Assembly (NCBI RefSeq): GCF_023051145.1
Contig: NZ_JALKFS010000005.1
Location: 3,985,733 to 4,049,732 of the forward strand
Direction of reading: 5' to 3'
Source: Williamsia sp. DF01-3
Lineage (GTDB): Bacteria; Actinomycetota; Actinomycetes; Mycobacteriales; Mycobacteriaceae
DNA length: 64,000 nucleotides
In this document: positions 1-64,000 of the stretch, piece after piece
Numbering within the stretch: position 1 is the stretch's first letter
Layout: each line of letters opens with the position of its first letter
Notes under the pieces: generated by a model
Told to the model about the DNA's origin: nothing
What the model saw: only the letters and a program-made list of their open reading frames with translations
Databases searched by the model: none
Position numbers and translations under genes: made by a program

Positions 1-741
1 TCGATCGTGCTGGCCGATCCACCTTCCGACGCGCACGACGCATACCTGCGACTGCATCTGCTCTCGCATCGACTCGTCGTTCCCCGGGGCGCAAACATGG
101 ACGGGATCTTCGGGAAGCTGTCGAATGTGGTGTGGACCAACTTCGGCCCGTGTGCCGTCGAGGGCTTCGAGCTGACCCGCGCCAAGCTCCGGGGCCGCGG
201 AGACGTCACGGTGTATGGCATCGACAAGTTCCCCAGGATGGTCGATTACGTTGTGCCGAGCGGAGTCCGGATCGCAGACGCCGGCCGCGTACGGCTCGGT
301 GCGCATCTTGCCGAGGGAACAACGGTGATGCACGAGGGTTTCGTGAACTACAACGCCGGAACACTCGGACAGTCGATGATCGAGGGCCGGATCTCTGCCG
401 GGGTCATCGTCGGCGACGGGTCGGACGTCGGCGGTGGCGCGTCGACGATGGGCACCCTGTCCGGCGGCGGCAAAGAGATCATCTCACTCGGCGAGCGTTG
501 CCTGCTGGGGGCGAACTCCGGGTGCGGTATCGCGCTCGGGGACGACTGCGTGATCGAAGCGGGCCTCTACGTGACCGCGGGCACCAAGGTCACCGGACCT
601 GACGGCACCGTGGTCAAGGCGCGGGAGTTGTCGGGCAAGAGCAACATCTTGTTCCGTCGCAACAGCACCACCGGCGCCGTGGAGGTGGCCCCATGGAAGG
701 GCGATGGAATCGAACTGAACGCGGCACTCCACGCGAACTGA
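1..741 (+). CDS. dapD: DapD, tetrahydrodipicolinate N-succinyltransferase (5' end outside window)
   Basis: This is the C-terminal 246 residues of the enzyme that succinylates 2,3,4,5-tetrahydropyridine-2,6-dicarboxylate in the succinylase branch of lysine/meso-diaminopimelate synthesis. The reading frame is open through base 1, so the start lies upstream; actinobacterial DapD is about 315 residues. The visible part has the short, turn-rich, Gly-rich hexapeptide rhythm of a left-handed beta-helix (for example [15 protein letters not shown] and [11 protein letters not shown]) and a C-terminal tail with [10 protein letters not shown] that is typical of the actinobacterial type. It faces the MNIO operon, 29 bp away. 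dapC, a later step of the same pathway, lies 2 kb downstream on the other strand. Confidence 0.93.
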
Positions 742-770
742 CGCTCGAGGAGGTGCGGCGGAGTCGACGG

Positions 771-1130
771 TCAGTCGCCTCCGCCACCACCACACCCCGA
801 GCCACAGGAGCTCCCGGAACTACAAGAACTCCCCGAACTGCACGATCCTGAACTGCTGCACGAGCTGCTCGAGCTGCAGTTGTGTTGGTGGCCCGATCCG
901 CAGCTGTTGCTGTGCCAAGGTCCCGACGAATCGTTCCAGCTGGTGTTCCCGTGGTTCGTCGACCCATTCCCACCGCCGCCGAGATTGTTGTACGGCGAGC
1001 CGTACCAGGGTCCCCGGCCCGGAGCCCGATACCGATCGGCCGATCTGGACGAGCGGGAACCGACCACGGCGATGAGGGCGATCAACGCCCCGCCGGCCAA
1101 ACACGCACCGATCACGATCAGAATTGTCAT
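771..1130 (-). CDS. small membrane-anchored protein with period-6 Ser/Cys tail (candidate MNIO substrate)
   Basis: A 119-residue protein of no family I can name. Residues 2-24 form one hydrophobic membrane segment, followed by a short basic stretch and a Gly/Asn/Ser linker. From residue 77 the protein is nearly pure Ser, Gly and Cys, with Cys at 77, 85, 91, 97, 103, 109 and 113, so four successive spacings are exactly six. It is the last gene of the operon, starting 12 bp after the previous stop behind a GAGGCGAGG ribosome site. Tails of this kind occur in actinobacterial proteins (for example those with the TIGR04222 domain) that I recall near DUF692 genes, but the long TIGR04222 domain itself is not visible. 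I infer it is a substrate or scaffold whose Cys residues are modified by the oxidase at 1842-2726; an unmodified disulfide or metal-binding surface protein is the alternative. Confidence 0.7.
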   Translation of the reverse strand: MTILIVIGACLAGGALIALIAVVGSRSSRSADRYRAPGRGPWYGSPYNNLGGGGNGSTNHGNTSWNDSSGPWHSNSCGSGHQHNCSSSSSCSSSGSCSSGSSCSSGSSCGSGCGGGGGD

Positions 1131-1142
1131 CGCCTCGCCTCT

Positions 1143-1394
1143 CTAACCGCTGCTCCCGCAGCCACCGCCACCACTCGACGAGCCACCGCCGCCGCCACAA
1201 CTGCTTCCACACGAACCACCGCCGAACCCGCCATCGCCGTGACCTCCCCCGTCGGAACCGCCGATCCACCCGCCGCCGTCGCCGGACCAGCCTCCACGAC
1301 GCCTGCGGCGGCGCCCCGGCTGCATCGATCGGGTCAGCAAGACGAACAGCAGAGCCGGTATCCCCACCGCCAGAGCTATGAACAGTGCGTTCAT
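1143..1394 (-). CDS. small membrane-anchored Gly/Ser/Cys-tailed protein (candidate MNIO substrate)
   Basis: An 83-residue protein with a membrane segment at residues 3-21, an Arg cluster at 28-33 that would hold the start of the tail on the cytoplasmic side, and a Gly-rich tail with Cys at 62, 66 and 79. The ATG at 1394 overlaps the upstream stop (ATGA) and follows GAGGAGGGG, so this start is preferred over longer readings. Architecture matches the next gene (771-1130): N-terminal anchor, then low-complexity Cys tail. Two such small genes directly behind an MNIO and its partner fit the layout of ribosomally made, post-translationally modified peptides. The function is inferred from context only. 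Confidence 0.72.
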   Translation of the reverse strand: MNALFIALAVGIPALLFVLLTRSMQPGRRRRRRGGWSGDGGGWIGGSDGGGHGDGGFGGGSCGSSCGGGGGSSSGGGGCGSSG

Positions 1395-1864
1395 GACAAC
1401 CCCTCCTCGTCGACAACTCTTGGACGCGACCCTGACAGATGCCATGTCGCCGAACCCATTCCGATCACCAGTTCTCGACGTCCGCGGTAGCGCACCCAAG
1501 CGATCCGCCGGACACCGGCGTACACCTTTTCGACCGCGAGCCAATCTGATTCCTCCGGGTCTAGATCGTCGCGACGCTCGAGCCACAACGTGAAAGCGGC
1601 CACGTCATCATGCGCGCACCCACGAAGCGGGTTCTCTCTACCGAACTGACCGAACCGCGAACGCCAGCGCGGGAGAGCTTCGAGTTGCGGGCCGGCACGC
1701 AGCGCTGCCGACGCTCGCTTCCCGACCAGGATGTCGCTCGTCAGCAGCGATCCGACGCGGTCGAAGCCGGCGGGGACCCGGCCTGCCAACAGGTCACCCA
1801 CCACCTCGCGTTGCCGGGCGGCGAGCGCCGCGCGTTCTCGGTCAAGCGCAGTGGTCGACTTCAC
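1391..1864 (-). CDS. MNIO partner protein (HvfC/MbnC-like N-terminal region)
   Basis: A 157-residue protein. The GTG at 1864 is chosen because GAGGAAGG lies about eight bases upstream; the gene then overlaps the 3' end of the oxidase gene by 23 bp. Residues 8-60 (charged helix, LLAGRVPAGFD, then a KRASAALRAGPQLEALP helix) resemble the N-terminal domain of DUF2063/HvfC/MbnC proteins, which bind the precursor peptide and present it to the MNIO. The C-terminal half is unlike anything I recognise. It ends in an ATGA overlap with the first small Cys-tailed protein, so the two are likely translationally coupled. Assignment as peptide-recognition partner rests on weak similarity plus position. Confidence 0.65.
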   Translation of the reverse strand: MKSTTALDRERAALAARQREVVGDLLAGRVPAGFDRVGSLLTSDILVGKRASAALRAGPQLEALPRWRSRFGQFGRENPLRGCAHDDVAAFTLWLERRDDLDPEESDWLAVEKVYAGVRRIAWVRYRGRRELVIGMGSATWHLSGSRPRVVDEEGLS

Positions 1865-2726
1865 GGACCCGGCCTTCCTCGATCGCGGCGTCGATCGCGC
1901 GCAAACCCGGCAAGACCGTCTCGGGCCTGATGTCCGTGTCACGTTCGAGCATGATCCCGGGAACCCGAACCCGCGCCCGGTGGCATCCCGCCACGAACTG
2001 CGTGAGCAACGTCGTCACATCGTCCACCATCGGATCGCCATGGGTGTCCACATATCGCCCGTGGCGGTAACGGCCGCCTGCGGTGTGCACATAGGCGATG
2101 TGCGACAACGGGAATCGCAGCAACTGCCGCAGCGGATCACTCCCCTGCGCGACGGCGCTCGAGAAGAGGTTGGCCACGTCCAGAACCAACTGTGCCCCCG
2201 TGCGCCGGACGATCTCGGCGAGATAGTCGGGTTCGTCGAACTCATCCTCCGGCCAGGCGATCAGCGCCGCGATGTTCTCCAGTGCCAGCGGCACACCCAC
2301 TGCGTCTTGGGCGCGGGAGATGTTGTCACACAGGATTGTCAACGCCGCGCGTGTTCGGGGAGGCGGCAACAGGTGACCGGCTTCCAGGACGTCGCCATGT
2401 AGCGGATCGGGCGAGTCCGCGGCCCGGACGAACGCGATGTGCTCGCTGACCACCGGCGACTCGAGTTCACGTGCGAGTTCGGCCAGTCGGCGCAAGCGCC
2501 CCGGGTCGGGTAGATCGGCCCCGGCAAGCCCGAGGCTGACGCCGTGCGCCACGATCGCCACTCCCCGGGCGCGCAGATCGGTCACTCCGTCCGGCAACAC
2601 GCCGGGCGTCATGTTCTCGGCGACCACCTCGGTGAAGCGCAGGGACCCCGTATCCGCGAGATCGTTGAGCAGGTCGGAGATCGGGGCTCGCCACGCGATT
2701 GAAGATCCGGTCAGCTGTGTGCTCAT
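1842..2726 (-). CDS. DUF692-family multinuclear non-heme iron oxidase (MNIO; MbnB/TglH-like)
   Basis: A 294-residue TIM-barrel protein of the DUF692 family, whose studied members (MbnB, TglH, ChrH) use two or three iron atoms to oxidise Cys residues of peptides. All expected metal-site motifs are seen, numbered from a GTG one codon upstream: VVAENM (E39), AHGVSLGL (H62), SEH (E96, H97), LALENIA (E151, N152), LVLDVANLF (D184, N187), SHIAYVH (H210, H215), VDTHGDP (D228, H230) and MLERD (E262). The enzyme should therefore be active. The ATG at 2726 has GAGGAGG six bases upstream; the GTG at 2729 is an alternative. It is the first gene of the operon, 167 bp from dapC. The nature of the modification cannot be read from the sequence. 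Confidence 0.92.
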   Translation of the reverse strand: MSTQLTGSSIAWRAPISDLLNDLADTGSLRFTEVVAENMTPGVLPDGVTDLRARGVAIVAHGVSLGLAGADLPDPGRLRRLAELARELESPVVSEHIAFVRAADSPDPLHGDVLEAGHLLPPPRTRAALTILCDNISRAQDAVGVPLALENIAALIAWPEDEFDEPDYLAEIVRRTGAQLVLDVANLFSSAVAQGSDPLRQLLRFPLSHIAYVHTAGGRYRHGRYVDTHGDPMVDDVTTLLTQFVAGCHRARVRVPGIMLERDTDIRPETVLPGLRAIDAAIEEGRVREVDHCA

Positions 2727-2893
2727 CACGCCTCCTCACCCGGTCACGAGTGGACGGCGTCGGCCATTCGAATCCCTTGTAACGGTAGCTGTTTCGACAA
2801 TCGATCCAGCTGACTGAAGACAGCTTCGCCCAAAGTGGCCGAGATGGGGTAACGGAACGGTCTCAGATTGGCAACAGGTGATATATCTGCAGG

Positions 2894-4009
2894 TCAGGAC
2901 GCCAGGCGGGTGGCCGCAGCCGTAATCCGTTCGTCGGTGGCGGTCAGCGCGAACCGTACATGGCGCACGCCACGCGGGCCGTAGAAATCGCCTGGGGCGA
3001 CGAGGATGCCGCGATCGGCAAGCCAGTCGACGGTGTCTCGGCACGGCTCGTCCCGGGTCGCCCACAGATACAGACCTGCGGCCGATTCATCGATCCGCAG
3101 CCCTGCGCCGCGAACGGCCGCCGCGAGAGTTTCGCGGCGGGCGCGGTAACGCTCCCGCTGGGCGTCGACGTGATGATCGTCGCCGAGCGCTGCGGCCATC
3201 GCCGCCTGCATCGCGTACGGGACCATCAGGCCCGCGTGTTTGCGCACGGCCAGCAGCTCCCCGATCAGCGCCGGGTCGCCGGCGAGGAAACCAGCACGGT
3301 AGCTCGCCAGGTTCGACGTCTTGGACAGCGAATGGACCGCCAGCAGACCGGTCGGATCACCGTCGGTGACCCGTGGGTCGAGGATCGACAGCGGTTCGTC
3401 GTCCCACGCCAGGCCCAGGTAGCACTCGTCCGACACCACGATCGTCCCGCGCTCGCGCGCCCACTGGACCACCTTGCGGAGGTGCTCGAGCCCGAGGACC
3501 TTCCCGGTGGGGTTCGACGGCGAGTTCAGGTACAGGAGGGCAGGCGAACTCGGTCCGAGCTGCGTGAGCGAATCAGCGCGAACCGGCTCCGCACCGGCAA
3601 GCAGGGCACCGACTTCATAAGTGGGATAAGCGATTTCGGGAATCACCACTTGATCGCCCGGCCCGATACCCAGAGTCGACGGCAGACCGGCGATGACCTC
3701 TTTGGTGCCGATCACCGGCAGGATCATGGTCTCGTCGAGACCGGGAACCGCGTGCCGGCGCGCAAGAGCGGCCACCGCGGCGTTGCGGACCTCGAGTGTC
3801 CCGATGGTCACCGGATAGCCGGGGAAACCCGACGCCTCGGCCAGTGCCGACCGGATCAGCGGATCAACCGGGTCCACCGGCGTCCCCACGGAGAGATCGA
3901 CGATCCCGTCGCGATGCTCCGTCGCCCGAGCCTTCGCGGCCGCGAGGGTGTCCCAGGGGAAATCCGGAAGCCGCCTGGAAACCGGTTCGCGGCCACGCAC
4001 CACTGTCAT
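2894..4009 (-). CDS. dapC: DapC, N-succinyldiaminopimelate aminotransferase
   Basis: A 371-residue fold-type I PLP aminotransferase, the actinobacterial DapC type that transfers an amino group from glutamate to N-succinyl-2-amino-6-oxopimelate in diaminopimelate synthesis. The PLP site is intact: NPTG at 166-169, D194 and Y197 in SDECY, the Schiff-base lysine K230 in SLSK, and R238. It starts seven bases after the stop of fdxA, an arrangement conserved in mycobacteria (Rv1177-Rv1178), so the two are likely co-transcribed. Confidence 0.95.
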   Translation of the reverse strand: MTVVRGREPVSRRLPDFPWDTLAAAKARATEHRDGIVDLSVGTPVDPVDPLIRSALAEASGFPGYPVTIGTLEVRNAAVAALARRHAVPGLDETMILPVIGTKEVIAGLPSTLGIGPGDQVVIPEIAYPTYEVGALLAGAEPVRADSLTQLGPSSPALLYLNSPSNPTGKVLGLEHLRKVVQWARERGTIVVSDECYLGLAWDDEPLSILDPRVTDGDPTGLLAVHSLSKTSNLASYRAGFLAGDPALIGELLAVRKHAGLMVPYAMQAAMAAALGDDHHVDAQRERYRARRETLAAAVRGAGLRIDESAAGLYLWATRDEPCRDTVDWLADRGILVAPGDFYGPRGVRHVRFALTATDERITAAATRLAS

Positions 4010-4016
4010 CGGGCAG

Positions 4017-4343
4017 TCAGTCCTCGGTGTTCATCGGAGGCAGCGCTTTGACGAACGGTGAGTCGTGCGCAACCTTGCCCACCTTGCTGGCACCGCCAGG
4101 CGAACCGAGATCATCGAAGAAGTCGACGTTGGCGTTGACATACGGTTCCCACTCGTCCGGCACATCGTCTTCGTAGAAGATGGCCTCCACCGGGCACACC
4201 GGCTCGCACGCACCACAGTCGACACATTCGTCGGGCTGGATGTAAAGCATCCGTTCGCCCTCATAGATGCAGTCGACAGGGCATTCCTCGACGCATGCCT
4301 TGTCCAACACATCAACGCAAGGCTCAGCGATGATATAGGTCAC
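4017..4343 (-). CDS. fdxA: 7Fe ferredoxin (FdxC/FdxA type)
   Basis: A 108-residue soluble electron carrier with one [3Fe-4S] and one [4Fe-4S] cluster. Cys 9, 17 and 50 match the 3Fe ligands and Cys 21, 40, 43 and 46 the 4Fe ligands of Azotobacter-type ferredoxin, with the free Cys at 25 also present. The GTG start at 4343 follows GAGGAGGG. The C-terminal extension is acidic, as in mycobacterial FdxC. It heads the fdxA-dapC pair. Confidence 0.95.
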   Translation of the reverse strand: MTYIIAEPCVDVLDKACVEECPVDCIYEGERMLYIQPDECVDCGACEPVCPVEAIFYEDDVPDEWEPYVNANVDFFDDLGSPGGASKVGKVAHDSPFVKALPPMNTED

Positions 4344-4393
4344 CGACCACCCTCCTCGTCTTCGCTACTCGCGCGTGGGCTGCACGCGCTCAA

Positions 4394-4479
4394 AAGCGGG
4401 CACGCCCTCCACCACAAAAAAGGACGGCAGACTGCCCGCTTGTCGCCTCCTAGTATCCGCGTTGCACATATCAAGTCAA
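4394..4479 (-). promoter_or_regulatory. fdxA promoter and structured leader
   Basis: Read on the minus strand, TTGACT (4479-4474) and GATACT (4457-4452) are 16 bp apart and match sigma-70 type -35 and -10 elements at 5/6 and 4/6. The resulting leader of about 100 nt contains a perfect 9-bp inverted repeat, AAGCGGGCA/TGCCCGCTT (4394-4402 with 4433-4441), enclosing a short T-run. The rest of the 334-bp gap 4344-4677 shows only the AGGAG ribosome site of the cysteine dioxygenase gene. Transcription start and any attenuation role are inferred. Confidence 0.45.
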
Positions 4480-4677
4480 AACCGGGTGAGGGAAGGTGGC
4501 CTTTATCCCCATCAGTCGGGCCTCGATTGAAATCACGACGGTCCTAACCCTGTGCAGTCCGGCGTGCGCGATCCATCCTGGGTGACGTGACCGTGCGCCA
4601 GATGTCCCTGTGGAACCGAATGTGTTGTCGCTGACCCAGCGACCACGCACCATTCGACTTTCCCAGGAGCACCTGCC

Positions 4678-5223
4678 ATGACCTCCACACTGAACCGTCC
4701 GCTCTCCACCGCCGCAGTACCCACCCACCACTTCCCGACACGGTTGCGACCGGCCGATCTGCTGCGGCTGACCGACCAGAGCGCGAGTGACGTACTCGAC
4801 GGCCGCCACGACGACCTGCTGCCCAAGTACTGGGACCGGGAGAACCGGTGGGCAACGCGTCTGCATCATGACGACGATGTCGACATCTGGCTGATCAGCT
4901 GGACTCCCGACGAATCAACCGACCTGCACGACCATGCCGGTTCGCTGGGCGCGCTCACTGTGCTGTCCGGCGCACTGACCGAATACCGGTGGACCGGGTC
5001 CACCCTCCGGGCCCGCACTCTCGACGAAGGCGACCAGGCCTCGTTCCCGCTGGGCTGGGTCCACGACGTGGTCCGCAGCCCCACCCGCGAGGTGACCAGC
5101 GAGCCGACGCTCAGCGTGCACGCGTACTCACCACCGTTGACCGCGATGTCCTACTACGAAGTCACCGACTCGCAGTCACTTCGCCGGACCAAGACCGTAC
5201 TCACCGACGGCGGGGCAGCATGA
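4678..5223 (+). CDS. cysteine dioxygenase (type I)
   Basis: A 181-residue cupin that oxidises L-cysteine to cysteine sulfinate using one Fe(II). The metal triad is visible as H84 and H86 (DLHDH) and H129 (GWVHD), and the family motif VHAYSPPL (H148, Y150) is present. The start follows CCCAGGAGCACCTGCC. Its stop overlaps an ATG (ATGA), and the downstream rhodanese gene completes a small sulfur-metabolism operon. The last 18 codons lie in the first copy of a 56-bp tandem duplication. Confidence 0.93.
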   Translation: MTSTLNRPLSTAAVPTHHFPTRLRPADLLRLTDQSASDVLDGRHDDLLPKYWDRENRWATRLHHDDDVDIWLISWTPDESTDLHDHAGSLGALTVLSGALTEYRWTGSTLRARTLDEGDQASFPLGWVHDVVRSPTREVTSEPTLSVHAYSPPLTAMSYYEVTDSQSLRRTKTVLTDGGAA

Positions 5224-5281
5224 GTTCGCAGTCACTACGCCGGACCAAGACCGTACTCACCGACGGTGGGGCAGCATGAGT
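5170..5281 (+). repeat. 56-bp tandem duplication at the cysteine dioxygenase/rhodanese junction
   Basis: Bases 5170-5225 and 5226-5281 are direct repeats with only two mismatches (T/A at 5181/5237 and C/T at 5211/5267). The unit carries the 3' end of the dioxygenase gene, its ATGA stop/start overlap and the first bases of the rhodanese gene. Because 56 is not a multiple of three, copy two is read in another frame and creates a 19-codon reading frame (5220-5279). Confidence 0.95.
5220..5279 (+). other. 19-codon coupling mini-frame created by the duplication
   Basis: The ATG at 5220 overlaps the dioxygenase stop, and the frame ends in a TGA at 5277-5279 that overlaps the rhodanese ATG at 5276. 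The peptide repeats the dioxygenase C-terminus (SLRRTKTVLTDGGAA). It probably has no function of its own but lets ribosomes pass from gene one to gene two by two ATGA steps. Confidence 0.5.
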
Positions 5282-5674
5282 TCGGTGACAACACGTCTGA
5301 CGATCGATGAGATGCTGGCCCGTGCGCGGGAGGGCCTGGTGCGCCTGGAAGCGGCGGACGTACCGATCGCCGTCGAACACGGTGGCGTGCTCGTCGACAT
5401 CCGGCCCGCAGCCCAACGCGCCGCCGAGGGCGAAGTGGACGGTGCCCTTATCATCGAACGCAACGTTCTCGAATGGCGACTCGATCCCACTTCCGACGCC
5501 CGCATCACCCGAGCGGTCGACCATGACGTCCAATGGATCGTGCTGTGCTCGCAGGGATACACGTCGAGCCTGGCCGCCGCGTCGCTGCAGGAACTCGGCC
5601 TCCACCGGGCCACCGACGTGGTCGGAGGATTCGAGGCACTCGTCGAAGCCGGGCTGGCCGAGCCTGCCCGTTGA
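5276..5674 (+). CDS. rhodanese-like domain protein
   Basis: A 132-residue single-domain rhodanese, a sulfurtransferase fold that carries a persulfide on its active-site cysteine. The catalytic loop is CSQGYTSS with C91; the CH2A motif VDIRP is at 40-44. The start overlaps the stop of the upstream mini-frame. Location behind cysteine dioxygenase suggests a role in handling sulfur released by cysteine or sulfinate breakdown, which is inference. It ends seven bases before the convergent gene at 5682. Confidence 0.9.
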   Translation: MSSVTTRLTIDEMLARAREGLVRLEAADVPIAVEHGGVLVDIRPAAQRAAEGEVDGALIIERNVLEWRLDPTSDARITRAVDHDVQWIVLCSQGYTSSLAAASLQELGLHRATDVVGGFEALVEAGLAEPAR

Positions 5675-5681
5675 CCCCCGG

Positions 5682-6434
5682 TCAGCTGTTGTGCCGGATC
5701 TTCTCCACCGCGGAGTCCGTGGCCCGACGAAGGGCGGAGTGCTCGCCGATGAAATCGGCCACGGCGCCGATGACCGGTAGGGCACCCAACATCCGCCAGG
5801 GTTGACGCGGCGACGGACGACGACCCAACTCACCGACGATGGCACGGGATGTGGCCAGCCTGTCCCACACCGAGGCGTGACCTTCGTCTGCCGACTCATT
5901 GCGCAGCAACGCACGCGAATCCAGTTTCCGGCGGCAGAGCACGTGGGCGAGCAGGTCGGTCTGCGCATGACGGTCGTCGATGCCGTATGCCCGTGCGACC
6001 GCGCACAGCACGACCGCTTGCTGCACGAATCCGGCGATCACCTGGATCGGCAGCCGATTGGCGATCACGCCGAACACCCCGGGATAGGCCACCAGGGCCG
6101 TGGTCACCGTTCCCATACGGCCGACCCACCAGTCGCGGCGCTGATCAGCGGTCCAGCTCTCCCACTTCGCCGTCCCCGGGAAGCCGGAAGCATCGGTGAC
6201 CTTGACGAGTGAGTCGTCCAAGGCCGCAATCAATTTCGCGATTCCCTCGGCGGGCACCTCCGACGCGGACATGGCCTGCTGTTCGGGTCCCCGAAACGTC
6301 CTGTGCTTGATCCCCAGAGGATCGAGGTGCTCCACCGCCCCGAGTGCGGGATCGATCAACCCGGTGGCCGTGTACAACAACCGGGCGACCTCGTGATCAC
6401 TCAGGTGCTTCGCCGGCGGCAGCGGTAACTTCAT
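5682..6434 (-). CDS. conserved protein coupled to fbiC (possible EcsC-like fold)
   Basis: A 250-residue protein starting at an ATG that overlaps the fbiC stop (ATGA), which excludes the longer reading. The centre (about 130-185) is a hydrophobic, helix-rich stretch with [14 protein letters not shown] and [10 protein letters not shown], which resembles the EcsC family, but similarity is low. There is no signal peptide. Tight coupling to fbiC suggests a link to F420 metabolism or simply shared expression. Function unknown. Confidence 0.7.
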
Positions 6435-8764
6435 GCGGCACTCTCTTTTCGGACGCCGGCGACGATTCGCTCCTGCGCTGGTCGGCCGATTGCTCCAGCC
6501 ATGGACCGCATCTCTGCGGGTGTCCACGCGAGTCCATGATGCGACCCGGTTGATCGCGCGATGGTTTCCTCGATTGCCGTCCGCCCCAGATCGCTTGCGC
6601 CACTCTGCAGCATCAACTGCGCATCCGCCACCCCGAGACCGCGCAGACTGGTTCCGATCGTCGAAATCCGACCGTGCAACATCACACGCGACAGAGCGTG
6701 CACTGCCCGACTGTCGCGGATCGTCGGTTTGGTGGCATCCACAGACGGGGCGGGGGCTCCGGCGTGTGAGAACGGAAGCGGCACGAAGTCGATGAATCCC
6801 TCGGTGCGGTCGAACATCTCGCGCACCAGGCCCAACTCACGTACCCAGTCGGACGGACCGTCCCCGTGGCCGTAGACCAGGGTCGCGGTGGAACGCAGCC
6901 CCAGCTCGTGGGCCACCGAGAGGGCGTTTGCCCCCATGCTGAATCCCGCTGCGCCACCGATGTGGTCGAGGCCCGCGTCACGCAGTTCGGCCAGGAGGGT
7001 GCGGGCCACCGTCCCGCCCGCACGGACCGCGACGCCGATCGTCTCGGGGACCAGGAGGCTCACGTGCATGAACGGCACCCGCGCCTTGATGGCGCGGATG
7101 TACTGACAGCACTCTGCGGCGGTGGCGTTGGAGTCGGTTCGAATGCAGACCTCATCCACCCCGGCGATCGATGCTTCCCAGGCCCTGTCGGCGACCTCCT
7201 CGGCCGACAGAGCCGAGTGGGTGGAGGTCGCGCAGTATCGGCAGCCGGGTTCGCACACGGACACGGTGTTGATGATGCGGCTGGAAACGTAGGTGACGTC
7301 ATCGCCGACGGTCTGTCGACGCAGCGAATCAGCCAGCGCGACAAGAGCATCCAGCTCATCACCATCGGCGTGCGCCAAGGTCAGGTAGTCGTCGGGACTG
7401 CAGCCGGCCGGGTCGGCGTGAGCACGGTCCAACGCCGCGCCGAAGTCCGGCACACCCCGAGCCGGGGCTCGGCCCGCCTCGCGAACCACACCCCATGGCC
7501 GACCGCTGGGACGGATGTCGGCGGCCAGGCCGGTCGTCGGATCCGCCACCGCCTGCACGTGGCCCGCGACAGCCGGATCGATCCACGGCGCGCCTTGCAG
7601 GACGTAACGCGGCTGCGCGGTGACGCGCTCGGTGAGGGTGTAGCCCGTGGCGGCGGTGATCTCGGCCAGGGATTCCAGATTGGGCCAGGGCCGTTCGGGA
7701 TTGACGTGGTCAGGCGTCAACGGCGACACACCACCCCAGTCGTCGACGCCCGCCGAGACCAGAGCTGCACACTCGGCAGGCGAGACCAGATTCGGCGGAG
7801 CCTGGATTCGCATCCGCGGCCCGAGCACGATGCGCGCCACCGCGACTGCCGCCAGGAACTCCTCGAACTCGGCGTCGGCGACCCCGCGCATCGCGGTGTC
7901 GGGCTTGGCCCGAAAGTTCTGGACGATGACTTCTTGGATGTTGCCGAAGATGTTGTGTATCTTGCCGATCTCGATCAAAGAGTCGGCACGCTCGGCGAAA
8001 CTCTCCCCGATTCCGACGAGGATCCCCGTGGTGAACGGTATGGACATCCGTCCCGCGTCGACAAGTACCCGCTTGCGGATCTCCGGGTCCTTGTCCGGAC
8101 TGCCGTAGTGACAGTTCCCCCGGTCCGTGAAGAGACGGCGTGCCGTGGTCTCGAGCATCATGCCCATCGATGGAGCGACCGGCTTGAGTCGCGACATCTC
8201 TTCGGCACTCATCACCCCGGGATTGAGGTGGGGCAGCAGGCCGGTCTCTTCCAGAACACGGATGGCAGCGGCACGGACATAGTCGAGGGTGGAGCTGTAG
8301 CCGCGTTCGTCGAGCCACTGCTGCGCTTCGGGCCACCGGTCTTCTGGCCGGTCCCCCAAGGTGAACAGTGCTTCTTTGCAACCCAATTCAGCACCCTGCC
8401 GGGCGATCTCGACAACCTGGTCGAGTTCGAGGAACATGCCGTGGCCCGCACGGCTGAGTTTGCCCGGCACCGTGACGAAGGTGCAGTAGTGGCAGCGATC
8501 GCGGCACAAGCGTGTCAGCGGGATGAAAACCTTGCGTGAGTAGGTGATCTGGCGGTCGCGGCCTTCTTCTGCGAGCCCGACGTCACGTAGGTCAGCGGCG
8601 ATGCGACACAACTGCTGGAGATCATCGCCGCGCACTGCAAGCAACGTGGTGGCCTGTTCCGGGCTGAGGGCGCCATCGCGAGCTTGCTGCAACGCGTTGT
8701 GCACCGCTGCAGACACCTGCCCGTCCGTCTGCGCCTCTGAGGTCAGCTGGTCTGGGGTCACCAT
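6431..8764 (-). CDS. fbiC: FbiC, 7,8-didemethyl-8-hydroxy-5-deazariboflavin (FO) synthase
   Basis: A 777-residue fusion of two radical SAM enzymes that make FO, the chromophore of coenzyme F420, from tyrosine and a flavin precursor. The CofG half carries CRDRCHYC (C87, C91, C94) and the CofH half CEPGCRYC (C504, C508, C511), each binding a [4Fe-4S] cluster. The ATG at 8764 has GGGGAG upstream. It lies in the conserved order typA-lpqW-mshB-Rv1171-fbiC. A probable F420 user (Ddn family) is at 62240-62710. Confidence 0.97.
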
Positions 8765-8789
8765 CAGATAATGCTCCCCGACTGCCCGA

Positions 8790-9173
8790 TCATTCCCTGG
8801 CCCCCGCGACCGGGGTGGTCTTGCCGGTGTCGGCGGCGGGCAACAGTCCGGCGTACGACACGAATGCGGGAACTCCCACACCCAGCCCCAGCAGCGCGAA
8901 TGCTCGCCAGTCCTGCGGCATCAGAGCATCACCCCCGGGGCCACTTGCGGTGGCCACGAAGAAGGCGAGCCCGAACGCGATGAGAGCACCGAATCGGGCC
9001 ATGGTCTCGGTGAGCGTCGCGCAACACCACAGCAGCACACAGTTCGCAGCGGCCGCCGCCACGGCGCTGATCGGAATCTGTACGGTGCCGATGGTCAGCT
9101 GGAGGAACGCCACCGAGGCGATCCCGACCAGGAATCCGTCCAGCCAGAGGAAAACCAGCAGTGCCCTGCGCAT
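8790..9173 (-). CDS. conserved membrane protein (Rv1171-like)
   Basis: A 127-residue protein with four predicted membrane helices (about 3-25, 32-50, 58-78 and 92-112). Position between mshB and fbiC matches Rv1171 of M. tuberculosis. The start ATG (or GTG three bases upstream) overlaps the restored mshB stop. No catalytic motif is seen and the function is unknown. Confidence 0.8.
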
Positions 9174-10043
9174 CACAGCCCCCGAACAGGTCCGGCTCAC
9201 GGCCTCCCGGCCCCGTAGGCCCCTGGACCCCGGACACCAAGATGTAGTGTTCCTCGGCGAAGATGGGCTGAATGATGTTGTTGGACAACGCGTACTCGGT
9301 ACCCGACGCTGACACCGTGACCTGTGTCGCATGAGCGGCAAGTGCCCGGACCTTGTGGTCGTACACCTCTCGCACGTCGATGGCCGTCGTCACCTCGGCA
9401 TCGGGATGGCTGGGCAGCTCCCCGCCAGCGGCATCCGCCAGCCCGAAGGCACCCGCGTCTGCGCAGAGGCCAGCCCGTCGGCAAGCGCCGACTCCTCGGT
9501 CACCGTCCAGTAGTGCTTGCTCACCGTCCACGGCCGGGTCTCCGACGCTGCCGCGAGCTCGATGGCCCGGGCGCAGATCGCATGCACCTGGATGTGGTCG
9601 GGATGCCCGTAGCTGCCCACCGGGTCGTAACCGACGAGGACCTGCGGACGCGTCTGACAGATCAGCTCGGCCAAGACCTCGGCCGGTACGGTACCGGCTC
9701 CGATGAATGCCCGCGGGTGGTCGTTCGACGGCGCCCCGGCCATGCCCGAGTCACGCCACCGGCCGGCGCCGCCCAGGAACACCGGTGCGAGGGATCCGGC
9801 CGCTGGAGCGCTCAGCTCCGCCAGGGCCCGGGTCAGTTCGCTGATCCGGTAGCCCCCGAGCTGATCGGCACCGCCGTCTGCGGCCAGACCACTCCACTGT
9901 TCCCCGATCACCTCGCCCTCCTCACCCAGCGTGCAGGTGACGACGGTGACCTCTGCTCCGTCGGCCAGGTACTTCGCGATTGTGCCGCCGGTGGTGATGG
10001 TCTCGTCGTCGGGATGGGCGTGCACGAACAGCAAACGGTTCAA
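9173..10043 (-). CDS. mshB: MshB, GlcNAc-Ins deacetylase of mycothiol synthesis (two frameshifts in this sequence)
   Basis: A zinc deacetylase that removes acetate from 1-D-myo-inosityl-2-acetamido-2-deoxy-glucopyranoside. The N-terminal frame shows the zinc motif HAHPDDE (H10, D13) and the third ligand in SYGHPDH. That frame stops at 9390, but the missing C-terminus ([11 protein letters not shown] through EEHYILVSG) continues in another frame, so one base is lost in the C-run 9420-9423. A second lost base in the run 9179-9183 would give the expected end DLFGGL and a TGA at 9173-9175 overlapping the next gene. With both restored the protein is 290 residues, the family length. Start: TTG at 10043, 16 bp after the lpqW stop. 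Confidence 0.88.
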
Positions 10044-10059
10044 GGTGAGAGTTCTCTTT

Positions 10060-12027
10060 TCAGTTTCCGGTCTGCTGCTGCCAGCCCGCGGACCCACCGA
10101 AGATACCCGTCTGAACCGGCCCGGTGACAGGTGCGCCGGTCACCAGCGGCGATACCGCCGTGGTGAGGACGTCCTGATAGACGGGCAGATACACCGATTG
10201 GTCGTCGAGGAGTCGCTGGGCGGCGCGGAGATCCTCGGTGGGGTCGTCGGCCGAGATGGCCCGCGCCGACAGCGCCTGCAGTGCCGGGTCGCACAGACCG
10301 GACACATTGCTGGTGTACCGCGGTTCGGTGCGCTCCTCGGGTGCCTGCGACGAGCTCGACGCCGACTCGGTGGGGCCGGGAGAGGGTGTCGCCGACAGGC
10401 TGGGACCGGGTTCACCCGAGACCGATGTCTCCGTGGTCGCCTCGGTACTGAGGCATTCGGTGTTCGATGCCAGTGCGGTGGCGGGCGACTCGCCCGCGCG
10501 GCTCCAGCCCACGACGATGTCGACCTGACGGCCGGTCAGAGCCGAGCTGTAGAGGTCGGCGGTGGACAGGCTGACGGTCTCGGCGCGGATTCCCGAGCGG
10601 CCCAGCTGGTCCACGATGTTCGCGGCCGCGGCGCCGGTCCTTGGATCACCGCTGACCGAGGCAACCCGCACGATGAGGGGTTCACCGTCCCGCTCCACCT
10701 GCTGGACGCCCACGGGCAGGCGGGGCAGATCGCCGGCTGGGGTCTGCGGGGTCGGTGTGCCCGACACGTCAGACGAACCGGGTGCAGTGGTCGTGGTCTC
10801 CGTTGTCGTCGAGCCCGGCGCATCCGACGGGATCGATTCGTCCGACGGGGTCGGCGGCGGTTCGGCCAGTCCCCGGCGATACCCGGCGGCCGATATCCAC
10901 CCATCGATCTGCTGAGGTGTGGCAACCGTGCGCGGAACGGGGTAATAACCCGGGTCCGATGGTGCGTACACCGAGTTCATGGCCGGCAGCACCTCGGTGT
11001 CGTCCGCGCCGGCGTAGGTGACGAGCTGGGTGTCGATGGAACCGAGCACCGCCCGCCGCAGATCCAGATCGGCCATCGAGTCGGTTCGGGTGTTCACCGT
11101 GATCCCGAGCGTGCGGGACTGGGCCACCTTCCCGGTCTGGACACCGCCGATGCTGCCGAGGTTGGCGCCCAGGGCCGGCCCGCCGCTGATCGCGGCGACG
11201 CGCGTGTCGCCTGAGCGCATCGAATCCGCCACCTGGCTGATGGTTCCGGCGCGCCGAAGGGTCAGCCGATCGACGATTGCCGGCTTGAGCCAGAACCGAT
11301 CGTTGCGGATCATCCGCACCTCGTCGCGGCTGTGGTCGATGCCGCTGATCGTGAAGGGGCCTCCGGACGCCGGGAAGCCGCTGTCCATGCCCGACTGGAA
11401 GCCACCGGGAGCGCCCTTGAGCACATGCGACGGCAGGAGGTCGTTGAACAGCTCCCGCCATGCCGGGTACGGCGCCGCGAAGGTCGCGGTGACCTCTTTG
11501 CCACCGCCGCCGCTGCGGACATCGGTGATCAGCCGATATCCGGCCGGCGCGGTGACGTTGGGTTGCCGCGACATCTGCTGCCAGAGGTAGATGAAATCCT
11601 CTGCGGTGATCGGCAGCCCGTCGGACCACTGGGCGTCCTCGTGGATGCGGTAGGTGATCGTGAACGGCGCGGTGCCGGTCACCTCCGCGCTGGTGAGCAG
11701 AGCCGGGTCCATCACCCATCCCACCCGCGGGCCGTCGGCGACCGGCCGGAATGAACTGGGCAACGTCATCGCCGCGACCGCTGTGGTCACCGCCGACTGG
11801 TCCGCGGCCAGGTGCGGGTTGAAGCCGATACCGATCGAGTCGGTGGCGACGTACAGCACCTGGCCTGACGGCTCGGTGGGCTCGGGCGGGACCGAATTGG
11901 TCTGCTGCACAGGGGGCGGCGGGTCTGCGACGCACGCCGTGACGAGCATGAGACACGCCGCGACGAGCCCCAAGCACCTCAGCGCCTTGGTATCCAACCG
12001 CGATTGTCCGGCAGCGTCGCCCGTCAT
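10060..12027 (-). CDS. lpqW: LpqW, lipoprotein of PIM/lipoarabinomannan synthesis
   Basis: A 655-residue lipoprotein with signal peptide and lipobox LVTAC (C32). The fold is that of family 5 peptide-binding proteins ([17 protein letters not shown] near the start), yet no transporter genes are adjacent. In mycobacteria LpqW controls the flow of phosphatidyl-inositol mannosides into lipoarabinomannan. Two Ser/Thr/Pro/Glu-rich insertions, near residues 390-430 and 535-570, are longer than I expect for the family. The ATG at 12027 is preferred over the TTG just upstream. It lies 48 bp behind typA and just before mshB. Confidence 0.88.
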
Positions 12028-12075
12028 CAACTCCCCGTCGTCGATCCTTCGCCCGATGTCAGCTCACACAGCGAG

Positions 12076-13985
12076 TCAGCTGACGCTCTGGTTGCGGGCC
12101 TTGGTCTTCGACCGCTCACGTGCGCGGGTGTTCGAGTCGAGGTTGACCTTGCGCACCCGGACGACCTCCGGGGTGACCTCGACACACTCGTCGTCGGTAC
12201 AGAACTCCATCGCAGCCTCGAGTTCGAGCTTGATGGGCTTGGCGAGGGTCTCCATCACATCGGCGGAGGACTGACGCATGTTGGTCAGCTTCTTCTCCTT
12301 GGTGACGTTGATGTCGAGGTCCTCCATGCGCGGGTTGATACCCACGACCATGCCCTCGTAGGTGTCGGCGCCCGGCTCGACGAAGAACGTTCCCCGGTCG
12401 GCCAGCTGGATCATGGCGAACGGCGTGACCGTTCCGGCGCGGTCCGAGACCAGCGAACCGGTGTGGCGGGCGCGGATCTCGCCGCCCACGGCGCATAGCC
12501 GTCGAACACCGCGTTCGCGATACCGGTGCCACGGGTCTCGGTCAAAAAGTCGGTGCGGAATCCGATCAGACCGCGCGAAGGAACGACGAACTCCATCCGG
12601 ACCCAGCCACTGCCGTGGTTGGCCATGTCGCCCATCCGACCCTTACGGGCGGCGAGCAGCTGCGTGACCGCACCCAGGTACTCCTCGGGTACGTCGATCG
12701 TCAGATGCTCGAACGGCTCGTGCAGCTTGCCGTCGACCTGCTTGGTGACCACCTGCGGCTTGCCGACGGTCAGCTCGAAGCCTTCGCGTCGCATCTGCTC
12801 GACAAGGATTGCCAGAGCGAGCTCACCACGACCCTGGACCTCCCAGGCGTCCGGACGACCGATGTCGAGGACACGCAACGACACGTTGCCGACGAGCTCG
12901 CTGTCGAGGCGGTCCTTGACCATGCGGGAGGTGAGCTTGTGCCCCTTGACCCGACCGACCAGCGGTGAGGTGTTGGTGCCGATGGTCACCGAGATGGCCG
13001 GCTCATCGACCGTGATCCGGGGCAGTGCGATCGGATGATCGACGTCGGCGAGGGTGTCGCCGATCATGATCTCCGGCATGCCGGCCACGGCCACGATGTC
13101 GCCGGCGACGGCGGTTTCTGCGGGAGTGCGCGCGACGCCGACGGTGACGAGCAGTTCGGTGATCTTGGCGCGTTCGGTGACGGGCTCGCCGTTGACCTCA
13201 CGCAGCCAGGCGACGGTCTGGCCCTTCTTCAAGGTGCCGGCGTAGAGGCGGACCAGCGCGAGCCTGCCGAGGAACGCCGAGGCGTCGAGGTTGGTGACGT
13301 GGGCCTGCAGAGGCGCGTCGAGATCACCTTTGGGGGCCGGGACGTACGAGAGCAGCACGTCGAAGAGTGCGTCGAGGTTCTCGCCATCGGGAACCTGGCC
13401 GTTCTCCGGAGCGGTGGTGCTGGCGATACCCGCACGACCCGAGGCGTACAGGACCGGCAGGTCGAGAGCGAGTTCGGCGGCCTCGGCGGCTTCGTCGTCG
13501 ACGTCGGACGCGAGGTCGAGCAGGAGGTCGTGGCTCTCCTCGACGACCTCGGCGATACGCGCATCCGGACGGTCGGTCTTGTTGACGACGAGGATCACGG
13601 GCAACGACGCGGCGAGTGCCTTACGCAGCACGAACCGGGTCTGCGGCAGCGGACCCTCGGACGCGTCGACCAGGAGCACAACACCGTCGACCATGGACAG
13701 GCCGCGCTCGACCTCACCGCCGAAGTCGGCGTGGCCGGGGGTGTCGATGACATTGATGACCACTTCGGTGCCGTCGGGCTGACGACGGTGCACCGCGGTG
13801 TTCTTGGCCAGGATCGTGATGCCCTTTTCCCGTTCGAGGTCGCCGGAATCCATCACACGATCGACGAGTTCGGCGCGTTCCTCGAAAACGCCCGATTGCC
13901 GCAGCATCGCATCAACCAGGGTGGTTTTCCCGTGGTCGACGTGCGCAACGATCGCGACGTTGCGGAAATTGGGGGCAGCAGTCAC
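12076..13985 (-). CDS. typA: TypA/BipA ribosome-binding GTPase (one frameshift in this sequence)
   Basis: A translation-factor GTPase that assists 50S assembly and stress translation. The G-domain motifs [16 protein letters not shown] and NKTDRPDAR are intact. The first frame runs to an artificial C-terminus after GYAPWA, whereas [13 protein letters not shown] and the rest of the conserved C-terminal domain follow in another frame. One G is therefore missing around 12482-12487. Restored length is about 636 residues, as in mycobacteria. The GTG start follows GGAGAACTTCA. First gene of the typA-lpqW-mshB group. Confidence 0.93.
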
Positions 13986-14103
13986 TGAAGTTCTCCGGAC
14001 GTGAAGTGGGCATGTCAAAAAGGTCGAGCGAGGTGCTCAGACCAATACAGGGTATCCGGTACCCCGGTGAGAGCGCCGTCACAGGACACATCGACCCCAG
14101 AAT

Positions 14104-14122
14104 TAAGGTGCTGCTAACCTAA
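14104..14122. promoter_or_regulatory. IdeR/DtxR-type iron box
   Basis: TAAGGTGCTGCTAACCTAA matches the 19-bp consensus TTAGGTTAGGCTAACCTAA at 15 of 19 positions, with the right half-site perfect. It ends 36 bp before the GTG of the small Cys-rich gene. Such boxes are bound by iron-loaded IdeR/DtxR, usually to repress when iron is plentiful. Confidence 0.65.
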
Positions 14123-14158
14123 CTTTTCCGGGTACGCACCGACACGAAGAGGTCAGCA

Positions 14159-14341
14159 GTGGGCAAGAAGAAGGCGGCAGACGTCTGCAGCATGAAGGCG
14201 AAAAAGAAGTGCTGCCGATCGTCCACCCGGTGCCTGCGCTGCCCCGTGGTGATCCACAAGATGCAGAAGTTCGCTGATCAGGGCATGTCCAACAAGGAAC
14301 TCACCAAAGCCCTCAAGAAGGTTCGTTCCCGCGCTGCCTGA
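14159..14341 (+). CDS. small Cys/Lys-rich protein, probably iron-regulated
   Basis: A 60-residue basic protein with GTG start after GAAGAGG. It contains five Cys: C10, C18, C19, C25 and C28, the last three in CCRSSTRCLRC, which could bind zinc or an iron-sulfur cluster. About a third of the residues are Lys or Arg. It is divergent from typA, has an IdeR-type box just upstream and overlaps the 3' end of mutT2 by 29 bp. I do not know its function; a metal-handling or nucleic-acid-binding role is a guess from composition. Confidence 0.75.
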   Translation: MGKKKAADVCSMKAKKKCCRSSTRCLRCPVVIHKMQKFADQGMSNKELTKALKKVRSRAA

Positions 14342-14732
14342 CGGCCAACAGTTCAACAAGGTCATCGAGCCAGACCGCGTCCGCGGGCACGAGTTCACCC
14401 CGCGCCGCCATCGACTCGAGTTCCGGGGTCTCGACCCACCGCACGGCCGAGTGTTCCGCCGGCCGGGGCGACCCTTTGATCAGATCAGCGGCCAGCGCCA
14501 CCAAGACGAGGTCGGCGCGCAACGGTACGGGCTCCCCTAGTTGCCGACCGACTCGTACCTCGATGCCGAGTTCCTCGCCGAGTTCGCGGCGCAGAGCTTG
14601 TTCACGGCTCTCCCCCGCCTCGACCTTTCCGCCCGGCAGTTCCCACAACCCGGCGACCTCCGTGGGATAGGTCCGTTGCGCGAGCAGCAGCCGACCATCC
14701 CCGATCACTGCTCCGGCGACGACCTCACGCAT
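14313..14732 (-). CDS. mutT2: MutT2-like Nudix hydrolase
   Basis: A 139-residue Nudix protein. The box GGKVEAGESREQALRRELGE followed by EL fits GX5EX7REUXEEXGU exactly. Mycobacterial MutT2 (Rv1160, close to typA there too) hydrolyses dCTP, CTP and 8-oxo-dGTP. The gene starts inside the end of the upstream ABC ATPase gene (overlap 8 bp), so it is co-transcribed with the importer. Confidence 0.85.
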   Translation of the reverse strand: MREVVAGAVIGDGRLLLAQRTYPTEVAGLWELPGGKVEAGESREQALRRELGEELGIEVRVGRQLGEPVPLRADLVLVALAADLIKGSPRPAEHSAVRWVETPELESMAARGELVPADAVWLDDLVELLAVRQRGNEPS

Positions 14733-15771
14733 CGGCGTCCTCCGTGCTGTGTTCGGTGATGACCGCAAGCCGGTGTGCGTCGAGCACAATCGCCATCCGA
14801 TCACCCAACGACACCGCAGCGTTGCTCACGGCATCCACGTCGATTCCCGCCACCGACAGCCGCACTCGTGTGCCCTCCGGCAGCGACGCCACATGCCGCA
14901 CCGTTCCGACGGGCGCCGACTGCCCGGCATCGGCAAGCGGTAAGGCCGCGACAGCATCCGGCCGTAGCCCTATTCGCACTTGCCCGTCGGGAACATCCAG
15001 CGCAACCGCGCCGAGGTCGCTGTCCAACACACCCGCGCGAACGGTCCCTTTGAAGATGGTTGTGCACCCGATGAACCGAGCGACCCGTTCGTTTCGCGGT
15101 GCGCGCCACAACGACGCCGGGTCGTCGTGCTGGATGATCCGACCCCGGTCCATCACGGCGATGTGGTCGGCCATCAACGCCGCCTCGGTGTGGTCGTGGG
15201 TCACCACGATGGTGGGAGTGCCTGTGGCGTCGATGATCTCGGCGATCTCGACAGCGAGTCGTTCACGAAGTTGCCGATCGAGGGCCGAAAGGGGTTCGTC
15301 GAGCAACAACAGGCGAGGACGAGGGGCAAGAGCGCGGGCCAGTGCCACCCGCTGCTGCTGCCCACCCGACAACTCGGCGACCTGCCGGTTCCCGTACCCG
15401 GAGAGATCAACCAGGTCCAGCATCTCTGCCACCCGGGCGGCGGTGGCATCTTTACGCCAACGCCGGGCACGCAATCCGTATCCGATGTTGTCTGCGACGC
15501 TGCGTCCGGGCAGCAACTGTCCGTCCTGGAACACCACCCCGAAGTCGCGCCGATGAGTCGCGATCGGCGCCAGATCCGCTCCGTCGAACGTGATCGTGCC
15601 GCCGGTCAGCGGTTCCAGGCCGGCGATGGCGCGGATGAGAGTGGATTTGCCACATCCCGACGGACCCAGCAGTGCCGTGATGGCCGATCCCTCGGTGCCG
15701 ATCGACAAGCTGAGGTCGTCGAGGACGGTTTCGGACCGATAACCGACTGTCACAGAGGATAATTGGAGCAT
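14725..15771 (-). CDS. ABC importer ATPase with TOBE domain (thiamine/iron-type)
   Basis: A 348-residue ATPase. Walker A GPSGCGKST, signature LSGGQQQR, Walker B LLLLDEP and the H-loop VVTHDH are intact. The C-terminal 110 residues form a TOBE-type domain, found in the sugar/iron/thiamine importer ATPases. It begins one base after the permease stop. Substrate is inferred from the binding protein at 17413-18444. Confidence 0.88.
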   Translation of the reverse strand: MLQLSSVTVGYRSETVLDDLSLSIGTEGSAITALLGPSGCGKSTLIRAIAGLEPLTGGTITFDGADLAPIATHRRDFGVVFQDGQLLPGRSVADNIGYGLRARRWRKDATAARVAEMLDLVDLSGYGNRQVAELSGGQQQRVALARALAPRPRLLLLDEPLSALDRQLRERLAVEIAEIIDATGTPTIVVTHDHTEAALMADHIAVMDRGRIIQHDDPASLWRAPRNERVARFIGCTTIFKGTVRAGVLDSDLGAVALDVPDGQVRIGLRPDAVAALPLADAGQSAPVGTVRHVASLPEGTRVRLSVAGIDVDAVSNAAVSLGDRMAIVLDAHRLAVITEHSTEDADA

Positions 15772-15772
15772 C

Positions 15773-17449
15773 TCAGAACTCGCCTCCCCGTTCTTCGCGA
15801 CGGACGACCTCGATCAGGGTGACCACCACGGCGGTCACCACCAGCATCATCACCGAGCAGGCCATCGCGGTCGCGAAGTTGCCCGACCCGGGCCGGGCAA
15901 GGGACGAACCGATCAGTACCGGCACCGTTGTGGTGTCGGGACGAGCGACAAAACTGGTCGCCCCGAACTCCCCGAGCGCGATGACAAAAGCGAAACCCGC
16001 TGCAGCGCATAGTGCCCGCCTGATGACCGGGAAGTCGACGGTCCACCACACCCGCAACGGACCGGCCCCCAGGGTGGCCGTCGCCTGACGCAGCCGCCTG
16101 TCGATCAGACCCATGGCCGGCACGAGGATCCGGATGACCAGTGGGCACGCGATCAGGGCCTGCACCGCGGGCACGATGACCGGCGAGGTGCTCACCTCCC
16201 GCGGCATCGCGGTGAGGACAACGAGGTACCCGAGGCCGACGGTCACCGCGCTGACCCCCAGCGGGAGCATGGTGATCACCGTTGCAGCACTGCCCGACCA
16301 CCCCCTCGCCCGGGAGATGGCAACGGCGCCGGCAAGACCGAGGGCCATCGCAATGACCGTCGCCCATGTCGCACTGAGCAGTGAATACCGCATGGTGTCC
16401 AGTGGTGTCTGACCGTTCACCGACTCCGACAGCGCCCGGTAACCGTCCAGATTCCAGTTCCCACCCACGGTGGGTCGCACCGAGCGCAGCACCAGGATTG
16501 CCGGTGGGGCCAGCAGGATCACCCCCGACACCCCGAGGATCGAGCCGATCACCGGCCACTCACGGCCGCGTGGCCGCCTGCGGTATCGCGGAGCAGCTGT
16601 CGCGCGGACCCGGCGACCGAGGATCGCGCTGAGCGCGACCACCACCGCGACCACGACGATCTGGACCATCGAGAGCGCAACCGCAGCAGGTAGCTGGAAG
16701 AAACCGATTGCCTGCCGGTAGATCTCGGTCTCCAGCGTGTTGAATCTGCCGCCACCGAGTATCAGGATGACCCCGAAGCTGGTCGCGCAGAACAGGAACA
16801 CCACTGATGCCGCAGAGGCGATGGCCGGGGCCAACGCGGGCAAGGTGATCGTGCGGAACACGCGGATGGGTCCGGCTCCGAGAGTCCGGGCGGCCTGCTC
16901 GGAACGAGGATCGATTCCGGACCACACCGACCCGACCGTGCGCACCACCACTGCGACATTGAAGAACATGTGCGCCAACAGGATTGCCCAGACGGATGCG
17001 GCGAGATCCAAACCGGCGAGCGGGGCGCGATCACCCAGCAGAGCCGAGAACGCTACGCCGACGACAACGGTGGGCAGGACAAAAGGGATGGTGACGAGCA
17101 CCCTCAGCAGCAGCGCACCTCGGAGTTCATAGGTGGACAGCACCCACGCGAGCGGAAGGCCGATCAGCAGGGTGAGGGCAGTGGACGCGGCAGCCTGCGC
17201 GACGGTGAACCACAGCAGATGTGCGGCGTTGGCACCGTCGAGAAGCTGCCACAGGTTCGACGCGGAGCCGTCGGCGAACGCCCGCTCCGCCAAGGCCACG
17301 AGTGGCCAGCCGAACATCACCGCCACGAACACCAGCGGGGCGGCGCCCAGAGCCGTCACAGCCACTCGGCCGACAATGGCCGAATGTGCCGGCCGAGCCG
17401 TCGGCACCTCGATCAGCGGCCCATCACGGTGCGCCACTCCTGTTGCCAC
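15773..17449 (-). CDS. two-domain ABC importer permease (ThiP-like)
   Basis: A 558-residue permease with two fused sets of about six helices, as in ThiP and FbpB. Each half carries an EAA-type loop (EQAARTLGAGPIRVFRTITLP and RQATATLGAGPLRVWWTVDFP, shown in part) that docks the ATPase. The start is uncertain: the GTG at 17449 lies inside the binding-protein gene, and GTGs at 17437 and 17407 are possible. The gene overlaps or abuts its neighbours on both sides. Confidence 0.85.
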   Translation of the reverse strand: MATGVAHRDGPLIEVPTARPAHSAIVGRVAVTALGAAPLVFVAVMFGWPLVALAERAFADGSASNLWQLLDGANAAHLLWFTVAQAAASTALTLLIGLPLAWVLSTYELRGALLLRVLVTIPFVLPTVVVGVAFSALLGDRAPLAGLDLAASVWAILLAHMFFNVAVVVRTVGSVWSGIDPRSEQAARTLGAGPIRVFRTITLPALAPAIASAASVVFLFCATSFGVILILGGGRFNTLETEIYRQAIGFFQLPAAVALSMVQIVVVAVVVALSAILGRRVRATAAPRYRRRPRGREWPVIGSILGVSGVILLAPPAILVLRSVRPTVGGNWNLDGYRALSESVNGQTPLDTMRYSLLSATWATVIAMALGLAGAVAISRARGWSGSAATVITMLPLGVSAVTVGLGYLVVLTAMPREVSTSPVIVPAVQALIACPLVIRILVPAMGLIDRRLRQATATLGAGPLRVWWTVDFPVIRRALCAAAGFAFVIALGEFGATSFVARPDTTTVPVLIGSSLARPGSGNFATAMACSVMMLVVTAVVVTLIEVVRREERGGEF

Positions 17450-18444
17450 GCTTCGCGGTTCGTCGCGATCTCGTCGGCGGGCATGGTTGCGGCGGCCTCG
17501 GGCTCGGGAGCGTGCTGAGCCCAGTCGACCGGCAGGGGTGTTCCTTCACGGACCGGGTAGACGTACATCGACTCGGGAAGCGCCGCCTGAACGGGCTCAC
17601 TGATCAAGTAGTCGATGACCTTCTTGGCGCCGTCTTCGTTCGACGCGCCGCGCAGTACGCCGGCGTACTCGACCTGCTCGAAGCAGGTGTCGAGCAAGGC
17701 GGTGGTGGTGGGGAGAAACGCGGGCGACGATGCGTAGGAGACGACGATCGGCTTGGAGCCCTTGCCCTCACCCGCGGTGAACTCCTGGTTGTAGGCCTCG
17801 GTCCATCCGGGCGCGATGGCCACCTCGTTGTCGCGCAGTCGCTGCCAGTAGCCCTGCCATCCGCCGTTCACCCCATCCGGGTAGGCGGCGATGGTCGCGA
17901 GCAGGAACGCCATTCCGGGTGATGACGTGGCGGGATCCATCGCGACGGTCAGCCCGCGGTACCGCGGATCGGTGAGGTCGGCCAGGTTCTGGGGTGCGGG
18001 CAGGTTGCGGTCGGCGAACCAGGTGTTGTCCACGTTCACGCAGACGTCTCCCCGGTCGACGGCGGTGAGCAGGTTGGGGGGCGGCAACGCGTCGTCGGCG
18101 GGTCCGAGCGCGTTGTCGGGGCTGGTGTACTCCACCAGGGCACCGGCGTCGATGACCCGGGACGCGAAGGTGTTGTCGATGCCGTACACGGCGTCGCCGC
18201 GAGGCGATCCGGCCGTGAGGGCGACCGAGGAGGACAGCTGACCCGCATCGGCTTCTCTGACCACCTTCAGGGTCAATCCGGTCTGCTCCTCGAAGGTGGC
18301 CAGGAGTTCGTCCGGCAGCACAAACGAGTCGTGGGTGAGCAACACCACCTCGTCGCTGGTGTCCGAGTCGCCACAGGCGCTCAAGGCGGTCGTGGCGACC
18401 GCGGCAGCGATCAGCGCTGCTACGAATTGATGTCGTCGACGCAT
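17413..18444 (-). CDS. thiamine ABC transporter substrate-binding lipoprotein (ThiB-like)
   Basis: A 343-residue lipoprotein with lipobox LSAC (C24). The region after it (VVLLTHDSFVLPDELLATFE) matches the start of the thiamine/TPP-binding ThiB family, and WFADRNLPAP and YDYLISEP-like segments fit the rest. The start ATG follows GGAGG. With the permease and ATPase it forms a thiamine-type importer. I see no TPP riboswitch upstream, which is unusual for thiamine uptake genes in actinobacteria, so another substrate such as iron remains possible. Confidence 0.82.
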   Translation of the reverse strand: MRRRHQFVAALIAAAVATTALSACGDSDTSDEVVLLTHDSFVLPDELLATFEEQTGLTLKVVREADAGQLSSSVALTAGSPRGDAVYGIDNTFASRVIDAGALVEYTSPDNALGPADDALPPPNLLTAVDRGDVCVNVDNTWFADRNLPAPQNLADLTDPRYRGLTVAMDPATSSPGMAFLLATIAAYPDGVNGGWQGYWQRLRDNEVAIAPGWTEAYNQEFTAGEGKGSKPIVVSYASSPAFLPTTTALLDTCFEQVEYAGVLRGASNEDGAKKVIDYLISEPVQAALPESMYVYPVREGTPLPVDWAQHAPEPEAAATMPADEIATNREAWQQEWRTVMGR

Positions 18445-18465
18445 CGAGCCTCCAGAGGTGCGGTG

Positions 18466-18496
18466 GTGCCTGGTCATCAATGATCTAACCAGGCAC
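18466..18496 (-). promoter_or_regulatory. perfect hairpin in the leader of the importer operon
   Basis: GTGCCTGGT (18466-18474) and ACCAGGCAC (18488-18496) form a perfect 9-bp inverted repeat with a 13-base loop, 22 bp before the thiB-like start. Farther upstream GACACA-N7-TGTGTC (18541-18559) is a second inverted repeat. Either could be an operator or RNA element; no known riboswitch consensus is seen. Confidence 0.4.
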
Positions 18497-18718
18497 TCGA
18501 CGCACCGCTCTCGCCCAGTGCGCGTGGCCGTGGCCCGAATGACACATAACAATTGTGTCTCCAGCCCCATGAGTCACTCCAGTAACACGCTATGGTCCCC
18601 TGGCGACAGAAATCGATTCTCGCGGCGCGTCCCCCTGTTGGCGGGATGGTCACGGAACGGTTACCGTCAGCACGGCGATTTACACACCAGCCGTCAGATC
18701 GCGGGCAATCAACGCAAG

Positions 18719-19543
18719 ATGGGACACCACACAGTGCTATTCAGTGAGCCGACAGGTCGCAGCAGCAAGCGTTCACGCAAGCCGTTGCCCAACCTTTCCG
18801 CCCGCCGGGTCGTCACGGCCGTCGCGATTGCCGCCAGCGCTGCGCTCGCACTGCCGGCCACGGCCTCTGCCGCACCGGCCCCGGCGCCGACACCCAAGGT
18901 CAGCGAGGCCACACTGCAGTCGCTGGGCGCGTTCGTCCCGGCGATCATCGGTTCGGCCGCGACCCCGGGCCCCGACGGCAAGGTCAATGCCGATCTGATG
19001 GCGAACGCCAGGACCCTGGCAGCCGACTCCGGATTGCCGCCAGACCTCGCGAAGATCTGGGATCGTGTCATCAGCTTCCTCGAGGGCACCGGCGGTGGCG
19101 GTCCCGCAATTCCCACCGGCCCCGGCGCACCCGTGATCCAGCAATTCCTCTACCCGACCCTGGGCAACGGGTGCATTCCCGGAGGCAACTCCGTGGGCAC
19201 CGCGCTCGCGACCGCAGGACCGCAGCAGGCACCCGCTCCCGGTCCCGCCCGCGGCGAAGCCGGCTTCGTCTACACCAGCCTCGGCACCGGGCCCGCACTG
19301 AACAACAAAGAAGCCCCGCTGACCGTGGCCTGGGTCAACATCGACACCGGCAAGACCGGCCAGCAGAGCCTGCAGCGCAACGAGAAGATCAACGTCGCCG
19401 AGGGCCCCGGAACTTTCACCACGATCGCGAAAACCGGTAAGGGCCGGGTCATCTCGGCCATCTACGGCAATGTCACCACAAAGACCGAGGGCAAGGTGGT
19501 CAGCTGCACCATCATCCCGACCGTCGGCTTGATGAACATCTAG
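18719..19543 (+). CDS. secreted protein, mycolata-type family of unknown function (paralogue 1)
   Basis: A 274-residue protein with a Tat/Sec-like N-terminus (RSSKRSRK, then a hydrophobic Ala-rich core and ASAAPA cleavage site near residue 50). The mature part has two Cys, in NGCIPGG and VVSCTIIP, likely disulfide-bonded. The C-terminal pattern VAWVN...GRVISAIYGNV...CTIIPTVGLM recurs in the next gene as VAWFN...GTVLSAVFGTV...CFFFPMIGIT, so the two are distant paralogues. A strong terminator follows. Start at 18719 (ATG) or GTG 18734. Function unknown. Confidence 0.8.
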   Translation: MGHHTVLFSEPTGRSSKRSRKPLPNLSARRVVTAVAIAASAALALPATASAAPAPAPTPKVSEATLQSLGAFVPAIIGSAATPGPDGKVNADLMANARTLAADSGLPPDLAKIWDRVISFLEGTGGGGPAIPTGPGAPVIQQFLYPTLGNGCIPGGNSVGTALATAGPQQAPAPGPARGEAGFVYTSLGTGPALNNKEAPLTVAWVNIDTGKTGQQSLQRNEKINVAEGPGTFTTIAKTGKGRVISAIYGNVTTKTEGKVVSCTIIPTVGLMNI

Positions 19544-19560
19544 CCGTCCCCCGCACAGCT

Positions 19561-19597
19561 ACAGGCGCCGACCATCTGGTCGGCGCCTGTTTCTTTT
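19561..19597 (+). terminator. Rho-independent terminator
   Basis: A perfect 13-bp stem, ACAGGCGCCGACC/GGTCGGCGCCTGT, with a four-base loop is followed by TTCTTTT. It lies 17 bp behind the stop of the first secreted-protein gene. Confidence 0.9.
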
Positions 19598-19787
19598 ACC
19601 ATTGCGAACAGTCCCGCCGAGATCCGTTGACCCGCAGGGAAACCGGAACGGTAGCAGTTGCATCACAGGTCAGCGTCGCAGCTTGCCTTCTCCTTGAATC
19701 ACATGGTTGTGTGTAACAAGCGCACCATTGGCCACATCTGTCACACGGGTAACAGGTGGCCCATCATCTTCTCTTCAAGGGGGAACC

Positions 19788-20654
19788 ATGCCCAGCTCAC
19801 CAATGCTTCGCCGAGGCCTCGCCGCACTTGCGATCGCAGCGTCCGGGGCGCTGCTGATGCCTGCCCTGGCTTCGGCTGAGCCTGCGGCACCGATCGACAC
19901 GACCCTCACCGCTCCGAAGCACACCCCCAGCGACGCCGAACTGACCTCGGCGATCGGAACGCTGAAGAAGACCTCGGGAGATCCGACCGCCCTGGCCGCG
20001 GCGAAAGCGCTCCTGGGCGGAACAGGTCAGGTGCCGACCGAGGTCGCCGGCACCGCGGCCACGCCGGCGGCTGACTCCTCGGACATGTTCGGCCTTCTCG
20101 CCGAGGCCAACGAGAGTCTGCGCAAGCTCGGCATCCAGAGCTTCATCAACCCGTCGGCGGCCTTCAACTGCACAGCCCCGACCGAATCCAATCCGCTCGG
20201 ACTGGTCCCCGCAGTAGGTGGAGCGATTCCGGGCCCCTACTTCCTGCCCGGGCTGAAGCTTCCCGAAGGACTCGACGCCAATCTCATCAAAGACGGTGAG
20301 ACGCTCTTCGGCTTCTTCCCGGCCGGCATCACTGCCGACGGCGCAGCCACCGGAATGCAGGTCGCCTGGTTCAACGTGAACACCCTCAAGGGCGGTTTCG
20401 CGGACATGGCGCCGGTGGGCACGACGATCGTCGACTTGCTGATGAAGAACGTCCCCGCCTCCTTCCCGGCCGCGATCCGCACCGCGATCGCCGAGCGCAT
20501 CTCGGCTGTGGTGAACAACGTCAGCGTCAAGGGTGCCCGCCTGGCACCGGTGGAGACGGGCAACGGCACAGTGTTGTCCGCAGTCTTCGGCACCGTCCAG
20601 AACGGAAACCGCAGCTGCTTCTTCTTCCCGATGATCGGGATCACCCAGGCGTAG
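19788..20654 (+). CDS. secreted protein, mycolata-type family of unknown function (paralogue 2)
   Basis: A 288-residue protein starting behind AAGGGGGAA. Residues 1-30 are a signal peptide ending in LASAEPA. An N-terminal helical region is followed by the same C-terminal domain as the gene at 18719, again with two Cys (FNC and NRSC). The N-terminal parts of the two proteins are not alike. A dedicated terminator before it and a separate ribosome site after it (the lipase-like gene starts 32 bp later) suggest it is transcribed with the lipase-like gene. Function unknown. Confidence 0.8.
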   Translation: MPSSPMLRRGLAALAIAASGALLMPALASAEPAAPIDTTLTAPKHTPSDAELTSAIGTLKKTSGDPTALAAAKALLGGTGQVPTEVAGTAATPAADSSDMFGLLAEANESLRKLGIQSFINPSAAFNCTAPTESNPLGLVPAVGGAIPGPYFLPGLKLPEGLDANLIKDGETLFGFFPAGITADGAATGMQVAWFNVNTLKGGFADMAPVGTTIVDLLMKNVPASFPAAIRTAIAERISAVVNNVSVKGARLAPVETGNGTVLSAVFGTVQNGNRSCFFFPMIGITQA

Positions 20655-20686
20655 CTCGGTATCAGCGTTTTCATGTAGGAGAAGTC

Positions 20687-21859
20687 ATGAAAAGTGTTCA
20701 CACACAAGCACTGCGTCGGATGGGTGTCAGCGGTCTGACCGTTGCTGCCCTGGCCGCCACCGTGGCCGCCGCGATCGGGACCGGCGCCGCAGCCGCCGCG
20801 CCGACCGCCACCTCGGGCACCGTCCACGCCAACATCGGTCTGCCAGACGACCGCTGGGTCACCGGTGCCGGCAGCGCCGACCGCTTCACGTACTGGACCA
20901 CCGCGGCCGAGAATCGCAGCGAGATCAGCAGTGCCGCGGTGTACCTGCCGAGAGGCACTGCGCCCGAAGGCGGCTGGCCGGTGATCGCATGGGCGCACGA
21001 CACCGTCGGACTGGCCGACAAGTGCGCACCGTCCTGGTCGGGTAAGACCGAATCCGCCGCCCACTGGAACGACATCACCCCCTGGCTCCGCAAGGGCTAC
21101 GCCGTGGTTGCCTCGGACTACGCCGGTCTCGGTGTCGAAGGGGCCACGCCGGACTTGCAGGGCGACATCAAGGCACGCAACATCGTCGACGCGGTCAAGG
21201 CCGCCCACGACATCACCCCGGACCTGTCCGACGAGTGGATCGTCAACGGGAACGGGAGCGGGGCGACCTCGGCGCTGGCGACTGCGCGCAACGCCATCGC
21301 GTGGCAGGGCCCAGAGCTCGACTTCCGGGGCGCGGTGACCACCAGCGTGCCGGCCAACCTGGGCGAACTGGTACTCAGCGCCGGACCCGGTTTCATCCCC
21401 GTGCCGCTGCCCACCGATCTCACCGCCGAGGTGCTCTATGCGATCGCCGGTATCCGCGGCTCGTACCCGGAGCTCAACTTGAACTCCTACCTCAGCACCG
21501 AGGGCAAGGCACTCGTGGACAAGGCCCTCAAGGTGTGTTCCGCCGAACTGCAGCGCTCGGTCGCCTCGACCGGACTGAACGAGTTGTTCACCAAGCCTGT
21601 CGCGTCGATCCCGAACATCAGGCCTGTCGTCGACGCCTACCTCGGTGTCCCCGATCGCGGTTACGACAAGCCGGTGTTCATCGGACAGGGGCTGCTCGAC
21701 ACCACGGTTGTGCTGCCGTACACACTCGACTTCATCAACAGGGTGCAGGCGTCGGGGCAGAACGTGACGGTCCGTACGTATCCGTCCGACGGTCAGGGCA
21801 CGGCTGCGGCCGCATTGCCTGACGCCTCAGGGTTCGTCGAGAGAATCTTCGCGGGCTGA
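20687..21859 (+). CDS. secretory-lipase family protein, probably catalytically dead
   Basis: A 390-residue exported alpha/beta-hydrolase of the secretory lipase (LIP) family; signal peptide to about residue 39, start behind AGGAGAAG. The N-terminal AWAHDTVGLADKCAPS and ASDYAGLGVEG motifs are typical. The nucleophile elbow, normally GHSQGG, reads GNGSGA (188-193), so Gly190 stands where Ser is expected. The Asp is kept (D338 in GLLDTTV), but the His position appears to be Gln370 in SDGQGT. Two of three catalytic residues therefore seem lost. It may act as a binding protein. It follows the two secreted paralogues. Confidence 0.85.
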   Translation: MKSVHTQALRRMGVSGLTVAALAATVAAAIGTGAAAAAPTATSGTVHANIGLPDDRWVTGAGSADRFTYWTTAAENRSEISSAAVYLPRGTAPEGGWPVIAWAHDTVGLADKCAPSWSGKTESAAHWNDITPWLRKGYAVVASDYAGLGVEGATPDLQGDIKARNIVDAVKAAHDITPDLSDEWIVNGNGSGATSALATARNAIAWQGPELDFRGAVTTSVPANLGELVLSAGPGFIPVPLPTDLTAEVLYAIAGIRGSYPELNLNSYLSTEGKALVDKALKVCSAELQRSVASTGLNELFTKPVASIPNIRPVVDAYLGVPDRGYDKPVFIGQGLLDTTVVLPYTLDFINRVQASGQNVTVRTYPSDGQGTAAAALPDASGFVERIFAG

Positions 21860-21866
21860 TCCAGAC

Positions 21867-22598
21867 ATGCGGGTATCCGGCTGGAAGTATCCGGAGCGCA
21901 AGGCGTTTGCGGTGACCACCGTGTTGGTGGCGGCAGCGGGAGCTGTTCGCCACCGGCCGGTGGTCGCTGTCGTCAAGCCGGCAGCGCTGGGAATGTTGGC
22001 GATCACCGTTGCCCGCGGCACGAGGCGACGGGCACCGGCGGACAACGCACTGCTGGCCGCCACGCTCATCGCCTCGGCAGCCGGCGACTACTTCATGTAT
22101 CGCGAAGAGTTTGCCGACGGTCGAGGCAAAGACCGGCACATACAGACCGGCGCAACCATGTTCGGCGTGGCACACCTGGCCTACCTGGGCCTGTTCAGCC
22201 GGCACGGTGCCCGACCGACACGTCGACGACTGCTCCCCCGGTTCGCGGTGATGAACGAGGTTGCCGCACTGCTGATCCTGAACCAGCCCAGGCTGCTGCC
22301 CGTGCTCGGTACCTACGGGGCCGCCTTGTCGGTGATGGCGGCCACGGCCGCAGACCCGTGCCTGTCGTCGGGCACACGAAGCGATCCCACCCGCCGACTG
22401 GCAACGGGTGGGATCCTGTTCATGCTGTCCGATGCAATTCTGATGAATCGCCGATATCTGTTGCGCGGCAACCTCGCACGCGCGATGAGCGAGGCAACCG
22501 TGCTGTCGACCTACTTCGTCGCGCAGATGTTCCTGCTCGACGGCGTCGACTCACTGGCCCGGCGGCGTCACGCCGCAGGCATCGTCAGACCGGCGTGA
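21867..22598 (+). CDS. YhhN/lysoplasmalogenase-family membrane protein
   Basis: A 243-residue protein with about seven membrane helices. GDYFMYREE and the C-terminal FMLSDAILMNRRY followed by STYFVAQMF match the YhhN (TMEM86) family, whose studied members hydrolyse the vinyl-ether bond of lysoplasmalogens. Bacterial substrates are mostly unknown. It lies 7 bp behind the lipase-like gene and overlaps the convergent PspC gene by 14 bp. Confidence 0.82.
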   Translation: MRVSGWKYPERKAFAVTTVLVAAAGAVRHRPVVAVVKPAALGMLAITVARGTRRRAPADNALLAATLIASAAGDYFMYREEFADGRGKDRHIQTGATMFGVAHLAYLGLFSRHGARPTRRRLLPRFAVMNEVAALLILNQPRLLPVLGTYGAALSVMAATAADPCLSSGTRSDPTRRLATGGILFMLSDAILMNRRYLLRGNLARAMSEATVLSTYFVAQMFLLDGVDSLARRRHAAGIVRPA

Positions 22599-22800
22599 CC
22601 CCGCCGGCGGGAGCGATCTTGCCCTGCATCGGCATCACCAACCAGAGAGCCAGGTAAACGACCAGCTGCGGCCCCGGCAGCAGGCACGAGACCACGAATG
22701 CCACGCGCACCGCATTCACGTCCCAGCCGTACCGTCGTGCGATGCCGGTGCAGACTCCTCCCAGCATCCTGCCCTCGGAAACCCGAACCAATTCGTCCAT
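22585..22800 (-). CDS. PspC-domain membrane protein
   Basis: A 71-residue protein with the PspC signature RMLGGVCTGIARRYGWD and one membrane helix (about 34-58). Such proteins sense envelope stress in the phage-shock response. The start follows AAAGGA. It is a single gene, divergent from the enoyl-CoA hydratase. Confidence 0.9.
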   Translation of the reverse strand: MDELVRVSEGRMLGGVCTGIARRYGWDVNAVRVAFVVSCLLPGPQLVVYLALWLVMPMQGKIAPAGGVTPV

Positions 22801-22961
22801 GTCATTCCTTTCTGTTCAGTCCCCCAGCGACACCGAGCCGCTCTCACCTGTCCCAATGTATGGACGTCGAGCGTCCCTGCCATCGGGGATCGACCCTGAT
22901 CTTTGTGGCCGACTTCCCTGATTCGCTCCTCAGGGAACACCGCTCGTGTCACGATGGCGAA

Positions 22962-23770
22962 ATGTCGTATGTCCGGGTGGACCATCCCCGCGAACACATT
23001 GCCCTGGTGACCTTGGATCGCCCAGAACGCATGAATGCCATGGCTTTTGACGTCATGCTGCCGTTCAAGGAAAAGCTCGAGGAGATCAGTGCGGACAATG
23101 CGGTCCGAGCTGTGATCATCACCGGCGCCGGACGCGGTTTCAGTTCTGGCGCCGACCAGAAGTCGGCGGGCAAGATACCCGGCATCGACGGCCTGACCGC
23201 CCCCACGATCGCGCTTCGTTCCTTGGAGCTGCTCGACGAGACGATCAAGGCGATCCGCCGCATGCATCAGCCGGTGATCGCCGCAGTCAACGGCGCCGCG
23301 ATCGGTGGCGGGCTGTGTCTGGCGCTGGCATGCGACATCCGCATCGCGGGCGTGGCGGCCTATTTCCGTGCGGCGGGTATCAACAACGGGCTCACCGCAA
23401 GCGAGTTGGGGTTGAGCTACCTGTTGCCGCGAGCCGTCGGTAGCTCACATGCCGCGGAGATGATGCTGACCGGATGGGATGTCCACGCCGACGAAGCCGC
23501 CCGAATCGGGCTGGTGTCGCGAACCGTGCCCGACGCCGACCTGCTGGCCGAGTGCTGCCGCGTCGCTGACCGGATCGCCGAATTGTCGCGCCCTGCTATC
23601 GAACTGACAAAGCGAACGCTCTGGTCGGGCATGGAGGCCTCGAGCCTCGACGCGCACATGCAGGCCGAAGGCCTCGGCCAGCTCTACGTCCGGTTGCTGA
23701 CCGCCAACTTCCAGAAGCGACGGCCGCCCGCAAAGAGGGACGGCCGCCGCTGTTCACCGATTCGCTGTAG
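22962..23770 (+). CDS. enoyl-CoA hydratase/isomerase (one frameshift near the 3' end)
   Basis: A crotonase-fold enzyme of fatty-acid or related acyl-CoA metabolism. GRGFSSGADQK and NGAAIGGGLCLALACDIRIA supply the oxyanion-hole glycines; the usual catalytic Glu loop reads GLTASELGLSYLLP. The frame continues to 23807 with an unnatural C-terminus, whereas restoring one G near 23711-23714 gives EATAARKEGRPPLFTDSL and a stop at 23768-23770, the usual end of this family. That places the stop two bases from the stop of the convergent transporter. Start at the ATG 22962; ribosome site weak. Confidence 0.88.
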
Positions 23771-23772
23771 CG

Positions 23773-25254
23773 CTATTTCTCTTTGGCCGCGGCTTTTTCG
23801 GCCTTGAGTGCGGCCTCGACGTCGCCGAGAGTGTCCATGTCCTCGAGTTCCATACCCTTGGTCTCGGGAACCTTGAAGTGCACGTAGAAGTACGACACGA
23901 TCGCGCAGAACGCGAAGAACCCGTAAATCCACGCCAGACCCAGACGCGAGTTCAGTTCCGGGAAGAGCAGCGAGATGGTGAAGTTCGCGAGCCAGTTCAC
24001 ACCGGTGCACACACCGAGCGCCACACCGCGGATCCGGTTGGGGAACATCTCCCCCAGCATCACCCACATGACCGGGCCCCATGTGGCAGCGAACGCGACC
24101 ACGAACAGGTTGGCACCGATCAGCGCGACCACGCCCCAGTTGTCGGGGAGGGTGATGTCGTCGCCCGAGCCCTGCTGCTGGGTGAAAGCCGCGCACGCCA
24201 ATATGAGCCCGATGGCCATACCGACCGAACCGATCAGCAGGAGCTTGCGGCGGCCGATGCGGTCGACGAACAGGATTGCCCCGAAGGTCATCACGACGTT
24301 GACAACGGCGGTGATCACCGACGTCTTGAACGACTCGCTCTCACTGAATCCGACGGACTGCCAGAGCGTGGTGGAGTAGTAGAAGATCGCGTTGATGCCG
24401 ACGAACTGCTGCAGCACCGCGATCCAGATACCGACCCAGACAAGGGGATGCAGACCGAACGAAGGCCCGCGGATGTCCTTGATCGACACGTTGGATTCGC
24501 GTTTGAGCGTCAGCCGGATCTCTTTGACGCGTTCGAGTGGGTTCGGCTCACCGGTCACTTCGGTGAGGATGCGGGCGGCTTCCTCGTCGAGGTTGCTCCC
24601 CACCAGGTACCGGGGTGATTCCGGAATCAGTAGGGCCAGAACGCCGTAGACGATGGCGGGGATGACGCCGACCATGAACATCCAGCGCCACGCCTCGATA
24701 CCGAACCACAGATCGCTCGATGCGCTACCGGCGCTGTCGGCGAGCAGCGCATCCGACAGCAGTGCGACGAAGATGCCCATGGTGATGGCCAGCTGCTGGA
24801 GGGATCCGAGTGCACCGCGGTATCGGGCGGGGGCGATCTCGGCTATGTACGCCGGAGCGATCACCGAGGCGATGCCGATGCCGAGGCCGCCGATCACACG
24901 CCAGATCAACAGGTCTGGAACCGACCACGCCAATCCTGTGCCGATGGACGAGGCGATGAACAACGCGGAGCCGAGCAGCATCACCTTCTTGCGGCCCCAG
25001 ATGTCCGCGAGCCGACCGGCGAACCAGGCACCGAGCGCGCACCCGAGGAGTGCGATGGCGACCGCGAAGCCCTTCATGAACGAGTTGAGCTCAAAATGTG
25101 TGCCGATGGATTCGACAGCACCGTTGACCACCGAGCTGTCGAAACCGAAGAGGAATCCGCCGACGGCTGCGGCGACGGTCACACCGATGACCTTGGCTAC
25201 GTGTGCCTCACCCCCGACCGGCCGGCTGGATCTACTGGCTGCACCTGTGGACAT
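23773..25254 (-). CDS. MFS sugar porter
   Basis: A 493-residue transporter of the sugar-porter family with twelve predicted helices. Seen motifs are GFLFGFDSSVVNGA in helix 1, RLADIWGRKK between helices 2 and 3, PAYIAEIAPARYRG, PESPRYL, QQFVGINAIFYYS, DRIGRRK and PETKG at the end. It imports a sugar by proton symport; the sugar is unknown. The start is the ATG at 25254. Confidence 0.92.
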   Translation of the reverse strand: MSTGAASRSSRPVGGEAHVAKVIGVTVAAAVGGFLFGFDSSVVNGAVESIGTHFELNSFMKGFAVAIALLGCALGAWFAGRLADIWGRKKVMLLGSALFIASSIGTGLAWSVPDLLIWRVIGGLGIGIASVIAPAYIAEIAPARYRGALGSLQQLAITMGIFVALLSDALLADSAGSASSDLWFGIEAWRWMFMVGVIPAIVYGVLALLIPESPRYLVGSNLDEEAARILTEVTGEPNPLERVKEIRLTLKRESNVSIKDIRGPSFGLHPLVWVGIWIAVLQQFVGINAIFYYSTTLWQSVGFSESESFKTSVITAVVNVVMTFGAILFVDRIGRRKLLLIGSVGMAIGLILACAAFTQQQGSGDDITLPDNWGVVALIGANLFVVAFAATWGPVMWVMLGEMFPNRIRGVALGVCTGVNWLANFTISLLFPELNSRLGLAWIYGFFAFCAIVSYFYVHFKVPETKGMELEDMDTLGDVEAALKAEKAAAKEK

Positions 25255-25454
25255 CGGGGGTACCCACCTTCCGGACGGCGGTCGGCAATCACCGCCGACG
25301 ACATACGCCAAGAGCTGACGTTACTCCTGTCATGTCAGGCGAGTTCGCAAGTCCCCGAAAGACAGTCGGTCACAAGTCGGTCACCGGCGAGCGGAGCGGC
25401 ACGCGTTTACGCCTCCGCGAGCTGGGGAACTCCAGCGCCCCACCCGACAGGTGA

Positions 25455-25940
25455 TCACACCGTTGCAGCGCCACGACAGGTCGACGATTGTGGGTTCACC
25501 ATGGGCATGAAGGCGAGTGCACCGATCTTCTGGGTGACGACGTAGGCCACGTGGCCACGGCCGGTCGGCAGGGAACCTTCCCAATTGGCCGAGCGGCCCC
25601 GCGCCGGGATGACCGTCGTCCCGCGAGCTCCGGTGGTGGTGTTGACCCAGCGGACGGTTGCCTCGACGTTGTATTCGAGCAGGAAGCCAGGACGCGAGTT
25701 GTTCGCACTGAGGTACAGGACAGGCCCACGCGCCCCGTCGGGTGGGAAGACGACATCGTTGTACACGTCGATGTCGATCCTGAGCCGGCCCGGCGACCAC
25801 GGGTCGGCGCTGTCGCAGCGCACGGTGTCGACCAGCTTGGGTTCGGTGTACGGCTCGGCCGAGGACTGGCCCGCGGCCAGCACAGACATCGTGGCCGCGG
25901 CAGCCAGGGCCGCCGCCGCAACCCGGCTGCGTCTCCGCAT
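25455..25940 (-). CDS. small secreted protein
   Basis: A 161-residue exported protein with signal peptide MRRRSRVAAAALAAAATMSV... cleaved near residue 28 (SSAEP). Two Cys lie near the ends of the mature protein. The body looks beta-rich. The start follows GGGAGAGCGGAG. I do not recognise the family. Confidence 0.75.
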   Translation of the reverse strand: MRRRSRVAAAALAAAATMSVLAAGQSSAEPYTEPKLVDTVRCDSADPWSPGRLRIDIDVYNDVVFPPDGARGPVLYLSANNSRPGFLLEYNVEATVRWVNTTTGARGTTVIPARGRSANWEGSLPTGRGHVAYVVTQKIGALAFMPMVNPQSSTCRGAATV

Positions 25941-26079
25941 GACCGACTCCGCTCTCCCCGACCCGGACCGTCCTGCCGAGCATTCAATCACCACCAAGCC
26001 CCCGGTGATCGGGGTTCGGTGAGACGGGTCCTCGCGCGCGTCGATGTGGGTTGGGTGCCCGGCACTAGACTTCGTGTCC

Positions 26080-26646
26080 ATGACCAGTCTGCACATCACG
26101 GGCGACCCGTCCGCCGACGAGTTGCTCAGTACCGATTCCTTCGCGTTGCTGGCCGGGATGTTGCTGGACCAGCAGTTCCCGATGGAGCGAGCATTTGCCG
26201 GGCCGGCCAAGGTCAGGGAACGGTTCGGAAGTCTCGACCCCGCCGCGATCGCCGCCGCCGAGCCCGACTCGTTTGCCGACCTGTGTGCCACCCCTCCGGC
26301 CGTCCACCGCTACGGCAGGTCGATGGCCGCGCGCCTGCAGGCCCTGGCCACCATCGTGGTGGAACAGTACGGCGGCGACACCGCACGGATCTGGAACGAG
26401 GCGGCAGACGGACCGGATCTGGTCAAACGCATCAACGAGCTGCCGGGTTTCGGTGCCCAGAAGGCCAAGATCTTCACCGCACTTCTCGCCAAGCAGTGCG
26501 GTGTCGCCCCTGCCGGTTGGCAGAAGGCGGTCGGCGACTACAGCAAGGCCGGATACCGCTCGGTGGCGGACGTGGTGGACGAGGAATCCCTGCAGAAGGT
26601 GCGATCATTCAAGAAGGAACAGAAGGCAAAGGCCAAAGCAGGGTGA
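26080..26646 (+). CDS. HhH-GPD-type DNA repair protein
   Basis: A 188-residue protein of the actinobacterial HhH-GPD family. The N-terminal half holds LLAGMLLDQQFPMERAF, and the helix-hairpin-helix is INELPGFGAQKAKIF. DNA glycosylases of the Nth/MutY superfamily have the catalytic Lys/Asp after this hairpin; I cannot place it with certainty here. The start ATG is 26080. Confidence 0.85.
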   Translation: MTSLHITGDPSADELLSTDSFALLAGMLLDQQFPMERAFAGPAKVRERFGSLDPAAIAAAEPDSFADLCATPPAVHRYGRSMAARLQALATIVVEQYGGDTARIWNEAADGPDLVKRINELPGFGAQKAKIFTALLAKQCGVAPAGWQKAVGDYSKAGYRSVADVVDEESLQKVRSFKKEQKAKAKAG

Positions 26647-26686
26647 TCGGCCACCGGCGTGGAGGGGACGTCTTAGGGTGAACGGC

Positions 26687-27430
26687 ATGGATGCCAGATT
26701 GGTGATCGAACTCCCGACCCGGTTGGGATTCGCGATCGCAGGGGCGGCCCTGTCGGCCGTCGAGGCCAGCGTGGCGGTCAGCCGCATCGCCATCGAGAAC
26801 GTGCAGCACGAGATCACGGTGGCGATGGGGGTGTCTCAGGGACCTCCCGGCCGCAGTCCCCTCCAACTGATCGGCCAGGTGGCCGAGCTGCTGGAGGACG
26901 ACCGTTCTCTGGGTCGCATCCTGGCCAAGGACGGCCCCCTGGAGCGGCTGGTGTCCGATGACGGACTGGTGAACCGGATGCTGTCCGACGACGGCGTGCT
27001 TTATCAGATGACCGAGGACGGTGGGCCTCTCGATCGGCTCCTCTCTCGTGGTGGCCCGGTGGACCGCCTTCTCGCCGAGGACGGAATCCTTGCGAAGTTG
27101 ACGACGACGGGCGGCTTGCTCGACCGCCTTGCCGAGGACGAGGGCTTCATGGACCGCCTCGTGGCCGAGGAGGGGCTGCTCGAGCAACTCCTGGGCGAGA
27201 ACGGCGCGATCGAGCGCACCATCGCGCCGGGCGGGCCACTGGACCGGTTGACCGAACTCGTCGAGGTGATCGGCGAACTCGCGCCGAACATCCGGAAGCT
27301 GCAGGAGACGGTGGATCAGCTCAACGACGCCGCCGAAGTCCTCGGCCAGGCCGTGCTCCCGCTGGGCGAACTCGTCGGCCGATTGCCGAAACGGTTGGTA
27401 CGCACCAAGAACGGAACCGACGACCACTGA
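26687..27430 (+). CDS. decapeptide-repeat protein
   Basis: A 247-residue protein. Residues 81-190 are eleven consecutive ten-residue units of the form (D/E/K)(D/G)GxLxRLLx, for example KDGPLERLVS, DDGLVNRMLS, DGGPLDRLLS, EEGLLEQLLG and PGGPLDRLTE, flanked by an N-terminal helical region and a C-terminal coiled-coil-like segment (200-230). There is no signal peptide. Each unit would place its Leu/Ile/Val residues on one face, suggesting an amphipathic solenoid or a lipid-surface helix. The start follows GTGGAGGGGACG at a distance, or the GTG at 26678. Family not recognised. Confidence 0.78.
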   Translation: MDARLVIELPTRLGFAIAGAALSAVEASVAVSRIAIENVQHEITVAMGVSQGPPGRSPLQLIGQVAELLEDDRSLGRILAKDGPLERLVSDDGLVNRMLSDDGVLYQMTEDGGPLDRLLSRGGPVDRLLAEDGILAKLTTTGGLLDRLAEDEGFMDRLVAEEGLLEQLLGENGAIERTIAPGGPLDRLTELVEVIGELAPNIRKLQETVDQLNDAAEVLGQAVLPLGELVGRLPKRLVRTKNGTDDH

Positions 27431-27467
27431 CGAACTGCGACGGGCGGCCGTAGAGGGAGTCGGCCGG

Positions 27468-28799
27468 TCACCGTCCGGCGACGATTCGGTTCCATGCGAT
27501 GGACGCACTCAGCGATTCGAGATAGTCGTCGATGTTCCCGATCGCCGACTCTGCGGCGTGCACGCTGATCGCCACCGTGTCACCGATTCCGTGCACCCCG
27601 TGGGTGACGCCCATCGCAGGAGACAGGGCCGGGTAGCCGGCGGTGAACGCAACCGGCGCCCCGCCGAATGTCAGGTCGGCCGGGCCGCGGTTGATGCTCG
27701 ACACCACCGTGTTCCCGATGACCATGGGTGCAACCGCAGTCGGATCGAATTGTGTTATCCCCCAGTACAACAAAGGAGCGGGAACCGCCGAGAAGGCTTC
27801 GTCGGCCGCTCGCAACGCGGGATGAGCACCACGAGATCGACGATGCATCAGCGCCTCGGCGATCTGCTCGGTTCTTCGTTCCCATGATGCCGTGGTGCTG
27901 AACAGTTCGACACCGACGTTCCGGAAGTGGTTGCGAGCGAGGGGTTTTCCTGGTTTCGCGACAGTCAACTCCGCACCGAGCGCGGCAGTGTCGACACCCT
28001 GGCCGGCGAGGTGCTCCGACAACCCCAGCGAGATGGCTGCGAGCGCTCCGACAGTGACGGTGGGCCCCGGGAAGTCGTCGCGGTCACGGACCAGCGTGCG
28101 GATCTCGCGGCGACCCTCCGGCCTGTTGTTGGTGGGCAGCGCGGGTCGCACATCGGCCTGCGGGGGCACGGATCCGTCGGCCACGTCCGCAACCAGCCTT
28201 CGGTGTGTGACAGCAGCATTCAGCCCGCGCAAACTCAATAAGCCGAGCTGTTTGGGTGTCCGGATCGCCGCGACCGTTGCCGCCCGCACCGTCGAGTAGC
28301 CGCTCTCGGGTTTCGCCGCAATGCCGCGGCGCGGTTCCCCGCCATCGACGAACAGACTCCTGGCCACGCCCGTCGCGCGGCGGCCGTCGGCGAGGGCGTG
28401 TCCGATCTGCAGGACCACCACCGTCACCGGACCCTGGCAGCGGGGAACGTCGCCGACACCCTCGAACACGTGCAGACGCCACACGCTGTCGCGGAGGTCG
28501 AGCTGATCTGCGAACAGATTCTGAACGGCCGCAAGGCAACCCGACCAGGTGGGCTGCGGCAATTGGTGCACTGTGACGTGATCTGGTCCGACCCCGTGGC
28601 GAACCCAGTAGGGGTAGTCGAAAGCACAGCCCGGGTCGGCGACCCGCAAGGTCAGATCGACGTTCGACGCCGCGCGCCCGAGCACGTCGGCGATGGCCGA
28701 CTCGAGGTTGTCGACCTCACCGTCGAAGGCGAACAGCAGGAATTGGTCGTTCGGAACTCGACTCGACATCCAGTACATCTGGGCATCGATGGGTGTCAT
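27468..28799 (-). CDS. wax ester synthase/diacylglycerol acyltransferase (WS/DGAT) family
   Basis: A 443-residue acyltransferase-fold protein of the family that makes wax esters or triacylglycerol in mycolata. The active-site motif HHxxxDG reads GHALADG (133-139), so the first His is Gly while the second, catalytic, His and the Asp are kept. Near the C-terminus the family pattern SINRGPADLTFGGAPV is present. The ATG at 28799 follows GGAGCG; an ATG at 28808 is possible. It converges with the decapeptide-repeat gene. Confidence 0.88.
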   Translation of the reverse strand: MTPIDAQMYWMSSRVPNDQFLLFAFDGEVDNLESAIADVLGRAASNVDLTLRVADPGCAFDYPYWVRHGVGPDHVTVHQLPQPTWSGCLAAVQNLFADQLDLRDSVWRLHVFEGVGDVPRCQGPVTVVVLQIGHALADGRRATGVARSLFVDGGEPRRGIAAKPESGYSTVRAATVAAIRTPKQLGLLSLRGLNAAVTHRRLVADVADGSVPPQADVRPALPTNNRPEGRREIRTLVRDRDDFPGPTVTVGALAAISLGLSEHLAGQGVDTAALGAELTVAKPGKPLARNHFRNVGVELFSTTASWERRTEQIAEALMHRRSRGAHPALRAADEAFSAVPAPLLYWGITQFDPTAVAPMVIGNTVVSSINRGPADLTFGGAPVAFTAGYPALSPAMGVTHGVHGIGDTVAISVHAAESAIGNIDDYLESLSASIAWNRIVAGR

Positions 28800-28906
28800 T
28801 CGCTCCATCCGACGAACGTACTTCACCGCCGCGAGCACATCGGGTGCCTATCTGATGGCCGCAACCGTCCGCGCACGTCGGTCGATACAACTTGGCTATT
28901 GAAAGC

Positions 28907-28925
28907 GTCCATATTTGACTTGGAC
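28907..28925. promoter_or_regulatory. inverted repeat upstream of the aldarate operon
   Basis: GTCCA-N9-TGGAC lies in the 264-bp gap between the divergent WS/DGAT gene and the semialdehyde dehydrogenase gene. It may be an operator. No clear promoter elements could be assigned. Confidence 0.3.
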
Positions 28926-29063
28926 ATGAATGAATAAGCGGCCTACGGTCGATGTATGACCCAGGTCACGCCTGCCGCTGGGCGGCGTGGTCTGGGTCGA
29001 CGACGCAGGTCGGCCGCGATCGCCATGGCCGAACAAGTACGCACAACAGGTAGGAGTCGGCAC

Positions 29064-30680
29064 ATGACGACGACAGAAGATCGCTCGACAGGGCAGGCGC
29101 AGATGAACGCCCTGACCGGGCAGATGATCATCGCGGGCACATTTGTCACCGGACAGGGCGACACCGTGCACGGGCTCGACCCGGCGACCGGGGACGTCCT
29201 CGAACCCCGTTACTCCTACGGGTCCGACAGTGACGTCGACGCCGCATGTGCCGCTGCCTCCGCTGCCTTCGACCGGTATCGGGCGACCACGTCCACCGTT
29301 CGCGCCGAATTCCTCGAGGCGATCGCAGAGAACATCGAATCTCTCGGCGACACCCTCGTCGACCGAGCCTGCTCCGAATCGGGTCTACCCCGCCCCAGGA
29401 TCGCCGGCGAGGTGGGCAGGACCGCAGGACAATTGCGTTTGTTCGCAGGCGTACTGCGAGACGGCGGCTGGAACGGTGCACGCATCGATCCCGCACAACC
29501 CGATCGCACACCGTTGCCGCGCGCCGACATCCGGCAACGCAAGATCCCCGTCGGACCGGTGGCAGTGTTCGGCGCCAGCAACTTCCCCCTCGCGTTCTCG
29601 GTGGCAGGCGGCGACACGGCCTCGGCTCTCGCCGCCGGCTGCCCGGTGGTCGTGAAGGCACACGACGCTCATCCCGGCACCTCGGAACTGGTCGGTCGCG
29701 CCATCACCGAGGCAATCGCCCGTACGGGGATGCCTGCCGGAACGTTCTCGCTCCTCTACGGCTCGGGACCGATCCTCGGTACCCGCCTGGTGACAGACCC
29801 GAGGATCAAGGCGGTCGGATTCACCGGATCGCGTTCTGGCGGAACCGCTCTGGTCGCTGCCGCCGCAGCCCGCCCCGAGCCCATCCCCGTCTACGCCGAG
29901 ATGAGTTCGGTCAACCCGGTGTTCCTGATGGAGTCCGCCCTGCGGAACCGGGGCACCGACCTCGGGCAGGCATTCGTGGGGTCGTTGACCATGGGTGCCG
30001 GGCAGTTTTGCACCAACCCCGGCCTTGTCATCGCCGTGGACGGCCCCGCGTTGGATGACTTCGTGCGGTCTGCAAGCGACGCGATCGCCGCGTCGGCCCC
30101 AGCACCGATGCTCACCCCCGGCATCGCGAGGTCCTATGCCGACGGCGTCGAGGCGTTCTCGACCGCAGCGACCGCCGAGGCGAAGGCCTCGACGACCGAC
30201 CGGCCGAATACGTGCGGCGCCGCTGTCTTCAGCACCGACGCCGATACGTTCCTGGCGTCAGAAGTGTTGCAGGAGGAAGTATTCGGCTCGGCCAGCCTGG
30301 TGGTCAAATGCGTTGACGCGAACGAGGTACGCGCCGTCGCGGCACGCATGGAAGGCCAGCTCACCGCAACGGTGCACTGCGACGACGATGACCTCATGGC
30401 GGCGGGCGAGCTGATGAGGGTTCTCGAACTCAAGGCAGGCCGGATCCTGTTCAACGGCTGGCCCACCGGGGTCGAGGTCGGCCACGCCATGGTCCACGGC
30501 GGCCCGTATCCAGCGACGTCCGATTCGCGTTCCACGTCTGTGGGATCGCTTGCCATCGAGCGGTTCCTGCGGCCGGTCGCCTACCAGGACGTCCCACCCG
30601 CACTGCTGCCGTCGGCGATCGCCGACGGCAACCCCAATCAGCTGTGGCGCCGCATCGACGGCCGCCTCGTCCAAGACTGA
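29064..30680 (+). CDS. alpha-ketoglutarate semialdehyde dehydrogenase
   Basis: A 538-residue aldehyde dehydrogenase that oxidises 2,5-dioxopentanoate to 2-oxoglutarate, the last step of aldarate breakdown. Catalytic C316 (GAGQFCTNPG) and E279 (YAEMSSVNP) are present with the KGSADH-type FGASNFPLAFSVAGGDTASA cofactor region. The ATG at 29064 follows TAGGAG. kdgD begins 30 bp downstream and a glucarate-type dehydratase follows, which fixes the pathway. Confidence 0.93.
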   Translation: MTTTEDRSTGQAQMNALTGQMIIAGTFVTGQGDTVHGLDPATGDVLEPRYSYGSDSDVDAACAAASAAFDRYRATTSTVRAEFLEAIAENIESLGDTLVDRACSESGLPRPRIAGEVGRTAGQLRLFAGVLRDGGWNGARIDPAQPDRTPLPRADIRQRKIPVGPVAVFGASNFPLAFSVAGGDTASALAAGCPVVVKAHDAHPGTSELVGRAITEAIARTGMPAGTFSLLYGSGPILGTRLVTDPRIKAVGFTGSRSGGTALVAAAAARPEPIPVYAEMSSVNPVFLMESALRNRGTDLGQAFVGSLTMGAGQFCTNPGLVIAVDGPALDDFVRSASDAIAASAPAPMLTPGIARSYADGVEAFSTAATAEAKASTTDRPNTCGAAVFSTDADTFLASEVLQEEVFGSASLVVKCVDANEVRAVAARMEGQLTATVHCDDDDLMAAGELMRVLELKAGRILFNGWPTGVEVGHAMVHGGPYPATSDSRSTSVGSLAIERFLRPVAYQDVPPALLPSAIADGNPNQLWRRIDGRLVQD

Positions 30681-30709
30681 CCAACCCCACCCACTCTAGG
30701 AGAAATCTG

Positions 30710-31645
30710 ATGCTCGACGGAGTTCTGTTCTTTCCCGTCACCCCGTTCACCCCGTCCGGGGATGTGGACTACACCCTGCTCGCCGAGCACCTCGACAAGG
30801 GTGTCGCCGCGGGACCCGGTGGCGTCTTCATTGCCTGCGGTACAGGCGAATTCCACGCTCTCGGGCTCGACGAGTTCAGCAAGATCGTCGCAACGGCGGT
30901 CGAGGTCGTGGCCGGACGGGTGCCCGTCTTCGCCGGCGCCGGCGGATCGCTGGTCCAGGCAAAGGAATTCGCGCGTAGCGCCGAGGCCGCGGGCGCCGAT
31001 GGCATCCTGCTGCTACCGCCGTACCTCGTGACGATGCCGCCCGCCGGGCTCGTGGAGTACACCCGCACCGTCGCTGCCGCCACCGACCTCCCGCTCATCG
31101 TCTACAACCGCGGTTCGGCCGTCTACAACGAGGCTGCCGCGGTCGAGGTGGCGCAGCTGCCCACCGTCATCGGGTTCAAAGACGGAACCGGCGACCTGGA
31201 CAACGTCGCCCGTATCGTGATGGCCGTCAAGGACGCCCTGGCACCTTCGGGCAAGAACTTCCTGTTCTTCAACGGTCTGCCCACAGCCGAGATCACCCAG
31301 CAGGCCTACCGCGCCATCGGTGTCACCCTGTACTCCTCGGCAACCTTCGCGTTCGCCCCTGAGATCGCGCTGGCGTTCTACAACGCCCTGGAGTCCGGGG
31401 ACGACCAACTCGCGGAAGCTTTGTTGCGCAAGTTCTTCCACCCGCTGGTCCGCCTACGCAACCAGGTCCCCGGTTACGCGGTGTCGATGGTGAAGTTCGG
31501 CGTCACGATGGAAGGTCTCGACGCCGGACCGGTTCGCGCACCGCTCGTGCCGCTGACACAGGCACACCAGCAGGAGCTCATCGAGATCACCGCTGCCGGC
31601 CGGGCCGTCCTCGAAGGCGCCCTGTCACCGGCCGTCGCGGTCTGA
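30710..31645 (+). CDS. kdgD: KdgD, 5-dehydro-4-deoxyglucarate dehydratase
   Basis: A 311-residue member of the DapA/NAL aldolase superfamily that dehydrates and decarboxylates 5-dehydro-4-deoxyglucarate to 2,5-dioxopentanoate. The Schiff-base lysine K157 (GFKDGTGD), Y132 (VYNRG) and the GTGEF loop (44-48) are present. The start follows AGGAGAA. Its stop overlaps the next start (TGATG). Confidence 0.95.
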   Translation: MLDGVLFFPVTPFTPSGDVDYTLLAEHLDKGVAAGPGGVFIACGTGEFHALGLDEFSKIVATAVEVVAGRVPVFAGAGGSLVQAKEFARSAEAAGADGILLLPPYLVTMPPAGLVEYTRTVAAATDLPLIVYNRGSAVYNEAAAVEVAQLPTVIGFKDGTGDLDNVARIVMAVKDALAPSGKNFLFFNGLPTAEITQQAYRAIGVTLYSSATFAFAPEIALAFYNALESGDDQLAEALLRKFFHPLVRLRNQVPGYAVSMVKFGVTMEGLDAGPVRAPLVPLTQAHQQELIEITAAGRAVLEGALSPAVAV

Positions 31646-32916
31646 TGCCCACTGGACCGATCCGGATCACCGGCGCCCGCATCACCCCGGTCGCTTTCGC
31701 CGATCCGCCGCTGCTGAACACCGTCGGCGTCCACCAGCCCTTCGCACTGCGGGCGATCATCCAGCTCGACACCGACGCCGGAATCGTCGGACTGGGCGAA
31801 ACCTACGCCGACACCGCGCATCTGGCTCGGCTCGAGGCGTCCGCGAAGGCGATCACCGGACACGATGTGTTCGCGCTCAACGCACTGCGAACAACCATCG
31901 ATGCCACCCTGGGCACGCTGTCTGTCAGCGGCGGGGACGGTGTGGCCGGCATGATCACCACCGCCAGCACCACCGACCGGGTGCTGTCACCCTTCGAGGT
32001 CGCGTGCCTCGACATCCAGGGCAAGGCCCTGGATCGGCCGGTGTCGGACCTCCTCGGCGGCGCCGTACGCACCGAGGTGCCGTTCAGTGCATACCTGTTC
32101 TACAAGTGGGCCGGCCATCCCGGAACCGACCCCGACGAGTGGGGCGCGGCGCTCGACCCGGAGGGTCTCGTCCGGCAGGCGCAGCGGATGATCGGCACGT
32201 ACGGATTCAAGGCGATCAAGCTCAAGGGCGGCGTGTTTCCTCCCGAGCAGGAGATCGCGGCCATGAAGGCCCTGCGGTCGGCATTCCCCGACCTGCCGCT
32301 GCGGCTGGACCCCAACGCGGCGTGGACGGTCGAGACCTCGATCGAGGTGGCATCCGAACTCGCCGGCGTCGTCGAGTACCTCGAAGACCCGACACCGGGC
32401 CTGCAGGGCATGGCCGAAGTGGCGGCGGAAGCGAAAATGCCTCTGGCGACCAACATGTGCGTGGTCGCCTTCGACCAGCTCGAACCGTCGGTCCGGCAGA
32501 ACTCGGTGTCCGTGGTTCTCTCCGACCACCACTATTGGGGTGGCCTGCAACGGTCGCGGTTGCTCGCCGGGATCTGTGAGACCTTCGGGCTGGGCCTTTC
32601 CATGCATTCCAACTCGCACCTGGGAATCAGCCTCGCTGCCATGGTCCACCTGGCCGCCGCCACGCCCAATCTGTCCTACGCCTGTGACACTCACTGGCCG
32701 TGGAAGACCGAGGACGTCGTACGAGCAGGAGCGTTGTCCATCGTCGATGGCGCAGTACCGGTTCCGACGGGACCCGGCCTGGGTGTCGAGATCGACGACG
32801 ATGCCCTCGCGACTCTGCACCGGCAATATCTCGAATGCGGCATCCGGGACCGCGACGACACCGGATACATGAAAACCATCGACCCGTCGTTCGAGAACAC
32901 CTGCCCGCGCTGGTGA
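31645..32916 (+). CDS. glucarate dehydratase-like enolase-superfamily enzyme
   Basis: A 423-residue enolase-superfamily dehydratase. The general-base motif KxK is K192-L-K194 in KAIKLKGG; metal ligands lie in LRLDPNAAW and YLEDPTPG; the catalytic His is in MHSNSHLG. It is clearly divergent from the canonical GudD at 42135 and may prefer galactarate, idarate or another aldarate. Coupling to kdgD places its product as 5-dehydro-4-deoxyglucarate. Confidence 0.9.
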   Translation: MPTGPIRITGARITPVAFADPPLLNTVGVHQPFALRAIIQLDTDAGIVGLGETYADTAHLARLEASAKAITGHDVFALNALRTTIDATLGTLSVSGGDGVAGMITTASTTDRVLSPFEVACLDIQGKALDRPVSDLLGGAVRTEVPFSAYLFYKWAGHPGTDPDEWGAALDPEGLVRQAQRMIGTYGFKAIKLKGGVFPPEQEIAAMKALRSAFPDLPLRLDPNAAWTVETSIEVASELAGVVEYLEDPTPGLQGMAEVAAEAKMPLATNMCVVAFDQLEPSVRQNSVSVVLSDHHYWGGLQRSRLLAGICETFGLGLSMHSNSHLGISLAAMVHLAAATPNLSYACDTHWPWKTEDVVRAGALSIVDGAVPVPTGPGLGVEIDDDALATLHRQYLECGIRDRDDTGYMKTIDPSFENTCPRW

Positions 32917-33000
32917 ACCCGCTCGTCCGGCGCTGAACCGGCGCGTACATTGATCCACTGGGCCGGTTGCGCGCCCAATTCCGATACCGGGAGTGGATCA

Positions 33001-33894
33001 ATGTTCTCGCTGGCTCGCCTCACCTGCTTCATCGCTGTCGCCGAAGAACTCCATTTCGGCCGAGCTGCCGAACGTCTTCACATGACCCAGCCGCCACTGA
33101 GCAGGCAGATCCAGCAACTGGAGAACGAACTCGGGGTGCAACTCGTCGACCGGACCAGTCGTTCGGTCACGCTGACCGCCGCCGGCTCGGCCTTTCTGCC
33201 CGACGCCCGCCGCATCGTGCGGCTGTCCGAGAGCGCAGTACTGACCGTGCGCCGGGTGCCTGCCGGCGATCTCGGCACCGTCATCATCGGATTCACGGGC
33301 GCTTCTGCTCATGCGGTACTGCCCCGGTTGCTCGCCACCGCCCGCGAGGTACTACCCGACGTCAAACTCGTTCTGCGCGAGATGGTCTCTTCCGCCCAGA
33401 TCGAGTCACTGTCCGGCGGAGAGCTCGACCTGGGGCTCGTGCGCCCCATCATGACCCGTCCGGGTATCAGCAGCCGGCCGATCCATCACGAGCGGCTGAT
33501 CGCCGCCTTGCCCGCGGATCACGATCTCATCGATGCCGAGCATCTCACCATCGAGGACTTCGACAATCGTCCCGTGGTGATGTACTCCCCCGTCGACGCC
33601 CGCTATTTCCACGAGTTGCTGATCAGCACGTTCACCATCGTCGGCGCGACACCACGGTACGTCCAGTACGTCACCCAGGTGCACACCATGCTGGTGCTGG
33701 TCAGATCCGGTCTCGGAATGGCGCTTGTGCCCGAATCAGCCGCCACAATGCATCCTGAGGGCGTCGTCTTCAAAGAGGTGACAGCGGTTCGAGACCGCCC
33801 GGTTCAGATGAATGCCGCGTGGCGCCCGGACAATCCGAATCCGGCTCTGGCACGGATCATGGAAGACGTTCTACCGCAACGCGAATGGATATGA
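33001..33894 (+). CDS. LysR-family regulator
   Basis: A 297-residue protein with N-terminal winged helix-turn-helix (LHFGRAAERLHMTQPPLSRQ) and a type 2 periplasmic-binding effector domain from about residue 90. It lies 84 bp behind the dehydratase gene on the same strand and probably regulates the aldarate genes, with an aldarate or intermediate as inducer (inference). Confidence 0.93.
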   Translation: MFSLARLTCFIAVAEELHFGRAAERLHMTQPPLSRQIQQLENELGVQLVDRTSRSVTLTAAGSAFLPDARRIVRLSESAVLTVRRVPAGDLGTVIIGFTGASAHAVLPRLLATAREVLPDVKLVLREMVSSAQIESLSGGELDLGLVRPIMTRPGISSRPIHHERLIAALPADHDLIDAEHLTIEDFDNRPVVMYSPVDARYFHELLISTFTIVGATPRYVQYVTQVHTMLVLVRSGLGMALVPESAATMHPEGVVFKEVTAVRDRPVQMNAAWRPDNPNPALARIMEDVLPQREWI

Positions 33895-33915
33895 CTTCGA
33901 ATCGTGAAGCAGTTG

Positions 33916-34311
33916 TCACACAGCGGAGCGCACCGGGGGTTTGACTGCCGCGACCGGGCACTGCGCGTCGAGCAGAACCCGTTGCATGGCGCTGCCCGTC
34001 AGTAACTTGCCAACCGGTGAACGTCGACGGATACCGATCACGATGAGCTCGACATCGTCGCGATACGACGCGTCGATGAGATTGTCGGCGTGCGAGAGAG
34101 CCGGGTCGTTTGGCTCGATCGCAAAAGCCACATCGGCCGCCCCCGCGGCCTGGCGAGCCGCGTCGAGATCCGATTCGAACTCCGGAGACGATCCGCTGTC
34201 GTCCTCGGCGATGACCATCAGATCCGTTCCGCGCATGCGTGCCTCGGCGAAGCCGAACGACAACGCACCGCGCCCCTCTGTAGAGGGCACATAGCTCAGC
34301 ACAACGCTCAT
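33916..34311 (-). CDS. universal stress protein (UspA family)
   Basis: A 131-residue single-domain USP. The ATP-binding signature GIRRRSPVGKLLTGS (G-2x-G-9x-G-S type) is near the C-terminus. It starts in an ATGA overlap with the stop of the dehydrogenase gene, so both are coupled. Confidence 0.9.
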   Translation of the reverse strand: MSVVLSYVPSTEGRGALSFGFAEARMRGTDLMVIAEDDSGSSPEFESDLDAARQAAGAADVAFAIEPNDPALSHADNLIDASYRDDVELIVIGIRRRSPVGKLLTGSAMQRVLLDAQCPVAAVKPPVRSAV

Positions 34312-35354
34312 GGGCGCGGCCTTCCTTTCGGTTGAGGTTGCAGCACGGCCGTCCTCAGCGTGCCCCGGGCGAGATACTCGTCGAGGTTGGCCAGCGTCAG
34401 GGCTTCCATCGCGGCGCGGGTCTCGGTGGTGCCACTGGCTACATGGGGCAGCAGCACCACGTTGTCGAGGCCGACGAGCGCTGCCGGGACATGCGGCTCG
34501 TCGGCGAACACGTCGAGACCCGCGCCGGCCAGACCGCCCGACGTGAGCAGGTCGACCAGCGCTTCTTCGTCGACCACGCTGCCCCGCGCCACGTTCACCA
34601 GAAAACCGTTGGGCCCCAGCGCCTCGAGGACATCACGATCGACGAGCTGCCGGGTGTGTTCACCACCTGAGGCCGCCACGACGAGTACGTCCACCGACGC
34701 CGCCAGTTCGGCCGGCAACGATGAGTACCGATACGGCGAGCCGACTATCTCGCGGCGGTTGTGGTAGGCAATGCTGCACCCGAAGCCTTTGAGACGCTCG
34801 GCAATTGCCGAACCGATGCGGCCGAGTCCGATGATTCCGACTCGGGCGCCGCTCACCTTGCGCGTCAGGCGGAAGTTGCCCTCGCTCGCCCACCGGCCGG
34901 CCCGCACGTAGCGGTCCGCGGCAGAGAAACCGCGAAGCGTGTCGATGAGCAGCCCCACCGCGGTGTCCGCAACGCAATCGGTGAGGACGTCCGGGGTGTT
35001 GCTCACCCCCACGCCCCGCTGCCGGGCAACCTCGACGTCGGTGGTGTCGTAACCGACGCCGAAGTGGATGATCGCGCCGAGGTTCGGCAACTGCGCCATC
35101 AGTGCCGCGTCGACGCCCGTGCGGCCAGAGGTGACAACAGCGGCGACGACGTCCCCCCGAGTGGCGAGGAAGCCTTCTCTGGAACTGTCGTCCGGGAGCA
35201 ACAACGCTCCGTAGCCGGCTGCCAGGGACTCAGCGAGTGACGGCTTGAGCGGGCCGACCTGCAGCACCCGTCCCGCCTGGTCCGCCGAATCGCGATACTG
35301 GTGTGGTGCAGTGCTTTTCGCCGGTCGTGCCGCGACTGGTGCGACATCGGCCAT
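34308..35354 (-). CDS. D-2-hydroxyacid dehydrogenase 1
   Basis: A 348-residue NAD(P)-dependent enzyme. The dinucleotide motif GIIGLGRIGSAIA, the catalytic Arg in VNVARGSVVD, the Glu in FADEP and the His in LLPHVASGT are present. The substrate may be glyoxylate, hydroxypyruvate or another sugar-acid product; position suggests aldarate metabolism. Divergent from the importer operon. Confidence 0.9.
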   Translation of the reverse strand: MADVAPVAARPAKSTAPHQYRDSADQAGRVLQVGPLKPSLAESLAAGYGALLLPDDSSREGFLATRGDVVAAVVTSGRTGVDAALMAQLPNLGAIIHFGVGYDTTDVEVARQRGVGVSNTPDVLTDCVADTAVGLLIDTLRGFSAADRYVRAGRWASEGNFRLTRKVSGARVGIIGLGRIGSAIAERLKGFGCSIAYHNRREIVGSPYRYSSLPAELAASVDVLVVAASGGEHTRQLVDRDVLEALGPNGFLVNVARGSVVDEEALVDLLTSGGLAGAGLDVFADEPHVPAALVGLDNVVLLPHVASGTTETRAAMEALTLANLDEYLARGTLRTAVLQPQPKGRPRP

Positions 35355-35399
35355 CGTGCCTCCTGACGACAGGGAAAGACCATCATGGTCTTCATCGAG

Positions 35400-35569
35400 T
35401 TACCCGTACGGTAAGCCGCCTCAGGAATACCTGTCCAACTCGTAAATAACATGGACTGATACCCAAACGGCATCACTGGGTTGGCTGCCGAGCGGGCTCG
35501 GCGACAAGCAATCCGTAATGCGGCAGGTCAAAGACTATATTGCAGGTGAGTCGTGTCACCAGATGACAC
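35400..35569. promoter_or_regulatory. two operator-like inverted repeats in the divergent promoter region
   Basis: The 363-bp gap 35355-35717 contains TTACC-N5-GGTAA (35400-35414) and GTGTCA-N5-TGACAC (35553-35569), both perfect. The second type of repeat is typical of GntR- or LysR-bound sites. They lie between the dehydrogenase/USP pair and the importer operon. Nothing else clear is seen in the gap except the AGGAGG-like ribosome site before 35718. Confidence 0.4.
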
Positions 35570-35717
35570 ATCCAGTGACGCCCATCACCGACAGAAATGG
35601 CGGTTTGCAGGCGTTTTGGCCTGTTGACGCCTCCTCGGGGCACTTCTAGGTTGTGGCTACCGTCACAAACGGTCAGCGTCTCGATCGACGCGATTCACCA
35701 TCATCAACGGAGGACCC

Positions 35718-37295
35718 ATGCACGCCGCAGCCCCGCAGCCGGCATCCCGACGCCATTCCGTACGGGCGGTCGTCGCCATGGCCGCCGTGGCCGCTCTGGC
35801 CACCGGTTGTTCGGTCGCCAACTCGACACAGACCGACGCTGCCGACCCGAACACCCTGCGCATCGTGCTCCCGCAGGAGCCTCCGACGCTCGAGCCGTGC
35901 GACGCCTCGCTGACGGCCACGGGTCCCGTGGTCCGGTCCAACATCACCGAGCCGCTCATCGAACGCAATCCCGATACCGGTGACCTCGAGCCGAAGCTGG
36001 CCGACTCATGGGAGCAGACCTCTCCCAACACCTGGACGTTCCGCATCCACCAGGGCGTCAGATTCAGCGACGGCACGCCCTTCGATGCCGAAGCCGCCGC
36101 CTTCTCCATCAATCGCACGATCAACTCCACGATCGGCTGCGAGGTGGACGGCTACGTGTTCGGTGACGACGAACTGGTCGTCGAAGCGACCGATCCGGCG
36201 ACGGTGACAGTGACCACTCCCACTCCGGATCCGATTCTGCCGCTGCGTGTCTCGTTCATCGAGATGGTCCCGACCAGTACCGACACCGCAGACAAGGTGC
36301 GTATCCCGATCGGCACCGGCCCCTACCGGGTCGACTACTGGGATCCGGGCCAAAAGCTGGCTCTCGCGCTCAATCCCGAGTACGCCGGCCCCACCCCGGA
36401 GTACAGCCGTGCGGTGTACCAGTGGCGTACCGAGGGCAGCGTGCGGGCAGCCATGGTGACCAACGACGAGGCGGAGATAGCCACCTACCTTGGCCCGGAA
36501 GACGGCGCCGGGGACCTGGGTGTGTCGTACCCGAACAACGAGACCACCGCGCTGCGGATGCAGGCGGATGAACCACCGCTCGACGACTACCGGGTTCGCG
36601 AGGCCATCGATCTGTCGATCAATCGCGACGGGATCATCAAGGCCCTCTTCCGCGGCCTCGGGGATCCGGCAGCACAGCTCGTCGGCCCGAGCATCATCGG
36701 GTTCAACGACACGATCTCTGCCACCCCCTACGACCTCAACCGCGCGAAAGAGCTTGTGGCCGAGGCCAAAGCAGACGGAGTGCCGGTCGACAAGCAGATC
36801 AAGCTCATCGGGCGCACAGGGATGTACCCGAAGATCAACGAGACCATCGAGGTCATCCAGAACTCACTCGACCAGATCGGTCTCAACGTCAAGATCGAGA
36901 TGATGGACACCTCGGGCCAGATGCTATATCAGATCCGGCCCTTCCCCGACGAGGGACCGATCCTGCTGATGATCCAGCACGGCAACCAGGCCGGTGATGC
37001 CCAGTTCACCGCCGAGCAGTACCTGCTGAGCGATGGCTATCAGAGCACCTATGGCACGTCCGAGTTCGACGCCGAGATAGAGACAGCCCAGAACCAGACC
37101 GGCGACGCCCGCCAGGGGGCGTTCGCCGCGGTACTCGCCGACGAACCGAGCAAGATCCGTCAGTACGCCTACCTCGCTCACATGAACGCGGTACTGGCCA
37201 AGGCGCCGTCGGTTGCCTACCAACCGAACTCGGCAACCGGCGACGAGATGCGACTGGCCGAGATGACCCATGCCACCTCCTCCGGCAACGACTGA
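35718..37295 (+). CDS. ABC importer substrate-binding lipoprotein (family 5, DppA-like)
   Basis: A 525-residue lipoprotein with lipobox LATGC (C31) and ribosome site GGAGG. It has the family 5 pattern (TLRIVLPQEPPTLEPCDAS, WTFRIHQGVRFSDGTPF). Members carry peptides, nickel, sugars or other solutes. The operon ends with glucarate dehydratase, so the ligand may be an aldarate or a conjugate; this is inference. Confidence 0.92.
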   Translation: MHAAAPQPASRRHSVRAVVAMAAVAALATGCSVANSTQTDAADPNTLRIVLPQEPPTLEPCDASLTATGPVVRSNITEPLIERNPDTGDLEPKLADSWEQTSPNTWTFRIHQGVRFSDGTPFDAEAAAFSINRTINSTIGCEVDGYVFGDDELVVEATDPATVTVTTPTPDPILPLRVSFIEMVPTSTDTADKVRIPIGTGPYRVDYWDPGQKLALALNPEYAGPTPEYSRAVYQWRTEGSVRAAMVTNDEAEIATYLGPEDGAGDLGVSYPNNETTALRMQADEPPLDDYRVREAIDLSINRDGIIKALFRGLGDPAAQLVGPSIIGFNDTISATPYDLNRAKELVAEAKADGVPVDKQIKLIGRTGMYPKINETIEVIQNSLDQIGLNVKIEMMDTSGQMLYQIRPFPDEGPILLMIQHGNQAGDAQFTAEQYLLSDGYQSTYGTSEFDAEIETAQNQTGDARQGAFAAVLADEPSKIRQYAYLAHMNAVLAKAPSVAYQPNSATGDEMRLAEMTHATSSGND

Positions 37296-37365
37296 CCCCC
37301 GCTTTCCACACCACCTGAAGGAACCTGTCATGACCAGCCCCATGTCCTCGAGAAAGCGGTGAGAG

Positions 37366-38292
37366 ATGTTCGCCTTCCTGCGACGCCGCATGTACACCAG
37401 CCTCATCCCTCTGTTGGTCGTGCTCTTCGGTGTCTTCCTGCTCGCCCGACTCACCGGTGATCCCACCAACCTGTACCTCCCGGTGTCTGCGACCCCGGAT
37501 CAGCGTGCCGAGTTCGCGGCCGAGAACGGTCTCGACAAGCCCGTCTGGAACCAGATGCTCGACTACCTGGGCGGCGTGGTCCACCTGGACTTCGGCGAGT
37601 CCCTACGCACCGGCGAGTCGGCCGCCGAGATGGCCTTGCGGGCATTTCCCGCGACATTGCAGCTGGCGTTCTTCACCATGTTGCTGGCCATCGTCGGCGC
37701 CGTGATCCTGGGTTGCTGGGCGGCTTTCCGGCCCAACTCACTTGCCGACCGCTTCTCGTCGCTGCTGTCGATGACCGCGGCGAGCGTCCCCGACTTCTGG
37801 TTCGCCATCACCGGCATCTGGATCTTCGCGGTGGTCCTGGGCTGGCTGCCCACGTCCGGTACGGGCAGCACCCTCTCCTGGATCCTGCCGATCGCCACAC
37901 TGTTGATCAGGCCGCTGGGAGTCCTGACCCAGGTGGTCCGGGGCGCGATGGTGCAGGCGCTCTCCGCGCCGTATGTGCGGCTTGCCCGCAGCAAAGGGGC
38001 CGGCGACATGCGCGTCGTCACGCATCATGCGCTGCGGAACGCCGCCGCACCGGCGTTGACCGTGGCGGGCGACCTCGCCGTCGCGCTGGTCAACGGTGCG
38101 GTGGTGGTGGAGGCCATCTTCGGTTGGCCCGGCATCGGCAAGCTGATGATCGATTCGATCCTGCAACGCGACTTCGCAGTGCTGCAGGCCGCCGTATTGC
38201 TCACCGCTGTCAGCATTTTCATCCTCAACGTCGTCATCGACGCCGGTTACGCGCTGCTGGACGCGCGGGTCCGCGAAAAGGTCAAGGTCTAG
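37366..38292 (+). CDS. ABC importer permease (DppB-like)
   Basis: A 308-residue permease with six helices and the DppB-type EAA loop (YVRLARSKGAGDMRVVTHHALRNA). The start has only a weak ribosome site; ten codons starting at 37330 in the same frame end in a TGA at 37360, so a short upstream reading frame precedes the gene. Confidence 0.92.
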   Translation: MFAFLRRRMYTSLIPLLVVLFGVFLLARLTGDPTNLYLPVSATPDQRAEFAAENGLDKPVWNQMLDYLGGVVHLDFGESLRTGESAAEMALRAFPATLQLAFFTMLLAIVGAVILGCWAAFRPNSLADRFSSLLSMTAASVPDFWFAITGIWIFAVVLGWLPTSGTGSTLSWILPIATLLIRPLGVLTQVVRGAMVQALSAPYVRLARSKGAGDMRVVTHHALRNAAAPALTVAGDLAVALVNGAVVVEAIFGWPGIGKLMIDSILQRDFAVLQAAVLLTAVSIFILNVVIDAGYALLDARVREKVKV

Positions 38293-38301
38293 GAGAACGT
38301 C

Positions 38302-39318
38302 ATGTCGATTGTCACCGGACCGTCCGAGTCCACAGTCACCGATCCCACCGGTTCGCTGGTCGCGCCCACAGACATCACCGGCGATTCCGTTGCCGCAGGC
38401 AAGGTTCCGTCCAACAGGATGCCCCTCTGGCGACTGCTGCTGCGGGATCCGATGGCCACCGTCGCCGCCGGCATCCTCGCCTTTGTCCTTCTCGTCGCCT
38501 GCTTCGGGCCGTGGCTGGTGGGTAGCGCCGCCACCGATCAGAACCTCGACCAGTCGAATCTGGCCCCGTTCAACCTCGATACCGGCTGGATGAACGTGCT
38601 CGGCACCGACCCGCTCGGTCGCAGCATGCTGGCTCGTCTGATCGTCGCCTGTCAGACCACGATGATGGTGGCCCTGCCCGCCGTGGTGATCTCTTGCGTC
38701 ATCGGTTCGGTGATCGGCATGTGGGCCGGTTACCACCGCGGCTGGCGCGAGACCACGGCGATGCGGGTCGCCGACGTGATCATGAGCTTTCCTTCCCTGC
38801 TGCTGGCGGTGGTGGTGCTCTACGTGTTCTCGCCGAGTGCGGCCAATATCGTTCTGGTGCTGGCCTTCACACGCATCCCCATCTATCTGCGTACCGCACG
38901 GGCGGAGTCGGCCGAACTGCAGAGCAGGGTCTTCGTCGATGCGGCCCGCACGTTCGGCGCCAGCAGTGGATCGATCATCCGCTCGCATGTCCTGCCGATC
39001 CTGCTGCCCACCTTGCTCACCGTTGCCACCCTCGACTTCTGTTTTGTCATGCTGGCCGAATCGTCGCTGAGCTTCCTGGGCATCGGAATCCAGCCCCCGG
39101 ACATCAGCTGGGGCCTGATGGTGTCGCAGGGACGCACCTACCTGCAGACCGCATGGTGGCTGTCGTTCTTCCCAGGTCTGGCCATCGTGGTGACCACGGT
39201 GTCCGCCACGATCCTCGCGGCGTGGGCCCGGATCGCCACCGATCCCGGTCAGCGCTGGCGCCTCACCGTGCCGCGTGCCCGCCGCCGTCTGTTCTCCTCA
39301 CGAAAGGCAGTCGCATGA
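38302..39318 (+). CDS. ABC importer permease (DppC-like)
   Basis: A 338-residue permease with N-terminal OppC-type region and six helices; the EAA loop is FVDAARTFGASSGSIIRSHVLP. The start follows AGGAGAAC. Its stop overlaps the start of the first ATPase gene (ATGA). Confidence 0.93.
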   Translation: MSIVTGPSESTVTDPTGSLVAPTDITGDSVAAGKVPSNRMPLWRLLLRDPMATVAAGILAFVLLVACFGPWLVGSAATDQNLDQSNLAPFNLDTGWMNVLGTDPLGRSMLARLIVACQTTMMVALPAVVISCVIGSVIGMWAGYHRGWRETTAMRVADVIMSFPSLLLAVVVLYVFSPSAANIVLVLAFTRIPIYLRTARAESAELQSRVFVDAARTFGASSGSIIRSHVLPILLPTLLTVATLDFCFVMLAESSLSFLGIGIQPPDISWGLMVSQGRTYLQTAWWLSFFPGLAIVVTTVSATILAAWARIATDPGQRWRLTVPRARRRLFSSRKAVA

Positions 39319-40337
39319 ACGCACCAGCCATCGCCGATCCCGGCGCGACCACCGCCGACGAGCGGGTCGCCCTGGACGTCACCGACCTGACCGTCGACCT
39401 TCGCACCCCAACCGGGGTGGTGCGGGCCGTCGACCACGTCTCGTTTGTCGCCCGCCGCGGCGAGACGCTGGCCCTGCTGGGCGAGTCCGGATGTGGCAAG
39501 TCCATGACCGCCCAGGCCCTGGTCGGGCTCTTGGACCCGATCGCGGATGTCACCGACGGCACGGTGATGCTCGGGGACACCAACCTGACGACGGCGAGCA
39601 AACGCAAGCGCCGCCAGGTCGCCGGAACCGAACTGGCAATCGTCTTCCAGGACGCACTGACCGCGCTCAACCCTGTGTACACGGTCGGTACCCAGCTCGC
39701 CGAGCCGTTCCGTATCCATCGCGGGATGTCTGCGCGGGCCGCCAAACGCGAGGCCATCCGGCTGATGGAGCACGTCGGCATCCCCGAGCCCGAGTCGCGT
39801 ATCGACTCCTATCCCCATCAGTTCTCCGGTGGCATGCGCCAACGACTGCTGATCGCGATGGCGGTGGCCCTGAGCCCCAAGGTTCTCCTCGCCGACGAGC
39901 CGACCACCGCGCTCGATGTCACCGTGCAGGCACAGATCATGTCGCTGTTGCAGAACCTGCGAGCCGAGTTCGACATGGCGGTCATCTTGATCACCCACGA
40001 TTTGGCGCTGGTGGCCGAGCAGGCCGACCGCGTGGCAATCATGTACGCCGGCAACGTCGTCGAGACCGGGCCGGTCGCCGAGGTGTTCTCCCGTCCGAGA
40101 CACCCCTACACCAAGGGGCTGCTCGACTCGGTGCCCGTGAACGCCAAACGGGGCGAAGATCTCAAGTCCATCGGTGGTACTCCCCCGGACCTGCACTCGA
40201 TCCCGACCGGGTGCGTGTATCAGGCCCGGTGCCCCCTGGCACAAGACATCTGCGCCACCTCCCGACCTGCACTGAAGTCAATCGCCACCGGCCGTTCTGC
40301 GGCATGTCATTTCACCGAGGAGGTCGGCAATGTCTGA
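39315..40337 (+). CDS. ABC importer ATPase (DppD-like)
   Basis: A 340-residue ATPase. Walker A GESGCGKS, signature FSGGMRQR and Walker B VLLADEP are intact; the C-terminal oligopeptide-transporter extension has the Cys pattern GCVYQARCPLAQDIC that in DppD proteins can bind an iron-sulfur cluster. It overlaps its neighbours at both ends. Confidence 0.94.
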   Translation: MNAPAIADPGATTADERVALDVTDLTVDLRTPTGVVRAVDHVSFVARRGETLALLGESGCGKSMTAQALVGLLDPIADVTDGTVMLGDTNLTTASKRKRRQVAGTELAIVFQDALTALNPVYTVGTQLAEPFRIHRGMSARAAKREAIRLMEHVGIPEPESRIDSYPHQFSGGMRQRLLIAMAVALSPKVLLADEPTTALDVTVQAQIMSLLQNLRAEFDMAVILITHDLALVAEQADRVAIMYAGNVVETGPVAEVFSRPRHPYTKGLLDSVPVNAKRGEDLKSIGGTPPDLHSIPTGCVYQARCPLAQDICATSRPALKSIATGRSAACHFTEEVGNV

Positions 40338-41396
40338 GTCCACGAAACCGAGATCGACAGGATCGTCGGTCCTCGAGGTTCGCGACCTCACGAAGACGTT
40401 CCGGGTGCCGGCAGGCAAAGACGGCAAGACCGAACTCAAGGCGCTCGACGGGATCGACCTCGATCTCGCCCCCGGCGAGACACTGGGTCTGGTCGGTGAA
40501 TCAGGTTGTGGCAAGTCAACTCTCGCCCGCACGCTGATGATGCTGGAGCGCCCCGACGCCGGTACGGTCAGCTGGGATGGCGTCGATCCGTACACCCTCA
40601 AGGGCAAGGACATGCTCGCCCTGCGACGCCGCGTCCAGATGGTGTTCCAGGATCCGTATGCCTCACTCAACGCGCGGATGACAGCCGCCGAGATCATCTC
40701 CGAGCCGTGGCGGACCCACAAGACCCTCTACAAGTCCAAGCGAGACAGGGCCGCCCGGGTTCGCGAACTCCTGCACCTGGTGGGTCTACGCCCCAGCGAC
40801 GAGCACCGCTCACCACAAGAGTTCTCCGGTGGGCAGCGCCAGCGGTTGGGAATCGCCCGAGCGCTGGCCCTCAACCCGTCGGTGGTCATCTGTGACGAGC
40901 CCGTGTCGGCACTGGACCTCTCGGTGCAGGCCCAGGTGCTGAACCTGCTCAACGACCTGCAGCAGCAACTCGGCATCTCCTACGTCTTCATCTCGCACGA
41001 CCTGTCGGTCGTGCGGCACGTGGCCGACCGCGTCGCCGTCATGTATCTCGGTCGCATCGTCGAAACAGGGCCTACCGAAAGAGTTTTCGACACCCCGATG
41101 CACCCCTACACCGAGGCGCTGATGTCCGCGGCACCCACCTCGACCCCGGAACCCGGCGCACCCGGATCATCCTGGAGGGCGAAGTGCCCTCGCCGCTCAA
41201 TCCGCCGTCGGGCTGCCGGTTTCGTACCCGGTGCATGCACGCCACTTCCGAGTGCGCGGAGTCGGCGCCGCCCGTCGCCACCGACGTTCCACAGAGCAAG
41301 TCGATCCGGGCAGCGCTGAGCGGTCCGCCACACGTGGCCGAGTGCTTCCACCCGCGCAACACGGTGTCGCTCGGTATGCCCGCCGCGGTCGGGTGA
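40330..41396 (+). CDS. ABC importer ATPase (DppF-like; one frameshift in this sequence)
   Basis: The partner ATPase of DppD, with Walker [10 protein letters not shown], signature FSGGQRQR and Walker B VVICDEP. The frame runs to 41319 with a nonsense tail after TSTPEPGAP. One extra C in the run 41161-41163 restores [18 protein letters not shown], the usual DppF C-terminus with its Cys cluster, and a TGA at 41394-41396 that overlaps the next start. Restored length is about 355 residues. Confidence 0.92.
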
Positions 41397-42109
41397 GCAT
41401 CACAGCTCTCGTCGTGATCAGCGTGGCAGTGTTCGCTGCCGCCTGCATGCAGGCATCGATCGGGTTCGGCATGGGGATGCTTGCCGCGCCGATCGTCGCC
41501 CTGGTCGACCCATCGCTCATCCCGGGCACGCTGATCATGTCCGCGGTGGTGGTGACGCTGCTCGTCGTAATCCGTGAACGACAGAGTCTCGACCTCCGGG
41601 GCACCGGGTGGGCGCTCGCGGGCCGTGTCCCCGGCACCATCGCGGGGGCATTGCTGCTCCTGTTCCTACCCGAACGCGGGCTCGCGTTGTTACTCGCGGC
41701 CGTCGTGCTGGCCGGTGTTGTCATGGCGACGATGGGTTGGGCGCCACCGCCGCGGCGACGAAACCTCGCGACGGCGGGCGCTGCGTCGGGTCTGCTCGGC
41801 ACCGCGACCTCGATCGGTGGTCCGCCGATGGCTTTGGTGTTGCAGGGATCAAGTGGCCCCCGGCTACGCGGGAACATGAGCGCGTTCTTCTTGGTCGGGT
41901 CGTTGATGTCCATCGCGGTGCTGGCCGCCGCCGGTGCCATCGAACGGGAGAACGCCGAGATGTTCCTGATTCTCATCCCGGCGGTTGTGCTGGGCTACGC
42001 GGCCTCTCGATTCGTCAACACATTGCTCGACCCGGTGCGGCTGCGCCGGCTCTCCATCGCCATCTCCTCGGTGGGGGCTGTCCTGCTCATCGGGCAGCAG
42101 ATCATCTGA
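41393..42109 (+). CDS. TauE/SafE-family membrane permease
   Basis: A 238-residue protein with about seven helices and the repeated TSUP motif ([18 protein letters not shown] and [17 protein letters not shown]). Family members export sulfite or move small organic anions. The GTG at 41393 overlaps the restored dppF stop (GTGA), so it belongs to the aldarate operon and may move an anionic intermediate. Confidence 0.87.
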
Positions 42110-42134
42110 AATCACAACAGCGAAAGGCTCCACC

Positions 42135-43493
42135 ATGACGTCATCAGCCACATCGCGAGTATCGCGTGGTGCTCCCGCGGTCACCGAGATGCGGGTGATC
42201 CCGATCGCCGGCCGCGACAGCATGCTGCTCAACCTGTCCGGGGCACATGCTCCGTTCTTCACCCGGAACCTGGTGATGATCACCGATGCGGACGGGAACA
42301 CCGGGGTCGGCGAGGTGCCGGGAAGCGAGCCGATTCGTCAGACCCTGTGCGACGCGATCGACCTGGTGGTCGGACGCCACGTGGGCGACCACAACGCAAT
42401 TCTCGGCGACATACGGCGCGCCTTCGCCGATCGCGACGAGGGTGGCCGAGGCAATCAGACGTTTGATCTTCGCACCACTGTTCACGCCGTCACCGCTGTC
42501 GAATCCGCTTTGCTAGACCTGTTGGGCCAACACCTCGGAGTGTCGGTTGCCGCCCTCCTCGGCGACGGCCAGCAGCGCGAGCGCGTGCAGGCGCTGGGAT
42601 ATCTGTTTTTCGTCGGCGACCGCACCAAGACGGGACTCGACTACCTCGACGGTTCCGGAGAGTCCGACGACTGGCTTCGACTACGGCACCAGGAGGCGCT
42701 GACTCCTGAGGCCGTCGTCGCTCTCGCCGAGGCCGCGCACGATCGTTATGGCTTCTCCGACTTCAAACTCAAGGGCGGGGTGCTGGCGCCCCGGGAGGAA
42801 GCAGCCGCGGTGACCGCGCTCGCCGAACGCTTCCCGGCCGCGCGCATCACGCTTGATCCGAATGGCGGCTGGCTGCTCTCGGAGGCGATCGAGGCCTGCC
42901 GCGGACTGCGCGACGTGCTCGCCTACGCCGAGGACCCGGTCGGCCCCGAGGGCGGCTTCTCCGGGCGTGAAGTGATGAGTGAGTTCAAGAGGGCCACCGG
43001 GTTGCCCACCGCCACCAACATGATCGCCACCGACTGGCGGGAGTTGGGGCACACCATTCGATCCGGAGCGGTCGACATCCCATTGGCCGATCCCCACTTC
43101 TGGACGATGGCCGGATCGGTGAGGGTGGCGCAGCTCTGCGATGTGTGGGGCCTGACGTGGGGATCGCACTCCAACAACCACTTCGACGTCTCATTGGCCA
43201 TGTTCACCCACGTCGCCGCTGCCGCACCCGGCGACATCACGGCCATCGACACCCACTGGATCTGGCAGGACGGTCAGCGGATCACCAAGGAGCCGTTCGA
43301 GATCAGCGACGGTCACCTCACGGTTCCTGACCGGCCCGGACTCGGTGTCGAGCTCGACATGGACCAGGTCGACGCCGCACACGAGCTGTACCTCCGCGAG
43401 GGTCTGGGGTCCCGAGATGATTCGGTCGGGATGCAGTTCCTCGTACCGGGCTGGAGTTTCGACAGCAAGCGTCCAGCACTGGTTCGGGCATGA
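42135..43493 (+). CDS. gudD: GudD, D-glucarate dehydratase
   Basis: A 452-residue enzyme very close in sequence to enterobacterial GlucD. The KxK base is in FSDFKLKGG, metal ligands in ITLDPNGGW and [16 protein letters not shown], and the His/Asp pair in [11 protein letters not shown]. It converts D-glucarate (or L-idarate) to 5-dehydro-4-deoxyglucarate, the substrate of KdgD at 30710. Start follows GAAAGG. Stop overlaps the next start (ATGA). Confidence 0.95.
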
Positions 43494-44485
43494 GCGATCC
43501 ATTCGGGCGGATGGTGATCGTCGTCGGCGATCGGAATCTGCTGCCGCATCGTGAGTTGTTCGAGAGCTTGCTGCCTGCCGAGAGTGAGGTCCGGTGGCAC
43601 CAACGCTTCGACGAACGGGCGATCATCAACGACCTCCCGGCAGCCGATGTGTACGTGGGCGGCAGGTTCACCACAGCAATGGCCGCCGCCGCCCCGCGAC
43701 TGCAACTGGTGCACGTGGCAGGGGCGGGCACTGACAATGTCGCATTCGACGCGCTCGGACCTCGCACCAAAGTCGCCAACACGTTCCATCACGAGGACTC
43801 GATCGCCGAATACGTGTTGTCCACTTCCGTCATGCTGCGCCGTGGTTTTCTCGCGCACGATCGGGCACTCCGACAAGCCGTGTGGGCGACATCGGTGTAC
43901 AACGACTCCCTTCCCCAGCCCCTCACCATGCGAGATGCGCACATCGGCTTCGTCGGGTTCGGCCACATCGGGTCGAAGAGCTGGAACCTCCTGCGTATGT
44001 TGAGCTGCACCGCGTCGGCGGTCACCGGCCGCGGCACCGTCGACGCCGAAGCACAGGGCCTGTCATGGGCGGGCGATGCCACCGATCTGGGCCGCCTGAT
44101 GACCGAGTCCGACGTTGTTGTCGTCTCGGCACCGCTGAACGCTCATACCCGAGGAATGATCGGTCCCGCAGAGTTCGAGGCCCTCGGTTCGGAAGGAGTC
44201 TTGATCAACGTCGGACGGGGGCCACTTCTTCAGCAGCAGGCTCTCTACGATGCCCTCAGCACGAACACCATTCGTGCGGCCGCCATCGACGTCTGGTACT
44301 CGTACCCCGGCCCGGATGGTCGCGGTGTACCGGGCGATCTGCCCTTTGCCGAACTCCCCAATCTGCTGATGACGCCACATTCTTCTGGCGTCACGCACGA
44401 CACTTTCGTGGGACGGGTTCGGGACATCGCCGACAACATCCGCAGACTCGCCCGGGGCCTGACACTGGCTCGTACCGTCCGCTGA
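43490..44485 (+). CDS. D-2-hydroxyacid dehydrogenase 2
   Basis: A 331-residue member of the D-isomer 2-hydroxyacid dehydrogenase family, more divergent than the one at 34308. It retains [11 protein letters not shown] for NAD(P), the Arg in INVGRGPLL and the His in LMTPHSSG; the Glu normally near FxxEP is not obvious (DVWYSYP), so the active site may differ. Last gene of the importer-gudD operon. Confidence 0.88.
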
Positions 44486-44651
44486 TCGCACGGGCGACAG
44501 GCGGTACGTCCGGCGGCCCGAAACATGTTCACACTGTGGAGTTGTCAATGTTCTATCGCGGTTCCGGCCGGGGGCCGGTTGCGAGTGGGTCTATCGATCA
44601 TCGGCCCAGCAGTTCGGTGTGGCCTTGCAGCTTTGTGCGGTTCGGCCGCCT

Positions 44652-45471
44652 TTACGCAGCGAGGGTGAGCGTCCTACGGTTGTAGGCCGGCAGGGGTTTT
44701 CGCAGCGGATCCACGTCAGCGGGCGGGAGCAGCCATGGGTGTCTGTCTGGCCCCATGACAACGTCCCAGTCCGTGTTGTGAACTGCGCGGTGGCAGGTGC
44801 GGCACAACAGGCACCCGTTTTCCAGGGTGGTCGGGCCACCTTCTTGCCAGTGGACAATGTGATGGCAGTCGGGCCATTCCGCCGGTGCCCCGCATTTCAC
44901 ACAGCACGCGTCCCGGATGATGATCGTCGACAACTGCAAAGTCCACGGTGTTCATCGCCGAATCCTCGGACGCCGGGGGCCCACCCGTGTTCCCAGAGAC
45001 CTGATTCCCCAGCTTGCGCGCGGCCTTGCCCACCTCGTCGGGCGAGGCGCCGGAGATGGCGTGGCTCAACAATTTCCGATCGATGTCCGGTCGCTCCTCA
45101 GCAACCATCTCGGAGCCGGCCCGGGCCGCGACGTGCGCGCGCCCCCTGACCACCGCATCAACATGTTCGGTCGACAGGAATCCGTCGCGAAAGTAACCGG
45201 CGGTGCGATCCAAACCGGCCAGCCCGGTCCCGATCCGCAACCACCGTGATGCAACCGCTGGAGCGACCCCGTTGGCCTGCAACAGCTTCGAGGTGGTGGA
45301 CCCTGACTTCTTCGCTATCCCCAGCCGTTCGATATGCGCTGCCGCCGCAGACAACTTGCACTCGGTCGCATTGCGAAGGGTGATCAATTCCTTGATCAGA
45401 CCCACAACACCCGGTGGGTCATCCGGAACGACCAACCCCATCACATCGTCGACCACATCGAGAACCCGCAT
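44652..45471 (-). pseudogene. DUF222/HNH endonuclease remnant with internal deletion
   Basis: The N-terminal DUF222 part runs in frame to NTVDFAVVDD, then the HNH part (CCVKCGAPAEWPDCHHIVHW and CLLCRTCHRAVH) follows at once but in another frame. In intact members of this very common actinobacterial family, about 150-200 residues lie between these points. An internal deletion plus frameshift has therefore destroyed the gene. Start ATG at 45471 (or 45477). Such genes are mobile-element-like paralogues without assigned role. Confidence 0.82.
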
Positions 45472-45687
45472 CCTCATACCCCTCCCCAGGGACCCCCACA
45501 GCAGTGACACCGTTCGAACCGTGCGCCAGCTGTCCAATTGATGCCGTCACACTACCGCATCCGAACACATGTTCGCGATATTCGAACTGCAGATTCTCCT
45601 GTCCGACAACAGGTTTGGCCAACCAGGAGAGCGCACGCACCTCGCCGAGCGAAGGCTACCACCAGCCTCCGACATCACCCCGTCGCG

Positions 45688-46340
45688 TCAGTCGGGCTGC
45701 CCTCCCACACCTGCGTCCCTCGCCCTGGCCACCGCCTCCGCCCTCGTCCGAGCACGCATCTTGGCCAGGATCTCACTGACCCGGTTGCGAACGGTCTTCT
45801 CGGACAGGAACAACCGGCGGGCGATGGCAGCGTTGTCCAAACCCCGGGCCATCAGTTCCAGGACTTCGCGCTCACGGCTCGTCAGCTCCGGAAAGGCCTG
45901 GGGTCCAGCACTGTTCGGGGCCATCGCCGAGAAGAACCCGACCACCTGTTCGGCGACGCGGGGTCCGAAGACGGCCTCCCCCTGGCGACCGCCGCAATCG
46001 TGCGGTGCACATCACCGGCTTCGGCTTCCTTGAGCAGATAGCCTCGGGCGCCGGCCCGCAGGGCTGCGAAGACCGAGTCGGGGTCCTCACTCATCGTCAA
46101 GACCACCACTGCGACGTCCGGATACCTGTCCACCACCCGCGCCGTGGCCGCGAGCCCACCGATACCGGGCATCCGCAAGTCCATGAGCACCACCTGCGGC
46201 CGTAGTTCTTCGACAGCACGGAGCGCCGACTCGCCGTCGGCGGCTTCCCCGACGACCTCGACGTCGTCCATCGCCGTCAGCACCGCGAGCATACCTGCGC
46301 GAAATAGCGCATGGTCGTCAACCACGAGCACCGATGTCAT
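45688..46340 (-). CDS. NarL/LuxR-type response regulator (one frameshift in this sequence)
   Basis: Receiver domain with D8, D9 and phospho-acceptor D54 (LMDLRMPG), and a C-terminal LuxR helix-turn-helix ([33 protein letters not shown]). The two halves are in different frames; one extra G in the run 45978-45982 gives [21 protein letters not shown] and joins them into about 217 residues. The ATG at 46340 overlaps the restored kinase stop (ATGA). Confidence 0.92.
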
Positions 46341-48477
46341 TGACGCACAGCCTCTCTCGGAACAGCGACGGACGCGACGGGCACCACCAACCGCACCACC
46401 GTTCCTCCCCTTGAGCGGCAAGGTGCTCCACACGGCCACCCACTTCGGCGGCACGCTGCCGCATGCTCATCAATCCCACGCCAGGTGTCGGCCTGCTTGG
46501 CATTCCTCGACCGTTGTCGCTGACCCGGAGTTCGAGGTTCTCCTCGTCGCATTCCACGTCGATCCTCACCCGTGACGCCGCGCTGTGGTGCACCACGTTG
46601 GTGACCGCTTCGGCCGCGATGGTGTAGGTGGCGACCTCCGCGGCCGCAGGCAGTTCACCCATGTCATCAAGCTGCACAACACCTTCGATGGCACCGAGAC
46701 CGTCCACGAGTTGACGCAGCGCCTGTGCCAGCCCCAGCTGGTCCAGAACCGGTGGCCGCAGACCACGAGACACCGCACGTACCTGGACCACTGCTTCGCG
46801 GACCCGGTCCCGGATCCCATCGGCCTTGGCCGCGTGGGCATCATCACCCTTTCGGCGGAGCTCGGCGGCCAGTGCATCCATCTGCAGGGCGATCCCCGCA
46901 AGACCCGGGCCCACCCCGTCGTGCAGATCATTGCGCAGCCGTCGTCGTTCCTCTTCCCGGGCCGCGACGATACGGGCCCGAGAGTGCTCGGTCTCGGCCA
47001 CCAGCGACGTTGCGTAAGCCATCATCGCCGCGTGCGCCGCGACCTGTTCGAGGAGTCGGCGTTCTTCAGCGCTGAACCCTTCACCGACGCGCCGTGGTGC
47101 GACCTCGAGCTGACCGACTCTGCGTCCCAGCGCAATTGCGTCGATGGTGACCAGGTGGGCAGGCCGAACTCCTTGTTCGGCCCGCACCACACCGTCGAAG
47201 GCCACGTAGGGCATACGCAACTCCGTGCGCAATGCCGAGATCAAGTCGGTGAGCGCTGCACGCGGCTCTGCCGACAGTGTCACGGCCTCGGAGATCCGCG
47301 GCGCAAGGGTGCGGCTGCCGCGCAGTTGCGGAAACCACCAGTTGTCGATGACCCGTTGCAACACGGCGCGAACGGCAAACGCTCCCAGCACAAGCACCAC
47401 CACAAGGGCGATTCCGGCTCGGGATCCTGCCAGCCCTGGATCCAGCCGCCACAGCATCAGGCCGCCGCCCGCGGCTACCAGAGCGACCACGAGCACCAGC
47501 ACGATCGAACGACTCAGAGCGAACTCGGCGTCGACCAGACGAAAACGCAGGGTCGCCGACACGACCGCCACCGGGGGCGCCAGCAGCGCGATGACAAACG
47601 CCGCGTTGCCCGGCCCGGTCTCACCGAGCAGGAGCGCCAAGATGAGCGCGCAGGCCATGACGATGCCGCCGACCATGAACCACTGCAACTGCGCCCGCTG
47701 CACCCCGACCGCGCGTCGCGTCCGCAACACCAGCGCGACCACCGCGAGCGGCGTCGCCACCGCCAGGCAATAAAACGAACTCACCAACGTCACGTAGTTC
47801 AGCGGCTCCAGCGCGTCGATCCCGATGGGGTTCTGCACAGCCGCGTCGACATCAGCGCGACCTGGAACCACCATCCGCGCGCCGACGGCCGCCATGGCGG
47901 CCGAGAGCGCGGAGATCGCCAGCATCTTCTCGTGCCGCGACCCGAATCCGCCCTCGGGGAACATCAATGTGAGCAGCGGGAGCACTACGAAGTAGACGCC
48001 GAAGCCGAACATCGAAATCCAGTCGGCCACCGCTGAACCCGGCAACGGCGAGACCTTCGCATTCCAGACGCTGTACTGCCCGAGGAGCAGGTAGACACTG
48101 ATCAACCCCGTCGCCACCAACAGCCAGCCACAGCGATTACGCGGCTGGTGCCACAGCAGCACCACACCCGCCACGGGCCATACCGAACCGAGCACGAGAT
48201 CACTCGCGAACATCGGCTCGACACTCACACGCTCGGTGAGTTCATGGTGGAGCACAAGCGCTCCCACGATGCACGTCACCGCGCCGACGCCGAGCACCAG
48301 CGCGATCCGGCGAAGCGCGGAATCACCGATCTTGTCGGCGAGACCGTGGACGGTAGCTCTCACCAGGTCATCGTGGCACGCCGATTCCCAGAAAACCGCT
48401 GCAGACGCGAACTTCCCGGCAACCAGGGACCGGCGTCCCTGTCGGCCGGGACACGTCCCCCCAGACAGTTCTGTCAT
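46337..48477 (-). CDS. NarL-type sensor histidine kinase (one frameshift near the 3' end)
   Basis: A large sensor with about ten membrane helices in its N-terminal half, a GAF-like region, then a HisKA_3 domain with the phospho-His in RNDLHDGVGPGLAG, and a HATPase domain (SDNGRGMP, GVGLMSMRQRA). The frame ends with EERWCGWWCPS, but one extra G in the run 46407-46410 restores GGGTVVRLVVPVASVAVP and a stop overlapping the regulator start. The N-terminus is uncertain: ATG 48477, or GTG 48363 directly before the first helix. Confidence 0.88.
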
Positions 48478-48495
48478 GTCCATTCCCGACAGTTC
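48464..48495. promoter_or_regulatory. palindrome and direct repeat between kinase and membrane-protein genes
   Basis: GACAGTTCTGTC (48464-48475) is a perfect 12-bp palindrome, and GACAGTTC recurs at 48488-48495. Both lie in the region shared by the divergent kinase gene and the gene at 48549, a likely place for autoregulation by the response regulator. Confidence 0.35.
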
Positions 48496-48548
48496 CACCG
48501 ACAACGCGGACAGAAGCGGCCCGCACCCCGAGAAGAAGGAGAACAACG

Positions 48549-49232
48549 ATGACCACACCCACAACACAGGCTTTGGCGGACACCACCGAGACGGCGACGA
48601 GGGGACGCTGGCCGTGGGTGGGCGTGGCTGCCGGAATCGGCGCATTGGCAGCCACTCTGGCCTTCGATCTCCATCCCGAGTGGGACGAGAACACGCCCTA
48701 CAACGCGGACATTGTCGACGATGTCAGTAGCGGCAAAGCCCACGCATCGATCATCACCGGCTACCTCACTGTCGCCCTGCTCCTGGTGCTGGCCGCCGCG
48801 TGGAAGCGCCACGTCGAACCCCGCACCCCGTCGAGCACCGCAGCGCGCGTCGTCCCGCTCGGCTTCACCGCATCGGCGGGCGCCCTCTCCCTGGGTTATG
48901 GCTGGAAGGGCGCGATGGGTCTGTACAACGGCGGCTCCGAGGACGAGGCCTTCGACAAGTCGGGACTGTACGTGCTCTACGTTCTCAACGACTTCGGCTC
49001 GTTCATCGGATACCTCGGCGTCACGGTCGCTGCGGGCGCCGTCGCCTGGATGGCATTCGGCGAGCGTCTGGTCTCTCGCTGGATCGGGGTGGTCAGCGTG
49101 CTGGCGGTACTCCCCGTCATCGTCACCGTCGGCGCATTCGGGCTGCCCGGATTCCCGGGTGTAGTGAGCGGGGTCTGGCTGGTCATCGCGTTCGGTGGAC
49201 TCGCGCTGGGAAAGAGCACCATCAACCGGTGA
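48549..49232 (+). CDS. membrane protein divergent from the two-component system
   Basis: A 227-residue protein with about six helices (near 22-38, 68-86, 101-118, 142-168, 180-200 and 205-220) and a loop rich in acidic residues after helix 1. The start follows AAGGAG. No family recognised. Its divergent position makes it a possible target of the kinase/regulator pair. Confidence 0.82.
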   Translation: MTTPTTQALADTTETATRGRWPWVGVAAGIGALAATLAFDLHPEWDENTPYNADIVDDVSSGKAHASIITGYLTVALLLVLAAAWKRHVEPRTPSSTAARVVPLGFTASAGALSLGYGWKGAMGLYNGGSEDEAFDKSGLYVLYVLNDFGSFIGYLGVTVAAGAVAWMAFGERLVSRWIGVVSVLAVLPVIVTVGAFGLPGFPGVVSGVWLVIAFGGLALGKSTINR

Positions 49233-49294
49233 GTGAGGTCGTTCGGAACGAAAAGGGGTCTGAAAATCACTGTTCCTGACCGGGCGTAGAGTGA

Positions 49295-49340
49295 CCGGCG
49301 CCACACTGGTCCGTGAACCCATGGGTCAGGGTGGCGCCGG
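49295..49340 (+). repeat. strong hairpin upstream of cstA
   Basis: CCGGCGCCAC (49295-49304) and GTGGCGCCGG (49331-49340) form a perfect 10-bp stem; the 26-base loop contains a second palindrome, ACCCATGGGT. There is no T-run, so it is not a classic terminator. It could be a leader element of cstA or the end of the upstream transcript. Confidence 0.45.
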
Positions 49341-49405
49341 ATACAGCGCTTGCGGCAGACAGCAGGCGTGAATCCTCCTACCGCCCACAACGCACAGGAG
49401 CCACG

Positions 49406-51723
49406 GTGACCGTCACTCAGGAACGCGACCGAGATCCCCACATCGATCTCATCCGCACCGACCCCGACCTTCCCCCGTCGCCATCGTCGACCGAAGTCCG
49501 ATGACCGTCGGCAAACGCATCATGTTCGCGATCATCGCGATCATCGGGGCATGCGCCTGGGCGATCATCGCGTTCGTCCGCGGCGAGACGGTCAATGCGA
49601 TCTGGTTTGTCATCGCGGCACTGTGCACATACGTGATCGGCTACCGCTTCTACGCGCGCCTCATCGAGATGAAAGTCGTTCGGCCCCGCGACGATCACGC
49701 CACCCCGGCCGAAGTCCTCGACAACGCCCAGGACTACATGCCCACCGACCGGCGGGTGTTGTTCGGGCATCACTTCGCAGCCATCGCGGGCGCCGGGCCA
49801 TTGGTGGGCCCCGTCCTCGCCGCGCAGATGGGCTACCTGCCCGGAACCATCTGGATCATCATCGGCGCAGTGTTCGCCGGCTGCGTCCAGGACTACCTCG
49901 TGCTGTCGATCTCCACGCGGCGCCGCGGCCGCAGCCTCGGCCAGATGGCCCGCGACGAACTCGGTGACATCGGCGGCTTCGCGGCGATGATCGCCGTATT
50001 CGTCATCATGATCATCCTGATCGCGGTCCTGGCACTCGTTGTGGTCAACGCGCTCGCCGAGAGCCCGTGGGGTGTGTTCTCGATCGCGATGACCATCCCC
50101 ATCGCCTTGTTCATGGGCATGTACCTGCGATTCCTGCGTCCTGGACGCGTGTCTGAGGTGTCGCTGATCGGCTTCGTACTGCTGATGTTTGCGATCATCT
50201 CCGGCCGATGGGTCGGCGAGTCGAGCTGGGGCGCAGACATGTTCAGCCTCTCGCCGGTGTTCCTGAGCTGGGCCATCGTCATCTACGGGTTCGCAGCAGC
50301 GGTGCTACCGGTGTGGCTGTTGCTCGCGCCGCGCGACTACTTGTCCACCTTCATGAAGATCGGCACCATCGTGCTGCTCGCGGCGGGCATCGTGATCGCA
50401 CGACCGGTGATGCAGGCTCCGGCGGTCAGCGAGTTCGCACACAACGGCCAGGGTCCGGCCTTCGCCGGTGCGCTGTTCCCATTCCTGTTCATCACCATCG
50501 CCTGCGGCGCGCTGTCGGGCTTCCACTCGTTGATCGCCTCGGGTACCACGCCGAAGTTGCTGGAGAAGGAGAGCCAGGCACGCATCATCGGTTACGGCGG
50601 CATGCTGACCGAATCCTTCGTCGCCATCATGGCCCTGATCACCGCCTGCATCCTGAACCAGCATCTGTACTTCGCGATGAACGCGCCGAAGGCGTTGACC
50701 GACGGGACTCCGCAGGGTGCAGCCGATTACGTGAACGGCCTCAATCTTCCCGGGGATCCTGCCACGGCCGCACAATTCGAGCAGGACGCCAAGGCTGTGG
50801 GTGAGAGTTCGGTGATCTCCAGAACAGGCGGCGCACCCACGTTGGCGATGGGTATGGCCGACACGATGCAGCGCGCATTCGGCGGGGAGTCGTTGCGTTC
50901 CTTCTGGTACCACTTCGCGATCATGTTCGAGGCCCTGTTCATCCTCACCACCGTCGACGCCGGAACCCGTGTGGCCCGGTTCATGCTCTCGGATGGGCTG
51001 AGCAATGTGAAGGGCGGCAAGCGATTCAAGGATCCGTCGTGGCGACCGGGCGCGTGGATCTGCACCTTCATCGTTGTCGCGGCGTGGGGCTCGATCTTGT
51101 TGATGGGTGTCACCGACCCGCTCGGCGGCATCAACACCCTGTTCCCGCTGTTCGGTATCGCCAATCAGTTGCTGGCGGCCATCGCACTGACGATCGTGCT
51201 GGTGATAGTCCTCAAGCGCGGGCTGTTCAAGTGGGCGTGGATTCCCGGCATCCCACTGGCGTGGGACCTGATCGTCACGATGAGCGCCTCGTGGCAGAAG
51301 ATCTTCTCGAGCAACCCCGCCATCGGGTACTGGCAGCAGCACAGCGATTTCCAGAACGCGAAGGACAGCGGTGCGACCGCATTCAAGACCGCCAAGAACG
51401 TCGGCGAGATCGACGCCGTCATCCGGAACACCTTCATCCAGGGCACGTTGTCCATCGTGTTCGCGGTGCTGGTCCTGATCGTCGCCGTCGCAGCAGCGTT
51501 TGTGTGCGTGAAGGCTATTCGGGCAGGAGGACTGCCCACGACAGAGGACACCCCCGTGGAGTCGAAGAGGTTTGCCCCCCGCGGCCTGATCGCCACACCC
51601 ACCGAGAAACAGATCGAGCGGGAATGGGCCGAGTTCGAGAAAGCCGACAGAATCTCAACGGCGTCTGCCACGGGTGATCCGGACGGGCATGGTACGAGCA
51701 AGGGAGCGAGGCCGGCCCCGTGA
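49406..51723 (+). CDS. cstA: CstA, carbon starvation protein/pyruvate-type transporter (one frameshift near the 5' end)
   Basis: A membrane protein of about 770 residues with many helices. CstA-family proteins take up peptides or pyruvate on starvation. Reading from the ATG at 49501 loses the N-terminus. The GTG at 49406, behind AGGAGCCAC, opens a frame with IRTDPDLPP that ends at 49504; one extra C in the run 49472-49476 joins DLPP to VAIVDRSPMTVGKR, the N-terminal pattern of actinobacterial CstA. The rest (LIEMKVVRPRDDHATPAE, FGHHFAAIAGAGPLVGPV) is typical. The stop overlaps ybdD. Confidence 0.93.
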
Positions 51724-51914
51724 TGGACGTACTCCGCCGTGGCTCAGACGCGGTGCGCTGGTACGTGGGAGCGATGATGGGTGACAGCGATTACCAGCGC
51801 TACCTCGCCCATCACCGGGCGCACCACCCGGCCGATGTCCCGATGACCGAGCGCGATTACTGGCGTACCCGGTACCGCGATCAGGACCGGAATCCGCAGG
51901 GCCGCTGCTGCTGA
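51723..51914 (+). CDS. YbdD/YjiX-family small protein
   Basis: A 63-residue protein with the family pattern YVGAMMGDSDYQRYLAHHR and TERDYWRTRYRDQD. It nearly always follows cstA and may be an accessory subunit of the transporter. ATG at 51723 overlaps the cstA stop (TGATG); a GTG at 51720 is possible. It ends GRCC. Confidence 0.92.
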   Translation: MDVLRRGSDAVRWYVGAMMGDSDYQRYLAHHRAHHPADVPMTERDYWRTRYRDQDRNPQGRCC

Positions 51915-51918
51915 TCCG

Positions 51919-52449
51919 TCAGTCCGGCCGGGTGGCGAAGAAGCGGGCGAGTTGCTCGGTCCAATATCGGTCGTGTCGCTGTTCGACCGCTCTGCGGGTC
52001 ACCTGCCGGATCACAACGATTCCGCCTACGCCCACCAGCATCGCCAGTATCACCGCGGGTCCCACTCGTGGGATCGGTCCCCCGAAGGCAGCACCGGCCG
52101 GTGCCCAGTCGCCGTTCTCGTCGACGGGGATGTCGCGGTTGGTGCCCGCGGGGGTACCTGCCGGTACTGCGATCACACCGTCACGCCGTTGCGACTTCCA
52201 CTCCCAGTGCGCCCGGACCGCCACGGCCGGGGTACCGATCGTCTGGGCGGTGGCGGGCATGGCCGCCTCATCGGTCACCGCTCGTACCGCCGCCACCGGC
52301 TCGGCGATGGGCGACCGTTCGGCCATGTCCCACACCAGAACTCCCGTGAGCACCGACATCATGCAGGCGACCACCACGCACAGCGCCGACACTCGTCGTA
52401 GCCTTCGTTCGAACCGATCGACGGGGCGGCTCAGCAGATCCGGGGGCAC
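51919..52449 (-). CDS. Rv1733c-like two-helix membrane protein
   Basis: A 176-residue protein with membrane helices near 23-41 and 130-150 and an extracytoplasmic loop between, an architecture shared with the Rv1733c family of mycolata. GTG start. Function unknown. Confidence 0.75.
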   Translation of the reverse strand: MPPDLLSRPVDRFERRLRRVSALCVVVACMMSVLTGVLVWDMAERSPIAEPVAAVRAVTDEAAMPATAQTIGTPAVAVRAHWEWKSQRRDGVIAVPAGTPAGTNRDIPVDENGDWAPAGAAFGGPIPRVGPAVILAMLVGVGGIVVIRQVTRRAVEQRHDRYWTEQLARFFATRPD

Positions 52450-52495
52450 CTACTCGATTGTCGGGATATCGCGTGCAGGCGCAACCCGGGATCGA

Positions 52496-53590
52496 TCAAC
52501 GCCACGCGCCGCGCGTGTACTGCGGCGGGTAAGGGGCCTCTCGCCAGGTCAGACCCAGTTCGTGCGCCGCGCGCAGTGGCCACGCCGGCTCACGGAGACC
52601 AGCTCGTGCCAGCAGTACAGCGTGTGCGGACTCTGTCTCGAGGATCTTCTCTGCCTGCCCCGGCTCGGTGATCAGGCCGACCGCCGCAGTGGGAACACCC
52701 GACTGCTCGAGAATGGCCTTGGCGAAGTCGACCTGGTAGCCGGGGCCCACCGGAATGTCTGCCAGGACATTCCCGCCACTGGAGACGTCGATCAGGTCGA
52801 CTCCCAACGGTTTGACGAGTTCGGCCAGCCGAGCGCTGTCGTCCACCGTCCAGCCACCTTCTGTCCAGTCGGTCGCCGAGAGCCGCACGAACAGGGGCTT
52901 TTCGTCAGGCCACACACGGCGAACGGCTTCGACGACCTCGAGCAAGATCCGGGTACGGCCTTCGAAATCGCCGCCGTACTCGTCCTCGCGGATGTTCGAC
53001 AACGGCGAGAAGAACTCGTGGAGCAGGTACCCGTGAGCGGCATGGATCTCGACGACGTCGAAGCCGGCCTCATGTGCCCGGGACGCCGCGGCGGCAAAAG
53101 CATCGACAACGCCTGCGATGCCATCACGGGTCAGGGCCGACGGGGTGGTGTAACCCTCGAATGCAACAGCAGACGGGGCGCTGGTCACCCAGCCTCCGTC
53201 TGCATCGGCGATGCTGCCCTCGGCGTCGGCCATCGGGGCGTACGTCGAAGCCTTGCGGCCTGCGTGCGCCAGTTGGACGCCGATCGCCGAACCCTGGTCG
53301 TGCACGAAATCCACGATTCGACGCCACCCTGCGGCCTGTTCGTCGTTCCAGATGCCTGCGTCCTGGGGGCTGATCCGCCCGTCGGGCGTGACGGCGGCGG
53401 CTTCAGTGAGAATCAGGCCGAACCCGCCGGTGGCCCGGGCGCCGAGATGGACCAGATGCCAGTCCGTGGGCACGCCGTCTTCGGCGAAACAGCTGTACTG
53501 GCACATCGGTGCAAGCCAGATGCGGTTCGCGATGGTCAGATCGCGCAGGGTCAAGGGCGTGAAGAGTGCTGGTGTGGTCACGCCACACAT
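52496..53590 (-). CDS. old yellow enzyme, NADH:flavin oxidoreductase (YqjM type)
   Basis: A 364-residue FMN TIM-barrel enzyme that reduces activated C=C bonds. LAPMCQYSC near residue 30 carries the YqjM-type Cys; HAGRK, EIHAAHGYLLHEFFSP and VGLITEP bind flavin and substrate. ATG 53590 is chosen; GTG 53581 is an alternative. Divergent from the esterase gene. Confidence 0.92.
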   Translation of the reverse strand: MCGVTTPALFTPLTLRDLTIANRIWLAPMCQYSCFAEDGVPTDWHLVHLGARATGGFGLILTEAAAVTPDGRISPQDAGIWNDEQAAGWRRIVDFVHDQGSAIGVQLAHAGRKASTYAPMADAEGSIADADGGWVTSAPSAVAFEGYTTPSALTRDGIAGVVDAFAAAASRAHEAGFDVVEIHAAHGYLLHEFFSPLSNIREDEYGGDFEGRTRILLEVVEAVRRVWPDEKPLFVRLSATDWTEGGWTVDDSARLAELVKPLGVDLIDVSSGGNVLADIPVGPGYQVDFAKAILEQSGVPTAAVGLITEPGQAEKILETESAHAVLLARAGLREPAWPLRAAHELGLTWREAPYPPQYTRGAWR

Positions 53591-53717
53591 CAACCGCCGA
53601 GGCCAGGTGCCGATTCCGCGACCCACCCGACCGTGAGATAGGTCTCGCTGGATCATCAGCAAAATCTCACACGTTGCTGCAGGTTGAACACAGGTCCACG
53701 GTCTAATCTCGACACAG

Positions 53718-54599
53718 ATGAGTATTCAGATGAAAGCACTGTCGACGATGCTGAGGCTGAACGGGTTGTCCCTCACCAGCACCGCGGAGCGCGCACGCCG
53801 ACAGATCTACCGGCCCAAGAAGGTCGTGTCGCCTCCGGAACCGATGTACACCTCGCACATCGTCAAACGTCGGTCGATCGGCGGTTTCCGTAGCTACAGC
53901 GTCACCCCGCGTCGCGTCCGCCCCCAGACCACGGTGCTGTACTTCTACGGCGGCGCGTATGTCAGCGAGATCAGTGCCCAGCATTGGGCTTTCATCGCGC
54001 AACTGGCCGACGCCGGCATGCGGGTCGAGGTACCGATGTACGGGCTCGCTCCCCGCTACGACCACCGGGACGCCCTTCCGTTCATCACTGCGGTGTATCA
54101 GCGACTGGTGACCGAGCACCCCGGGTCGCCCATCGCACTGGTCGGCGATTCCGCCGGCGGCGGCCTGGCGCTGCTGATGGCACAGACCGCGCGTGACAAG
54201 AACCTGCGCCCGCCTCAGCGCCTGATTCTCATCTCACCCTGGCTCGACCTGTCCCTCAGCAATCCCGACATCGCTCGTGTCGAGCGTCACGACCCCTGGC
54301 TCAACCGGTCCACGTTGGACATGGCAGCACGGGTGTGGGCTCCCGACAAACCACTGACGCACCCGGAGGTCAGCCCGATGTACGGCGACCTCGGCGGGCT
54401 CGCCCCAACGACCGTGCACATCGGCACCCACGACATGTTGTACCCGGATGCCCTGCGATTCCATGAGCAAGCGAGCGCGGCTGGATCCGAAGTGGAGCTC
54501 AACACCTGCCCCTCCGGCCTGCACATCTACCCGCTGACGCCAACCCCAGAGGGCCGTGCCGCCACCCAGCTCATCATCGAGACGCTGCAGCTCGTCTGA
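53718..54599 (+). CDS. HSL-type alpha/beta-hydrolase (esterase)
   Basis: A 293-residue esterase of the hormone-sensitive lipase family. Catalytic S145 (GDSAGG), D239 (GTHDMLYPD) and H269 (SGLHIYP) are present. The oxyanion motif HGGG is changed to YGGA (77-80). No signal peptide. Start by first ATG; ribosome site weak. Confidence 0.9.
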   Translation: MSIQMKALSTMLRLNGLSLTSTAERARRQIYRPKKVVSPPEPMYTSHIVKRRSIGGFRSYSVTPRRVRPQTTVLYFYGGAYVSEISAQHWAFIAQLADAGMRVEVPMYGLAPRYDHRDALPFITAVYQRLVTEHPGSPIALVGDSAGGGLALLMAQTARDKNLRPPQRLILISPWLDLSLSNPDIARVERHDPWLNRSTLDMAARVWAPDKPLTHPEVSPMYGDLGGLAPTTVHIGTHDMLYPDALRFHEQASAAGSEVELNTCPSGLHIYPLTPTPEGRAATQLIIETLQLV

Positions 54600-54737
54600 C
54601 TTCGCCGCGCTGGGCGCATAACCGGCCGAACACGGTTTCGTCACAGCACGATGTCGCAGCGTGGCTGAAGTCTCGACCTCAACTTGAGCTGGATATGTTT
54701 GCCGCGACCTGAATGGTGAGTTGTGGCAAGGAGCGAC

Positions 54738-56198
54738 ATGCACGCGTGGGGGGCTCCGGCCGCTGAACCGATGGATTCGAGCACAAAACCGACAGCCGGG
54801 CGCCGTTGGGCACATGCCCGCCGCGTCGCGGTTCCTGCTCTTCTGGCTCTACTCGTCGTAATGCTCGCACCGGCGCCGTCCGCGCTGGCACAGTCGATCG
54901 TGCAGCCGGTGGCGGCCGACCCGACCGTGATCCGCGCGCAAGACGGCCGGTATTACATGTACGCCACCGCCGACGACTGGGGCGACGGCCAGGGCGAGCA
55001 CAACATGACCGTGTTCACCTCGTTCGACCTGGTGGACTGGAAGTACGTCGGCGATGTGTTCGACGAGGCGCCAGGCTGGCACCCACCCGGCAGACTCGCC
55101 TGGGCCCCAGACATCTCGGAGTCGAACGGCACCTATTCGCTGTATTACGCGCTCTACGACGAGAAGAACCCCTGCATCGGCTTGGCAACCGCACCGGGTC
55201 CGACAGGACCGTGGACCGATCTGGGCCATCCGGTGTTCTGTGCGCAGGACGTCGGCGTCGAGGGCACCATCGATCCATTCCTCTGGGACGACGGCAAGAC
55301 TAAAACAATGTTCGTCGGCAACTTCCACGGCGTGTACGCGATACCGCTCAACGCCGAGGGAAATGCTGCGGCCGGAGCCCCGGTACGGGTGGCCGACGAC
55401 CGGTTCGAAGGTCCCGAGATCATCTTCCGCGACGGCTACTACTACCTGTTCGTCTCGGCGGGCAACTGCTGCAACGGCGCCGACACCGCATATCGAGTTC
55501 TTGCGGGCCGTTCGCAGTCGCTCACCGGGCCGTACCTCGACCGCAAGGGCGACGACCTGAACGCCGGCGGTGGCGCGCTCATCCTCGCCGGCAGTCAGGC
55601 ATGGGCCGGCCCCGGCCACAACACCGTTGTCACCGACGACGCCGGAGCGGATTGGATTGTGTATCACGCCGTTCCACGCGATGACCTCGAATTGCCCAGT
55701 GGCGCCCAGCGACGTGAAGGGATGATCGACCGCATCGTGTGGGCCAACGGCTGGCCGGAGGTCGGCGACGGCTCGCCCGCATCGACGGGGCCGGCGTCTC
55801 CGCAGACCAAGCTGCCGGTGCAGGTCCGACTTTCCCCGGAGACACCGACCGAACTGCCCGAGGGCGGTGGCCCCCTGAACGCGAAGCTGATGGTCTCCGC
55901 ACCCGCCGACGCACCCTACGTCGGGCAGGTGTGGGTGGATGTGGTGCAACCAGGCAGCGCAACCGTCACAAGCGTTCTCGCACCGATTCCGGTGGACCTC
56001 AAACCCGGGCAGACGATGGAACAGACGGTCACGTACACGGTTCCACCTGAGGCCGCCGCCGGGATCTATGGCATCTTCGCCTATGCGGGCGCGACCGTCG
56101 ATGCGCCCGTAGAGTTCGGGACAGTCACGGCCACCAAGGCTGGGAACTCGGTCGGCAGTGGGCTCACCGGACTGTCGACGTCACTCGACAACGCTTAG
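54738..56198 (+). CDS. secreted GH43-like glycoside hydrolase
   Basis: A 486-residue exported protein; the ATG at 54738 follows AAGGAG, and the signal peptide ends near residue 52. A five-bladed beta-propeller of family GH43 is suggested by D61 (ADPTVIRA, general base), D179 (TIDPFLW) and E224 (FEGPEIIF, general acid). A beta-sandwich-like tail covers about residues 360-470. GH43 enzymes cleave arabinans and related furanosides, so arabinogalactan of the cell wall or plant arabinan are possible targets (inference). Confidence 0.87.
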   Translation: MHAWGAPAAEPMDSSTKPTAGRRWAHARRVAVPALLALLVVMLAPAPSALAQSIVQPVAADPTVIRAQDGRYYMYATADDWGDGQGEHNMTVFTSFDLVDWKYVGDVFDEAPGWHPPGRLAWAPDISESNGTYSLYYALYDEKNPCIGLATAPGPTGPWTDLGHPVFCAQDVGVEGTIDPFLWDDGKTKTMFVGNFHGVYAIPLNAEGNAAAGAPVRVADDRFEGPEIIFRDGYYYLFVSAGNCCNGADTAYRVLAGRSQSLTGPYLDRKGDDLNAGGGALILAGSQAWAGPGHNTVVTDDAGADWIVYHAVPRDDLELPSGAQRREGMIDRIVWANGWPEVGDGSPASTGPASPQTKLPVQVRLSPETPTELPEGGGPLNAKLMVSAPADAPYVGQVWVDVVQPGSATVTSVLAPIPVDLKPGQTMEQTVTYTVPPEAAAGIYGIFAYAGATVDAPVEFGTVTATKAGNSVGSGLTGLSTSLDNA

Positions 56199-56214
56199 AC
56201 CAACCGCCAGGGGC

Positions 56215-57294
56215 TCACGCAGGCGTGGGCAAGGTCATCCCCCGAGTGGCCATCACCTCCCGCAGGCGAGTGGGGTAGTCGGTGATGATCCCGTCTGCAC
56301 CCGCTTCGATCTGTGCGTCCATCACGGCGGGATCATTGATGGTCCAAGGGATCACGGCCAGCCCGGACTCATGCGCCCTGGACACGAAGTCCTCATCGGC
56401 CACCAGCGTGTAGCCCGCGGGCGGTACCTGTCCGTCGGGGTACGGGTTCACATATCCGGGCGACAACACCGTCACACCGTCGATCGATGAAGCCCCTTTG
56501 ATCACATCGCCGCCCACCGCGTCGAAGTCAACCGGGCCGAGCCACTGGGAATCCTTCTTCCAAGTGGTCTCGTCCCAGAGCGCCACCAACGGAATGCTCG
56601 GCTCGGCGTCGTGCACCAGCGGCAGTGTGCGCCAGTCGAAGCTCTGAATGCTGACCCGGTCAACCATGCCGGCCTCTTTCACCGCCGCCAAGGTGACGTC
56701 GACGAACTCCTCCGGTGTCGCCGAGTCTGCCCGTTTCTCCGCCTCGATCTTGGTCTCGATGTTGAACCGCACCGCGTCGGCGCCCCGTGTCTCGACGAGT
56801 GCGAACAGTTCTGGCAGAACCGCGATCTTGTTCCCGGCCACCGGCTGGGCTTCGGGGTAGCCGGCGAGCACCTTGTCGCAGTTGAGGGTCCGGATCTGCG
56901 GGAGGGTCAGATCGTGGACGAGGTCGCCGACGTACGGGAACTGCGGGTCGCCCGGCGTCGCCGCTGCGGTGTCCGCGCATTTGGTCTCGTCTATTTTCGG
57001 ATCGTGCCAGATGAGCGGCTGGTTGTCCTTGGTCAGCACGATGTCCAACTCGAGGGTGCTGACCCCGAGGGACAGCGCCCGGTCGAACGCATGCAGCGAC
57101 TCTTCGGTGTATTCGCCGCGTCCACCGCGATGTGCCTGCAAATCAAAGGATTTCGGCGACTCCGCTTCGGATGCCGATGGCACGGTCGACGCGCTCTCAG
57201 TCGAATCGGCCGAGTCGCTGCCACAAGCGACCAGTCCCACCGTAGCGACCATCGCGGCCATCGTTGTCGCCAAGAGATTCTTTCGCACACCCAT
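56215..57294 (-). CDS. glycerophosphodiester phosphodiesterase lipoprotein
   Basis: A 359-residue lipoprotein (lipobox LVAC, C24). The GDPD TIM-barrel motifs are present: AHRGG (H55, R56), LELDIVLTKD (E82, D84) and IWHDP (H97). It hydrolyses glycerophosphodiesters outside the membrane. The C-terminal GADGIITDYP is the usual family end. Single gene, convergent with the GH43 gene. Confidence 0.93.
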   Translation of the reverse strand: MGVRKNLLATTMAAMVATVGLVACGSDSADSTESASTVPSASEAESPKSFDLQAHRGGRGEYTEESLHAFDRALSLGVSTLELDIVLTKDNQPLIWHDPKIDETKCADTAAATPGDPQFPYVGDLVHDLTLPQIRTLNCDKVLAGYPEAQPVAGNKIAVLPELFALVETRGADAVRFNIETKIEAEKRADSATPEEFVDVTLAAVKEAGMVDRVSIQSFDWRTLPLVHDAEPSIPLVALWDETTWKKDSQWLGPVDFDAVGGDVIKGASSIDGVTVLSPGYVNPYPDGQVPPAGYTLVADEDFVSRAHESGLAVIPWTINDPAVMDAQIEAGADGIITDYPTRLREVMATRGMTLPTPA

Positions 57295-57402
57295 CCCATC
57301 ACCCTGTCGTCTGGTACCGCGAAAACCTAACGTACGGGCGGTTCCAGGGCTGGACGAGCAGAGCTGAGTTCATCTCCTGTTGGCGTCGAGTCCTACGCCT
57401 GG

Positions 57403-59595
57403 TCACACGTCCGCTGAACGCAACGTCGCCGTCACGGCATCCGCAGCGGCGGGCCGGCCGAGGTGGTAACCCTGCGCGTAGTCCACACCGCACGCACGAA
57501 GAGCCTCGAGCTGCTCGGCGGTCTCCACACCTTCGCCCACGACGGTGACGTCGAAAGCTCGTGCCAGACCGACGATCGCGGACACGATCGCCTCCGGTCG
57601 GGCACCCGGAAGGTCTGCGATGAACGACTTGTCGATCTTGAAGCACTCGAATACCGGATAGCGATCCAGGTAGTAGATCGAGCTGTGGCCCCTGCCGAGG
57701 TCGTCGAGCAGCAGAGACACCCCCATGTTGTGTAGCTCGGTGAGTGTGCCTGCCACCCTTGCGGTGTCGGACACCCACACTGTCTCGGTGATCTCGAGTC
57801 CGAGTGCGGATGCTTCGAGGCCGGTCGCGGCCAGTACCCGTGAGACCACCCGCGGAAAGGCCGGGTCGCGCAACTGCAGCGCGCTCACGTTGACCCGGAT
57901 CGACACCGTGGTGAACTCTCGCCACCTGGCTGCCTGAGCACACGCCTCGGCCAAAGCCCATGTCCCGAGATCTGTTGCCAATCCTGTCCTTTCGGCAACA
58001 GCCACGAACTCCACCGGACTGACCGGGCCATGGACCGGATGGTTCCATCTCGCGAGTGCCTCGACCGCGACGATTCGCCCCGACGCGATCTCCACCAACG
58101 GCTGGTAGTGCAAGGTGAGGTCGCCGCGTTCGAGCGCCGACCGCAGGTCGATGGACAACGAGCGTATCCGCTCGGCGTCGTACACGTCGTCATCGTCGTA
58201 AACCGCGTGGCCGCCGGCGCCCATGTCCTTGGCCCGGTACATCGCGAGATCGGCCCGATGAATCAGTTCCCGCCGGGACGAGCCCGGTTCGCTGACGGCG
58301 ACACCGATGCTGGCACTCAACGGCGTCGGCGCACTGCCGTGCGCGTAGGGAGCACCCAGCCGCTCGGTGATGGAGTGCGCGATCTGCTGTGCCTCGGCGA
58401 TGTCGCGCACCTCTTCGCAGAGGATCAGGAACTCGTCGCCTCCGAGTCGGGCCACCACATCCTGTTCTCGCACAGCAGTTCTGAGTCGCTGGGCAAACCG
58501 GACGAGGGCGAGATCGCCCGCTTCGTGCCCCAGGCTGTCGTTGATGAGTTTGAAGTCGTCGACATCCAGGAGCAGCACCGCGACGTGGGTATCGGCGGCC
58601 TCTGCCCTTTCGAGGGCTTCGTCGATGCACGCATAGGCCAAAGCGCGGTTGGGGAGGTCGGTGAGAGGGTCATGCATGCTGCGCTGGCGCACTTGGCGGT
58701 CGAGTTCAATGCGCCGGATGGCCGCGGAGAGCACATCTGCCACGGTCTGGAGGAACGTGATGTCGCGATCGGCATAATCGCGCGCGTCGGCACTGTGGAC
58801 AGAGAGCGCTCCCCACGGTGCGGTCGCGCCGGCAATGGGTATGCCGACACCACTACGCAGGCCGTAGCTCTTCATCACCTCGGTGGGAAAGCGGTTTTCG
58901 GCCAGGCGGTCCGGGCACACCACCACATCGGCAGTGTTCATGGTGTAGCCCATGAGCGAGTGATTGCCCGCGGGCACGTCGAAGCCGTCTCCCCGCGGGC
59001 CGGTGACCGCCTCGAGGCTCAGACGTGTGCTGTCCAACTCGTCTACCCGGGTGACCATGGCGGTCTCCACCCCGACCAGCGTCACCGCAGCCGCGGTCGC
59101 AGCGGTCAGCAGTTGAGGGAGTTCGGCCTCCAACGCGAGCCGGCTCAGCTCGGCGACGGCTTTCTGTTCGGCGCCGAACTGAGCTGCAGCGTCAGCGACC
59201 TCTCGTAGCCGGCGATCACGTTCATCTCCGCGGCGGCGATCACGGACAATAGTTGCGATCACAGACGGCTGACCGTCGGACCGCTCCACCACAAAAGTCG
59301 TGAGCGTCACCGCGATGCGGGCATGCGTATTGAAATGCCGCAACTCATTGCGCCCACGCCAGTACCCCCTCGATCTGAGGTTCTCCTCGACCTCATCCGA
59401 GATCGACAACCCCGCCGGCGTGAAGAAGTCTTCCGTGAACAGTTCACGTTCCGGGGACCAGTCCAGACCTACCAGCGCCTGACCGGCCGGGTTGACGTAC
59501 AGGACACGACCGGAGAACTCGGAGAGGACGATCAGGTCGGGAGACAACTCGAGGATCGCACGCAGAATCTGCGGGTCGTCCACGAATCCGGCCAT
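57403..59595 (-). CDS. PAS-GAF-GGDEF-EAL c-di-GMP enzyme
   Basis: A 730-residue cytosolic protein: PAS about 9-120, GAF about 150-300, GGDEF about 305-470, EAL about 485-725. The cyclase site GGDEF (385-389), the inhibitory site RxxD (376-379), the EAL motif (512-514), LLDDLGRGHSS and GEGVET are all kept, so both synthesis and breakdown of c-di-GMP are possible. The domain order resembles mycobacterial DcpA plus a PAS domain. ATG at 59595 chosen. Confidence 0.93.
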   Translation of the reverse strand: MAGFVDDPQILRAILELSPDLIVLSEFSGRVLYVNPAGQALVGLDWSPERELFTEDFFTPAGLSISDEVEENLRSRGYWRGRNELRHFNTHARIAVTLTTFVVERSDGQPSVIATIVRDRRRGDERDRRLREVADAAAQFGAEQKAVAELSRLALEAELPQLLTAATAAAVTLVGVETAMVTRVDELDSTRLSLEAVTGPRGDGFDVPAGNHSLMGYTMNTADVVVCPDRLAENRFPTEVMKSYGLRSGVGIPIAGATAPWGALSVHSADARDYADRDITFLQTVADVLSAAIRRIELDRQVRQRSMHDPLTDLPNRALAYACIDEALERAEAADTHVAVLLLDVDDFKLINDSLGHEAGDLALVRFAQRLRTAVREQDVVARLGGDEFLILCEEVRDIAEAQQIAHSITERLGAPYAHGSAPTPLSASIGVAVSEPGSSRRELIHRADLAMYRAKDMGAGGHAVYDDDDVYDAERIRSLSIDLRSALERGDLTLHYQPLVEIASGRIVAVEALARWNHPVHGPVSPVEFVAVAERTGLATDLGTWALAEACAQAARWREFTTVSIRVNVSALQLRDPAFPRVVSRVLAATGLEASALGLEITETVWVSDTARVAGTLTELHNMGVSLLLDDLGRGHSSIYYLDRYPVFECFKIDKSFIADLPGARPEAIVSAIVGLARAFDVTVVGEGVETAEQLEALRACGVDYAQGYHLGRPAAADAVTATLRSADV

Positions 59596-59748
59596 GCGCC
59601 GCCCATCCCTCTCCGACGCGCATGTGGCCCTGCGGGCAACGATTCCACGGGGCGGGATCGGGCGCGAGCACACCGTGTGCGACTGATCAGATCATCGCAC
59701 ACACCTAACTCGTCGTTACGGCGCGCGAACCAGCCCCCCAGCGTCGTT

Positions 59749-62133
59749 TCAGGCGCCGACGTACGCCGCGAGGTGTTCGCCGGTGAGGGTGGACCGAGCC
59801 GCGACAAGATCGGCGGGTGTGCCCTCGAAGACAACCCGGCCACCATCGTGGCCGGCCCCCGGCCCCAGGTCGATGATCCAGTCCGCGTGTGCCATCACGG
59901 CCTGGTGATGCTCGATGACGATCACCGACTTCCCCGATTCGACCAACCGGTCGAGCAGGCCGAGGAGATTCTCGACGTCGGCAAGGTGAAGGCCGGTAGT
60001 TGGTTCGTCGAGCACGTAGATCCCACCCTTGCCGGCCATCTGGGTGGCCAGCTTGATCCGCTGCCGCTCACCGCCGGACAACGTGGTCAGCGGTTGTCCG
60101 AGCTTGATGTAGCCCAGCCCCACGTCGGCCAATCTGTCGAGGATCTTGTGCGCTGCAGGCAATTTCGCATCACCATCACCGAAGAACGCTTCCGCCTCGG
60201 CCACCGACATACCCAGCACTTCGCTGATGTCGCGTCCGCCGAAGGTGTATTCGAGCACCGCGGCCTGGAATCGTTTGCCGTCGCACTCCTCGCAGGTGCT
60301 GGCCACCCCGGCCATCATCGCCAGGTCGGAATAGATGACGCCCGCGCCGTTACAGGTGGGGCAGGCGCCCTCCGAGTTGGCGCTGAAGAGTGCTGGCTTG
60401 ACACCGTTCTCTTTGGCGAAGGCCTTCCGGATGGGGTCGAGCAATCCGGTGTACGTGGCCGGGTTACTTCGCCGTGACCCCTTGATCGGGGCCTGATCCA
60501 CCGAGATCACCTCGTCGAGGCCGGTCACCGAGCCCTGGATGAGCGAACTCTTACCCGATCCGGCGACGCCGGTGAGGACAACGAGTACACCGAGGGGGAT
60601 GTCGACGTCGACCTTCTGCAGGTTGTGGGCATCGGCTCCGCGTACCTCGAGAGCGCCCGACGGTTCACGCACCGAGGGCTTCAGCTGCGCCCGGTCGTCG
60701 AGGTGATGCCCCGTCAGGGTGTCGCTGGCACGCAGTCCCTCGACGGTGCCCTCGAACATCACCTGACCACCTTCGGTGCCGGCGCGCGGACCGAGATCCA
60801 CCACGTGGTCGCCGATCGCGATGGTCTCCGGCTTGTGCTCCACCACCAACACGGTGTTGCCCTTGTCGCGCAGCCGCAGCAGCAGACCGTTCATGCGTTC
60901 GATGTCGTGTGGGTGCAGCCCGATCGTCGGTTCGTCGAAGACGTACGTGACATCGGTCAGCGATGATCCGAGATGCCGGATCATCTTGGTGCGCTGCGCT
61001 TCTCCTCCGGACAGGGTTCCTGAGGGTCGGTCCAGTGAGAGGTAGCCCAGCCCGATCTCGACGAACGAGTCGAGTGTCTGCTGCAGGTTGGACAACAAAC
61101 CGGCCACCGACGGTTCGTCCAGTCCACGGACCCACTCTGCGAGGTCGCTGATCTGCATCGCACAGGCATCGGCGATGCTGATCTTGTTGATCTTCGACGA
61201 GCGGGCCGCTTCGCTCAGCCGCGTGCCATCGCATTCCGGACAAGTGGCGAAGGCGACCGCCCGTTCGACAAACGTCCGGATGTGCGGCTGGAGCGCATCG
61301 ATGTCCTTGGACAGGAACGACTTCTGCATCTGCGGGATCAGCCCCTGGTAGGTGAGGTTGATGCCGTCGATCTTGATCTTGGTCGGTTCCCGGTAGAGCA
61401 GATCATTCAACTGCTTCTTGGTGAACTTGCTGATCGGCTTGTCGGGGTCGAAGTAGCCGCAGCCCCGGAAGATTCGGCCGTACCACCCCTCCATGCTGTA
61501 CCCCGGGATGGTGATGGCGCCTTCGTTGAGTGACTTGTCGGCGTCGTACAGCGCGGTGAGGTCGATGTCGGACACCGACCCCCGCCCCTCACAGCGTGGG
61601 CACATGCCACCGGTGATGCTGAAGGTGCGCCGCTCCTTGGTCTCCCGTCCTCCACGCTCGATCGTCACAGCACCGGCGCCGGAGATCGACGCGACGTTGA
61701 ACGAGAATGCCTGTGGGGAACCGATATGAGGTTTGCCGAGGCGGCTGAACAGGATTCGGAGCATCGCGTTGGCGTCGGTCGCCGTACCGACGGTGGACCG
61801 CGGGTCCGATCCCATGCGCTGCTGGTCGACGATGATGGCGGTGGTGAGACCGTCCATGACGTCGACTTCCGGCCGCGCCAAGGTGGGCATGAACCCCTGC
61901 AGGAAAGCGCTGTAGGTCTCGTTGATCATGCGCTGCGATTCGGCAGCGATGGTGCTGAACACCAGCGAACTCTTGCCCGAACCCGAAACGCCGGTGAACA
62001 CCGTGAGCCTGCGCTTCGGGATCTCCACGCTGATGTCTTTGAGATTGTTCACCCGGGCACCCTGCACGCGGATCAGGTCGTGGGTGTCGGCGATGTGCGG
62101 TTCCTGCGGTTGCGGTTTCTTGGTGGTGGCCAT
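59749..62133 (-). CDS. UvrA-like ABC-type ATPase (drug-resistance/UvrA2 type)
   Basis: A 794-residue tandem ABC ATPase shorter than true UvrA (about 950). It has two Walker A motifs ([18 protein letters not shown]), signatures LSGGEAQR and LSGGERQR, and Cys pairs for zinc ([28 protein letters not shown]). Shorter paralogues such as DrrC and UvrA2 protect against DNA-binding drugs. Start follows GGAGCAGC. Confidence 0.92.
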
Positions 62134-62239
62134 GCTGCTCCGGTCTCCATCTGTTGGCGCGACGTCGCGGCAGAGCGCCGACTCGGTCTAGTTTCGTACA
62201 GCGTACTGGGTTTCTCGGGCCCTGGGTGCCGGTTGAGGA

Positions 62240-62710
62240 TCAGCGCGGGGTGAGCCGGACAACCGGGTACTGCCTGTCGGACTTCTGCTGATACTTCGCG
62301 TACCGGGGCTGCGCCTTTACGATTCGTTGCCACGCCCGTTCGCGCTCAGGACCTTCGAGTCGTCGCGGCGTCACCGCGACGGCGTTTTGACCGGGCAATT
62401 CGATCGACGCCTGGTCTGGAGCGGCCATCAGGTTGGCGTACCAATCAGGGTTCTGGTCCCCGCCGCCCGACGCGATGATGAGCCGGGCACCGTCGCCATC
62501 GTCGAACCAGGTCACCGGCGATTGCCGCGGCTCCCCCGTACGCCGGCCGACGGTATGTAGGACTAAAAGGTCCATACCCATGAAGGTCGCCTTGCCCCGT
62601 CGTATGCGGGTGATCGTCCGGCTGTTTGTGCGCTGCTGCATCCACCGCGACAACCGCCCCGGCGTCTTACCGCGATTTTTTCGGCTGTCCGCTTGCTTGC
62701 TGTCCGTCAT
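62240..62710 (-). CDS. deazaflavin (F420)-dependent nitroreductase family protein
   Basis: A 156-residue split-barrel protein of the Ddn/FDOR family; LLVLHTVGRRTGEPRQSPVTWF and NPDWYANLMAAP are family hallmarks. Members use F420, for which FbiC is encoded at 6431-8764. The ATG overlaps the stop of the VOC gene (TGATG), so three genes 62240-63575 are coupled. Confidence 0.9.
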   Translation of the reverse strand: MTDSKQADSRKNRGKTPGRLSRWMQQRTNSRTITRIRRGKATFMGMDLLVLHTVGRRTGEPRQSPVTWFDDGDGARLIIASGGGDQNPDWYANLMAAPDQASIELPGQNAVAVTPRRLEGPERERAWQRIVKAQPRYAKYQQKSDRQYPVVRLTPR

Positions 62711-63120
62711 CAAGCGACTTCTTGGATACGGATCATGTTGCCTGCCGGGTCACGGATCGCGCAGTCCCGGATGCCGTACGGCTGTTGCGTTGGCTCCTGC
62801 ACCACCTCGGTGCCGTTTGCCTGCACACGCTCGAACGTGTCGTCGAGGTCTCTGGTGGCTAGCAGCAGGCTCGCGTACGTGCCCTTGGCCATCATCTCGG
62901 TGATCGTGCGCCGCTCATCGTCGGTGATGCCCGGGTCGGCACCCGGCGGGGTCAGCACGATGTTGACGTCGGGCTGACCCTTCGGTCCGACCGTGATCCA
63001 GTACATGTCGTTGTAGCCGACCTCATTGCGGACCTCGAAGCCGAGGGTGTCCCGATAGAAGGCCTTCGAAGCCTTTGGGTCGGTGTGCGGGAGGAAACTC
63101 GAATGAATGTTGATGTCCAT
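62710..63120 (-). CDS. VOC-family (glyoxalase-like) protein
   Basis: A 136-residue protein with two beta-alpha-beta-beta-beta repeats of the vicinal oxygen chelate fold (ASKAFYRDTLGFEVR; IRDPAGNMIRIQE). Metal ligand candidates are H6 and the C-terminal E. Substrate unknown. It lies between an AraC regulator and the Ddn-like gene. Confidence 0.9.
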   Translation of the reverse strand: MDINIHSSFLPHTDPKASKAFYRDTLGFEVRNEVGYNDMYWITVGPKGQPDVNIVLTPPGADPGITDDERRTITEMMAKGTYASLLLATRDLDDTFERVQANGTEVVQEPTQQPYGIRDCAIRDPAGNMIRIQEVA

Positions 63121-63125
63121 GCCGC

Positions 63126-63575
63126 TTACGCTAGTTGCGACGCGACGCCCTTGGCTTCTCGATTCCTGATCGGTCTGGCCACCTTTTTCGTGACGCAGGA
63201 CGGCATCCCTGCGGTCTCACCCGCGGCCTCACTCCGGTAGGTGCTCGGCGACATCCCGACCAACTCGGTGAAGCGGGTGCTGAATGTTCCCAGCGATGAA
63301 CAACCCACGGCGAAACACACTTCGGTGACGTTCAGATCGCCCCGCTGGAGCAGCGCCTTCGCACGCTCGATTCGCCGGGTCATCAGATAGGAGTACGGCG
63401 ACTCGCCGTAGGCCAGCTTGAACTGGCGACTGAGATGACCTGCCGACATGTTCACCCCTCGGGCAAGGGCTTCGACGTTCAGTGGTTCCGCGTACTCGCG
63501 GTCGATCCGATCGCGGACGCGTCGCAGCAGAGCAAGGTCTCGAAGGTTCTGCGCTGCGGCGGAGTCGCTGGTCAC
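63126..63575 (-). CDS. AraC-family regulator
   Basis: A 149-residue protein that is almost only the AraC DNA-binding domain: two helix-turn-helices ([19 protein letters not shown] and [20 protein letters not shown]). No large ligand domain is present. The GTG start overlaps the stop of the P-type ATPase (GTGA). It likely controls the VOC/Ddn pair. Confidence 0.9.
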
Positions 63576-64000
63576 AAGCGTAATGTTGCCATGTCTGCTC
63601 CACCTTGCCCAGAGTTCTCGGCCTTGTTACCTGCAGCGCGGGCGCTCGGCCGTAGATCAAGCCGACGCAGGAGCTGCGCGTTGAGTGCGACCACCACCGT
63701 CGAGACCGACATGAGGATGGCGCCCACAGACATCGGTAGCACGAACCCGATCGGGGCCAGCAGTCCAGCCGCCAGCGGCACGGAGATCAGGTTGTAACCG
63801 GCTGCCCACCAAAGGTTTTGCTTCATCTTCCGGTAGCCCGCCTTGGACAACTCGATCACCGACACGACCGAACGCGGATCGTCCCCGGCCAGGATGACCC
63901 CCGCCGATGCGATCGCGACGTCGGTCCCGGCGCCGATGGCGATACCGACATCGGCCTGGGCCAGCGCGGGCGCATCGTTCACCCCGTCACCCACCATGGC
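63572..64000 (-). CDS. copper-type P1B ATPase (3' part only)
   Basis: The C-terminal 142 residues of a heavy-metal P-type ATPase. [20 protein letters not shown] is the hinge motif, followed by the last two membrane helices ([31 protein letters not shown]), in which the Asn/Ser/Met positions fit copper transport. The frame is open through base 64000, so the start lies outside. Confidence 0.92.

Follow-up and report, generated by a model that had tools for sequence, protein, structure and literature searches.

Single-helix Cys-tailed proteins as probable substrate candidates of an MNIO operon in Williamsia sp. DF01-3

We analysed a stretch of 64,000 nucleotides from the soil bacterium Williamsia sp. 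DF01-3 (hereafter the window), which carries at positions 771–2726 of its minus strand four closely spaced genes encoding an MNIO (DUF692) oxidative enzyme, a partner protein, and two small Cys-tailed proteins. The ORF coordinates place the MNIO at 1842–2726 (294 amino acids), the partner at 1391–1864 (157 amino acids, GTG start), small protein 1 at 1143–1394 (83 amino acids), and small protein 2 at 771–1130 (119 amino acids), all on the minus strand, as are the features described below. The MNIO and partner genes overlap by 23 bases, the partner and small protein 1 genes overlap by 4 bases, and 12 bases separate the two small-protein genes. This arrangement is in agreement with the original prediction, which had placed four overlapping or near-touching genes here.

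Of the six nearest neighbours in the window, Pfam and NCBIfam searches identified five (DapD, DapC, a ferredoxin, a CDO_I protein, and a rhodanese-like protein), and the sixth had no match; no metal gene adjoining the operon was seen among these six. A known phage family was rejected, as PHROGs gave no match at E 0.01. The intergenic stretch upstream of the MNIO gene (2727–2893) holds a block conserved in six Williamsia that might be a promoter or operator, and a promoter and terminator scan returned no sigma-70-like match upstream of the MNIO. In Tsukamurella tyrosinosolvens, dapC and the MNIO gene share one base, which fits constitutive expression better than metal-induced expression.

The MNIO matched the Pfam model PF05114 (MbnB_TglH_ChrH) at 4.1e-58 with 197 bits (cut-off 25) and the NCBIfam BufB model (NF050167) at 7e-44 with 150 bits, below the equivalog cut-off of 310. 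Residues H61, H96, E150, D183, H214, D227, H229, E261, and D263, which we take from known MNIOs to form the metal site, were invariant among 18 aligned sequences including that of the window, in agreement with a DUF692 oxidase with complete metal-site motifs. The same metal-site His/Asp/Glu and catalytic-Asp positions were invariant in a second alignment of 13 sequences, again with that of the window included. By analogy with PMC13097082 (section 14), one conserved Asp may be the catalytic one. When its AlphaFold2 model was compared with the PDB, the top nine matches all came from MNIO entries (3bww, TglHI, MbnBC, and MbnABC).

Pfam and NCBIfam searches with the partner gave no match. Using an iterated profile, we found its family in all 64 MNIO loci searched (61 distinct), 3.4 kb away in one of them (L138), and three loci (L100, L101, and L031) encode MNIO and partner fused as a single ORF. 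The AF2 model of the partner (pLDDT 85.8) comprises six helices followed by three strands, and its best PDB match was 7dz9_C, chain C of the MbnABC complex, which we take to be MbnC. The likeness to chain C was not significant (E 0.34, prob 0.57). Searched by sequence against the PDB, the partner retrieved one unrelated match only (E 1.3). DUF2063 was detected weakly in 3 of 29 partner relatives (best 0.009) and was absent from the window's own partner, and hhalign gave no match between the partner and one DUF2063-like protein. From the model, a helical domain plus three strands, we predict a PME-type 2-like fold class, the class assigned to the partners of TIGR04222-linked MNIOs and of TglHI/pearlins in PMC12452194. 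Partners of this class show a helical domain resembling DUF2063, at times joined by a short RRE-like part, but no DUF2063 signature.

Small protein 1 contains one membrane helix predicted from hydropathy (residues 3–21; 1332–1388), a six-Arg cluster behind it (residues 28–33; 1296–1313), an aromatic-Gly/GGSDGGGH block, and a Gly/Ser tail with three Cys (Cys-62, Cys-66, and Cys-79; 1146–1214), the three Cys all being kept in 6/6 relatives. Small protein 2 likewise has one helix predicted from hydropathy (residues 5–23; 1062–1118), followed by a basic stretch, a Ser/Gly/His linker, and a tail with seven Cys (Cys-77, -85, -91, -97, -103, -109, and -113; 792–902); of the Cys in this protein, each relative keeps between 5 and 8. 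The sizes and the layout of one helix plus a Gly/Ser/Cys tail therefore hold as originally described. Both proteins also fit the layout of a RiPP precursor, namely a small operon gene with a core of residues that the enzyme could modify.

In our judgement these genes are unlikely to have arisen as ORFs by chance or as an artefact of reading frame in GC-rich repeats. A hydrophobic helix joined to a Gly/Ser/Cys tail with at least three Cys occurs in 2 of the 415 window ORFs of at least 60 amino acids, small proteins 1 and 2 (the former counted in its longest, GTG-start form), and in none from 20 shuffles in 2-base blocks. Moreover, base changes in the small-protein genes between species fall mostly at third codon positions; distant pairs also differ at many residues, with 31 synonymous and 28 replacing codons between the window and L084 in small protein 1. 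We also ruled out that the small proteins are fragments of a TIGR04222 gene, because the NCBIfam model matched neither of them nor anything else in the host genome, and the relatives keep their own start, helix, and stop.

The original prediction was to be abandoned if related genomes lacked the small genes beside this MNIO. Our results show that one or two single-helix Cys-tail proteins lie beside this MNIO type in 21 of 22 neighbourhoods. In a Williamsia genome without the whole block (G476), the dapD-dapC gap is 89 bases. Tail ORFs keep close to the enzyme: the 75 counted in the loci examined, some of which are represented twice, all share the strand of the MNIO, 72 of them at a distance of up to 2.5 kb and 3 farther away, and 0 are on the opposite strand. 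In the MNIO tree, this type is separate from a sister type whose neighbouring TIGR04222 protein has several helices and a tail of similar kind; all 10 multi-helix relatives searched matched the TIGR04222 model over the cut-off. With 21 single-helix and 38 multi-helix rows, the tree requires one change of tail type between the two, compared with a shuffled mean of about 17. The single-helix rows again need one tail-type change in an 86-row tree, and the branch uniting all of them has support of only 79 and 87 in the two trees. In both trees row L014 was hand-labelled multi-helix, although no tail ORF appears in its wider stretch L120, and row L123 was labelled as without a tail through a distance filter, yet carries a tail ORF. 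The branches leading to L018, L101, and the outgroups are long, making the placement of the single-helix rows L018 and L101 unsure. In three Tsukamurella genomes, in which both loci were examined, the two MNIOs are each paired with a tail type of their own.

These data bear on whether the small proteins are substrates at all. They could be unmodified metal-binding or scaffold proteins, with the MNIO acting on something else, and some loci fit such a role: L156, whose MNIO is 60% identical, has MNIO and partner, but a tail gene is absent from the surrounding 4 kb or so and TIGR04222 from the genome, and in genus g122 a tail ORF is missing at 9 of 18 loci. According to PMC12452194 (section 20), an MNIO gene is lacking in 490 of the 1372 genomes that carry TIGR04222 genes, indicating that this family can exist without the enzyme. 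Against this explanation, tail type follows the MNIO tree, the tail ORFs all lie on the MNIO strand, and the small genes are lost together with the enzyme in G476; we regard it as decidedly unlikely.

The tails themselves are uniform around their Cys residues. In 29 partly redundant proteins, each of the 134 Cys past residue 30 that has a next residue is followed by Gly or Ser, where composition gives an expectation of 95.7, counted for Gly/Ser/Ala. One L141 protein has 11 tail Cys. The motif GSDGG[SG]H is present in 8 of the 33 tails of single-helix type and in 3 of the 44 of multi-helix type (some loci represented twice), with 0.01 per round in shuffles, and is common to small protein 1 and three TIGR04222-type proteins (L105, L112, and L115). 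Its occurrence in few tails of both types suggests that it links some members, not all.

Topology was assigned from hydropathy and charge counts with simple rules of our own, not a trained topology predictor. No Lys/Arg precedes the helix in 28 of 29 single-helix rows, and 3–9 Lys/Arg lie within 30 residues behind it in 28 of 29, the start sites of L086_1 and L099_1 being placed too far upstream in this count and these proteins thus too long. By the positive-inside rule, a flank rich in Lys/Arg remains cytoplasmic; with these residues behind the sole helix, the tails are predicted to face the cytoplasm (N-out/C-in), contrary to the surface display first proposed. The charge signal is weak in small protein 2 of three Williamsia (L084–L086), where 3 Asp/Glu offset the 3 Lys/Arg behind the helix. 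We take the six-Arg cluster of small protein 1 as a topology determinant, and it might also be a recognition element.

With a cytoplasmic tail these proteins would differ from the sister family: in 39 of 44 multi-helix TIGR04222-type proteins, Lys/Arg are more numerous ahead of the last hydrophobic stretch than behind it, so that their tails are predicted outside. This pattern, together with the periplasmic location predicted for TIGR04222 tails and the periplasmic action of bufferins (both in PMC12452194), would favour the same enzyme and substrates with tails translocated and displayed outside. Export would need to move the basic residues behind the helix across the membrane, however, and the N-termini have no positive n-region of the kind found in a Sec signal; for this reason we rejected a Sec signal peptide on the small proteins, and we consider external display rather unlikely. 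Alternatively, the helix could be a leader, with a protease cutting near the Arg cluster after modification to give a soluble modified peptide, that is, an ordinary RiPP with a membrane-bound precursor. In outline, the helix, the basic and aromatic-Gly stretch, and the Cys core do resemble RiPP precursors, but no protease or exporter was found among the six nearest window neighbours (Pfam and NCBIfam; one unmatched), or recognised by eye, without a family search, in the ORFs of 15 related loci, and we hold such cleavage to be very unlikely.

Together, these data suggest that the Cys-tailed membrane proteins are the best substrate candidates of this MNIO operon. We give an even chance to a protein-modifying operon in which the MNIO and its partner oxidise the tail Cys of tethered proteins, so that the inner face of the membrane would gain a patch able to bind metal. 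We find this the best explanation because it accommodates an MNIO-family enzyme with a conserved site, a partner at every locus searched and at times in the same ORF, tail genes at nearly all neighbourhoods, the agreement of tail type with the MNIO tree, the Tsukamurella pairing, and the block loss in G476. It also accommodates the Gly/Ser after every scored tail Cys, FonBC being described as favouring a small residue there (PMC13097082, sections 13 and 15). The basic residues behind the helix argue for the inward tail. Points against this reading are the L156 locus, the outward tails predicted in the sister family, the weak charge signal in L084–L086, the lack of a metal gene among the window's neighbours, the one-base overlap of dapC and MNIO in T. 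tyrosinosolvens, the nonsignificant match of the partner to MbnABC together with the negative hhalign result, and the support of the branch uniting the single-helix rows.

According to this mechanism, MNIO and partner would work as one enzyme that oxidises Cys in the Gly/Ser/Cys tails of both single-helix proteins. The helix would insert N-out/C-in, with the tail on the cytoplasmic side where the enzyme can reach it, and the Lys/Arg stretch would hold the tail just below the membrane. The aromatic-Gly block between the basic stretch and the Cys repeat may be a recognition element. We infer as product a row of Cys-derived heterocycles, with 5-thiooxazole as a first guess; these, together with tail His, could bind copper or another soft metal, forming a tethered metal trap at the inner membrane face.

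More tentatively, and with somewhat less than even confidence, we propose a class of MNIO-modified proteins that remain for good in the membrane and the cell: single-helix microproteins whose oxidised Cys/His tails would give the cytoplasmic face a lasting patch for metal binding (or redox chemistry). An MNIO subfamily would make them, acting in Tsukamurella independently of a paralogous MNIO for outward TIGR04222 tails. If so, MNIOs would be general protein-modifying enzymes, beyond makers of exported peptides. A three- or four-gene unit with tiny tethered substrates offers an easy system for asking whether membrane proteins are modified by MNIOs while in the membrane, and what role a modified-Cys tail facing inward would have, and the paired types of Tsukamurella provide a natural test of enzyme-substrate specificity.

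The claim of a new kind of system proved too strong, as membrane proteins with Cys tails have already been proposed as MNIO substrates: Antoine et al. 2025 (PMC12452194) describe TIGR04222 membrane proteins that end in Ser/Gly/Cys tails and are encoded next to MNIOs and PME-type 2 partners, mostly in Actinomycetota. Both systems have an MNIO, the same partner sequence family, and a membrane protein with a Gly/Ser/Cys tail and no Sec signal. They differ in that the window's proteins have one helix and no TIGR04222 domain, their MNIOs form a separate branch, their tails are predicted inside rather than outside, and the small genes are often downstream of the MNIO. We found no report of this minimal variant in our searches of the main texts of open-licence papers.

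Bufferins and captophorins (BufABC, HvfABC, and FonABC) have an MNIO and partner acting on Cys, as proposed for the window's operon, whose MNIO gave the sub-threshold BufB match. Their precursors carry Sec signals and are served by full DUF2063 partners (PMC12452194, introduction and section 19; partners also in PMC13097082, section 7). In contrast, the window's small proteins lack a Sec signal, and the partner is short. The MNIO fold is also that of methanobactin MbnABC, which supplied the partner model's best, nonsignificant PDB match. MbnA is a short peptide that is exported from the cell, whereas a lasting membrane anchor is predicted here; methanobactin is presented as a chalkophore in the introduction of PMC12452194. 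TglHI/pearlins share the MNIO fold and have partners of the PME-type 2 class predicted here, but TglH acts on a Cys appended to the C terminus of a scaffold peptide (same introduction), whereas the Cys residues here are genetically encoded and internal. The adjamnio-V group of PMC12452194 has very small proteins encoded directly after the MNIO and, compared by description alone, may overlap with the Tsukamurella-type small proteins, which are also downstream of the MNIO. The known MNIO substrates given in Table 1 of that paper are peptides; membrane proteins are so far candidates only. The operon described here is a stripped-down relative of the recently noticed TIGR04222/MNIO family.

The original prediction of four ORFs held at each predicted position, every one on the minus strand: the MNIO, a DUF692 oxidative enzyme (1842-2726), its partner (1391-1864), small protein 1 (1143-1394), and small protein 2 (771-1130). 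The genes overlap by 23 and 4 bases and leave one 12-base gap, indicating that they form a tight unit. One flank carries dapC and a ferredoxin gene (2894-4343, minus strand) and the opposite flank dapD (7-741, plus strand; its start lies outside the window), and these flanks match the NCBIfam equivalogs DapD_actino, DapC_actino, and FdxA_Actino above cut-off. The host genome (G000) clusters with Williamsia; searches across it found one MNIO and no match to TIGR04222. Between dapC and the MNIO, 2727-2893 holds a block conserved in six Williamsia, with the inverted repeat CGAATC...GATTCG within it in four of the six. We also spotted by eye an imperfect tandem duplication of ~56 bases (5166-5279), which covers the place where a cysteine-dioxygenase-like ORF (CDO_I; 4678-5223) stops and a rhodanese-like ORF begins (5276).

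The MNIO matched PF05114 at 4.1e-58 and, among solved structures, 3bww (3.5e-12) and 8hci (TglH, DUF692 chain; 1.2e-11). For its AlphaFold2 model (pLDDT 88.1), the best nine PDB matches were nine chains, all from MNIO entries. The presumed metal-site residues (His, Asp, and Glu) were invariant across 18 aligned sequences, the window's own included, and the W. muralis MNIO was 95-96% identical to that of the window. The match to the BufB model (7e-44) reached 150 bits, short of the 310-bit cut-off, so NCBI's rule excludes a bufferin maturase.

Searches of the Pfam and NCBIfam libraries gave no match for the partner. A multi-round profile built from it found a homologue in all 64 loci (61 distinct places; 3e-34 to 1.5e-13), lying 3.4 kb from the MNIO in L138 and within a single ORF with the MNIO in L100, L101, and L031. 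DUF2063 was weakly matched by 3 of 29 partner relatives (best 0.009) and not by the window's own partner. Searched against 350,542 PDB chains, the partner model (pLDDT 85.8) had no match below 0.001; the top one was chain C of the MbnABC complex, presumably MbnC (E 0.34, probability 0.57). The model comprises a helical domain and then three strands, in agreement with the description of PME-type 2 partners in an MNIO survey (PMC12452194), and the partner is likely PME-type 2-like.

Both small proteins consist of one N-terminal hydrophobic helix, a Lys/Arg stretch, a His-containing Gly/Ser linker, and a Cys tail, which holds three Cys in small protein 1 and seven in small protein 2. They were the only 2 of 415 window ORFs of at least 60 amino acids to combine a helix with a Gly/Ser/Cys tail, and 20 shuffles yielded none. 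Around the MNIOs of 64 fetched loci, three of them present twice, 72 tail ORFs lay within 2.5 kb on the same strand as the MNIO, three farther away on that strand, and none on the opposite strand. Changes between species fall mainly at third codon positions (6, 0, and 27 at positions 1, 2, and 3 for small protein 2 of L084 versus L086), and distant pairs also diverge at many residues (31 synonymous and 28 replacing codons for small protein 1 of the window versus L084). All three Cys of small protein 1 were conserved in six of six relatives, and aligned Cys of small protein 2 from 5/7 up to 8/8 per relative. Gly or Ser followed all 134 Cys that lie past residue 30 and have a next residue, in 29 single-helix proteins, many near-identical; composition alone would place Gly, Ser, or Ala after 95.7 of the 134. 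For modification, FonBC favors a Cys that is followed by a small residue (PMC13097082).

Of 397 genomes sampled across the order, 142 had a related MNIO (E <= 1e-30), as did 102 of 401 sampled within the family. At 20 near-kind loci (L083-L102; ~4 kb per side, L101 being an entire contig of just 3,347 bases), at least one single-helix tail protein was found in every case. Two further near-kind loci come from other families: L157 has one such protein, and L156 has none, its MNIO (60% identical) and partner (3986-5387, oriented) having no tail gene within ~4 kb and no TIGR04222 in the genome. Absence of the small genes beside this kind of MNIO in relatives had been set beforehand as refuting; they were present at 21 of the 22 loci. 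Gene order varies: Williamsia has MNIO-partner-small-small, Tsukamurella tyrosinosolvens and its relatives have MNIO-small-partner, and Jongsikchunia, G016, and G486 have small-MNIO. The site downstream of ferredoxin and dapC is common to Williamsia, Jongsikchunia, and Tsukamurella, which fits vertical descent. A T. tyrosinosolvens "plasmid 17" (L155, NZ_LR134459.1) carries fdxA-dapC-MNIO and two hypothetical genes, ordered as elsewhere in the genus, and is perhaps a chromosome piece labelled plasmid. A contig titled Kitasatospora arboriphila (L022, NZ_JNYV01000004.1) appears to belong to the same genus as the window, and the genome has probably been mislabelled.

Among nine genomes of the window's genus, eight have the MNIO and the same eight small protein 2; the ninth, G476, gave only noise for the latter (E 0.09). 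In a tblastn search over a 9-kb stretch of G476, dapC and dapD were found and none of the four operon proteins. The same search of a control, L085, detected the MNIO, partner, and small protein 2 and missed small protein 1, so the absence of small protein 1 from G476 rests on the 89 bases between dapD and dapC. The four-gene operon is real and conserved.

More distant MNIOs of the family and order (L103-L142, n = 40) were accompanied by a multi-helix tail protein at 34 loci; none was seen in L107, L117, L120, L129 (whose contig starts just before the MNIO), L130, and L140. All 10 multi-helix proteins tested against NCBIfam matched TIGR04222 above cut-off. A genus of another family (g122, L158-L175) has MNIOs with 50-57% identity; nine of its 18 loci carry, downstream, a multi-helix tail ORF containing long repeats of Ser/Gly/Cys, and the other nine show none. 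L141 (1331-3980) has three consecutive tail genes upstream of one MNIO, one encoding a protein with 11 Cys in a Ser tail and Lys/Arg ahead of it. In L105, L112, and L115, proteins with a TIGR04222 domain (domain match tested for L112) begin their tails with an Arg-Trp/Phe-GSDGGSHH block, as in Tsukamurella single-helix proteins.

Tail type tracks MNIO type. In a first tree of 69 MNIOs, 59 of them labelled (21 single-helix, 38 multi-helix), the labels required one change, against a mean of ~17 with shuffled labels; 19 of the 21 single-helix rows fell in one branch (SH-aLRT 98), and the branch holding all 21 had 79. A second tree of 86 rows, which gained 20 from beyond the order and lost three outgroups, placed 20 single-helix rows and the tail-less L156 in a branch with support 97, and all 22 single-helix rows on one side of a branch with support 87. 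In the labels, L014 was set as multi-helix although its wider stretch, L120, lacks a tail ORF, and L123 as tail-less although a tail is present. In Tsukamurella (g30), 8 of 14 MNIO-matching genomes encode a near MNIO (E 1e-78 or better) together with a distant one, and where both loci were read (G030, G451, and G532), each MNIO had its own tail type beside it.

Lys/Arg residues were absent before the helix in 28 of 29 single-helix rows and numbered 3-9 within 30 residues after it in 28 of 29, the two exceptional rows having start calls that are too long; three Lys/Arg after the helix are balanced by three Asp/Glu in small protein 2 of L084-L086. By the positive-inside rule, the Lys/Arg-rich flank of a membrane helix stays cytoplasmic. 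The single-helix proteins are therefore predicted to be N-out/C-in with the tail in the cytoplasm, which speaks against the surface display originally proposed. A similar charge count for 44 multi-helix proteins placed the tail outside in 39 and inside in 2, with 3 undecided, and outside tails agree with the TIGR04222 topology given in the survey (PMC12452194). From these opposite distributions, similar tails seem to face opposite sides of the membrane in the two types, the predicted arrangement that we consider most worth testing.

MNIO-partner pairs are known to turn Cys into 5-thiooxazole, a copper binder, and HvfB needs its partner to attain the active iron state (PMC13097082, PMC13419390 for the former; PMC13419390 for the latter). 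For the window's operon, Cys modification, its product, and the metal are putative. Against a role in copper stress, no metal gene was seen among the window's nearest neighbors, and dapC and the MNIO overlap in T. tyrosinosolvens.

We found no publication on MNIO in Tsukamurella or DUF692 in Williamsia in the open-licence literature. The system had been expected to be new in kind; however, the survey already proposes membrane proteins with Ser/Gly/Cys tails as MNIO-modified (PMC12452194). The very small proteins directly after MNIOs that the survey calls adjamnio-V may overlap with the small proteins here. For precursors lacking a signal peptide, the survey gathered genes located ahead of the MNIO, but in the loci studied here most of the small genes come after it.
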